Below are positions 1-40,869 of a DNA stretch of 40,869 nt, in pieces. The stretch is from assembly GCA_947624875.1 (NCBI GenBank), contig CANQMA010000012.1:1-40869 (forward strand), written 5' to 3'. The notes beneath the pieces are model-generated. The model made no database searches and had not been told where the DNA came from. It saw only the letters and a program-made list of their open reading frames with translations. Numbering within the stretch: the first letter of the stretch is position 1; the number at the start of each line of letters is the position of its first letter. Position numbers and translations under genes: made by a program. This DNA is from an uncultured Lachnospiraceae bacterium. GTDB taxonomy: Bacteria > Bacillota > Clostridia > Lachnospirales > Lachnospiraceae.

Positions 1-2
1 AA

Positions 3-22
3 AACTGCCCGGAAAGGCAGTT
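3..22. terminator. Hairpin, probable terminator of an upstream gene
   Basis: A perfect 7-bp stem, AACTGCC/GGCAGTT, encloses a 6-nt loop. A T-run follows about 11 bases later rather than immediately, so this is only a probable intrinsic terminator for a gene that ends before the window. Confidence 0.35.
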
Positions 23-93
23 AAACACAAGATTTTTTATGTGATAGGAATCGTGCCAACGATTACTTGACAGAAACTGAAATGAGTTCCTAT

Positions 94-122
94 TTGAGAT
101 TTACTTCAGATTATGGTAGAAT
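94..122 (+). promoter_or_regulatory. Sigma-A-type promoter of the zinc-ribbon membrane protein gene
   Basis: TTGAGA (94-99) and TAGAAT (117-122) are separated by 17 nt. Transcription would start about 20 nt before the ribosome binding site at about 138-144. A better-looking TTGACA at 67-72 has no -10 partner at a proper distance. Confidence 0.6.
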
Positions 123-150
123 ATAAAAAATTATAAAGGGAGGAACTTTC

Positions 151-720
151 ATGGCAGTTAGCGTAGTGACTATTTTAGGTTTTATTGTAGCTTTAGTTTG
201 TACGGTGCTTTCATTGATTTTTATTACACCGGAAAACAAGAGGGCTTCTCTGAATAAATTCTTTCAATTTATTCATGATTTATTCAATTTCAAGTTTTTA
301 ATTCTTGAGATGATATTAAAGGTGCTCTATATCTTTTCGACATTGTATTGTATCATATTAGGATTTTTCCTTTTATTCTCAGGTTATAATATAGGATATT
401 TTGGATATGGTTCCTTCCATAGTACGGCGTTAGAGGGATTGGCAACCATGGTTTTGGGCCCGATTCTCGTGCGGATTGTTTATGAAGCCATGATGTTATT
501 TATTTTACTGGTAAATAATACGATTTCCATTAACAAAAAAATCAAGGGCGATAATCAGACCGATATGAAAGTAGATGCGCCGACAATGTATTCTTTTGAA
601 AACATAAAACCGGAGCCACAACAGGATACGCCGCAGCCGCAAAAAAATGTTTGTCCGAATTGCGGCAGCGAAATTGTGGAAGGCTCCGTATTTTGTGCAA
701 AATGCGGAACAAAATTATAA
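151..720 (+). CDS. Small membrane protein with C-terminal zinc ribbon (DUF4282-like)
   Basis: This 189-residue protein is of unknown function. Three hydrophobic stretches are visible: residues 3-27, about 45-80 and about 88-130. A charged segment and a Pro/Gln-rich linker (about 150-164) follow. The C-terminus is a four-cysteine zinc ribbon of the type found at the ends of many bacterial membrane proteins (Cys168, Cys171, Cys182, Cys185). The membrane part resembles DUF4282 proteins by its spacing of hydrophobic segments and its short conserved turn, but this is from memory and moderate. The start is set by GGGAGG just upstream. The gene has its own promoter and is closed by a strong hairpin, so it appears monocistronic. 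The zinc ribbon is probably cytoplasmic and may bind a partner protein. Confidence 0.8.
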   Translation: MAVSVVTILGFIVALVCTVLSLIFITPENKRASLNKFFQFIHDLFNFKFLILEMILKVLYIFSTLYCIILGFFLLFSGYNIGYFGYGSFHSTALEGLATMVLGPILVRIVYEAMMLFILLVNNTISINKKIKGDNQTDMKVDAPTMYSFENIKPEPQQDTPQPQKNVCPNCGSEIVEGSVFCAKCGTKL

Positions 721-732
721 AATAGTATTAAG

Positions 733-762
733 AAAAAATGGTTTCTGCGGAAGCCATTTTTT
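733..762. terminator. Bidirectional-looking intrinsic terminator
   Basis: A 13-bp stem, AAAAAATGGTTTC/GAAGCCATTTTTT with one G-T pair, closes a TGCG tetraloop. The A-run and T-run arms would allow function on either strand. It separates the zinc-ribbon gene from the propeller/GTPase operon. Confidence 0.85.
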
Positions 763-804
763 CTTGACTCTTTCATATTCTGATATTTGATGAGGAGTAT
801 CATT

Positions 805-1638
805 ATGAAATCAGTTTTAGAGATTTATGATATCCATAAAAAGGAACGGAAAACACTGGCTGTGTTTGATGAATTGATTGAAGCGCCCAACTGGTCGCAT
901 GACGGAAAATTTCTGACATATAACAGTCGGGGAAAAATTTACCGTTTTGATTTGGAGCATTATAAAAGTACAGAGATTTATACGGATTATGTCAATCAGT
1001 GCAATAATGACCATGTATTATCGCCGGACGGAACGCGGATTGCGGTAAGCCATAATGTCAAAGAGGACGGATTGTCGAGAATTTTCATTGTTCCCCTGCA
1101 GGGAGGAATTCCTCAGTTGATTACTCCGTTAGGGCCGAGTTATCTGCATGGCTGGTCGCCTGACGGAAAGACGCTTGCATACTGCGCACAGCGGCAGGAC
1201 AGTTATGATATTTATACGATTCCGGCAGAAGGTGGGAATGAAACCCGTCTTACTGCCGCAGGAGGATTGAACGACGGGCCTGAATATGACAGCAGAGGAG
1301 AATATATCTGGTTTAATTCGGTTCGCACAGGTATGATGCAGGCGTGGCGCATGAAGTCTGATGGAACGAAGCAGGTTCAGATGACATTTGAAAAGGACTG
1401 GAATATCTGGTTTCCGCATATTTCGCCGGACGGAAAAAAGGTTGTGATGCTGGCGTATCATAAAAATGATGTAAAACCTTATGAACATGTGCCGGACAAA
1501 AATGTGGAACTTCGTTTAATGAATTCTGACGGAAGCGATATGCAGACAATAGTCAGGCTGTTTGGCGGACAGGGAACAATCAATGTCAATTCATGGTCGC
1601 CGGACAGCTGCAGGTTTGCATTTGTCAGTTATAAATAA
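805..1638 (+). CDS. Cytosolic TolB-like (PD40) beta-propeller protein
   Basis: This 277-residue protein is built from about six repeats of the WSxDGK-then-hydrophobic-strand type seen in TolB, PD40 and DPP-IV N-terminal propellers. Examples are NWSHDGKFLTY, LSPDGTRIAV, WSPDGKTLAY, ISPDGKKVVM and WSPDSCRFAF. No signal peptide or membrane segment is seen, so it should be cytosolic, unlike periplasmic TolB. Starts at TTG 787 and ATG 790 are possible, but AGGAG at 793-797 lies 7 nt before ATG 805, which decides the start. The stop is 34 nt before the GTPase-nuclease start with no terminator between, so the two are probably co-transcribed. The role is not known. A propeller of this kind usually binds a protein or peptide. 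The family assignment is firm, the function is not. Confidence 0.85.
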   Translation: MKSVLEIYDIHKKERKTLAVFDELIEAPNWSHDGKFLTYNSRGKIYRFDLEHYKSTEIYTDYVNQCNNDHVLSPDGTRIAVSHNVKEDGLSRIFIVPLQGGIPQLITPLGPSYLHGWSPDGKTLAYCAQRQDSYDIYTIPAEGGNETRLTAAGGLNDGPEYDSRGEYIWFNSVRTGMMQAWRMKSDGTKQVQMTFEKDWNIWFPHISPDGKKVVMLAYHKNDVKPYEHVPDKNVELRLMNSDGSDMQTIVRLFGGQGTINVNSWSPDSCRFAFVSYK

Positions 1639-1672
1639 AATGGTTTCATTGATATACAAAAGGGGTATCCGT

Positions 1673-4300
1673 ATGGCTGAAATTTCCCAGAACAACACAA
1701 AAAAACATTTATGTATCGGGATTCTTGCCCATGTAGACGGCGGCAAGACCACGCTTTCAGAGGCGATTTTATATCTGACAGGGAAAATAAATAAATTAGG
1801 GCGCGTGGATCATAAAGACGCTTTTTTAGACAACAATGCAATGGAGCGGGAGCGCGGCATTACTATTTTTTCCAAGCAGGCAGTCGTTGAATATGAAGAT
1901 ATGCAGATTACCCTGCTGGATACGCCGGGACACGTGGATTTTTCCGCAGAAATGGAACGGACGCTTCAGGTGCTTGATTACGCGGTTCTGATTGTCAGCG
2001 GAAGCGAGGGCGTACAGGGACATACGGAAACGCTCTGGAAATTGTTAAAACGGTATTCGATACCGGTATTTATTTTTGTAAACAAAATGGATATGCCCGG
2101 AACAAATAAAGAGTTCAGTGCCGAAAATATGCGTCAGAGGCTTGGGGATAATATCGTTGATTTTTCAGCGCAGGCGATTGACTATGAAGCCGTTGCCATG
2201 TGTGACGAAGCTGTTTTGGAGCATTACATGGAGACTGGCGTTATTCCGGATTATATGATTTCGGGATTGATTCATGAGCGCAGGCTGTTCCCATGTTTTT
2301 ACGGTTCTGCGTTGAAAAACAAAGGCGTCGATACGCTGCTCCAAGGGATTAGAAGATATGCCTGCGAGCCGGTTTACTCTGACGAATTTGGCGCAAAGGT
2401 CTACAAAATCAGCAAAGATAAAGAAGGCGCGCGGCTGACGCACATGAAAATCACCGGAGGAATCTTAAAAGTCCGGGACGAAGTCTGCGGCATTACTGAC
2501 GGGGAAGAATGGAGCGCTAAAGTAAATGATATCCGGATTTATTCGGGTGAAAAATACAGCGCGGTTCAGGCTGCCTTGGCAGGGTGCGTCTGCGCTGTCG
2601 CAGGTTTGGAGAAAACTTATGCAGGTCAGGGGCTTGGAATCGAAGCAGAGTCTGAAAAGCCGGATTTACAGCCGGTATTATCATACAGTATTCAGTTTCC
2701 GCCGCATTGTAATGCAAATCAGGTCTATGCATGGTTGAAAGAACTCGAAGAAGAAGATCCGACTTTAAAAGTACAGTGGAATGAGGAAACAAAAGAGATC
2801 AATGTGTGCGTCATGGGGCCGGTGCAAATTCAGGTTTTGAAAGCAATGATTTCAGAACGCTATGGACTTCAGGTCGAATTTGGCGCAGGAAAAATTCTTT
2901 ATAAAGAAACCATCTTGGATTCCGTAGAGGGTGTCGGGCATTTTGAACCGCTTCGCCATTATGCGGAGGTTCACCTGCTGCTCGAGCCCGGAGAGCCGGG
3001 CAGCGGGATTACTTTTGAAAGCGCAGTCAATGAAAGTTTTCTAAGCCGGAACTGGCAGCGGCTGATTATGACACATCTTGCGGAAAAAACGCATCGGGGC
3101 GTTTTGTGCGGAGCGCCGGTGACAGATATTCATTTTACGTTAATCGCAGGGAAAGCGCATTTAAAACATACGGAAGGCGGAGATTTCCGTCAGGCGACAT
3201 ACCGCGCGGTAAGACAGGGGTTGAAAAAGGCAAAAAGCATTTTGCTTGAGCCGTATTATGATTTTGTACTTCAAATCCCGTCAGAAAGCGTCGGCCGTGC
3301 GATGACGGATATCAGCCGTATGGAAGGGTATGTGGGCGCACCAAAGGTTCAGGGAGAATACAGTATTCTCAACGGATATGCGCCAGTTGCCACCATGAGG
3401 GATTATCTCAATGAGGTCAATGAATATACGCATGGCAAAGGGATGCTGACTTTAAAATATAAAGGGTATGCGCCATGTCATAATGCTGACGAGGTGATTG
3501 CGGCTGTTGGATATGACAGTGAAGCGGACTTGAAAAATCCGACCGGTTCGGTTTTCTGTGAGCATGGTTCCGGAATTTATGTGCCATGGAATGAAGTGGA
3601 AAATTATATGCATGTAAAAACCGATACCAATTATAATCAGGCGTATGACGTCACTTGGGAAATGCCGAAAAAAGCAACGAAAAAAGAGCATCAGGACAGC
3701 TATGCCGCAGACAAAGAACTGATGGCAATTTTTGAACAGACTTACGGGCCGGTGAATCGACGGAATACTTCGCAAAAGAAAACAAAATCTTATGAGCCAG
3801 AGAAAAAGACAACGCAGGCAGGAAAGAAAAAACAAAATCTTCCGGAATGTATTTTGATAGACGGATATAACATCATTTTTGCCTGGGAAGATTTAAAACA
3901 TCTGGCGGCTGAAAATATCGATGCCGCAAGAGACCGGCTGCTGGACAGGCTTTCCAATTATCAGGGATATACCGGCAGAACAGTGATTGTAGTTTTTGAC
4001 GCCTATAATGTGAAACGGCACAGGGAAACTGTTTACCGGCACCAGAATGTCTATGTAGTTTTTACGAAAGAGGCAGAAACTGCCGATATGTATATTGCAA
4101 AAACAACGCATCAGATGGCAAACCGGTACAAGGTGATAGTTGCCACCTCCGACGCGCTGGAACAGCTCATTATTATGGGACATGGAGCCCTGCGCATGTC
4201 AGCGATGAATCTTTACGAGGAGATGAGAGCAGTGGAAACTGCAATTTCTGAAAAAATCAACACAGACAGCAGATTGGAAAATTATGTGATTAAAAATTAA
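1673..4300 (+). CDS. TetM/EF-G-type ribosomal GTPase fused to a YacP/Rae1-type NYN nuclease domain
   Basis: The protein has 875 residues against about 640 for TetM/TetO. The GTPase motifs are intact: P-loop AHVDGGKTT (19-27), RERGIT (59-64), DTPGH (83-87) and NKMD (137-140). EF-G-like domains II-V follow to about residue 697. After a Lys/Gln-rich linker (about 697-722), residues about 724-865 form a NYN/PIN-like domain of the YacP (Rae1) type. It carries ILIDGYN (Asp730), VVFDAYN (Asp776), ETADMYIAK (Asp805) and ATSD (Asp827), which supply the expected acidic cluster. Known relatives act in the ribosomal A site: TetM expels tetracycline, and Bacillus Rae1 cleaves mRNA there. The domain IV loop is LKH (497-499) where TetM has Ser-Pro-Val, so drug release is doubtful. 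The start at 1673 is supported by AAGGGG 8 nt upstream; ATG 1640 in the same frame is possible. Annotation pipelines would probably call it a tetracycline-resistance protein. Confidence 0.9.
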   Translation: MAEISQNNTKKHLCIGILAHVDGGKTTLSEAILYLTGKINKLGRVDHKDAFLDNNAMERERGITIFSKQAVVEYEDMQITLLDTPGHVDFSAEMERTLQVLDYAVLIVSGSEGVQGHTETLWKLLKRYSIPVFIFVNKMDMPGTNKEFSAENMRQRLGDNIVDFSAQAIDYEAVAMCDEAVLEHYMETGVIPDYMISGLIHERRLFPCFYGSALKNKGVDTLLQGIRRYACEPVYSDEFGAKVYKISKDKEGARLTHMKITGGILKVRDEVCGITDGEEWSAKVNDIRIYSGEKYSAVQAALAGCVCAVAGLEKTYAGQGLGIEAESEKPDLQPVLSYSIQFPPHCNANQVYAWLKELEEEDPTLKVQWNEETKEINVCVMGPVQIQVLKAMISERYGLQVEFGAGKILYKETILDSVEGVGHFEPLRHYAEVHLLLEPGEPGSGITFESAVNESFLSRNWQRLIMTHLAEKTHRGVLCGAPVTDIHFTLIAGKAHLKHTEGGDFRQATYRAVRQGLKKAKSILLEPYYDFVLQIPSESVGRAMTDISRMEGYVGAPKVQGEYSILNGYAPVATMRDYLNEVNEYTHGKGMLTLKYKGYAPCHNADEVIAAVGYDSEADLKNPTGSVFCEHGSGIYVPWNEVENYMHVKTDTNYNQAYDVTWEMPKKATKKEHQDSYAADKELMAIFEQTYGPVNRRNTSQKKTKSYEPEKKTTQAGKKKQNLPECILIDGYNIIFAWEDLKHLAAENIDAARDRLLDRLSNYQGYTGRTVIVVFDAYNVKRHRETVYRHQNVYVVFTKEAETADMYIAKTTHQMANRYKVIVATSDALEQLIIMGHGALRMSAMNLYEEMRAVETAISEKINTDSRLENYVIKN

Positions 4301-4362
4301 TTGATCATTCTGTATTTTATCAATTCAAGCGACTTTTTGCAGGGAAATACGACATTTTAACG

Positions 4363-4391
4363 TTGCCCGTAAAAAGGTTTAATGGTAAAAT
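4363..4391 (+). promoter_or_regulatory. Extended -10 promoter of the glycosyltransferase gene
   Basis: TTGCCC (4363-4368) and TAAAAT (4386-4391) are 17 nt apart, and a TGG precedes the -10, giving the extended TGn motif. The predicted start near 4398 leaves a leader of about 100 nt that contains a small ORF. Confidence 0.6.
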
Positions 4392-4418
4392 ACTATCGAT
4401 TAAATATGTAAAAGGACA

Positions 4419-4502
4419 ATGAACAGGATATCTTTGCTTGAAAAGAGTTTTCATGGTGATGGAAGTGAGAAGTTTTTAAGCCGGAAGGAGAGAAATCAAT
4501 GA
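4419..4502 (+). CDS. Possible 27-codon leader ORF coupled to the glycosyltransferase
   Basis: An ATG at 4419 follows AAAAGG by only 3 nt. It opens 27 codons whose TGA (4500-4502) overlaps the glycosyltransferase ATG (4499-4501) in an ATGA arrangement. The ORF lies wholly inside the predicted mRNA leader and ends across the downstream ribosome binding site. The peptide is hydrophilic and contains no run of one amino acid that would indicate classical attenuation. It may serve translational coupling or be chance. Only comparison between related genomes would tell. Confidence 0.35.
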   Translation: MNRISLLEKSFHGDGSEKFLSRKERNQ

Positions 4503-5971
4503 CAAATCGTAAAAAAATCAACAGTGGTTCGCTTGGGCTTGTCTTCATTTTCTTTGTAATTTCTACAATTTTTTTATTGCTGTTTTCATGGGCTACATCA
4601 CCTATGTATGATTATTGGAAAGACGATCCGGCTGTTTTTTTATTAACAGGTTATCTGACAAATCACCAAATGATTCCGTATCAAGATTTTTTTGACCATA
4701 AAGGTCCTGTAATGGTATTGGTACAGTTTTTGGGTTATTATTTTGGAAATGGGAAAGCAGGAGTGTTTGTTATTCAAATAATATCCCTTACAGCAACCTT
4801 ATGTGGGATTTATAAGATTTTGAGGTTGTTTTATAAAAAAACATATGGAATACTGTTGACAATCATATCTTTATTTATTTTAAATATCTTTTTTCAGGGA
4901 GGAAACTTTACAGAGGAATATTGTTTACCGTTTCTTACATGGAGTGTTTATTTTGCGGCAAAATATTTTTTGCGGAGTGAGACAGGCGCAGAGCACAATC
5001 CCCTCTATACGTTTTTTTATGGAATAACATTTATGGTATGTGTGTTTACACGAATTACAAACGCAATTCCCATTTGCGGGATTATTTTTGTGGGATTTAT
5101 TGTATTACTTAAAAACAAAACCTACGTCAATGTTTTAAAAAACGTGGGCGCATTTATTTTGGGAGCGGGAGTTGTGCTGCTTCCGATTATGATTTATTTT
5201 ATCAGAAACGGCGCGCTGTATGACATGATATATGCCACCTTTCTGTATAATTTTCATTATACTGCAAACAACGGAGCGGGCGGGGCAGGCCTTTCGCTGA
5301 TTGAAAATATTAAAAAATTCATATATGTATTTCCTGTTTTTACTTTATTGGTCATCGCTCTTTATGATTTTAAATCCAATGCAAAAGAGGTTTCCCTCAG
5401 GCTGGGTATTATTCTCTCAAGCATCGTGGGAATCATCTTTTTTCTGAATGGTATGCCATACCGCCATTATCTGATGGTCTGGGTTCCGGTGACGGCGCTT
5501 ACACTCGGATTACTCAAAACAAGAGGAGTACGAAAGAGCGTCTTCACATATGTGGTTCTGGGTGCTGTAATCATTTCAGCAGGAATTGTTCTCGTCAAAA
5601 ATGTGTGGATTTTATATGATTCCTATGGCATATATCAGGATAGTTCAGACAGCGTTTATGCAAGGGAATCCCGCGATATTTTAAAATCGGTTTCAGTTGA
5701 GGACAGAAATGACATTATAGGATATAATGTCAGGCCATACTTTTATCTGGCTGCAGATATACAACCATGTTATAAATATTGTATTTTACAGGATTTTCAG
5801 TCAGGTAAGGACAAACAGATGGAAGACGAGCAGAAAAAAGATTTTGCATCAGGTAAAGCAAAATATATTGTGATTCATAAAAACGTAAAAAATAAATATG
5901 ATGATATTATTTTTGAACGTTATCATGAAGCAGACAGAACACAGATGTTTATTTTATTAGAAAGAAATTAG
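4499..5971 (+). CDS. Multipass membrane glycosyltransferase (GT39/PMT-like, GT-C fold)
   Basis: This 490-residue protein has a hydrophobic segment at residues about 10-33 and roughly ten further membrane segments to about residue 370. A soluble extracytoplasmic C-terminal domain follows. The first loop holds acidic residues (YDYWKDDP) and a YQDFFDHKGP motif, as in ArnT/PMT-like enzymes that move a sugar from a polyprenyl-phosphate donor to an acceptor outside the membrane. The acceptor cannot be told from sequence. GGAAGGAG 6-7 nt upstream sets the start, which also overlaps the stop of a small leader ORF. The gene stands alone, with its own promoter and a convergent terminator after it. A role in wall glycopolymer, surface protein or lipid glycosylation is an inference. 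Confidence 0.8.
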   Translation: MTNRKKINSGSLGLVFIFFVISTIFLLLFSWATSPMYDYWKDDPAVFLLTGYLTNHQMIPYQDFFDHKGPVMVLVQFLGYYFGNGKAGVFVIQIISLTATLCGIYKILRLFYKKTYGILLTIISLFILNIFFQGGNFTEEYCLPFLTWSVYFAAKYFLRSETGAEHNPLYTFFYGITFMVCVFTRITNAIPICGIIFVGFIVLLKNKTYVNVLKNVGAFILGAGVVLLPIMIYFIRNGALYDMIYATFLYNFHYTANNGAGGAGLSLIENIKKFIYVFPVFTLLVIALYDFKSNAKEVSLRLGIILSSIVGIIFFLNGMPYRHYLMVWVPVTALTLGLLKTRGVRKSVFTYVVLGAVIISAGIVLVKNVWILYDSYGIYQDSSDSVYARESRDILKSVSVEDRNDIIGYNVRPYFYLAADIQPCYKYCILQDFQSGKDKQMEDEQKKDFASGKAKYIVIHKNVKNKYDDIIFERYHEADRTQMFILLERN

Positions 5972-6010
5972 CATGACTTTTTTGTTTTTCATGTAAATTG
6001 ACATTAAGTA

Positions 6011-6057
6011 AAAGAGGGTTTCAAAAAAATTTAACGACTTTTGTGGATACCCTCTTT
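6011..6057. terminator. Shared convergent terminator
   Basis: AAAGAGGGT (6011-6019) and ACCCTCTTT (6049-6057) form a perfect 9-bp stem around a 29-nt loop. It lies between the plus-strand glycosyltransferase and the minus-strand asnB, so it may end both. The long loop makes it weaker than the other terminators here. Confidence 0.5.
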
Positions 6058-6078
6058 GATATAGAAAAATAAACTTTT

Positions 6079-7881
6079 TTACAACTGATATTTTCGAATC
6101 CAGTACCCAATCTGCAGCAGATAAGCGAGCATTTGAGGCCCTGCCATCAACTGACCGTACCATGGACGCCCGTAGTCCTTTGTGGAACTGATAAATTTTT
6201 CCAAGCGGTTCTTGTCGACAATTTCAGCAAGACGCGGGTTCCTTTCCATTTCATTTTGAACCATTTCCCCTAATAACTGTTCATATTTCGGATCATAAGT
6301 TTTCGGATACGGACTTTTTTTGCGGTACAAAACCTCCGGTGGAAGATAGTTCTTTGCACATTCCACAATCAGACTTTTTGTCTGTCCCTGATAGCATTTA
6401 TATTTCCAAGGGATATTAAACACATACTCCAGAATCCGATAGTCTGCATAAGGCACCCTCGCCTCAAGACCGGAGTACATACTGCACCGGTCCATACGGT
6501 TTAAAAGCGTCATCATAAACCATCGGATATTCAGCCATGAAATTCGGCGGCGCTTTTTCTCGATATCGCTTTCTGATTCTAAAACCGGACACTCCGCTAC
6601 GGAATTCTGATACTGCCGCGCGGCGTATTCCTCCGGCTTTAGGGCTTCAATAAAGTCTTTCTGAAACAAATAAGTGCGCGCCGGCATATCGTAAGACCAT
6701 GGAAAAGTATTTCGGTTTAACAGATTCTCCCGATGAAACCAAGGATAACCTCCGAAAATCTCGTCAGCGCATTCTCCGGTCAGCGTTACTTTACATTCTT
6801 TTGCGACAAGACTGCAGAAATAAAGCATTGAGGATTCCACATCAGCCATGCAGGGCATGTCTCTGGCGTCCGTCGCCTTTAACAGGCATGTAATCTGATT
6901 TTCATTGTTACATTCCAGATAGGTATGCCTGCTTTTGATATGCTCTACCATGATATCGACAAAAGGACGATCTTCTGAAGACTGAAAACTGTTTGCTTTA
7001 AAATTTTTGTGATTATCGACAAAGTCAAACGAATAAGTACGCAGGTTTCCCGCGCCGAGTTCTTTTGCCACAACGGCGCTTACAAGGCTCGAATCCAATC
7101 CGCCGGACAGAAAAGTACAGATGGGAATGTCTGAGACCATCTGCCGTTTGATACTGTCAGTAATCAGTTCGCTGCAATGCGCGACAGTCTGCGGATAGGT
7201 TTCTGTGTGCTCGCAGCTTTCGAGTTTCCAATAAGTACAGTCTTTGATTCCATCGCGGTTAATCACAAGATAATGCGCCGGCAGGACTTCAAAAATATTT
7301 TGAAAGACGCCGCATCCCAAAGTGTGCGCAGGCCCCAGAGCGATAATCTCGCGCCACGAGTCTTCATTGACCGCCGGTTTCACGCCGCCGGCAAAAATTC
7401 CTTTGATTTCTGAGGCAAAGAGGAACGAAACGCTGTCGTGATAATAAAACAACGGTTTCACCCCGATATGATCCCTCACTAATATCAGGGTTTTGTTTTC
7501 ATAAATGGCAAAAGCAAAAATACCGTTTAAATCCTTGAAAATCTGCGTTCCGAAAACAAGATAGCAGTACAGAATCACTTCGGTATCGCTGGTTGTCTCA
7601 AAATGAATTGGAAATGAGGAAAGGCGGTGCTTTAATTCGGGAATATTGTAGATTTCCCCATTGTATACAATCGTTGCGCTTCTGCCGCGATAAGTCCGCG
7701 TCATTGGCTGGATTCCACCTGCCACGTCGCGGATGGACAGACGGGTATGAACCAGACCGCAGCAGCGCTCCAAAATAATCCCCTCGTCGTCAGGCCCGCG
7801 ATGCCTGAGCGCCTTCATCATTGCCTCAAGACGTTCCATCTTAATGTCTTCCCTGCTAAAATAACCAGCGATACCACACAT
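6079..7881 (-). CDS. asnB: Glutamine-hydrolysing asparagine synthase
   Basis: The product is a 600-residue cytosolic class II glutamine amidotransferase. It hydrolyses glutamine in the N-terminal domain and passes ammonia to an ATP-activated carboxylate, normally aspartate. The mature enzyme needs an N-terminal Cys, which fixes the start at MCGIAGY; an upstream in-frame TTG at 7893 would bury it. GGAG lies 6 nt before this ATG. Visible motifs are RHRGPDDEG, VYNGEIYN, the PP-loop FLSGGLDSSLV near residue 260 and LTGECADEIFGGYP. It is 40 nt downstream of spoVFB on the same strand without a clear terminator, so it may be read from the spoVF promoter. Relatives in Bacillus amidate other substrates (AsnB on meso-diaminopimelate in peptidoglycan; AsnO in sporulation), so the true acceptor is open. 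Confidence 0.92.
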   Translation of the reverse strand: MCGIAGYFSREDIKMERLEAMMKALRHRGPDDEGIILERCCGLVHTRLSIRDVAGGIQPMTRTYRGRSATIVYNGEIYNIPELKHRLSSFPIHFETTSDTEVILYCYLVFGTQIFKDLNGIFAFAIYENKTLILVRDHIGVKPLFYYHDSVSFLFASEIKGIFAGGVKPAVNEDSWREIIALGPAHTLGCGVFQNIFEVLPAHYLVINRDGIKDCTYWKLESCEHTETYPQTVAHCSELITDSIKRQMVSDIPICTFLSGGLDSSLVSAVVAKELGAGNLRTYSFDFVDNHKNFKANSFQSSEDRPFVDIMVEHIKSRHTYLECNNENQITCLLKATDARDMPCMADVESSMLYFCSLVAKECKVTLTGECADEIFGGYPWFHRENLLNRNTFPWSYDMPARTYLFQKDFIEALKPEEYAARQYQNSVAECPVLESESDIEKKRRRISWLNIRWFMMTLLNRMDRCSMYSGLEARVPYADYRILEYVFNIPWKYKCYQGQTKSLIVECAKNYLPPEVLYRKKSPYPKTYDPKYEQLLGEMVQNEMERNPRLAEIVDKNRLEKFISSTKDYGRPWYGQLMAGPQMLAYLLQIGYWIRKYQL

Positions 7882-7921
7882 AAAAATCTCCAATCAAAAC
7901 TTTTTTATTTCTTTTACATTC

Positions 7922-8521
7922 TTACAATGCATGAGGGCTCTTAATGACAGGCTGAATCTGTTTTCCCAAAAGAGCATATTCAATTGTATCTTCAATCAAT
8001 TCTAAATGAGCAATCATAGAATTTGGCTTTGTCAAATAATTGTCCTGTCCGAATGGAACAAAATAAATATTTTTGGTGTTTAATAAGATTCCGATATTTT
8101 TCAGGTTCATTCCCAGCGCATCATTGGTGCTCAGAAAAATTACCAACGGACGGTTGTTGCGAAGATGTGCCTTTGCAGCCATTAAAACCGGAGTGTCAGA
8201 GATTCCATTTGCCAGTTTGGATAATGTATTTCCGGTACATGGGGCAATGATTAAGAGGTCCAGAAGTCCTTTTGGTCCAATTGGTTCTGCGCCGGGAATG
8301 GTTGTAATAGGCGGCTTTCCACTAATTTTTTCAGCCATTTTTAGAAACTCCTCCGACCTGCCGAATCGACTGTCTGTGGAAGAAGCATGATCAGAAAAAA
8401 TCATGGTAAGATTGGCATTTGTTTCAGATAAATCTTTCATTTTACGAAACATGTCCTTGTAGGTACAATAGGAACCGGTAATTCCAATCCCAATGTTTTT
8501 ATCAGTAAAGTCATGTGCCAT
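7922..8521 (-). CDS. spoVFB: Dipicolinate synthase subunit B
   Basis: This 199-residue flavoprotein-like subunit, of the flavin-binding decarboxylase fold, works with SpoVFA. Together they turn dihydroxy-tetrahydrodipicolinate into dipicolinic acid in the mother cell; the product is stored with calcium in the spore core. The GITGSYCTYKDM start and the LLIIAPCTGNTLSKLANGISDTPVLMAAKAHLRNNRPLV core are typical, the latter being the phosphate- or flavin-binding part. Length fits the family (about 195-200). Its ATG follows the spoVFA stop directly, with no gap, and an AAAGGA lies within the end of spoVFA, so translation is probably coupled. Presence of this gene implies endospore formation by the SpoVF route rather than the EtfA route used in several Clostridium species. 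Confidence 0.95.
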   Translation of the reverse strand: MAHDFTDKNIGIGITGSYCTYKDMFRKMKDLSETNANLTMIFSDHASSTDSRFGRSEEFLKMAEKISGKPPITTIPGAEPIGPKGLLDLLIIAPCTGNTLSKLANGISDTPVLMAAKAHLRNNRPLVIFLSTNDALGMNLKNIGILLNTKNIYFVPFGQDNYLTKPNSMIAHLELIEDTIEYALLGKQIQPVIKSPHAL

Positions 8522-9334
8522 TTATCTCATCCTTTCTATATATGATATTATTGTTCCGGCAATAAATTCCCCGGCAGCCTGCGGCGTATATTTTCCGGGC
8601 AGGCCGGGGCATGTATGGAGAGATAAATCATTTCGATATGCATTTTCTTTTTCGAGCCCATAAGGAGCAGAAGAAACATCATATAAAACGCAGTTACGGT
8701 TGATTTTTTCATAATGATTCAAATTAAGTATCTTTTGTGGAACCGTGTTAATGAGAAGCTGACAGTCCGGTAATAGAAGATGGAGTTTCCCATATTCTGC
8801 AATCCGATAGCCAAAAGAAGCGGCGCGTGCAAGATTTTTTGCAGTATGATCATAAATAGAAATTTCTGCATCAAATCCCTTCAGCAAAGAGGCAATGTTC
8901 ATACCACATCTTCCAAAACCAAGAATTAAAACCTTACTATTTCGCAGAGAAAAATCTGTTTCGGTTATAATTTTTCCTAATAATGCCTCTGCAGTCAGGT
9001 AGGCGTTTTTCCATACAAGAATCGGATCGTCTAATAGGTCATAAAGCTGCAGTCTCATTTTATCTGCCAGAGAACGCATTTTTTCAGAAACAGAACCTGC
9101 AAAAACCACCTGATTTTTTTGCAAAAGTCCTAAAAATGTCTCGGCAGGAAACGCAGAATGATAATCACAATTGATATACGCGCCATTTTTCAAAAATGGA
9201 GTACCGCATAAAATGAAATCGTCATCGTGAAAATCCATGTTGTTTTTGATATATGCATCAAACCCCCGCTCTTTTAGAACATCACAGGCGAAGGTCTGTC
9301 TCTTGTCGCCGGATAAAATTGCTATTTTTTTCAT
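8522..9334 (-). CDS. spoVFA: Dipicolinate synthase subunit A
   Basis: The 270-residue catalytic subunit has an N-terminal domain of about 120 residues and a C-terminal Rossmann domain with VLILGFGRCGMNIASLLKGF (NAD(P)-binding glycine-rich loop). The end, CPGLPGKYTPQAAGEFIAGTI, is the usual SpoVFA signature. GGAGG 5 nt before ATG 9334 fixes the start; longer in-frame starts (9346, 9526) would add residues with no homology. It is the first gene of a spoVFA-spoVFB-(asnB) run. The 135-bp region to the divergent CotH-like start must hold its promoter. In Bacillus this operon is sigma-K dependent, but I could not find a convincing sigma-K or sigma-E match here. Confidence 0.93.
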   Translation of the reverse strand: MKKIAILSGDKRQTFACDVLKERGFDAYIKNNMDFHDDDFILCGTPFLKNGAYINCDYHSAFPAETFLGLLQKNQVVFAGSVSEKMRSLADKMRLQLYDLLDDPILVWKNAYLTAEALLGKIITETDFSLRNSKVLILGFGRCGMNIASLLKGFDAEISIYDHTAKNLARAASFGYRIAEYGKLHLLLPDCQLLINTVPQKILNLNHYEKINRNCVLYDVSSAPYGLEKENAYRNDLSLHTCPGLPGKYTPQAAGEFIAGTIISYIERMR

Positions 9335-9385
9335 TGCTGCCTCCATACTGTAAGATATTCCCAAACTTTTTTTTCGTGCAATATT

Positions 9386-9417
9386 TTGCTGTTTTTTTCC
9401 GTATGAAATGATATAAT
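9386..9417 (+). promoter_or_regulatory. Probable promoter of the cotH-like gene in the divergent region
   Basis: TATAAT at 9412-9417 is an exact -10. The best -35 candidate, TTGCTG (9386-9391), is 20 nt away, longer than ideal, so only the -10 is reasonably supported. The 135-bp region 9335-9469 also has to contain the promoter for spoVFAB on the other strand, which I could not place. Confidence 0.4.
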
Positions 9418-9469
9418 AAAAAACAATGAAGTATGCACGGAAAATTTCATTATGGGAACGGAGGAAACA

Positions 9470-11290
9470 ATGAAAAAAATTTTTGGAAGTCTTGTAATTG
9501 TCTTTTTGATGATGATGCTTGGACATGTCAGTGTCAATGCAGAAGCAGTTTATGATGCATCTGATATTGAACGGATTTATATTACTTCAGAAACTGCACT
9601 GTCAAGCCTTCAGAAAGAATATGCAGATGCGCGGGTAGAAGTTGTTTTGAAAGACGGTACGGTAGAGATTTCCGATTTTCAGGCAAGTGTGAAACTGCGG
9701 GGAAATTCTACCTCAAAAGCCGAAAAAAAACCATTCAAAGTCAAATTCAGCACAAAACAAAGCGTATTGGGAATGGATCCAGGGAAAAAATGGAATTTAC
9801 TGGCAAATGCCTTTGACAAAACGCTGATACGAAACAAACTGGCATTTGAACTGGCAGACCAGATTGGTTTAAAATATATCAGCCAGAGCAGATTCGTCGA
9901 TGTTTATTATAATGGAATATTACAGGGAAATTATCTGATTACGGAACCTGTGGAGTCCGGCAAAAACCAGGTGGATATTGAGGAGACGGAAACGTCTGCT
10001 GATTTTATGATTGAACTGGAAAGAGAACGGTATGAGTCTGATGTTACCTATGTAAACAGTAAAAGCGGAGTCCGATTTGCCATCAATGTTCCGGAAACGC
10101 CGACGGCAACGCAGACAACGGGCATTAAAAGTTATGTTGACAAAACAGAAACGGCCTTGAAAACTTATAAACTGTCTGAGTATGAAAAATATATCGATGT
10201 TGACTCTTTTGTCAATTATTATATTGTATGTGAGATTTTTAAGGCAGTGGATTTTAATTACAGTTCCACACGGTTTTATGTAAAAGATGGAAAAATGTAT
10301 GCCGGACCGATATGGGATGTTGATTTATCATCCGGAAATGCTTCGTCGAAATTTTATAAAGATTATTATAAAGACGGCGTAAGCTATAAGGATTTGTATT
10401 GTACAGAAATGAAATGGTATCATTATCTGATTCAAAGTGATGAGTTTGTACAGAAAGTGAATGCAAGGCTTCATGAAATATATCCAATTGTGGAAAATAT
10501 GTATCAGACGAACGCGCGGGGAGTAAACAGAATTGATTTTCTGACAGAAACCTATCAAAAATCATTTGCGCGAAATTATGCAGACATAAAAGACGGCGGT
10601 GCAGGATGGAGTCTGACAAAAAGATATTCTGTGTGTGATAATCCACAGGGACTGGAACTTGACCCGCAGCCGGCGGCTTATGAAGAAAATGTATCTCTGT
10701 TGAAATCGTGGCTCTCAAATCGTGTTTCTTATTTAGAGAAAGAATGGGCGGGCATCAAAAACAATTATGTTGACAGCCTTGTAATTGAGAAGAAATCTTC
10801 AGTAAAGGTTCATCTGTCATGGTTTAACCATGGAGTTGCAGATGGAAACGAAATTTATCTGAAGATTGCAAAAGGAAAATATAAACTGGTAAAGACGATT
10901 AAAAACGGTCTGACTCAGGAATGTACAATTAAAAATATAAAACCGGGTGTGAAATACTCATTCCGGGTACGTTCTTATATATTGTCCGCATCTGGAAAGG
11001 TTTATAGTGACTATGTTTCTAAGAGCAAAAAACTGAAGTTGAAATCACCGAAATTAAAAATAAAAAAAATATCAAACAATCGAAGAAAATTGACTTGGAA
11101 AAAGACAGCCGGAGCAGATGGTTACGTCATCTATGGAGGCAGTCGGAAAAAGAATTTAAAGAAACTAAAAACCATCAAAGGGGTTCAAAAAACAAGTTAT
11201 CTTAAGAAAAATATCAAATCAGGGAAAAAATATTATTTTAAAGTAAAGGCTTATGTGAAAGTTCAGGGAAAGAAGTATTACAGTAAATAA
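9470..11290 (+). CDS. Secreted CotH-family kinase-like protein with two Fn3-like domains
   Basis: The 606-residue protein starts with a signal peptide (residues 1-25, cut near VNA/EA). A CotH kinase-like domain follows (about 30-430) with KLRGNSTSKAEKKPFKVKF, FMIELER and GPIWDVDLSSG (Trp282, Asp283, Asp285, the likely metal-binding acids). Bacillus CotH phosphorylates spore coat proteins. This one carries a signal peptide, so it would act outside the cell or, if made in the mother cell, in the intermembrane space. Residues about 440-606 are two lysine-rich fibronectin-III-like domains, a tail shared with the SGNH proteins at the end of the window. GGAGG 5 nt before ATG 9470 sets the start; ATG 9452 is in frame but lies before this site. 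The LCP gene begins 30 nt later, probably in the same operon. It diverges from the dipicolinate operon, which supports but does not prove a sporulation role. Confidence 0.85.
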   Translation: MKKIFGSLVIVFLMMMLGHVSVNAEAVYDASDIERIYITSETALSSLQKEYADARVEVVLKDGTVEISDFQASVKLRGNSTSKAEKKPFKVKFSTKQSVLGMDPGKKWNLLANAFDKTLIRNKLAFELADQIGLKYISQSRFVDVYYNGILQGNYLITEPVESGKNQVDIEETETSADFMIELERERYESDVTYVNSKSGVRFAINVPETPTATQTTGIKSYVDKTETALKTYKLSEYEKYIDVDSFVNYYIVCEIFKAVDFNYSSTRFYVKDGKMYAGPIWDVDLSSGNASSKFYKDYYKDGVSYKDLYCTEMKWYHYLIQSDEFVQKVNARLHEIYPIVENMYQTNARGVNRIDFLTETYQKSFARNYADIKDGGAGWSLTKRYSVCDNPQGLELDPQPAAYEENVSLLKSWLSNRVSYLEKEWAGIKNNYVDSLVIEKKSSVKVHLSWFNHGVADGNEIYLKIAKGKYKLVKTIKNGLTQECTIKNIKPGVKYSFRVRSYILSASGKVYSDYVSKSKKLKLKSPKLKIKKISNNRRKLTWKKTAGADGYVIYGGSRKKNLKKLKTIKGVQKTSYLKKNIKSGKKYYFKVKAYVKVQGKKYYSK

Positions 11291-11319
11291 AAGAGAATGA
11301 ATATTCTACGGAGGTACCC

Positions 11320-12918
11320 ATGGCAAAAGATAAAAATATTCAGAATTTAGAACAGGACAATACGGAAAAAATACTGGAAAATGTGAAACTTAGAAAAGTG
11401 ACAATTCTTTTAAATGTCCTATTTTTTCTTTCATTTCTCGGATTTAACTTTTTTATGTACCGATGGATTTCAGCCAATGACTTTCTTGCGGTACGATTTG
11501 TAGGCAGAAAAGTACTGTTTTTTGCTGAGTTTCTATTGCTGTTAATATTAATTTGTGCAGTCGCATTGAAGAAAGGGAAAAAAAGATATATTGCTTCCTG
11601 CGTTATTTCCGCTGTTATGATTGTCGTGATGGCAGCAGGCAGTGTCATTGAGGTGGTTTATCATAATCAAATCATAAACGTTTTTGAGAAGGCAGATGCC
11701 ACGTTAGACCGGATTATCGACAATTCAAAACTCAGTAAGACGGAATATGGCATTTATGTCTTAAAAAACAGTTCAGCGAAAAAGATTGAAGATTTAAAAG
11801 ATTATGTCTTTGGATATAGTGATTCCTATGCTGTTGAAGATGTGCGGACAATAAAAAATAATGTAGAGGAAATATATCAGAAAAGTATTCAGGCGGTTCA
11901 ATATAAAGATCCGGTGACTATGATTGATAAAGCGTATGCAAAACCAGATCATCAGGCAGTGATTTTAAATCAAAGTATGATTACCCTGATTGAAGAAGCG
12001 GGAGATGATGATAATAACGATCAAAAAAATGGAAAATACGCTTCCTTTTTGGATGATTTCCGCTGTGTTTATACGCTCTCTGTGGAAAATTCCATTCAGA
12101 CGCGCTCCACACAGAAAGATGTCACCTCTGAAAATTTTACAGTTTATATCAGTGGAATTGACGTCGAGGGGGATGTAAATACAAAAAGCAGAAGTGATGT
12201 AAATATTATTATGAGTGTCAATCCGGTCACGCATCAGATTTTATTAATTTCCACACCAAGAGACTATTATGTGCCGCTTTCTATTTCCAATGGTATTCCT
12301 GACAAACTGACGCATGCAGGAAATTACGGTGTGGAAGTATCCATGAAAACTTTAGAACAACTGTATGATATCAAACTGGACTATTTTGTCCGCATGAACT
12401 TTACCGGATTTGTCGATATTATTGACGCTTTGGGCGGTATTGACATTGAGTCTGATTACACATTTTACACCCACGGATGCCAATTCTATGAGGGCTTAAA
12501 TGAGAATGTATCAGGCAACAGGGCCATCTGGTTTGCCAGAGAACGCCATTCTTTTGCCGAAGGTGACAGACAGCGTGGAAAAAATCAGATGAAAGTAATT
12601 GAAGCAGTGATTCATAAATGCATGTCCAAAACGCTTCTAAAAAAATATGATGATATTATGGATTCTGTTGCGGAAAGTTTTCAGACCAATATTGCAAAGC
12701 AGGATATCCAGGCGCTGGTTCAGTATCAGATTGACCGGTCGCCAAAATGGAAAATTCAGACATATAGTGTATCAGGAACAGGGACATCGCGAACTACCTA
12801 CTCGACACCGAATGCGTCTGCTTACGTGATGATACCGGACGAAACTACCGTAGCAGCGGCAAAGAAATATATGAAAAATCTTGCAGAAAATCAGGTCGTT
12901 AAGGTGGCGGAAGAATAG
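11320..12918 (+). CDS. LytR-CpsA-Psr (LCP) family wall-polymer ligase
   Basis: This is a 532-residue membrane protein with about three membrane segments in residues 25-115. An extracytoplasmic spacer of about 150 residues comes before the LCP domain (about 270-480). Typical features are the LLISTPRDYYV strand, the THAGNYGVEVSMKTLEQLYDIKLDYFVRMNF region and the arginine cluster ARERHSFAEGDRQRGKNQ. LCP proteins transfer polyprenyl-linked teichoic acid or capsule to peptidoglycan. GGAGG 5 nt before the ATG supports the start. It lies 30 nt after the CotH-like gene with no terminator, so the two probably form an operon that builds or decorates the envelope. The long N-terminal region with several membrane segments is a common Lachnospiraceae variant. 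Confidence 0.92.
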   Translation: MAKDKNIQNLEQDNTEKILENVKLRKVTILLNVLFFLSFLGFNFFMYRWISANDFLAVRFVGRKVLFFAEFLLLLILICAVALKKGKKRYIASCVISAVMIVVMAAGSVIEVVYHNQIINVFEKADATLDRIIDNSKLSKTEYGIYVLKNSSAKKIEDLKDYVFGYSDSYAVEDVRTIKNNVEEIYQKSIQAVQYKDPVTMIDKAYAKPDHQAVILNQSMITLIEEAGDDDNNDQKNGKYASFLDDFRCVYTLSVENSIQTRSTQKDVTSENFTVYISGIDVEGDVNTKSRSDVNIIMSVNPVTHQILLISTPRDYYVPLSISNGIPDKLTHAGNYGVEVSMKTLEQLYDIKLDYFVRMNFTGFVDIIDALGGIDIESDYTFYTHGCQFYEGLNENVSGNRAIWFARERHSFAEGDRQRGKNQMKVIEAVIHKCMSKTLLKKYDDIMDSVAESFQTNIAKQDIQALVQYQIDRSPKWKIQTYSVSGTGTSRTTYSTPNASAYVMIPDETTVAAAKKYMKNLAENQVVKVAEE

Positions 12919-12987
12919 TGTAATAATTGTAAACATTCGAATTTCTCTTACGAAAAGGAAAGGGTATAATTGAGGCGTCATTCGACG

Positions 12988-13052
12988 AAATATTACAAAA
13001 TAATCATAAAACTTAATAAAAAAACGATTAAATATTACAAAATCGTAATATT
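12988..13052. repeat. Direct and inverted repeats upstream of the 3D-gene promoter, possible operator
   Basis: AAATATTACAAAAT occurs at 12988-13001 and again at 13030-13043, 42 nt apart or about four helical turns. The second copy is part of a perfect inverted repeat, AATATTAC (13031-13038), 6 nt, GTAATATT (13045-13052), which ends 3 nt before the -35 box. This spacing fits a dimeric activator or repressor site. The regulator is not identifiable. Confidence 0.5.
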
Positions 13053-13055
13053 TTG

Positions 13056-13084
13056 TTGACAAATTGTAATTGTTCATATATAGT
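13056..13084 (+). promoter_or_regulatory. Strong sigma-A promoter of the 3D-domain gene
   Basis: TTGACA (13056-13061) and TATAGT (13079-13084) are 17 nt apart, the best promoter match in the window. Start of transcription is expected near 13091, giving a leader of about 36 nt. Confidence 0.85.
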
Positions 13085-13126
13085 ATCTCCTGAAGGAAAC
13101 AATTTTTGTTTTGAAGGAGTATTATT

Positions 13127-13687
13127 ATGAAGAAATCAGTTCTATTAATTGGAGCAGAATTTATAATCGTATGTCTCGTGACAGTGATTTCCTTATACAC
13201 CTCAAAAGTAAACGAGGTTCAGATGAGTACGATGGAAACGCAGGATTCTAAAGTTGTAAAAACAGCACATCAGGTAGAACAGGTACAATTAGCAAATACT
13301 GCAAAAGATAAAAAAGTGGACAAAAACAAAAAAAATGGAAAACTTGATAAGAAAAAGACAAAAAAAGAAAAAAATTCCTTAAAGAAAACTTCAAAGTACA
13401 AATTAGCAGGAACATTTAAAGTTACGGCATATTGTAACTGCTCCGCATGTTGTGGAAAAAGTACTGGAATCACCGCATCCGGAACTCATGCAACAGCAGG
13501 GAGAACCATTGCTGCAGACACCTCTAAATTTTCCTTTGGTACAAAGCTAAAAATTGGGGATCATGTTTATACAGTTGAAGACAGAGGAAGCGCAATCAAT
13601 GGAAATAAGATTGATGTATATTTTGATTCACACTCTGCCGCATTGCAATGGGGAGTAAAATATTGTGAGGTATACGTACAAAGATAA
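13127..13687 (+). CDS. Secreted or membrane-anchored 3D-domain protein (lytic-transglycosylase-like)
   Basis: The 186-residue protein has an N-terminal membrane segment (about 6-24) that could be an anchor or an uncleaved signal. A very lysine-rich, low-complexity stretch (about 50-88) follows, then a 3D domain (about 93-186). The domain shows FKVTAYCNCSACCGKSTGITASGT and VEDRGSAINGNKIDVYFDSH, with the three Asp residues that name the family. 3D domains share the MltA barrel and occur in Bacillus YocH, YuiC and Clostridium wall hydrolases that cleave peptidoglycan. The basic stretch may hold the protein to the anionic wall. GAAGGAG upstream supports the start. It has its own strong promoter with a repeat-rich upstream region and its own terminator. 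Confidence 0.88.
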   Translation: MKKSVLLIGAEFIIVCLVTVISLYTSKVNEVQMSTMETQDSKVVKTAHQVEQVQLANTAKDKKVDKNKKNGKLDKKKTKKEKNSLKKTSKYKLAGTFKVTAYCNCSACCGKSTGITASGTHATAGRTIAADTSKFSFGTKLKIGDHVYTVEDRGSAINGNKIDVYFDSHSAALQWGVKYCEVYVQR

Positions 13688-13690
13688 TAA

Positions 13691-13730
13691 AAAAACATGA
13701 CTATGGATGCGCATGGTCATGTTTTTTTTA
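13691..13730 (+). terminator. Intrinsic terminator of the 3D-domain gene
   Basis: CATGACTATG (13696-13705) pairs with CATGGTCATG (13712-13721) with one G-T pair, flanked by an A-run before and eight T after. It would work strongly on the plus strand. Confidence 0.9.
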
Positions 13731-13748
13731 TTTTAAAAAAGTCTTTTA

Positions 13749-13777
13749 TTGAAAAGAGTTCATATTTATTGTATAAT
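13749..13777 (+). promoter_or_regulatory. Sigma-A promoter of glnS
   Basis: TTGAAA (13749-13754), 17 nt, then TATAAT (13772-13777). Transcription would begin near 13784, so coding starts before 13821 are excluded. The short leader leaves no room for a T-box. Confidence 0.8.
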
Positions 13778-13820
13778 TTTTGAATCATTGGATGAATACT
13801 GTACTATAACGGAGAAAAAT

Positions 13821-15494
13821 ATGGAAGCAGAAACAAACATTACAGAATCAAAAAATTTTATTGAGCAAATAATTGATAAGGATTTGGAAGAAGGACGGTT
13901 TGACCATGTTCAGACTCGATTTCCACCGGAGCCAAACGGGTATCTCCATATTGGCCATGCAAAATCCATTCTATTAAACTATGGATTGGCACAGGAATAT
14001 CACGGAAAGTTTAATATGCGCTTTGATGATACCAATCCAACCAAGGAAAAGGAAGAATTTGTCAATTCCATTTTGGATGATATTCGGTGGCTTGGCGCTG
14101 ACTGGGAAGATCGTTTATTTTTTGCATCAGATTATTTTGAACAGATGTATGAGGCTGCTGTAAAGTTGATAAAAAAAGGAAAAGCCTACGTCTGCGACCT
14201 TTCAGCAGAAGAAATCCGCAAATACCGCGGTACCTTGACAGAACCCGGCAAAAACAGTCCCTATCGTGACAGAAGTATTGAAGAAAACCTCGAATTGTTC
14301 GAAAATATGAAAAACGGGATGTATCAGGATGGTGAAAAAGTCCTTCGGGCAAAAATTGATATGTCCTCGTCCAATATCAATATGCGTGACCCGGTAATTT
14401 ACAGGGTGGCCCATATGGAACATCATAATACCGGAAACAAATGGTGTATCTATCCAATGTATGATTTTGCCCATCCGATTGAAGATGCGATTGAAAAAGT
14501 GACGCATTCCATCTGTACTTTGGAATTTGAGGATCACAGACCGCTTTATGACTGGGTGGTCCGTGAACTGGAGTATCCAAACCCTCCGAGACAGATAGAG
14601 TTTGCCAAATTGTATCTGACGAATGTTGTCACCGGTAAACGTTATATTAAGAAGCTTGTTGAAGACGGGATTGTAGACGGCTGGGACGATCCGAGACTTG
14701 TTTCAATTGCGGCGCTTCGGAGAAGAGGATTTACACCGGAGTCCATTAAAATGTTTGTTGAACTGTGTGGAATATCCAAGAGCCAGAGTTCCGTAGATTA
14801 CGCCATGCTGGAATATTGTATCCGCGAGGATTTGAATTTAAAGAAACCCCGCATTATGGCTGTGCTTGATCCGATTAAGCTGATAATCGACAATTATCCG
14901 GAAGATCAGGTAGAATGGTTTGATGTGGATAACAATGTAAAAAATCCGGAGCTGGGTAAGAGAAAAGTTCCATTTTGCAGAGAACTCTATATAGACCGGG
15001 AAGATTTCATGGAAGAACCGCCAAAAAAATATTTTCGGTTGTATCCGGGCAATGAAGTTCGTTTAATGAATGCATATTTTGTTACCTGTGTGGATTATAT
15101 CAAAGACGAAACGGGAAAGGTCGTGGAAATCCATTGTACTTATGATCCTGAAACACGCAGTGGAAGCGGTTTTACCGGACGCAAGGTCAAAGGAACCATT
15201 CACTGGGTTTCTGCAAAACATGCGGTACAGGCAGAAGTCCGGCTTTATGAAAATATCGTTGATGAAGAGAAAGGTAAATTAAATGAAGATGGAAGCTTAA
15301 ATCTGAATCCAAATTCATTGACTGTTTTAAAAGACTGTTACATTGAGCCGAGTATTGAAAATGTAAAACCGGAAGATAAATTTCAGTTTGTGAGAACCGG
15401 CTATTTCTGTGCGGATATGCACGATTATACACCGGAGCATCCGGTATTTAATAGAATTGTATCTCTAAAAAGTTCCTTCAGATTATCCAAGTAA
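13821..15494 (+). CDS. glnS: Glutaminyl-tRNA synthetase
   Basis: This 557-residue class I enzyme charges tRNA-Gln directly with glutamine. [18 protein letters not shown] holds the HIGH motif exactly at residues 43-46, and [14 protein letters not shown] is the typical GluRS/GlnRS follow-on. [30 protein letters not shown] marks it as GlnRS rather than GluRS. The KMSKS-type loop reads [11 protein letters not shown] (around residues 269-279) where E. coli has VMSKRKL; the lysine that matters is kept (Lys273). The anticodon-binding beta-barrels fill the rest. GGAG 6 nt before ATG 13821 fixes the start and agrees with the promoter. Many Firmicutes lack GlnRS and use GatCAB amidation instead, so presence of glnS is a mark of certain clostridial groups. 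Confidence 0.95.
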
Positions 15495-15540
15495 CTGGTT
15501 TCGGTATCAATGGATAATCATAAAGCACTGCAGATAAAAT

Positions 15541-15586
15541 GATATATACCCTCTCCACCGGATGTCCGGTAGAGAGGGTATATATC
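15541..15586. terminator. Very stable 46-nt palindromic hairpin between convergent genes
   Basis: A perfect 15-bp outer stem (15541-15555 with 15572-15586), one mismatched pair and a 6-bp inner stem ACCGGA/TCCGGT with a TG at the tip. It lies between glnS and the minus-strand LEA-like gene and most likely ends both. Neither side has a clean T-run. Confidence 0.65.
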
Positions 15587-15609
15587 AAAATCCCAGCGCT
15601 TTTTTTATT

Positions 15610-16356
15610 TTATAAATCTTCCACTTCATCAGCCAGTTCATCATCAAAGACGACATCATCCTGAGTTGCATTCGTATCAGCCGGTTCGTCCGGTGCAGAA
15701 GATTCATCTACAAAGTCATTTTCCGTAACATCTTCACCGTATTTCATTTTATCCATTGCGTCAGAAACCTTTTCTTTCGCCGTAGAAGCAGCGTCTGCAA
15801 CTTTTTCTTTCGCCGTGGAAGCAGCGTCTGCAACCTTTTCTTTTGCCGTAGAAGCGGCGTCGGCAGCTTTATCTTTGGCGTTTTCTGCAGCGTTTACAAT
15901 TTTATCTTTCGCGGAAGAGGTTAATTCTGAAACTTTTTCTTTGATAGTATTGATATTTTCTTCCCCAATTTTGTCAACGGCAAAATCCTTTGCAGTAGCA
16001 GTCACTTCCTTTGCCTTCTCTGTAAAATCATTGATTTTTTCTTTTGCCTGTTCCATATGTTCTTCGCCGATTTTTTCTGATACGGTATCCATTGCTTTAT
16101 CCTTTGTATCCAATATCTTATCGGCAACTTTATCTGCAGAATCTTTAATTTTACGCGTATTAATCGTAATATTTACTTTTTGCGAGTCATCGGCATCTTT
16201 ATTGATATTGAAAATCTTTTCATCATCAAAATCATCAAATTCAGCAAAAGCATTCTCTGAGGAACGTTCTTCCTGTCTTTTTTTCAAATATTTTGCTCCG
16301 CCCACAGCAGCTCCGGCCACGGCGGCAACTTTAAACAAATTCTTAATTAAACCCAT
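15610..16356 (-). CDS. LEA-like/YtxH-like repeat protein with 11-residue repeats
   Basis: This 248-residue, highly charged protein is of unknown exact role. The N-terminus MGLIKNLFKVAAVAGAAVGGAKYLKK has a Gly/Ala-rich hydrophobic stretch (about 7-25), as in YtxH-type proteins, and may touch the membrane. Residues about 75-205 are helical with repeats like KDKAADAASTAKEKVADAA. Three copies of AASTAKEKVAD are nearly identical, the 11-residue periodicity of group 3 LEA desiccation proteins. The last 40 residues are acidic. GGAGG 8 nt before ATG 16356 sets the start. It lies back to back with the groESL operon; a stress-protection or chaperone-like role fits the neighbour and the repeats but is inference. 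Confidence 0.75.
   Translation of the reverse strand: MGLIKNLFKVAAVAGAAVGGAKYLKKRQEERSSENAFAEFDDFDDEKIFNINKDADDSQKVNITINTRKIKDSADKVADKILDTKDKAMDTVSEKIGEEHMEQAKEKINDFTEKAKEVTATAKDFAVDKIGEENINTIKEKVSELTSSAKDKIVNAAENAKDKAADAASTAKEKVADAASTAKEKVADAASTAKEKVSDAMDKMKYGEDVTENDFVDESSAPDEPADTNATQDDVVFDDELADEVEDL
15764..15862 (-). repeat. Three 33-bp tandem repeats inside the LEA-like gene
   Basis: Units at 15764-15796, 15797-15829 and 15830-15862 differ by only a few bases and encode the 11-residue AASTAKEKVAD repeat. A degenerate fourth unit follows. Copy number may vary between strains through slipped replication. Confidence 0.9.
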
Positions 16357-16495
16357 ATCAAAGCCCTCCATTTGGATAAATTTTCTTGGTAATAATTATA
16401 ATACTATTTTAGCCGAAAATAAAGCGGTAATACATAAAAAACTGAATTAGAGTGTGAACGAATTGTAAAAAATTGTTAAAAATGAATTTTAAGTA

Positions 16496-16523
16496 TTGAT
16501 TTAATCTGAAAAAGTGTTAGTAT
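16496..16523 (+). promoter_or_regulatory. Probable sigma-A promoter of groESL
   Basis: TTGATT (16496-16501), 16 nt, TAGTAT (16518-16523). The CIRCE operator starts 12 nt after the -10, so HrcA bound there would block transcription start or clearance. The -10 could also be TATATG three bases later. Confidence 0.55.
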
Positions 16524-16535
16524 ATGTATTAGCGT

Positions 16536-16562
16536 TTGGCACTCAATAATAGAGAGTGCTAA
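16536..16562. promoter_or_regulatory. CIRCE element (HrcA operator)
   Basis: TTGGCACTC-N9-GAGTGCTAA matches the CIRCE consensus TTAGCACTC-N9-GAGTGCTAA at 17 of 18 positions. HrcA bound here represses groES-groEL until heat or protein stress titrates GroEL. Confidence 0.97.
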
Positions 16563-16591
16563 CAAGTCAAAGAATAAATGGAGGTAAAAAA

Positions 16592-16867
16592 ATGAAATTA
16601 GTACCATTAGCAGACAGAGTTGTATTAAAACAGGTCTCAGCAGAAGAAAAAACAAAATCCGGCATCATTCTGACAAGCCAGTCCCAGGAAAAGCCGCAGC
16701 AGGCAGAGGTTGTTGCTGTCGGTCCGGGCACAGATGAAGTAAAGATGACGGTTCAGATTGGAGACAAGGTCGTTTATTCAAAATACGCAGGCAGTGAAGT
16801 AAAACTGGACGATGAGGAATATATCATTGTAAAACAGAGTGATATTCTTGCAATTGTACAGGATTAA
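16592..16867 (+). CDS. groES: Co-chaperonin GroES
   Basis: The 91-residue subunit forms the heptameric lid of the GroEL chamber. MKLVPLADRVVLKQ, the mobile loop near residues 18-32 (EEKTKSGIILTSQSQEKPQ) and the end YIIVKQSDILAIVQD are standard for the family. GGAGG 7 nt before ATG 16592 fixes the start. The gene is first in a two-gene operon under the CIRCE element, with groEL 62 nt downstream. Confidence 0.97.
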   Translation: MKLVPLADRVVLKQVSAEEKTKSGIILTSQSQEKPQQAEVVAVGPGTDEVKMTVQIGDKVVYSKYAGSEVKLDDEEYIIVKQSDILAIVQD

Positions 16868-16896
16868 TTTGGAATCAAGACATTAAAAATAGTTGA

Positions 16897-18552
<1,656 letters not shown>

Positions 18553-18577
18553 TGGATAAACTGTAAAAGGAAAATCT

Positions 18578-18614
18578 GCGGGAACTGTTAAAAAAGACAG
18601 TTCCTGCTTTTTTT
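18578..18614 (+). terminator. Intrinsic terminator of groESL
   Basis: An 11-bp stem, GCGGGAACTGT (18578-18588) with ACAGTTCCTGC (18597-18607), has one G-T pair and an 8-nt loop and is followed by seven T. Confidence 0.93.
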
Positions 18615-18624
18615 ATATTCAAAA

Positions 18625-18652
18625 GTATATTTTTTTCGGGCCCGCATATATT
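18625..18652 (+). promoter_or_regulatory. Possible sporulation (sigma-E-like) promoter
   Basis: CATATATT (18645-18652) fits the sigma-E -10 CATAYANT, and GTATATTT (18625-18632) is one base off the -35 pattern KMATATTT. The 12-nt spacer is shorter than the usual 13-15, so this is tentative. It is the only promoter-like pair before the next gene. Confidence 0.3.
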
Positions 18653-18680
18653 GTAACAATGATATTTCTGGGATGAATCA

Positions 18681-19922
18681 ATGATTATTAGGACGCAGGA
18701 AGAATCAACAGACAGGGGAGAATTGCAGGTCAACGTAGTTGATGATGAAAATATACCGATTCAGGACGCGAAGGTCATTATCCGGGACACAGATAATCAG
18801 GTGGTGGAGGAAATTCAAACAGACCGTTCGGGACAGACCGAAAATATCACTTTATCCACGCCGCCTTTAGCATATAGTCTGGACGAAAATAATGAGCAGA
18901 GACCTTATGCAAATTATAATGTGGAGATTGAGGCTGAAGGATTCCAACTGGAAAATATAATAAACGTTGAGGTTCTGCCTGACGAACTGGCAATTCAAAA
19001 TATCCGCATCTCAAGACAAGTTTCCGGAACTATTACGATTGAACCGCATACCCTTTACAAAGAGTATCCGGAAAAGATACCGGAGGCAGAAATTAAAGAT
19101 GTCAACGAGCCGGGAGAAATTGTTTTAAGCAGAGTTGTAGTACCGGAATATATTGTCGTACATGACGGTACACCGGAGAGCAGTGCGGAAGACTATTATG
19201 TATTATACAGAGATTATATTAAAAATGTGGCTTCCTCAGAAATCTATGCGACATGGCCGGAGGAAACGCTGCGGGCAAATATTTTGGCAATCATGTCGTT
19301 TACGATGAACCGGGTTTATACGGAATGGTATCGGAACAAAGGATACGATTTTACGATTACGTCATCTACTGCTTATGACCAGAAATGGATTTATGGAAGA
19401 AATGTTTATGAATCCATCAGCAGGATTGTTGATAATATCTTTAATCTGTACTTATCCAGACCGGATGTCCGTCAGCCGATTCTGACGCAATACTGCGATG
19501 GAAAACAGGTCACCTGCCCGAACTGGCTCAGCCAGTGGGGTTCCTGTAATTTGGGGGAACAGGGGCGCACGGCAATTGAAATTTTGCGGTATTATTATGG
19601 AAATGATATCTACATTAATTCTGCAGAGCAGATTTCCGGTGTTCCGGCTTCATGGCCGGGTTACAATCTTTCCGTTGGAAGCAGAGGCGAAAAAGTGATG
19701 CAGCTGCAGGAACAACTGGACACAATCGCACAAGCTTATCCGGCAATTCCAAGGATTGCGGCAGATGGTATTTATGGCGAAAAGACAAAGGCGGCTGTGG
19801 CGGAGTTTCAGCATATATTTAATATGCCGATAAGCGGTGTCGTCGACTTTGCTACATGGTATAAGATTTCAGCTATTTATGTCGGGGTAACAAGAATTGG
19901 GGAAGGCGTAGACCGGAGATAA
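18681..19922 (+). CDS. Putative SpoIID-like and peptidoglycan-binding domain protein
   Basis: The 413-residue protein has no signal peptide or membrane segment. Residues about 12-115 look like a beta-sandwich of the carboxypeptidase-regulatory type (VNVVDDENIPIQDAKVIIRD). Residues about 165-310 recall the SpoIID/LytB amidase-enhancer fold: EETLRANILAIMSFTMNRVYTEW, then a TQYCDGKQVTCPNWLSQWGSCNLGEQGRTAIEILRYYYGNDI segment that parallels the SpoIID SQYGA...A..IL.YYYPG motif. This link is from pattern and is moderate. Residues about 325-400 are a clear PG_binding_1 domain (LSVGSRGEKVMQLQEQL, DGIYGEKTKAAVAEFQ). The ribosome site is weak (GGGAT 6 nt before ATG), so the start is less certain. Such proteins in spore formers usually act on cortex or wall, but lack of an export signal is odd. 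Confidence 0.7.
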   Translation: MIIRTQEESTDRGELQVNVVDDENIPIQDAKVIIRDTDNQVVEEIQTDRSGQTENITLSTPPLAYSLDENNEQRPYANYNVEIEAEGFQLENIINVEVLPDELAIQNIRISRQVSGTITIEPHTLYKEYPEKIPEAEIKDVNEPGEIVLSRVVVPEYIVVHDGTPESSAEDYYVLYRDYIKNVASSEIYATWPEETLRANILAIMSFTMNRVYTEWYRNKGYDFTITSSTAYDQKWIYGRNVYESISRIVDNIFNLYLSRPDVRQPILTQYCDGKQVTCPNWLSQWGSCNLGEQGRTAIEILRYYYGNDIYINSAEQISGVPASWPGYNLSVGSRGEKVMQLQEQLDTIAQAYPAIPRIAADGIYGEKTKAAVAEFQHIFNMPISGVVDFATWYKISAIYVGVTRIGEGVDRR

Positions 19923-19998
19923 AATGACATCGGATCTGATGTAAAATATTCATAGGGACAAAGGAAAAAAATCAAGTTTCTATTGGAATGTAAATAGA
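19923..19998. other. Short intergenic stretch with two small palindromes
   Basis: ACATC-N6-GATGT (19927-19942) and TTTCTATT-N8-AATAGAAA (19977-20000) are inverted repeats between the peptidoglycan-binding gene and its terminator. The second overlaps the terminator stem by two bases. No gene is visible. Confidence 0.4.
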
Positions 19999-20033
19999 AA
20001 GGGGCGGCAGAATGAAACTGTCGTTCCTTTTTT
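19999..20033 (+). terminator. Intrinsic terminator before carA
   Basis: AAGGGGCGGCAG (19999-20010) pairs over 12 positions with CTGTCGTTCCTT (20018-20029), three of them G-T, around a 7-nt loop, followed by a T-run. Confidence 0.85.
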
Positions 20034-20054
20034 ATGAAAAAATCCAAATCGATA

Positions 20055-20083
20055 TTGAATTAGATGCGCTTTTTTGATATAAT
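20055..20083 (+). promoter_or_regulatory. Sigma-A promoter of carAB
   Basis: TTGAAT (20055-20060), 17 nt, TATAAT (20078-20083). The expected start near 20090 gives a leader of about 70 nt. Confidence 0.8.
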
Positions 20084-20105
20084 TCTGTAAGTTTAATATT
20101 GTGGT

Positions 20106-20130
20106 GAAAGTGCGCCTTTTTGCCACTTTC
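20106..20130 (+). promoter_or_regulatory. Hairpin in the carA leader
   Basis: GAAAGTG (20106-20112) pairs with CACTTTC (20124-20130), and an inner GC/GC pair with a bulged C can extend it. It lies inside the predicted leader. No T-run follows, so it is not a terminator by itself. A PyrR-binding or arginine-linked role cannot be shown. Confidence 0.35.
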
Positions 20131-20159
20131 TTCTTACAACAAAAGAAAGGAAAAGATTT

Positions 20160-21239
20160 ATGAACGCATATCTCATACTGGAAGATGGGACTGTTTTTCA
20201 GGGGACGTCTATTGGATCAACAAAAGAAATCATTAGTGAGATTGTTTTCAACACTTCCATGTGGGGCTATCTGGAAGTGCTGACAGATCCGTCTTATGCG
20301 GGACAGGCTGTCTGCATGACATATCCTCTGATTGGGAACTATGGCATCTGTAGAGAGGACATGGAGTCTCTCAGACCTTGGCCGGATGGATATATTGTAA
20401 ATGAGTTAAGCAGGATGCCGAGTAATTTCCGGTGTGATGATACAATTCAAAATTTCTTGGAAGCACATGACATTCCGGGTGTTGCGGGGATTGACACCAG
20501 AGCCCTGACGAAAATCCTTCGGGAAAAGGGAACCATGAACGGAATGATTACAACGAATTCATATGATGATCTGACGGAGGTTCTTGAAAAAATCAGAACC
20601 TATACTGTCAGCGGCGTCGTGAAGAGAGTTTCCTGCAAACAGAAAAAGAGACTGAAAGCAGACGGCCCGCGAGTGGCATTGCTGGATATTGGAGCGAAAA
20701 ATAATATTGGGGAATCACTAAACAAAAGAGGTTGTGATGTGACCATTTATCCGTGTGATACTTCCGCAGAAGAGATTATTGAATCAAATCCTGACGGAAT
20801 CATGCTTTCCAATGGACCGGGCGATCCAAAGGAATGTGTTTATCAGATTGAACAGATTAAAAAATTTTATGAGACAGACATCCCGATTTTTGCAATCTGT
20901 CTGGGACATCAGCTTGTGGCGCTTGCCACCGGCGCAGATACCAAAAAAATGAAGTATGGACATCGTGGGGGAAATCATCCGGTAAAGGATTTGAAAAGCG
21001 GACGGGTTTATATTTCCTCACAGAATCATGGATATATGGTTGATGGAGACACCATTGACCCAACGATTGCTGAGATTGCGTTTATCAATGTAAATGACCA
21101 GACCGTAGAGGGACTGCGGTACAAAGAGAAAAATATATTTACCGTTCAATTCCATCCGGAGGCATGTCCGGGTCCACAGGATTCCGACTTGTTGTTTGAC
21201 GAATTTATGCAGATGATGGAGGTACGGAAGAATGGCTAG
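20160..21239 (+). CDS. carA: Carbamoyl-phosphate synthase small (glutaminase) subunit
   Basis: The 359-residue subunit hydrolyses glutamine and channels ammonia to CarB for carbamoyl phosphate, the shared precursor of arginine and pyrimidines. The N-terminal half begins AYLILEDGTVFQGTSIG. The class I amidotransferase domain holds MLSNGPGDPKE, the nucleophile elbow FAICLGHQL and the HPEACPGPQDS His-Glu pair. AAAGGA lies upstream of the ATG. The stop lies inside the start of carB (8-nt overlap), so the subunits are translationally coupled for equal output. Confidence 0.97.
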   Translation: MNAYLILEDGTVFQGTSIGSTKEIISEIVFNTSMWGYLEVLTDPSYAGQAVCMTYPLIGNYGICREDMESLRPWPDGYIVNELSRMPSNFRCDDTIQNFLEAHDIPGVAGIDTRALTKILREKGTMNGMITTNSYDDLTEVLEKIRTYTVSGVVKRVSCKQKKRLKADGPRVALLDIGAKNNIGESLNKRGCDVTIYPCDTSAEEIIESNPDGIMLSNGPGDPKECVYQIEQIKKFYETDIPIFAICLGHQLVALATGADTKKMKYGHRGGNHPVKDLKSGRVYISSQNHGYMVDGDTIDPTIAEIAFINVNDQTVEGLRYKEKNIFTVQFHPEACPGPQDSDLLFDEFMQMMEVRKNG

Positions 21240-24200
21240 AGATTTAAGCATTAAAAAAGTACTGGTAATTGGTTCCGGCCCGATTGTTATTGGTCAGGCT
21301 GCGGAGTTTGACTATGCCGGAACGCAGGCATGCCGCTCATTAAAAGAAGAGGGCATTGAGGTTGTTCTCTTAAATTCTAATCCGGCTACGATTATGACAG
21401 ATAAGGACATTGCGGACGAGGTTTATATTGAACCATTAACCGTTCCGGTGTTAAAAAAGATTATTGAAATAGAAAAACCGGACAGTATTCTGCCAACCCT
21501 TGGAGGACAGGCGGGACTAAACCTCGCCATGGAAATTGCCGAGACCGGCTTTTTGGAGGAACACCATTGTCGATTGATCGGTACGACCGCTGCAACGATT
21601 AAGAAAGCGGAAGACCGTTTGGAATTTAAAGAGACCATGGAAAAAATCGGGGAACCATGCGCCCCGTCGCTCGTAGTAGAAAATATTGAGGATGGGATTG
21701 CGTTCTCAAATCAAATCGGCTATCCGGTTGTGTTGAGACCTGCTTATACGCTTGGTGGAAGCGGTGGAGGAATTGCACATAACCAGACAGAATTGGTTGA
21801 AATTCTTGAAAACGGACTGCGTCTTTCCCGTGTTGGACAGGTTCTTGTAGAGCGCTGTATTGCCGGCTGGAAAGAAATCGAATATGAAGTGATGCGGGAT
21901 TCCGCCGGAAACTGTATCACGGTTTGTAACATGGAAAATATTGACCCGGTTGGTGTGCATACCGGAGACAGCATTGTTGTCGCACCGTCACAGACGATTG
22001 GCGACAAAGAACACCAGATGCTTCGGACCTCAGCGTTGAATATTATCAATGAATTGCAGATTACCGGTGGATGTAACGTACAGTACGCGCTTCATCCGGA
22101 AAGTTTTGAATATTGTGTGATTGAAGTCAATCCGCGTGTGAGCCGTTCTTCAGCGTTGGCTTCAAAAGCAACCGGATATCCGATTGCGAAAGTTGCAGCT
22201 AAAATTGCGCTGGGATATACACTGGATGAAATAAAAAATGCGATTACACAAAAAACCTACGCATCGTTTGAGCCAACACTGGACTACTGTGTGGTCAAAA
22301 TTCCAAGACTTCCGTTTGATAAGTTTATTACTGCCAGCAGAAAACTGACAACACAGATGAAAGCCACCGGAGAGGTGATGAGTATCTGTAATAATTTCGA
22401 GGGGGCGCTGATGAAAGCCATCCGTTCTCTGGAGCAGCATGTCGAATGTCTGCTGGACTATGATTTTTCCGGATTGGATGATGATGAGCTTGAAGAGATG
22501 CTTGACAAAGTCGACGACAGACGGATCTGGGTAATCGCGGAAGCGCTCAGACGGGGTGTCAGCTATGACCATATCCATGAAGTTACAATGATTGACAAGT
22601 GGTTTATCGACAAACTTGCTGTCATTGTTGAAATGGAACAGTCCCTGCAAAAGGAACCATTGACACCGGAATTATTGAGAAGAGCAAAACGGATTGAATT
22701 TCCGGACAGTGCCATAGAGAGACTGACAAATATCCCACAGGAAAAAATCAAAGAGATGCGGTATGAAAACAATATTACTGCATCATACAAAATGGTAGAT
22801 ACCTGCGCAGCAGAATTTGAGGCCGCAACGCCATATTATTATTCGGTTTATGGAGGAGAAAATGAGGCGGCGAAGACCAATCCGCCAAAGAAAGTCCTTG
22901 TCTTGGGTTCCGGTCCAATCCGGATTGGACAGGGAATTGAATTTGATTTCTGTTCCGTTCATTGTACATGGGCATTTAAAGAGAAAGGATATGAGACAAT
23001 TATTGTCAACAATAATCCGGAAACGGTATCTACGGACTTTGATATTGCGGACAAACTGTATTTTGAGCCGCTGACACCGGAGGACGTGGAAAATATTGTC
23101 AATATTGAAAAGCCGGACGGCGCGGTTGTTCAGTTTGGCGGACAGACTGCAATCAAATTGACGGAAGCGCTGATGAAAATGGGCGTTCCGATTCTTGGAA
23201 CGAAAGCAGAAGATGTCGATGCTGCCGAAGATCGGGAATTATTTGATCAAATCTTAGAGCAGTGTGGAATTCCAAGACCTTCGGGCGGTACAGTATATAC
23301 TGCTGATGAAGCAAAACGTGTGGCAAATGAATTGGGTTATCCGGTACTGGTCAGACCATCTTATGTCTTAGGCGGCCAGGGAATGCAGATTGCCACAAAT
23401 GACCAGGAAATCGAAGAGTTTATGGGAATTATCAATCGAATTGCCCAAGACCATCCGATTTTGGTAGATAAATATTTACAGGGAACAGAAGTCGAAGTCG
23501 ATGCAATCTGTGACGGTACCGATATTCTGATTCCGGGCGTCATGGAACATATTGAGCGTGCCGGCGTTCATTCCGGAGACAGTATTTCCGTATATCCTGC
23601 ATATTCGCTCCCACAGAATATCGTGGATACGATTGAAGATTATACGAAAAAGCTTGCGATGTCACTGCATGTCAAGGGAATGATCAACATTCAGTTTATT
23701 GTGTGTGACGGAAAGGTTTATGTCATCGAGGTCAATCCGCGTTCTTCCCGTACGGTTCCATATATCAGCAAGGTTACCGGCATTCCAATTGTAAAACTGG
23801 CGGCAAAATGTATTATTGGAAAGACCATCCGGGAATTGGGATATACGCCGGGATTGCAGCCAAATGCAGATTATTATGCAATTAAGATGCCTGTGTTCTC
23901 GTTTGAAAAAATCCGGGGCGCTGAGACGAGCCTTGGACCGGAAATGAAATCTACCGGAGAATGTTTGGGAATCGCAAAAGAATTTAATGAGGCGCTTTAC
24001 AAAGCATTTCTTGGTTCCGGCGTTGTTCTTCCGAAGCACAAGAAAATGATTATCTCTGTAAAAGACGCAGATAAGCAGGAAGTGATTCCTCTAGCGCAGC
24101 GGTTTGAAAAATTAGGTTATGAAATTTATGCAACAAGAAGTACAGCAGAAATTCTCCGCGAACATGGTGTTGATGCAATCAAGGTAAATAAAATTCAGCA

Positions 24201-24429
24201 GGAAGCGCCGACCGTAATGGATTTGCTTCTGGAGCATAAAATTGATATTGTCATTGACACGCCGACGCAGGGAAGAGATAAAAACCGTGATGGATTTATA
24301 ATCCGACGTGTCTCTATCGAAACCGGTGTCAACTGTTTTACCAGTCTGGATACCGTTGATGCATTACTCACCAGTTTGGAAAGTGAAGCAAAAGATAATT
24401 TAACATTGGTCGATATTGCAAAAATATAA
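21232..24429 (+). CDS. carB: Carbamoyl-phosphate synthase large subunit
   Basis: The 1065-residue subunit has two homologous ATP-grasp halves. The first (about 1-400) phosphorylates bicarbonate and the second (about 550-935) phosphorylates carbamate. VLVIGSGPIVIGQAAEFDYAG near the start and VLGSGPIRIGQGIEFDF near residue 560 are the paired glycine-rich loops. EVNPRVSRSSALASKATGYP and EVNPRSSRTVPYISKVTGIP are the paired metal-binding motifs. A C-terminal MGS-like regulatory domain follows (about 940-1065). GGAGGTACGGAAGA precedes the ATG, inside carA. Full family length with no damage. Confidence 0.97.
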   Translation: MARDLSIKKVLVIGSGPIVIGQAAEFDYAGTQACRSLKEEGIEVVLLNSNPATIMTDKDIADEVYIEPLTVPVLKKIIEIEKPDSILPTLGGQAGLNLAMEIAETGFLEEHHCRLIGTTAATIKKAEDRLEFKETMEKIGEPCAPSLVVENIEDGIAFSNQIGYPVVLRPAYTLGGSGGGIAHNQTELVEILENGLRLSRVGQVLVERCIAGWKEIEYEVMRDSAGNCITVCNMENIDPVGVHTGDSIVVAPSQTIGDKEHQMLRTSALNIINELQITGGCNVQYALHPESFEYCVIEVNPRVSRSSALASKATGYPIAKVAAKIALGYTLDEIKNAITQKTYASFEPTLDYCVVKIPRLPFDKFITASRKLTTQMKATGEVMSICNNFEGALMKAIRSLEQHVECLLDYDFSGLDDDELEEMLDKVDDRRIWVIAEALRRGVSYDHIHEVTMIDKWFIDKLAVIVEMEQSLQKEPLTPELLRRAKRIEFPDSAIERLTNIPQEKIKEMRYENNITASYKMVDTCAAEFEAATPYYYSVYGGENEAAKTNPPKKVLVLGSGPIRIGQGIEFDFCSVHCTWAFKEKGYETIIVNNNPETVSTDFDIADKLYFEPLTPEDVENIVNIEKPDGAVVQFGGQTAIKLTEALMKMGVPILGTKAEDVDAAEDRELFDQILEQCGIPRPSGGTVYTADEAKRVANELGYPVLVRPSYVLGGQGMQIATNDQEIEEFMGIINRIAQDHPILVDKYLQGTEVEVDAICDGTDILIPGVMEHIERAGVHSGDSISVYPAYSLPQNIVDTIEDYTKKLAMSLHVKGMINIQFIVCDGKVYVIEVNPRSSRTVPYISKVTGIPIVKLAAKCIIGKTIRELGYTPGLQPNADYYAIKMPVFSFEKIRGAETSLGPEMKSTGECLGIAKEFNEALYKAFLGSGVVLPKHKKMIISVKDADKQEVIPLAQRFEKLGYEIYATRSTAEILREHGVDAIKVNKIQQEAPTVMDLLLEHKIDIVIDTPTQGRDKNRDGFIIRRVSIETGVNCFTSLDTVDALLTSLESEAKDNLTLVDIAKI

Positions 24430-24450
24430 GATTCATTTCGGAGGACTTTT

Positions 24451-25680
24451 ATGGGATATAAGGAAATATATGATTTATTAGAGCAAAAGGATCAGACGCA
24501 TCTGCTAAAATATTATGGACTGCTGGATGAAAATCAGAGAGAGGCACTGCTGGAACAGATTTCTAATATTGATTTTGATTTACTGAACCTGCTTAAGCAG
24601 GATGTGGGCAAAATGAAAAAAGGCGTTATTACTCCGCTTACAGACGCGGTTTCCGTCAAGGAAATTGAAAAGAAACGAGAGCATTTTCAAGAGATTGGAG
24701 TGCAGGCAATCCGTGACGGAAAAATCGGCGCATTGCTTTTAGCCGGCGGTATGGGAACCCGACTTGGTTCCGATAAACCAAAAGGGATGTATAATATCGG
24801 ACTTACCAAAGAAGTCTATATTTTTGAAATGCTGATTAGAAATCTCATGCAGGTGGTTGAAGAAACCGGAGCGTGGATTCCTCTTTATATCATGACGAGT
24901 GAAAAAAACGATATTGACACCAGACAGTTTTTCAAGGATATGAACTATTTTGGCTATAATCCGGATTTTGTAGACTTTTTTGTACAGAAAATGGCTCCGG
25001 CTGCGAACTATGATGGAAAAATCTATCTTGAAGAAAAAGACCGTGTTGCCACATCGCCAAATGGAAATGGAGGTTGGTTTATTTCCTTTGTAGAATCCGG
25101 TCTCGAAGAAAAAGCCAAAAAGGCGGGGGTTTCCCATTTAAATGTTTTCGCAGTGGACAATGTCTGCCAGAGAATTGCAGACCCTTGTTTTGTCGGTGCG
25201 GCGATAGAAGGAAATTACAGCTGCGCCGCCAAAGTTGTTGCAAAACAAAGACCGGAAGAAAAGGTTGGTGTGCTTTGCTTAGAAGACGGAAAGCCATCGA
25301 TTGTAGAATATTATGAACTCTCCGAAGATATGGCAAGAGAACGCGATGAAAACGGAGAATTGGTATACAAGTATGGTGTAATCTTAAATTATCTGTTTCG
25401 CATTGAAGATTTGGAAAAAAATCTGTCTGAAAATCTTGCAGTTCATGTGGTGGAAAAGAAAATCGAACATCTGGATGAACAGGGGAAAAAAGTAAAGCCG
25501 GAAGTGGAGAACGGGTTCAAATTTGAAACCCTGGTGCTCGATATGATTCATATGATGGATAATTGTCTGGCATACGAGGTAGTTCGTGAAAAAGAATTTG
25601 CTCCAATAAAAAATAAGGAGGGGGTTGATTCCGTGGAAACAGCCCGGGAATTATTGAAGCAAAATGGTGTAGAATTGTAA
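24451..25680 (+). CDS. UDPGP-family nucleotidyltransferase (UDP-sugar pyrophosphorylase)
   Basis: The 409-residue cytosolic enzyme transfers a nucleotidyl group from UTP to a sugar 1-phosphate. The nucleotide-binding loop LLLAGGMGTRLGSDKPKGMYNIG (Gly99, Gly100, Thr103, Arg104) and TSPNGNGGWF are diagnostic of the eukaryote-type UDPGP family, which includes UDP-N-acetylglucosamine and UDP-glucose pyrophosphorylases. It is not the bacterial GalU or GlmU type. HLNVFAVDNVCQRIADPCFVG holds the metal-binding Asp. The sugar cannot be told from sequence; GlcNAc-1-P is favoured because related bacterial members are named so. GGAGG upstream supports the start. It follows carB by 21 nt, so it may be co-transcribed with carAB. 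Confidence 0.88.
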   Translation: MGYKEIYDLLEQKDQTHLLKYYGLLDENQREALLEQISNIDFDLLNLLKQDVGKMKKGVITPLTDAVSVKEIEKKREHFQEIGVQAIRDGKIGALLLAGGMGTRLGSDKPKGMYNIGLTKEVYIFEMLIRNLMQVVEETGAWIPLYIMTSEKNDIDTRQFFKDMNYFGYNPDFVDFFVQKMAPAANYDGKIYLEEKDRVATSPNGNGGWFISFVESGLEEKAKKAGVSHLNVFAVDNVCQRIADPCFVGAAIEGNYSCAAKVVAKQRPEEKVGVLCLEDGKPSIVEYYELSEDMARERDENGELVYKYGVILNYLFRIEDLEKNLSENLAVHVVEKKIEHLDEQGKKVKPEVENGFKFETLVLDMIHMMDNCLAYEVVREKEFAPIKNKEGVDSVETARELLKQNGVEL

Positions 25681-25721
25681 TATTTTGTGTTTGGAACATG
25701 ATAAATTTGAATAGGTTTTTA

Positions 25722-25747
25722 TTGGGGTTGCTGAAAAGTAACCCCAA
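25722..25747. other. Small hairpin upstream of argS
   Basis: TTGGGGTT (25722-25729) and AACCCCAA (25740-25747) form an 8-bp stem with a 10-nt loop ending 9 nt before the argS AGGAGG. No T-run follows on the plus strand. It could be an end of the upstream transcript or a leader structure. The gap is too short for a T-box. Confidence 0.35.
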
Positions 25748-25767
25748 AAACATATCAGGAGGATTTG

Positions 25768-27528
25768 ATGAAATCGTTATTACAGATTATTACAGAAAAG
25801 TTTGAAAATGCTTTTGAAGAGAAAGGGTATGAAAAAAAATTGGGCAGGGTTGTTGTATCAAACAGACCGGACTTGTGTCAGTACCAGTGTAATGGAGCGA
25901 TGGCAGGAGCAAAGCAGTATCACAAGGCGCCAATCATGATTGCAAACGAAATCGTTGAAAGACTGCAGGATGATACAGCCTTTGCGCGTGTGGAAGCTGT
26001 CATGCCCGGATTTATCAATATTGATTTAAGCAGTCAGTTTGTTGCAGATTACCTAAATGAAATGGCAAATACAGAAAAATTTGGCGTTGAAGAGCAAAAA
26101 GGAACCGTCGTTGTCGATTACGGCGGAGCCAATGTCGCAAAGCCGCTTCATGTCGGACATCTTCGCCCGGCGGTCATCGGAGAGAGTATCAGGCGCATTA
26201 AAAAATATATGGGTAATCGTACGATAGGCGATGTCCATTTGGGAGACTGGGGTCTGCAGATTGGTCTGATTATTATGGAATTAAAATTAAGGGAACCGGA
26301 TTTGGTTTACTTTGATGAAAATTATACCGGCGAATATCCGTCAGAACCGCCGTTTACCATTAAAGATTTAGCAGAAATCTATCCTGCAGCGAGTGCGAGG
26401 GCAAAGGAAGATGAAACCTTCAAGGAGGCAGCAAGAAATGCAACGGTAAAAGTACAGCAGGAATATCCGCCATATCAGGCCCTTTGGCGCCATATTATGA
26501 ATGTTTCTATTCCGGATTTGAAGAAAAACTATGATGATCTGGATGTCCACTTTGACCTTTGGAAAGGGGAGAGCGATGCAAAGCCATATTTTCCGAAACT
26601 CTTTCAGATTTTAGAGGAGAAGGGGATCTCTTATGAAAGTCAGGGAGCTCTGGTCGTCGATGTATCAGAGGATGGAGATAAAAAGGAACTGCCGCCATGT
26701 ATTGTAAGAAAGACTGATGGAGCCGCTCTTTATGCCACCTCGGATTTAGGAACGATTATTCAGCGGCAGACAGATTTTGATCCGGATGAAATCATTTATC
26801 TTGCGGACAAGCGGCAGGAACTGCATTTTACACAGGTATTTCGTGTCGCAAAAAAAGCAGGTCTTGTAAATCCGGAAACAAAACTGACTCATATCGGATT
26901 TGGCACGGTAAATGGTACCGACGGAAAACCGTATAAGACAAGAGACGGCGGCGTCATGCAATTAGATATGCTTGTTTCCCAGATTTATGATGCTGTCTAC
27001 CAAAAGATGATGGAAAATAGGACAATGGAACCAGAAGAGGCAAAAAAAGTTTCCGAGATTGTAGGTCTGGCAGCTCTGAAGTACGGAGATCTTTCCAATC
27101 AGGCAGGAAAAGATTATATTTTTGATGTTGACAAATTTGCTTCTTTTGAGGGAAATACCGGACCGTATATTCTTTATACGATTGTACGGATTAAATCCAT
27201 TATGGACAAATATAAAGCCGGGGGAAAGCAGACGGAAGAGACAGAAATCACCGCCACGGAAAATAAGACGCAGCAGGCGTTGATGCTTGAATTGACCAAA
27301 TTGAAAGAGGCGGTGGAAAGTGCTTCGGTTGAACTGGCGCCACATAAAATTTGTGCATACATTTATGATTTGTCGAACAGTTTTAACAGTTTTTATCACG
27401 ATACCAAAATTCTTGCTGAGGAAGACGTTAAGAAACAGAAGGGCTACATTGCATTGCTGTCCCTGACAAAATCAGTTTTGGAAACCTGTATTGATCTGCT
27501 TGGATTCCAGGCTCCGGAGAGAATGTAA
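25768..27528 (+). CDS. argS: Arginyl-tRNA synthetase
   Basis: The 586-residue class I enzyme charges tRNA-Arg. It has the ArgRS N-terminal domain (about 1-95). The HIGH motif is present as HVGH (residues 128-131) in GGANVAKPLHVGHLRPAVIGESI. KPYKTRDGGVMQL replaces a classical KMSKS, as is normal for many ArgRS. The C-terminal DALR anticodon-binding domain ends at LLGFQAPERM. AGGAGG 5 nt before ATG 25768 sets the start rather than the TTG three bases earlier. The stop overlaps the thiN ATG by one base (TAATG), so the two genes are coupled. Confidence 0.96.
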   Translation: MKSLLQIITEKFENAFEEKGYEKKLGRVVVSNRPDLCQYQCNGAMAGAKQYHKAPIMIANEIVERLQDDTAFARVEAVMPGFINIDLSSQFVADYLNEMANTEKFGVEEQKGTVVVDYGGANVAKPLHVGHLRPAVIGESIRRIKKYMGNRTIGDVHLGDWGLQIGLIIMELKLREPDLVYFDENYTGEYPSEPPFTIKDLAEIYPAASARAKEDETFKEAARNATVKVQQEYPPYQALWRHIMNVSIPDLKKNYDDLDVHFDLWKGESDAKPYFPKLFQILEEKGISYESQGALVVDVSEDGDKKELPPCIVRKTDGAALYATSDLGTIIQRQTDFDPDEIIYLADKRQELHFTQVFRVAKKAGLVNPETKLTHIGFGTVNGTDGKPYKTRDGGVMQLDMLVSQIYDAVYQKMMENRTMEPEEAKKVSEIVGLAALKYGDLSNQAGKDYIFDVDKFASFEGNTGPYILYTIVRIKSIMDKYKAGGKQTEETEITATENKTQQALMLELTKLKEAVESASVELAPHKICAYIYDLSNSFNSFYHDTKILAEEDVKKQKGYIALLSLTKSVLETCIDLLGFQAPERM

Positions 27529-28148
27529 TGAGACGTTGTGTTATTGTCGGTGGTGCAGAGATTGCAGATTACAATCGGATCCGGGAATATTTATCCGAAA
27601 AAGATTATTACATCTATTGTGACAGTGGATTGAAACATCAAAACCAGCTGGGCATGAAAGCAGATTTGATTGTTGGAGATTTCGATTCTTTTGAACAGCC
27701 GAAAACAGATATTGAGATCATTGTCCTGCCAAAGGAAAAAGACGATACGGATACGGTCTTTGCGGCAAAAGAGGCAATCAGGCGTGGATTTCGGGAGTTT
27801 TTGCTGATTGGCGTGACGGGCGGACGGTTTGACCACACCTTTGGAAATATTTGCCTGCTTTTATATCTTTATAATTTGGGAAAAGATGCGAAAATTGTCG
27901 ATGATTATTCCGAGATGGAAATTGTATCTGAAAAACCGATGGAAATTACAGATGTGTACTCATATTTTTCATTATTGAATATTGATGGAACTGCAAGGGG
28001 AATTGATGAGGAAAATGTGAAGTTTCCACTGCATAATGCGGTTATTTCTTCGGAGTATCAGTATGGCATCAGCAATGAAGTATTAAAGGGAAAGACTGCA
28101 AAAGTCTGTGTGAAAGAAGGAAGGGCGTTACTCGTCAAAATCCGATAA
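27528..28148 (+). CDS. thiN: Thiamine diphosphokinase
   Basis: The 206-residue enzyme makes thiamine diphosphate from thiamine and ATP. Motifs CDSGLKHQNQLGMKADLIVGDFDS, EKDDTDTVFA and GVTGGRFDHTFGNICLL are the metal- and substrate-binding signatures of TPK/ThiN. The C-terminal domain binds thiamine. Length fits the family (about 210). Its ATG overlaps the argS stop by one base. The link to argS is probably only transcriptional economy. No TPP riboswitch is present. Confidence 0.93.
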   Translation: MRRCVIVGGAEIADYNRIREYLSEKDYYIYCDSGLKHQNQLGMKADLIVGDFDSFEQPKTDIEIIVLPKEKDDTDTVFAAKEAIRRGFREFLLIGVTGGRFDHTFGNICLLLYLYNLGKDAKIVDDYSEMEIVSEKPMEITDVYSYFSLLNIDGTARGIDEENVKFPLHNAVISSEYQYGISNEVLKGKTAKVCVKEGRALLVKIR

Positions 28149-28160
28149 AGATGGAAATGA

Positions 28161-28215
28161 AAAAAACAGGGATAACCGGTGAACTTTATTCAGTTCCCGA
28201 AATCCCTGTTTTTTT
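28161..28215. terminator. Convergent terminator after thiN
   Basis: AAAAAACAGGGAT (28161-28173) pairs perfectly with ATCCCTGTTTTTT (28202-28214), and the loop can form a further partial stem. A-run and T-run arms suit both directions, so it probably also ends the minus-strand gene at 28244. Confidence 0.9.
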
Positions 28216-28243
28216 GCGTTATCATTTTTGCAAAAAGATGATA

Positions 28244-28597
28244 TTATTTTGCAGCTGTTGTATTTTCATCTGCAGAAACAGTAGTTTCTTCAGAATTTGG
28301 AACGGTAGTCATCTCAGCAGCAGCCGTCGTTTCAACTCCTTTGACATTTGGATCGTTTTGATTAATTAAATTCTGACGAAGGCTTTCCAACTCTGTTTGT
28401 GACAATGTAACCGGACTGGTAGGCGGTGTATAAAGCCCTGTCGAAACTGCTACGGAATAACCTAAATAAATAACAAAAGCCACAACAGCCAAAGCAACAG
28501 CAATCCGAATAAGAACCTTTCTTATTGTTCTATTTTTTTTGTTGTGCTTACGGTTATATTTCTCCTTCTTATATTGATCAACTTTAGCCTGACTCAT
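28244..28597 (-). CDS. Small single-pass membrane protein, unknown function
   Basis: The 117-residue protein has a strongly basic N-terminus (KVDQYKKEKYNRKHNKKNRTIRK). One membrane helix spans about residues 27-50, and a Thr/Glu-rich tail (about 70-117) would lie outside the cell by the positive-inside rule. Similar small KVDxYKxEK proteins seem common in Lachnospiraceae, but I know no function. Two ATG are possible: GAGG lies 9 nt before ATG 28597 but only 3 nt before ATG 28603, so 28597 is chosen. It stands alone between a convergent terminator and a divergent gene. Confidence 0.7.
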   Translation of the reverse strand: MSQAKVDQYKKEKYNRKHNKKNRTIRKVLIRIAVALAVVAFVIYLGYSVAVSTGLYTPPTSPVTLSQTELESLRQNLINQNDPNVKGVETTAAAEMTTVPNSEETTVSADENTTAAK

Positions 28598-28721
28598 TTT
28601 CATGTACCTCACAAGATTTTTATTTAATGTAGTATTCAGAATTTCGTACAAATTGTATATAATAAAACCCCGAACAAATTACATTATAAAACAAAAGTGA
28701 CTGTAAAACAAGTGGCATTTG

Positions 28722-28730
28722 TGTTATACT
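28722..28730 (+). promoter_or_regulatory. Extended -10 promoter of the CPBP gene
   Basis: TGTTATACT is an extended -10 (TGn plus TATACT at 28725-28730). The -35 position (TGTAAA, 28702-28707, 17 nt away) is poor, as is usual for extended -10 promoters. Confidence 0.5.
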
Positions 28731-28811
28731 AATTGAGTATGAAAAAAGTTTAAACGGGATGTTCCTTATTTATTTGAATATCGGTGTTTACTGTAAAAAT
28801 GAGAGGGTCTT

Positions 28812-29729
28812 ATGAAAGAAAAAATCACTTTTAGAAGTATCTGGGGTATTATCAGTCCGATATTGGTATACTATCTAATACAAGTAGCTCTTGTAAATTT
28901 AGGATATTTGCTGATTCATTTTTTGTGTAATATCAGGATGCAGGGAAGCGATTTGCAGACAATAGAGAGAGCGGCGTACGATCTTTATAGGCATTATGTA
29001 CTGCATTTGAATTTGCTTGCCGGCATGATAGCTATTCCTATTTTTCTTTTCTGGTATTCCAGAGATGATGCAAAAAGTCTTTTTAAGGGGTATATAAAAA
29101 AATATGAAATGGTGAATCCGCTAAAGTACAGTTTTGTTGCTTTTCTGGGACTCAGTACCATGATGGCGGCAAATTACTTTGTTTCACTTTTAATGCAATT
29201 TATGCCGGACTTTATGATTCAATCTTACGAAGACACCGGCGAGATTCTCAACAATGCATCCATAGGGATTCAAGTGCTTTCGACGGTTGTGATAGCCCCA
29301 ATTGTGGAAGAATTAATCTTTCGTGGACTGGTGTTCAGTAAGATCAGGCGAATTTCCAATGTGAAAATTGCTGCCGTTTTGTCGGCGCTCTTGTTTGGCA
29401 TTTATCATGGGAACTGGATTCAAGCGCCTTACGCATTTTTAATGGGTCTCGCTGCAGCGTATGTATACGAGAAATATAAAAATATTCTTGCGCCAATCCT
29501 CTTACACGCATCAGCAAATCTGTTTTCTGCACTGATTTTATATTATGCCGTAGGGGCAAATACAGAATCCGCACCGGACTTATCAAATGGCGTTACAGCT
29601 GCGCTGCTTTTGATGCTCACAGTCTTTATGACCGGATTTGTCATTTTGTTTGGTGTTATTATTCACTGGACTGTAAAACCAAAGGAGGTTTCCGATGAAA
29701 TTGTTGACCATTACAATTCCATGTTATAA
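28812..29729 (+). CDS. CPBP-family intramembrane metalloprotease
   Basis: This 305-residue protein has about eight membrane segments. The Abi/CAAX motifs are all visible: EELIFRG (Glu166, Glu167, Arg171), FGIYHG and LLHASANLF (metal-binding His/Asn). Such enzymes may cleave membrane peptides or modify precursors; in Firmicutes some give bacteriocin immunity. GAGAGGG precedes the ATG. Its last 35 bases overlap the next gene, a GT2 glycosyltransferase, whose ribosome binding site lies within this gene. The overlap suggests co-regulation, but the substrate is unknown. Confidence 0.88.
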   Translation: MKEKITFRSIWGIISPILVYYLIQVALVNLGYLLIHFLCNIRMQGSDLQTIERAAYDLYRHYVLHLNLLAGMIAIPIFLFWYSRDDAKSLFKGYIKKYEMVNPLKYSFVAFLGLSTMMAANYFVSLLMQFMPDFMIQSYEDTGEILNNASIGIQVLSTVVIAPIVEELIFRGLVFSKIRRISNVKIAAVLSALLFGIYHGNWIQAPYAFLMGLAAAYVYEKYKNILAPILLHASANLFSALILYYAVGANTESAPDLSNGVTAALLLMLTVFMTGFVILFGVIIHWTVKPKEVSDEIVDHYNSML

Positions 29730-30708
29730 TTCTGAAAAATATATGGAAAAAAGTATTCGCAGCGCACTGACAGGAAAAGAACGGGTGGAAATCATTATTG
29801 TAGATGATGGCTCGACAGATCGCACATTAAAAATAGCGAAAAAATATGAGAATCAATTCCCAAATATTATTAAAGTGATTCATCAGGAAAACGGCGGGCA
29901 TGGAGAAGCCGTCAATACTGGAATCAAAAACGCCACAGGGCTTTATTTTAAAGTGTTAGACAGTGACGACCGCCTTGGACCAAAAGCGCTGCAAAAAGTT
30001 TTAGACACATTGGAACATATGGTGGCATCCGACGCAGGTCTGGACCTGCTCATTTCTGATTTTGTGTATGATAAACAGGGAGCCCGGCATAAAGCAGTGA
30101 TGCATTATAGACACTGTATGCCGCAGAATAAAATCATCACATGGGAACAGGTGAATTTTGGGCTGACAAAATATTTGTTGATGCATTCTGTGATTTATCG
30201 TACAAAAGTTTTGCGTGAGAGTGGAATGGTTCTGCCAAAGCATACTTTTTATGTGGATAACATTTATGTTTTTCAGCCATTGCCTTATGTAAAAAATATT
30301 TATTATTTAGATGTTTGTCTGTATCAATATTTTATTGGAAGAAACGATCAATCGGTCAATGAAAAAGTGATGATCAAAAGACTTGACCAGCAATATCGCG
30401 TGACAAAACTGATGATGGATATCTACACGGACGCAGATATTCAAAGTGAGAAACTGCGAAAAGTCATGGTGCATTATTTTGATATGATGATGTGTATTAG
30501 TTCAATTCTCTCTATCCGTGAGGGCTCCAAAGAGCGTTTGCAGGATAAGGAGGATTTATGGAACTATTTGCAGAATAAAAACCCTGACTTGTATCGGAGA
30601 GTGCGAAAGTCTTTTCTTGGAATCGGAATGAATCTTCCGGGAAGCGTCGGACGAAATATTTCGGTACTCGGTTATATGATTTCACAAAAATTATTTGGAT
30701 TTAACTAA
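29695..30708 (+). CDS. Family 2 glycosyltransferase
   Basis: The 337-residue GT-A enzyme has no membrane segment. TITIPCYNSEKYMEKSIRSAL, VEIIIVDDGSTDRTLKIAKKY, HQENGGHGEAVNTGIKNATG and FKVLDSDDRL are the usual nucleotide-sugar and metal-binding elements (DDG, then DSDD). The C-terminal half (about 200-337) is helical and probably sets the acceptor, which cannot be told. GGAGG 6 nt before the ATG decides the start, which gives a 35-bp overlap with the CPBP gene. Likely acceptors are wall polymer or membrane lipid. Confidence 0.9.
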   Translation: MKLLTITIPCYNSEKYMEKSIRSALTGKERVEIIIVDDGSTDRTLKIAKKYENQFPNIIKVIHQENGGHGEAVNTGIKNATGLYFKVLDSDDRLGPKALQKVLDTLEHMVASDAGLDLLISDFVYDKQGARHKAVMHYRHCMPQNKIITWEQVNFGLTKYLLMHSVIYRTKVLRESGMVLPKHTFYVDNIYVFQPLPYVKNIYYLDVCLYQYFIGRNDQSVNEKVMIKRLDQQYRVTKLMMDIYTDADIQSEKLRKVMVHYFDMMMCISSILSIREGSKERLQDKEDLWNYLQNKNPDLYRRVRKSFLGIGMNLPGSVGRNISVLGYMISQKLFGFN

Positions 30709-30744
30709 TTTTAAATCTGTTCTATTCAGGCCGCATAATGTGTG

Positions 30745-30763
30745 ACAAAAGATTTACTTTTGT
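30745..30763. terminator. Weak hairpin between convergent genes
   Basis: ACAAAAG (30745-30751) and CTTTTGT (30757-30763) form a 7-bp stem that overlaps the stop of the minus-strand gene. It is AT-rich and only weakly supported as a terminator of the GT2 gene. Confidence 0.3.
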
Positions 30764-31503
30764 TTGCGATTGAGAAAAAACAGCACCTGGTGTTTTTTTG
30801 GATCTCTGTCGTTTGGCGCAGGAAAATCCACATTTTGAAACCACAGGTAAAATACCACAAAATATAAAATGATGGCTAAAAGGATTCCGCCTATCAGGTC
30901 GATAATAGAATGCTGTTTTAGAAAAACGGTGGACATACAGATGAGCACTGCAAGACACCCGGAAATAAATTTCAGATATTTTCGGGTGTTTGAATTTTTC
31001 ATATGGGGACTTTTTATCAGGCATAGATGTGCTGCCAGTGTCGCAAATACATGAATACTTGGAAACACGTTGGTCGGGGTGTCGTTGGTATATATAAATT
31101 GCGTCATATGGACAAAGATATTCTGTCGGTGAATTTCTTCCATACGCAGATGCAGACCATTTGGATAAATGGTACAAATGAAAAGAGCAATTGTCATCCC
31201 GGAAAATTCAAAAGCGCAAAGTCTGTAGAATTCGTTTTTGGAATGATAAAACAGGAAAACGAAAACGGCAGGAATATAAAAAAACCACAGAAGATATGGA
31301 ATAATAAACAATTCATTAAATGGAATCATATCGTCAAGGACGCAATGAATAATGTGAAGTCCCGCATAATCTGCGGTATAGTATTTCTCTAATAAAACAA
31401 ACCATGGCATATAAATAAAGACATAAAGAAGCGGCCATGCATACCGGTATTGTTTGAATTCTTTTTTCAAATGTTTTTGAATTTGTGTCTTTTGAAACTT
31501 CAT
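30754..31503 (-). CDS. PAP2-family membrane phosphatase or phosphotransferase
   Basis: The 249-residue protein has six membrane segments. NVFPSIHV holds the PSxH motif, and STVFLKQHSIID the final catalytic His and Asp. The Arg usual in SRx5HxxxD is Thr, as in the PAP2_3 (inositol-phosphorylceramide-synthase-like) subfamily. These enzymes remove or transfer phosphate on polyprenyl or lipid phosphates at the membrane. GTGGGG upstream is a fair ribosome site. It converges on the GT2 gene with 45 bp between, which fits but does not prove a shared lipid or polymer pathway. Confidence 0.85.
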   Translation of the reverse strand: MKFQKTQIQKHLKKEFKQYRYAWPLLYVFIYMPWFVLLEKYYTADYAGLHIIHCVLDDMIPFNELFIIPYLLWFFYIPAVFVFLFYHSKNEFYRLCAFEFSGMTIALFICTIYPNGLHLRMEEIHRQNIFVHMTQFIYTNDTPTNVFPSIHVFATLAAHLCLIKSPHMKNSNTRKYLKFISGCLAVLICMSTVFLKQHSIIDLIGGILLAIILYFVVFYLWFQNVDFPAPNDRDPKKHQVLFFLNRKQK

Positions 31504-31595
31504 AAAAACCCCACAATTATTTTAAAAATCTACAATTTATTTCGGTATGAAAAATCTATCTTAATCGAAATGATTACCGCATATGTTGTCAGAAT

Positions 31596-31624
31596 TTGTC
31601 AGAAAGCTACCCAAAAAGTATACC
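31596..31624 (+). promoter_or_regulatory. Sigma-A promoter of tex
   Basis: TTGTCA (31596-31601), 17 nt, TATACC (31619-31624). The -35 lies in a 10-bp direct repeat (TTGTCAGAA at 31586 and 31596). In the leader, GTCTCATAA/TTATGGGAC (31668-31688) can form a 9-bp hairpin. Confidence 0.6.
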
Positions 31625-31722
31625 ATTGTCGCCTTTAAAAATAAAGCGTCAAATGGAAAAAGAATTGGTCTCATAAATTTTATGGGACAGTCTGTTTGTC
31701 TATGCAAAAAAGGAGAAGAACA

Positions 31723-33858
31723 ATGAATATTTCAAAGATAATCGCACAAGAACTGAATGTTAGAGAATGGCAGACCAAAGCTGCAATTGATTTAATTGAT
31801 GCGGGAAATACAATTCCATTTATTGCGCGTTACCGCAAACCGGTTACCGGAGAACTTGATGACGGACAGTTAAGAATTCTGGATGAGCGGCTGAAGTATT
31901 TAAGGAATCTGGAAGAAAAGAAAAAAACAGTGATTGCATCCATTGAGGCGCAGGGGAAAATGACTCCTGATTTACAAAAAAAGATAGAGGATGCGGCGAC
32001 CATTGTAGCAGTTGACGATCTTTACAGACCGTATCGGCCAAAAAGAAAGACAAGAGCCACTGAAGCCAAGGCAAAAGGGCTGGAACCGCTCGCAATGATT
32101 TTCTTGCAGCAAAAGAGTGATAAAACGCCGGAAAAAGAGGCAGAGAATTTTGTATGTATTGAAAAAGGCGTTGCCGATATTTGCGAGGCAGTGCAGGGAG
32201 CAAAGGATATTATCGCGGAGATGATTTCTGATAATGCAGAGTATCGGGCGGCAATTAGAAATACTGTCATGAAACATGGGATTCTTCATTCTGTGGCAAA
32301 GGGTGAAGAGACAGAAAGTTTATATGAAAATTATTATGACTATCAGGAATCCGTGTGTAAAATTCCGGGTCACAGGATCTTGGCAGTCAATCGTGGAGAA
32401 AAAGAGAAAATATTAAAGATTACTGTGGAAATGCCGGATGAAAAAATCATAAAAGTATTGGAGAGGGCAACGATTTTAGGAGATTCATTGTTTCGACAGT
32501 TCCTTTGCGAGGCAATTGAAGACGGATATTTTCGATTGATAAAACCGGCAATTGAACGGGAAATCAGAAGCTGGCTTACAGAGCGTGCAGAAGAAGGAGC
32601 CATTCGTGTGTTTGGACAGAATTTAAAACAGCTTCTCATGCAGCCGCCAATTTCCGGCAAGGTCGTGCTTGGCTGGGACCCGGCGTTCCGCACCGGTTGT
32701 AAACTTGCGGTTGTTGATGAAACAGGAAAAGTTCTTTTTACAAAAGTGATTTATCCGACAGCGCCTCAGAACAAAGTGGAGGAATCCAAAAAAATTGTAC
32801 TTGATCTGGTAAAAAAATATGGCATCACGTTAATTTCTCTTGGAAACGGGACCGCTTCAAGGGAATCTGAAGCAGTTATTGCCGAAATCATTCGGGAATG
32901 CCCTGCAAAACTCGAATATGTCATTGTAAACGAGGCCGGTGCGTCTGTTTATTCGGCGAGTAAACTGGCAGCGGAGGAATTCCCAAATTTTGATGTCGGA
33001 CAGCGGAGCGCCGCATCCATGGCACGAAGACTGCAGGATCCGTTGGCAGAATTGGTAAAAATTGAGCCAAAGGCTTTGGGAGTAGGTCAATATCAGCACG
33101 ATATGAATCAGAAAAAACTCGAAGAAACACTATTTCATGTAGTGGAAGACTGTGTAAATCGTGTCGGGGTGGATTTGAATACCGCATCCGCGGCGCTGCT
33201 TGAGTATGTTTCAGGAATCAATAAGACAACAGCGAAAAACATTGTTTCTTACCGGGAAAAGAACGGAATGTTTACCTCGAGGAAAGAATTAAAGAATGTG
33301 GAAAAACTTGGACCGAAAGCATATGAACAATGTGCGGGATTTTTACGGATCCGCAATGGAAAAGAACCGCTTGATTCCACAGGCATTCATCCGGAAAGTT
33401 ATACTTATGCAAATAATCTTTTGGAGAAATTTGGGTTTACAAAAACAGATATTCTGAAAAAGAACATCCATTTTTCAGAGAATATGAAACAGCAGTCAAA
33501 GATTGCTGATGAGATTGGCACAGATCCGGTCACATTAAGAGACCTTATGAAAGAACTGGAAAAACCATCCAGGGACCCGAGAGATGAAATGCCGAAGCCG
33601 GTGTTCAAAAGTGATGTCCTTGATTTCGACGATCTGAAAGAAGGGATGGTTCTGAAAGGGACGGTGCGCAATGTGATTGATTTCGGCGCATTTGTCGATA
33701 TTGGAGTCCATCAGGACGGACTGGTACATATTTCCGAAATGAGCGAACGGTTTATCCGCCATCCGGCAGAAGTCGTTTCCGTTGGGGATGTCATTACTGT
33801 TACGATTTTGAGTGTTGATAAAGCAAAAAAACGAATTCAGCTTACCATGAAAGGTTAG
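31723..33858 (+). CDS. tex: RNA-binding transcription accessory protein Tex
   Basis: The 711-residue cytosolic protein is conserved in bacteria and linked to RNA binding and transcription; the exact role is not settled. Domains in order: N-terminal helical Tex domain (about 1-190), YqgF/RNase-H-like core (about 315-440) with VLGWDPAFRTGCKLAVVDETG, helix-hairpin-helix pairs (about 485-555) with NRVGVDLNTASAALLEYVSGI, and a C-terminal S1 domain (about 638-711) with GTVRNVIDFGAFVDIGVHQDGLVHISEM. AAGGAG 7 nt before ATG 31723 fixes the start. It has its own promoter. Its stop overlaps the stop of the convergent LysR gene, with no terminator between. Confidence 0.95.
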   Translation: MNISKIIAQELNVREWQTKAAIDLIDAGNTIPFIARYRKPVTGELDDGQLRILDERLKYLRNLEEKKKTVIASIEAQGKMTPDLQKKIEDAATIVAVDDLYRPYRPKRKTRATEAKAKGLEPLAMIFLQQKSDKTPEKEAENFVCIEKGVADICEAVQGAKDIIAEMISDNAEYRAAIRNTVMKHGILHSVAKGEETESLYENYYDYQESVCKIPGHRILAVNRGEKEKILKITVEMPDEKIIKVLERATILGDSLFRQFLCEAIEDGYFRLIKPAIEREIRSWLTERAEEGAIRVFGQNLKQLLMQPPISGKVVLGWDPAFRTGCKLAVVDETGKVLFTKVIYPTAPQNKVEESKKIVLDLVKKYGITLISLGNGTASRESEAVIAEIIRECPAKLEYVIVNEAGASVYSASKLAAEEFPNFDVGQRSAASMARRLQDPLAELVKIEPKALGVGQYQHDMNQKKLEETLFHVVEDCVNRVGVDLNTASAALLEYVSGINKTTAKNIVSYREKNGMFTSRKELKNVEKLGPKAYEQCAGFLRIRNGKEPLDSTGIHPESYTYANNLLEKFGFTKTDILKKNIHFSENMKQQSKIADEIGTDPVTLRDLMKELEKPSRDPRDEMPKPVFKSDVLDFDDLKEGMVLKGTVRNVIDFGAFVDIGVHQDGLVHISEMSERFIRHPAEVVSVGDVITVTILSVDKAKKRIQLTMKG

Positions 33859-34706
33859 AAAGTCTGAAACCACTTTTTGGTATATAAAATAAATTCTTTT
33901 TCATATTCATTTAATATTTTTGTCTTATTCCATGCAAGAGCCAGGGAGCGGTATGTTTTTTCCTTTAATGGGATTGCTTTCAGTCTGTGTGACGGCTGCA
34001 ATTCAAAAAATGCTTTTGGAAGCAGGGCAATCCCACGATTTTTTTCAACTAAATAGCGCAAAGCCGCTTCATCATGGGTCTCAAAAATAACAGCCGGACG
34101 AAATCCTCCCTGTTCCATGCAGTATTGGTCTGTAAAAGCGCGTAGGTTCATGGAGGAATAATATCCGACAAACCTGGTCATTTTCAGCTCACGGATGCTG
34201 ATTTCTTCGCGTTTGCTTAATGGATTATCCATCGAAGCGACCACGACAATTTCATCCCGCATTAGTTCTTCGTAATGATAATCGGACATATCTTCCTGAA
34301 TCTGCATAAAAGTAAAATCATATTTATTTTTTAAATCCAATGAATAGTTGACGGTTGATAAAAATACTTTTTCGTGGGTAGTCATATAATCGGCGGAGAG
34401 CAGGGAAACAAATCGCCCGCCGGCCTGAATATATAGTACAATCGTAGATTTTGCCGTAGAAAACAGATGAATCCCGTCATCAATCTGAGTTAAGGCAGTA
34501 TTAATCTTGTCATAAAAATATTTCCCATTTCCATTTAAGGAAATCTTTTTTCCATTTCGATCAAACAATTTGACGCCGAGTTCTGTTTCCAGTTTTTTGA
34601 TTGTCTTACTGATAGATGGCTGAGGAACCATATATTTTTGCGCCACGGCTGAAAAATTTTCGGTTTCTGCAGCTTCTTTAAAATATCTTAACTGTAATAA
34701 TTCCAT
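33855..34706 (-). CDS. LysR-family transcriptional regulator
   Basis: The 283-residue regulator has an N-terminal winged helix (about 1-60: LRYFKEAAETENFSAVAQKYMVPQPSISKTIKKLETELGVKLFDRNGKK) and a periplasmic-binding-like effector domain (about 90-280). The ligand is unknown. AGGAGT 5 nt before the ATG sets the start. It diverges from the SGNH locus across 218 bp that holds a palindrome of LysR-box type, so it may control itself and that locus. Its last 4 bp overlap tex. Confidence 0.93.
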   Translation of the reverse strand: MELLQLRYFKEAAETENFSAVAQKYMVPQPSISKTIKKLETELGVKLFDRNGKKISLNGNGKYFYDKINTALTQIDDGIHLFSTAKSTIVLYIQAGGRFVSLLSADYMTTHEKVFLSTVNYSLDLKNKYDFTFMQIQEDMSDYHYEELMRDEIVVVASMDNPLSKREEISIRELKMTRFVGYYSSMNLRAFTDQYCMEQGGFRPAVIFETHDEAALRYLVEKNRGIALLPKAFFELQPSHRLKAIPLKEKTYRSLALAWNKTKILNEYEKEFILYTKKWFQTF

Positions 34707-34749
34707 ACAATACTCCTATAAAAATCTCATCAGGATACCTTGTTTTTGC

Positions 34750-34798
34750 AATAAAACATTCTAACAATGATATTGATTGTTATTTTATAATAAAACAT
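34750..34798. promoter_or_regulatory. Putative LysR-type operator in the divergent region
   Basis: TAACAAT (34762-34768), 7 nt, ATTGTTA (34776-34782) is a perfect palindrome of the T-N11-A class. It is flanked on both sides by identical copies of AATAAAACAT (34750-34759 and 34789-34798). It lies 56 bp before the LysR start and about 145 bp before the SGNH start. Confidence 0.5.
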
Positions 34799-34924
34799 GG
34801 ATAAAGGCAATTAAAAAAACACTGTTTTTATAACTTACAGGGTATATGATTATATCTTAATTTGTATTTCTATTTCAAAGGAAAAAAAGTTATATTTAAA
34901 ATAGAAAAAATTTAGGAGGGTCAT

Positions 34925-37900
34925 ATGAATCGGACAATGAAACGGATTTTATCCATGGTACTTTCAATTAGTATGGTGGTTTCAGCGATTACTGTAACGA
35001 AGAAAAGTACAAATGCAGCGGAACTGGTCAATGTCGTTTATGGAAAGGAAAATTATACCTTTTTAAGTTCTAATGCAAATAATGGAAGTGAAGGGTTTGT
35101 ATATATCGGAAACGGACTGACGTCTGTGCAGATATGCAATGAAAATTATGGAAATGCAAATAATCTGCTTGGCAGGAGCGCTGCAACCGAAGAAGTCGCG
35201 GCGTATGTTGATTTGAGAGCTGATTATGATATTCGTTATGCAAAAGTTTATCAGGGATCTGGAAATGCAGCTTATCCGGATTCTTATTGTAAAAATTTCA
35301 GTATTTATTATTCTACGGAAACAGTTTCTGCAGAAAATAAAGGAAATATTTCCTGGGAACTTGCAGGAACCTGTACAAACGGAACCATCTATTCCGGCGC
35401 GCAGAGAACTACTGCAGAGGACGTCAGTTCAGAGGGTGACCGGGTTGACTTTAGCGAGACGCACACTGCAAGAAGTGTCAAGATTGTTTTTGATAAAGAC
35501 TCCTGCATGGGAACGGGAAAAACAGCGGGAACAGTCAGCATTGCCTCTTTCCAGGTTTATGGCAGCCCAAGTGTCAAGACAGAGGAATCCGGTAATGACG
35601 ATGGCGTCGTTGACGTTTTGTTTATAGGAAATTCTTTCATGTACTACAATACTTCCTGGAATGTATTTCAGGGATTGGCAAATTATAATGGACATCATGT
35701 CAAGGTGACGGCAGCAACAAACGGGGGTCAGGACTTAACATACCAGTCCACTGCAAAAAATGTTCTCGATGCGATTAAAGTTGGCGGCTATGATGTTGTG
35801 GTTCTGCAGGATAAAGTGGGGAGCAATTTTTTGGAAAGCACTCTGATGAATGGTTCTGCAGCGATTATTCCAATTATCAAGCAGTATAATCCAAATGCGA
35901 GACTGATGTATTATGAACCGTGGCCAACCCGGGAACAGATTGAAAGCAAAATGTCTTATTTTACATCCAGTTATATTAATGCAGCAAAGACTTATCAGGC
36001 AGCGCTGGCTCCGGCAGGAGAAGGATTTTATGATTTGTTTCATAATGACGGATTAGAATATTACTGCAGTGATAATCGGCATCCACAGCCGCTTGGAACG
36101 TTTAATTCGGCATCGACTATTTATTATGCGATGTTTCCGGAAGATGGTTATCGGGTTTATACAGAAGAAGATCATGCCTATTTAGATAATCTGATTAACG
36201 CCAATGTTGCATATACCAGTGAGGGACAGCAAAGCTCTTACAGTTTGGATATTTTAAATAAAATTACTTCATATGCGTATAAATATGCCCATGCAGTTAT
36301 TCCGGCAGTTCAGGGGACGGGAACTTATACATCGGTGGCAGATGGCGGAAAAGTAGAAGAACCGACAACAAGTGCAGATCCAACGACAAAGCCGGATGTT
36401 CCAACGACAAAACAGGAAGACGGAGAAAGTGATGTAACAGATATCCTGTTTATTGGAAATTCGATGACTTACTATAACACACTTTGCAATGTCGTACAGG
36501 GGCTTGCAGAGAAAAAAGGCAAAAAAGTAAAATGTTCTGCAGCAACGAATGGTGGTCAGAATCTGATTTATCAATCCACAGACAGAAATGTGCAGCTGGC
36601 AATTCAAAAAGGTGGTTATGAGGTTGTTGTCCTTCAGGACATTGTAGGCGGATTTGATGATGTGAAACTTCAATCCGGCGCAGAGGCTTTGGTCGAACAA
36701 ATTAAACAGGATAGTCCAGATGCACAGATTTTGTTTTATGAGCCGTGGCCGACAAAAGATATGATTACAGGAGAGGATAGTCTGCTGCCATATTTTACCC
36801 ACAGTTATATTAAAACCGCAAAGTCTGTTGGAGGCTCTTTGGCGCCTGCAGGAGAAGCATTTTATCAGCTGTATCAGGAACATGGGCTTGATTTTTACTG
36901 CAGCGATATGAAACATCCAAAGCCGCTTGGCACGTTTACGTCAGCGTCTACGATTTATCATGCGCTGTTTCCACAGGAAACCTATCAGGCGTTTACACAA
37001 GAAGACCAGCAGTATCTGGATAATCTGATTAATTATAATGTGGCTTTTACCGAGGAAGGAAAACAGGAAACCTATGATCTGGATACATTAAATTTGATCT
37101 TTTCCTTGGGATATCAGTATGCACATGCAGTCATTCCGGCAGTAAATGGTACAGGGGATTATACATCTGTTGCAGGAACCTATATTGATTATGATGAAGA
37201 GGCAAACCCAGATAATCTTCCGGCAGTCAAGGGAGAGAGCGTTCGTGAAGATGCATTTACTTTTGCAGGAAATAACATGGCTTTAGGTTGTAATGCCCAT
37301 GCCTCTTCCGGAAATGCAGCCCTCGGAGTAAATGGAAACACAGGCGACCGTTGGGAATCTGAATTTGCAGATCCACAATGGTTTTATGTAGACTTAGGGG
37401 CAGCAAAGGATTTTGATACAGTTGGATTTATCTGGGAAGGCGCTTATGCTTCAAAGTATTATATTCAGATTTCCAATGATGCAGAAAACTGGAAGACTGT
37501 TTCCTATGTTACGGCAGAAAAAAATGAAACCGTACAGATTTCATTAGGGCAGACGTATCATTCCAGATATGTCAGAATGTATGGAACAAAGCGTGGAACC
37601 GGTTATGGATATTCGTTCTATGAAATGGGTGTCTGGAACCACAATGGAGAGCAGCAGAGCACTCCGGAAGTGACAGAAACGACAACAGAATCCCAGACAG
37701 GCGCTGATACTATTGGAACAATTCACTTTAATACGCCATCAGTTTCAACAATTCCTGGTGATATGAATTACCGTTCCGTCGCTTTTTCATGGGAAAAGGC
37801 CGCAGACGCAGCAACATATACAACCTATGTAGGAACTGAGCAGGAGAGAGTCGTAGCGACAGCATATCAGAATAATGTAAAATTTGAAAAGATGAGACAG

Positions 37901-39409
37901 ACAAGCGTTGACCATGTCAAAGCATCTGCAGGTACAACGGCATTGTTTACAGTCGTTGGCTACAATGAAGCCGGGAATGTTGTTGCCAGAGGAACACTGA
38001 ATGTGGAAGTTCCGGCATTAAGTGCAAAAGAACAGGAAGAAGCAGGTCTTGTAGCAAAAATTGAAACCGGGGAGAACTTTGCCAAAGGAAAAGATTCTTT
38101 TGTGAGCGGTGGAAGTGCCGGAAATATTGTGGATGGAAATATTCATACAAACTGGCAGGCAAATCCGGCTGAGAATGCAAACCGGGAACCGGAGAAAGAA
38201 TATTTCGGAGTAGATTTAGGAAAAGAACAGGAAATCGGGGTTATTATTATCGTATGGGAAAACGCTTATGCATCCGCATATGATATTTATCTGGCAGGGG
38301 AAGATGGTGTCTATGCAGACACTCCTGTAGTCTCTGCAGCCGCCTCCGGCAACAATCCGGTCATCATTTCAAAGATTGAACCAAAGCAGGCAAGATATGT
38401 GAAAGTGGTTCCGACAGCGTTGAGTATTGACGCCAAAAACTATGGGGTCTGTGTTTATGAAATTGCAGTTCTCGGACCACAGGAAGAAGAGACAGAAACA
38501 TCCATCGAAGAGACAACGAAAGAAACTGAAATGGATTCGCCAATGGAGGCTGCATCAAAAGCAGAAGAAACAGTCTCTCCAATCGAATCAACAGCAAAAG
38601 ACGAAACAAGCACTTCAACAGAAATTACAACAAACGATGGTGAAACGACAGCGTCAGGCCATGAAAACCCGGAGAAACCGCAAAAGCCGGCCGGGGTAAC
38701 TGTGACAGGAAGCGTTATTACATGGGCAACTGAAGGAGATATTTCAGGATACAATGTATATGTAAATGGAAGCAATATAGCAACAGTAACATCTCTTAGC
38801 ATTGATTTAAAAGATTATCTGACAGAAGAGGGAACTTATACAATAGAAATCCGGGCAATTGATCCTAATGGTATCGAGTCTGAACCTGTTGTAGTGACTG
38901 TGTCTTTTGAAGGAACGGCAACGGAAACTCATCCTGAGGAGACATTAGAAGAAACCTCAGAGAAACTTGAGGAAACTTCAGAGAAACTTGAGGAAACCTC
39001 AAAGAAACCTGAGAAAACTTCAGAGAAACTTGACGAAACTACAAAAGAGCAGGAAACGGTTACACAGGAGTCCAAAGTAACGAATCAATCTGCAGTCATT
39101 GGCAAGGTAAAAATTAAGAAAGCTGTCAAGAAAAAATCTGCAAATAAGATTCGAATTACACTGAAGAACAAAGTGAATCATGCAAACGGATATCAGATAC
39201 GTTTCTTTGTGAAGAAGCGCAATGCAAAGAAAAACAGAAAGGCGCTTGCAAAAGTAACGTTCAAAAAAAATCGTAAAGCATTCATGGTTCAAAGTAAAAA
39301 ACTCAGGAACAAAAAGGCTTTATTTATTCGTATCCGTGCATATATGCTAAATCAGGGAAAGAAAACTTTTGGAAAATGGTCATCTGTAAAGAAAGCAAAG
39401 GTGAAATAA
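34925..39409 (+). CDS. Large secreted protein with two SGNH-hydrolase domains and carbohydrate-binding-type modules
   Basis: 1494 residues. Signal peptide about 1-31. Order: beta-sandwich resembling a discoidin (F5/8C) domain (about 33-215); SGNH domain 1 (about 228-445) with FIGNSF (Ser237) and SDNRH (Asp383, His386); Thr/Pro linker; SGNH domain 2 (about 503-725) with FIGNSM (Ser513) and SDMKH (Asp661, His664); F5/8C-like (about 770-905); Fn3-like (about 925-1020); second F5/8C-like (about 1035-1155); Thr/Glu linker; Fn3-like (about 1210-1275); heptad repeats; basic Fn3-like tail (about 1390-1494). The SGNH parts resemble DUF4886, with Gln (VLQD) where classical SGNH enzymes have Asn. Probable action: removal of acyl groups from extracellular glycan, an inference from the binding modules. 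AGGAGG precedes the ATG. No LPXTG; wall retention may rest on the basic tail. Confidence 0.85.
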   Translation: MNRTMKRILSMVLSISMVVSAITVTKKSTNAAELVNVVYGKENYTFLSSNANNGSEGFVYIGNGLTSVQICNENYGNANNLLGRSAATEEVAAYVDLRADYDIRYAKVYQGSGNAAYPDSYCKNFSIYYSTETVSAENKGNISWELAGTCTNGTIYSGAQRTTAEDVSSEGDRVDFSETHTARSVKIVFDKDSCMGTGKTAGTVSIASFQVYGSPSVKTEESGNDDGVVDVLFIGNSFMYYNTSWNVFQGLANYNGHHVKVTAATNGGQDLTYQSTAKNVLDAIKVGGYDVVVLQDKVGSNFLESTLMNGSAAIIPIIKQYNPNARLMYYEPWPTREQIESKMSYFTSSYINAAKTYQAALAPAGEGFYDLFHNDGLEYYCSDNRHPQPLGTFNSASTIYYAMFPEDGYRVYTEEDHAYLDNLINANVAYTSEGQQSSYSLDILNKITSYAYKYAHAVIPAVQGTGTYTSVADGGKVEEPTTSADPTTKPDVPTTKQEDGESDVTDILFIGNSMTYYNTLCNVVQGLAEKKGKKVKCSAATNGGQNLIYQSTDRNVQLAIQKGGYEVVVLQDIVGGFDDVKLQSGAEALVEQIKQDSPDAQILFYEPWPTKDMITGEDSLLPYFTHSYIKTAKSVGGSLAPAGEAFYQLYQEHGLDFYCSDMKHPKPLGTFTSASTIYHALFPQETYQAFTQEDQQYLDNLINYNVAFTEEGKQETYDLDTLNLIFSLGYQYAHAVIPAVNGTGDYTSVAGTYIDYDEEANPDNLPAVKGESVREDAFTFAGNNMALGCNAHASSGNAALGVNGNTGDRWESEFADPQWFYVDLGAAKDFDTVGFIWEGAYASKYYIQISNDAENWKTVSYVTAEKNETVQISLGQTYHSRYVRMYGTKRGTGYGYSFYEMGVWNHNGEQQSTPEVTETTTESQTGADTIGTIHFNTPSVSTIPGDMNYRSVAFSWEKAADAATYTTYVGTEQERVVATAYQNNVKFEKMRQTSVDHVKASAGTTALFTVVGYNEAGNVVARGTLNVEVPALSAKEQEEAGLVAKIETGENFAKGKDSFVSGGSAGNIVDGNIHTNWQANPAENANREPEKEYFGVDLGKEQEIGVIIIVWENAYASAYDIYLAGEDGVYADTPVVSAAASGNNPVIISKIEPKQARYVKVVPTALSIDAKNYGVCVYEIAVLGPQEEETETSIEETTKETEMDSPMEAASKAEETVSPIESTAKDETSTSTEITTNDGETTASGHENPEKPQKPAGVTVTGSVITWATEGDISGYNVYVNGSNIATVTSLSIDLKDYLTEEGTYTIEIRAIDPNGIESEPVVVTVSFEGTATETHPEETLEETSEKLEETSEKLEETSKKPEKTSEKLDETTKEQETVTQESKVTNQSAVIGKVKIKKAVKKKSANKIRITLKNKVNHANGYQIRFFVKKRNAKKNRKALAKVTFKKNRKAFMVQSKKLRNKKALFIRIRAYMLNQGKKTFGKWSSVKKAKVK
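38951..39034 (+). repeat. Four 21-bp tandem repeats encoding a heptad linker
   Basis: Four copies of a 21-bp unit encode ETSEKLE-type heptads, with a partial fifth copy to 39043. They lie just before the basic C-terminal domain of the large SGNH protein and probably form a length-variable wall-spanning linker or a coiled coil. Confidence 0.85.
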
Positions 39410-39468
39410 TCCTGCATAAAAACGGATAGATGATTGCAAAAACAAAAAATTGATCAGAGGAGAAAAGA

Positions 39469-40749
39469 GTGAAAAAGTATATTTGTTTTTTGCTGGCTGT
39501 CACACTGATGATGCAGGTTCCGGCAATATCTCATAAGAAAAATGTTGGTGCCGCTCAAGCAGGTTCCATACAAAACGAATCGACAGAGAATTCAACGGAT
39601 GAGGCTGAAAAAGCGGATGCAGAAACAATGGATGTTTTGTTTATTGGTAATTCTATGACCTATTACAATACCCTGAGTAACGTAGTACAGGGAATTGCAG
39701 AAAGAAAAGGGAAAAAGATCCATTGTACTGCAGCAACGAATGGAGGAAAAAATTTAATCTTCCAATCCGGCGCCCAAAACATTTTGTCAGCAATTGAAAA
39801 AGGTGGGTATGAAATTGTAATCCTGCAGGATATCGTCGGCGGGTTTAACGCTGAAAATCTCCAACGGGGTGCAGAGGCGCTGGTTCCCAAAATTCTACAG
39901 TATAATCCGCAGGCGCACATTGTCTTCTACGAACCGTGGCCAACTAAGAATACGCTTACCGGAGAAAACAGCCTGCTGCCATATTTTACGGACAGTTATA
40001 TTAAGACAGCGAAGTCATTCAATGCCAGGCTTGCTCCGGCAGGAGAAACATTTTACGAACTGTATACCGGACATCAGTTAGACTTTTACTGCATGGATAA
40101 AAAACACCCAAAGCCTTTGGGGACTTTTACCTCTGCATCTACGATTTATTACACCCTATACCCGGAGGAAATGTATGAAGATTTTACGGCTGACGATCAA
40201 GGATATCTGAATCAATTAATCAATTCCAATATTGCATATACCAATGAGGGGATTCAAGACACGTATTCTTTAGATACGCTGAATTTGATTTTTTCACTGG
40301 GATATCAATTTGCGCATGCAGTGGATCCGGCTGTCAGCGGAGCTGCAACTTATATCTCTGTTGCCGGCCCGTATCAGGAACCTGCAACAGAAAAAATTGC
40401 AAAGAAGCCGACGAGCTTGTCAGTCTTTAGGCAGTCCGGAAAGCCTAAGATTTCAAAAGCGACAAAGAAAAAATCTGCAAAGCAGGTAAAAATCACACTG
40501 AAAAGAAAAATCAAACAGGCAGACGGGTATCAGATACGGTTCTATCAGACAAGGAACAATGCAAAAAAGAATAAAAAGGTCTGGGTAAAAGCAGGATACC
40601 AAAAAAATAGAAAAATTTTGACAGTAAAGCATCAGAAAATCAAAAGAAAGCGCGCACTATTTGTTCGTGTCAGAGCATATATGATGATTAAGGACCATCA
40701 ATATTTTAGCAAGTGGTCTCCCGTAAAAAAAGTAAAGATAAAAAAATAA
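39469..40749 (+). CDS. Secreted SGNH-hydrolase-like protein, paralogue of the upstream SGNH domain 2
   Basis: This 426-residue protein begins with GTG; AGGAG 6 nt before it supports this start. Signal peptide about 1-30. The single SGNH domain (about 54-290) has FIGNSM (Ser62) and MDKKH (Asp210, His213), so the Ser and His-Asp elements are kept. Long runs match SGNH domain 2 of the upstream protein (for example GNSMTYYNT, GGYEIVILQDIVGGF, KKHPKPLGTFTSASTIYY), clearly closer than to domain 1. The tail (about 320-426) is the same lysine-rich domain as on the upstream protein. Only 59 bp separate the two genes without a terminator, so they are probably one transcript arising by duplication. Substrate unknown. 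Confidence 0.87.
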   Translation: MKKYICFLLAVTLMMQVPAISHKKNVGAAQAGSIQNESTENSTDEAEKADAETMDVLFIGNSMTYYNTLSNVVQGIAERKGKKIHCTAATNGGKNLIFQSGAQNILSAIEKGGYEIVILQDIVGGFNAENLQRGAEALVPKILQYNPQAHIVFYEPWPTKNTLTGENSLLPYFTDSYIKTAKSFNARLAPAGETFYELYTGHQLDFYCMDKKHPKPLGTFTSASTIYYTLYPEEMYEDFTADDQGYLNQLINSNIAYTNEGIQDTYSLDTLNLIFSLGYQFAHAVDPAVSGAATYISVAGPYQEPATEKIAKKPTSLSVFRQSGKPKISKATKKKSAKQVKITLKRKIKQADGYQIRFYQTRNNAKKNKKVWVKAGYQKNRKILTVKHQKIKRKRALFVRVRAYMMIKDHQYFSKWSPVKKVKIKK

Positions 40750-40751
40750 AG

Positions 40752-40783
40752 AAAAAGACATACCATAACAGGTATGTCTTTTT
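40752..40783. terminator. Terminator between the SGNH gene and tRNA-Met
   Basis: AAAAAGACATACC (40752-40764) pairs perfectly over 13 bp with GGTATGTCTTTTT (40771-40783) around ATAACA. Both flanks suit termination in either direction, so it may end the SGNH operon and the tRNA gene. Confidence 0.92.
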
Positions 40784-40795
40784 ACAGATAAGAAG

Positions 40796-40869
40796 TAGCG
40801 AGAAAGGGATTTGAACCCCCGACACCACGGGTATGAACCGTGTGCTCTAGCCAACTGAGCTATCTCGCC
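40796..40869 (-). tRNA. tRNA-Met (CAU), elongator type
   Basis: On the minus strand the acceptor GGCGAGA pairs with TCTCGCT (G-T at the first pair). A D-arm GCTCAGTTGGCTAGAGC follows, then the anticodon stem CACGG/CCGTG with loop TTCATAC (anticodon CAT). The T-arm GGGGGTTCAAATCCCTT comes last. The loop and stem agree with Bacillus elongator tRNA-Met rather than tRNA-Ile2 or initiator; no C1-A72 mismatch is present. CCA is not encoded. The gene ends exactly at the window edge. Confidence 0.93.

Follow-up and report, generated by a model that had tools for sequence, protein, structure and literature searches.

Rae1 (YacP) of Bacillus cuts mRNA inside the ribosome. It has been described as an A-site nuclease, and a substitution in the C-terminal tail of B. 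subtilis Rae1, R166P, is an efp-suppressor allele that the authors of that work read as a loss of function (PMC6613710). In TetM, the tip of domain IV occupies the tetracycline site of the 30S subunit and Pro509 in loop 3 of this domain has a role (PMC7456112); in the part of PMC8161019 accessible to us, nothing on the TetM tip was found. A protein joining the two kinds of module is already in print: Atkinson 2015 (BMC Genomics 16:78, PMC4342817) reports Tet proteins with a YacP-like NYN domain in ten Clostridiales species and proposes that the NYN domain is a possible rRNA or tRNA RNase in resistance. The fusion studied here has the same architecture, for which the initial annotation knew of no functional description; outside Atkinson 2015, no description was found in the literature among the matches listed, and the phrase sought did not occur in the accessible text of PMC8547433, which one of the searches had returned. 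The two accounts differ in that Atkinson 2015 reads the GTPase as Tet, whereas we assign it to a separate clade that appears to have taken over the resident Rae1.

The window, a stretch of 40,869 nucleotides from an uncultured Lachnospiraceae bacterium, encodes the fusion in a single open reading frame (Table 1). That a complete TetM/EF-G-like GTPase is joined to a Rae1-type NYN domain in one protein, as first annotated, was borne out by this frame of 875 residues and its Pfam domains. All five EF-G-type domains are present with intact GTPase motifs, domain II being the sole one below its own Pfam threshold (EF-G_D2, 23.8 bits against a cut-off of 27), and the NYN_YacP match reaches 159.7 bits against a curated cut-off of 24.6. 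The putative Shine-Dalgarno sequence AAAAGGGG is a plausible ribosome-binding site for the ATG; an alternative in-frame start, TTG, lies upstream at 1562.

Table 1. Features of the fused gene and its product, with positions in the window.
Feature	Position	Strand	Basis
Fused gene, 875 aa: translational GTPase, C-terminal extension, linker and NYN_YacP (Rae1) nuclease	1673..4300	+	ORF, Pfam, relatives
Likely Shine-Dalgarno AAAAGGGG, 5' of ATG 1673	1658..1665	+	Read from sequence
G domain (GTPase), residues 10-229, G1-G4 motifs intact	1700..2359	+	Pfam GTP_EFTU 1.4e-53, conservation
EF-G domain II, residues 240-318	2390..2626	+	Pfam EF-G_D2, under own cut-off
EF-G domain III, residues 333-404	2669..2884	+	Pfam EFG_III
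EF-G domain IV, residues 406-521	2888..3235	+	Pfam EFG_IV
Domain IV tip loop KHTEGGDFR, residues 498-506; TetM counterpart PVSTPADFR	3164..3190	+	Alignment
EF-G domain V, residues 524-604	3242..3484	+	Pfam EFG_C
C-terminal extension, residues 605-647, conserved C629, H631, H647	3485..3613	+	Alignment
Linker, residues 648-723, 76 aa	3614..3841	+	Alignment
Conserved linker motif, residues 681-697, KELMAIFEQTYGPVNRR in the window protein	3713..3763	+	Alignment
NYN_YacP (Rae1) domain, residues 727-867, D730, D776, D805, D827	3851..4273	+	Pfam 8.4e-47

Conservation was assessed on the window protein and 79 relatives from named genomes (80 relative loci were considered, and L185 was dropped because it has no usable ORF). 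The GTPase motifs AHVDxGKT, RGIT, DTPGH and NKxD are kept in all 80 rows. The numbering of the annotated acidic cluster, Asp730, Asp776, Asp805 and Asp827, proved exact, and these residues, together with N733, are identical in 80/80 rows. The NYN domain and its four Asp are common to the fusion and to B. subtilis Rae1 (PDB 5mq8 and 5mq9; E 6e-30), but the latter is a free protein with 181-residue chains, whereas the Rae1 of the window is tethered to a GTPase and is devoid of the C-terminal tail.

The GTPase moiety shares the EF-G domain order with TetM and TetO, which are 28-32% identical to it over about 600 aa and are among its closest solved structures; it differs from them in its domain IV tip, an added Cys/His extension, the absence of the Tet C-terminal motif and membership of a clade of its own. 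Its best NCBIfam match, tet_protect, scored 428.6 bits against a cut-off of 775 and TetM-W-O-S scored 289.5 against 1100, whereas the control, a genuine Tet protein from a second genome of this family (L104), reached 819.9 and 1282.7 bits. The EF-G equivalog gave 313.7 of the 659.4 bits at its cut-off. By sequence, the GTPase falls within the EF-G superfamily but is not EF-G. Likewise, the NCBIfam cut-offs, a tip without Ser-Pro-Val and a position outside the Tet clade mark it as a relative of Tet, not a member. The initial suspicion that such proteins are filed under a tetracycline-resistance label held for Atkinson 2015 (PMC4342817), which classes the fusion as Tet, but not for the annotated Monoglobus copy, which is generically named 'translation factor GTPase family protein'.

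No domain of the fusion is better conserved than domain IV (mean column identity 0.83 over 21 sequences). In the tip of this domain, S508-P509-V510 of TetM align with L497-K498-H499, and H496 aligns with a tip His of EF-G, which is Tyr in TetM. The exact string KHTEGGDFR occurs in 21/21 fusions of the family and in 28 of the 37 fusions of a wider set chosen by NYN match, from which G125 (no tip) and G163 (matched at its two ends only) were omitted; strict invariance of the string was rejected on the latter count. The core HTxGxDFR is present in all 37, the nine deviating tips being HTxGGDFR in eight cases and HTQGDDFR in L133. The 80 named loci had been found partly by the tip pattern and were therefore not counted for its conservation.

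Eighteen unfused GTPases of the same clade were found (e.g., L095). They share the C-terminal extension with the fusion, end just past it without linker or NYN domain, and are 40-47% identical to the fusion in the nine cases from the family; 13/18 have the exact tip, and in the other five the Glu is replaced by S, N or C. We know of no function for them. The extension, just N-terminal of which C602 is also conserved, has no counterpart in the TetM, TetO and EF-G sequences used for comparison.

Phylogenetic trees were built with omission of L098 (truncated GTPase), L149 (cut NYN) and duplicates, and with retention of two scaffolds labelled as phage and of two Monoglobus sequences that are nearly identical. 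In the GTPase tree, a quick tree of 86 rows with long branches flagged, the 59 fused sequences form one clade (SH-aLRT 99) with 17 unfused sequences outside it, and the 76-row clade of fused and unfused forms (100) is separate from eight Tet and Tet-like rows (90). In the NYN tree of 94 rows, the 59 fused domains group together with support of 87/88 and, joined by 11 stand-alone copies from the same family, with 100/100. The fused clade spans many family codes, and by these sequences the sampled fused forms descend from one joining. Stand-alone yacP usually comes directly after rlmB: it lies within 40 bp of this gene in all four genomes checked outside the family and adjoins it in 8/11 family genomes; yacP was missing from the rlmB cluster in 5/5 fused genomes checked. 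Judged from the NYN tree and this missing gene, the NYN domain of the fusion is orthologous to rlmB-linked yacP.

The named hosts of such fusions include Blautia, Mediterraneibacter, Anaerotruncus, Flavonifractor and Intestinimonas. NYN_YacP was found in 268/299 genomes of the family (262 with one match and six with two), and a GTPase of the fusion clade in 265/299; the tally gives 31 genomes without NYN and 31 without GTPase, 11 of each being read from gaps in the genome numbering. In the class sample, 104/156 genomes have NYN_YacP over the cut-off, and by open frame 57 of these are fused (including G341, broken, and G368, cut short), 47 are stand-alone and none has both; fused and stand-alone forms thus exclude each other within this sample. 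In the source genome (assembly 84% complete), the NYN domain of the fusion is the only NYN_YacP found. These two observations speak against the earlier view of the fusion as an extra, stand-alone factor. The fusions of G129 and G211 are frame-broken in their assemblies. A natural fusion in G125 (L305:733-2775) has lost domains IV and V, but its G domain, domains II and III, NYN and the linker motif are all still present. tmRNA was detected over the cut-off in all four fused genomes searched.

At least 13 family genomes have a stand-alone NYN, and nine of these 13 also have a separate GTPase; the exceptions are G005, G014, G060 and G287, two of which are only 85-87% complete. The short NYN frames of G086 and G233 were excluded from this count and taken as assembly-split fusions, because NYN and GTPase both reach contig ends. 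In the class sample, no such GTPase was found in 43 of the 47 genomes with stand-alone NYN, the remaining four all belonging to family code f36, and four of the eight genomes with an unfused GTPase (G322, G351, G325 and G365) have no NYN_YacP. Rae1 is therefore not dependent on the GTPase, which in turn must be of some use where Rae1 is missing. A Rosetta-stone partnership, for which 9/11 family genomes initially spoke, was rejected as proof on the class-sample counts of 4/47 and 4/8 and counts as weak support for the favored reading.

The linker is 66-120 aa long and has a mean column identity of 0.33 (21 aligned fusions), but the relatives share a motif of about ELEEIFxRTYGP followed by basic residues. 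Its pattern matched 101 of 117 linkers, a set that may count the same genome twice, versus 21 of 5850 shuffled linkers, and it matched no stand-alone NYN (40 rows from 35 different genes). Several of the 16 linkers missed by the pattern carry the motif with Tyr for Phe. In the window protein, the Pfam NYN match stops at profile position 143 of 166, so the C-terminal tail of Rae1 is missing. In the class sample, the tail is lost in 35/56 fused proteins (G368 set aside) versus 0/47 stand-alone ones, and by measured length in 15/58 fused proteins versus none of 35 different stand-alone genes. Since 21 of the 56 fusions keep the tail, its absence from the window protein was treated as a loss and not as exclusion from Rae1. 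Tail loss amounts to only three changes on the tree, that is, to few independent events.

The fusion is likely to have a role in ribosome-dependent mRNA cleavage. On balance, we favor the reading that the fusion is the organism's Rae1 mounted on a dedicated EF-G-type GTPase, which would bring Rae1 to paused ribosomes in a GTP-gated manner. A fuller version, which we put forward tentatively and hold to be rather less probable than not, would make it a GTP-gated mRNA cutter whose GTPase, of a distinct class outside EF-G and Tet, inspects the decoding site with its near-invariant tip and licenses the tethered nuclease; it would provide much of the gut Clostridia with their sole Rae1 pathway and would be, to our knowledge, the first translation factor with an mRNA nuclease of its own. 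In the favored reading, the GTP-bound GTPase would enter ribosomes with an empty or paused A site, and the unusual domain IV tip would probe the decoding site and be withdrawn by GTP hydrolysis; the tethered NYN domain could then occupy the freed A site and cleave the mRNA, after which the cut ribosome would pass to tmRNA and the mRNA fragments would decay. This order of events is one that we purely infer. Because the GTPase would supply ribosome binding, the C-terminal tail of Rae1 may have become dispensable. Simultaneous work of both modules in the A site, as the first description of the locus implied, is unlikely because the TetM tip sits in the 30S tetracycline site (PMC7456112) and Rae1 is itself described as an A-site nuclease (PMC6613710); GTPase and NYN would presumably have to take turns.

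Alternatively, one chain might simply hold two jobs, a separate translation factor with an EF-G-like role and an ordinary Rae1, with fusion only raising local concentration on ribosomes and no GTP gating. The genomes in which either module occurs without the other (4/8 and 43/47) and the long, mostly unconserved linker fit such an arrangement; nevertheless, we consider it unlikely: the fused forms make up one clade that spans many family codes, their NYN site is invariant, the linker motif is conserved and the tail is lost in fusions only, all of which suggests that the modules became interdependent. The sequence of action might also be reversed, with NYN cutting first and the GTPase then clearing or resetting the ribosome, like EF-G or RF3, before tmRNA or recycling. 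GTPases of the EF2 family help to displace another molecule from the ribosome (PMC4342817), and the intact GTPase motifs and the EF-G-like H496 would suit this role, but G125 retains NYN without domain IV or V, and we regard the reversal as improbable.

The published proposal (Atkinson 2015, PMC4342817), a tetracycline ribosomal-protection protein whose RNase domain adds a further means of resistance, can draw on tet_protect as the best NCBIfam match, on the TetO and TetM structures and on one Monoglobus fusion that sits on a 518-kb record labelled plasmid. This reading, already weakened by a score far below that of a true Tet protein, by Leu-Lys-His in place of Ser508-Pro509-Val510 and by a position outside the Tet clade, is very unlikely, as the clade GTPase is present in most family genomes and, of 1059 plasmid records with a match, only two match the fusion over 80% or more of its length. 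An RNase directed to the ribosome by a GTPase could also act against phages or in abortive infection, by stopping translation in infected cells; the defence role initially annotated nonetheless lost its footing and is scarcely credible, given that the GTPase is so widespread in the family (265/299), that neither the fusion nor one unfused GTPase nor one stand-alone NYN matched any PADLOC family, and that only two IMG/VR loci had a fusion match, both beginning at a contig end. The fusion is also present on two faecal scaffolds labelled 'Bacteriophage sp.', which are unverified and unannotated records; a phage origin was rejected, and these scaffolds were taken for host DNA. PHROG 6880 matches the GTPase part but may derive from phage-borne Tet genes.

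The architecture itself was known (PMC4342817); what the present sequences add is a GTPase clade outside Tet, a single joining, the apparent takeover of the resident Rae1 and the disappearance of yacP from the rlmB locus. Fusion genes should not be counted as tetracycline resistance. The fusion makes it testable how Rae1 locates paused ribosomes and when its entry into the A site is allowed. If the favored reading, a Rae1 delivered by its own GTPase, is true, many gut Clostridia would cleave mRNA co-translationally by means of a GTPase-nuclease chimera whose current label is resistance-like or generic.

The fused chain comprises, in Pfam order, GTP_EFTU, EF-G domains II, III, IV and V, and then NYN_YacP at residues 727–867, the domain II match falling under its own Pfam cut-off. 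This order, within one open reading frame, confirmed the GTPase and the NYN nuclease to be a single protein. The NYN part matched B. subtilis YacP (5mq8/5mq9) at E 6e-30. Conservation was examined over 80 rows: the window plus its relatives from named genomes, 79 of the 80 after locus L185, which gave no usable ORF, was left out. D730, N733, D776, D805 and D827 of NYN were identical in 80/80 rows, as were the main GTPase motifs; the four aspartates named in the initial annotation (Asp730, Asp776, Asp805 and Asp827) were thus found where it had placed them. Among the other genes in the window, the dipicolinate synthase genes (7922–9526, minus strand) point to a spore-former.

Features of the window and their coordinates
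Feature	Position	Strand	Remark
Fusion gene	1673–4300	+	875-aa product
Possible metal site around the post-domain-V extension	3476–3613		C602, H603, C629, H631, H647
Dipicolinate synthase partner subunit, presumably	7922–8521	-	
DpaA (dipicolinate synthase)	8522–9526	-	Pfam
CotH kinase protein with fn3-like part	9452–11290	+	adjoins LytR-CpsA-Psr protein gene
Class I tRNA synthetase, Glu/Gln type, with anticodon-binding domains	13749–15494	+	likely glutaminyl-tRNA synthetase

On the sequence evidence, the fusion protein is the resident Rae1 of its genome. The single NYN_YacP found by genome search in the window's assembly (1.79 Mb, 84% complete) is that of the fusion. NYN_YacP was present in 268/299 family genomes, with one match in 262 and two in 6, and the GTPase profile at E 1e-110 also matched in 268/299. 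After inspection of 15 unclear genomes, both modules were assigned to 264/299, including G125 and G163, whose GTPase parts are damaged or divergent; four had NYN without this clade's GTPase (G005, G014, G060 and G287), one had the GTPase without NYN (G281, where the match begins at a contig edge), and 30 had neither. The class sample contained 104/156 genomes over the NYN_YacP cut-off, 57 fused (counted by open frame, including the broken G341 and the cut-short G368) and 47 stand-alone; none of these 104 carried the fused and stand-alone forms together. In the phylum sample, 71/119 genomes passed the cut-off, 8 of them fused. Hosts named among the best 80 relatives (of at least 598) included Blautia, Mediterraneibacter, Anaerotruncus colihominis and Intestinimonas butyriciproducens. 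A plasmid collection gave 1059 records matching at E 1e-20, in two of which the match extends over 80% or more of the fusion; of these two, the one among the matches listed is a Monoglobus record of 518 kb that is labelled plasmid. The fusion also occurs on two faecal scaffolds recorded as 'Bacteriophage sp.' (L109, MT835563; L110, MT835514), which are unverified and probably host DNA. Two IMG/VR loci (L296 and L297) start at a contig end inside a GTPase of the fusion's clade.

Both trees and gene order bear on the origin of this form. In a quick 86-row GTPase tree with long branches flagged, the 59 fused GTPases formed a single clade (SH-aLRT 99), with the 17 unfused ones outside it. The fused NYN domains grouped together with moderate support (87/88) in the NYN tree; together with the 11 stand-alone NYN of the same family they formed a strongly supported group (100/100), from which 24 other stand-alone copies were separate. 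No more than 40 bp separate yacP from rlmB in 4/4 stand-alone genomes checked outside the family (G440, G401, G375 and G469), and rlmB adjoins 8/11 stand-alone copies of the window's family. The gene order at L287 in G440 is cysS-mrnC-rlmB-yacP-sigH-like, where we take the names cysS, mrnC and sigH-like to apply. At the rlmB locus of five fused genomes (G000, G258, G242, G093 and G320), yacP was absent after rlmB in 5/5, with mrnC and rlmB still together, and each had one NYN_YacP only, within the fusion; at locus L293, sigH begins 28 bp past rlmB. Tree and synteny together lead us to infer that the resident yacP relocated to the GTPase gene.

The NCBIfam scores, the tip residues, the C-terminal extension and the tree position set the fusion apart from the Tet proteins. 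It scored 428.6 bits with tet_protect (cut-off 775) and 289.5 bits with TetM/W/O/S (cut-off 1100); a genuine Tet protein from another family genome (L104), used as a control, scored 819.9 and 1282.7, respectively. Residues 508–510 at the domain IV tip of TetM (numbered after the TetM gene used for comparison) are replaced by Leu-Lys-His in the window; according to PMC7456112, one of them, Pro509, overlaps with the site of the drug. In place of the Tet C-terminus, the fusion has an extension that carries conserved Cys and His residues. Of these, C602, C629 and H647 were invariant in 22 fused and unfused sequences, and in the named-genome alignment C602 and C629 occurred in 80/80 rows and H631 and H647 each in 78/80. 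In the quick 86-row tree, fused and unfused GTPases formed one clade with a long stem (support 100), outside which lay 8 Tet and Tet-like rows (support 90) and 2 EF-G rows.

Across 21 family fusions (20 picked by NYN match, plus the window), domain IV was the best-conserved domain, the mean column identity being 0.83 there, 0.71 in the G domain and 0.73 in NYN, and KHTEGGDFR was the top-conserved 9-mer of the whole protein. The core HTxGxDFR occurred in 37/37 NYN-chosen fusions and the exact 9-mer in 28/37; 13 of 18 unfused GTPases had the exact form, and five deviated at Glu alone. A further group of five Tet-like GTPases (L269, L270, L280, L281 and L103) has HTHPLDF, HTKAPDF or HSNPGDF at the same position; the ones scored (L269, L281 and L103) fall below the Tet cut-off. 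Since the TetM tip enters the 30S drug site (PMC7456112), the tip of the fusion GTPase probably reads something specific there. A natural fusion in G125 (L305:733-2775, minus strand; 680 aa) is without domains IV and V (approximately residues 405–647) and retains the G domain, domains II and III and the linker motif, together with a NYN that is intact. This variant speaks against a strict tip requirement in every host.

How far the modules depend on each other was judged from their separate occurrence. In favour of dependence, 9/13 family genomes with stand-alone NYN among the matches listed had a separate GTPase (G052, G185, G296, G199, G019, G090, G222, G047 and G148); against it, in the class sample only 4/47 stand-alone-NYN genomes did, all of one family code. 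Four of eight unfused-GTPase genomes of the class sample were without any NYN_YacP (L275, L276, L278 and L279 in G322, G351, G325 and G365), which implies that the GTPase also does something by itself; with the rare partnership in the class sample, each module is therefore able to work alone. G401 has two unfused copies (L273 and L274). Within the fusions, the connection between the modules has acquired traits that are peculiar to it. The otherwise variable linker contains a helix-like motif, approximately ELxxIFxRTYGP followed by basic residues, found in 101/117 linkers, 21/5850 shuffles and 0/35 different stand-alone NYN genes. The Rae1 tail (profile ~144–166) was lost in 35/56 fusions (G368 set aside) vs 0/47 stand-alone proteins of the class listing, or in 15/58 vs 0/35 by measured length, amounting to three changes on the tree. 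R166 of the B. subtilis chain falls in this tail; R166P is an efp-suppressor allele, read by its authors as loss of function (PMC6613710). R841 of the window corresponds to an Arg that is the same in all 35 stand-alone copies compared; this position, too, is relaxed in the fusions. Because of the linker motif, tail loss and relaxed R841, ribosome docking may have been taken over by the GTPase.

We propose that the GTPase, in its GTP form, would sit on a paused ribosome with the domain IV tip in the decoding site. GTP hydrolysis and then tip withdrawal would allow NYN to enter and cut, and the ribosome would be rescued by tmRNA, which was present in 4/4 fused genomes searched. The two modules would have to take turns because TetM-type domain IV and Rae1 occupy the same place.

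The initial reading of an A-site GTPase joined to a Rae1/YacP nuclease was partly right, and the architecture itself is previously known: Atkinson 2015 (PMC4342817) reports that Tet proteins of ten Clostridiales species gained a YacP-like NYN RNase domain, and proposes assaying their rRNA RNase ability and resistance role. Literature searches gave no further publication describing the fusion among the matches listed; PMC12320835 cites Condon 2018 for the distribution of Rae1. Two points are new. Judged from sequence, the fusion is Rae1 itself, which would have been transferred a single time to a GTPase clade that is distinct and lies outside Tet. This fused form is also the prevailing one in the window's family, as far as its genomes were listed, and is frequent in the class.
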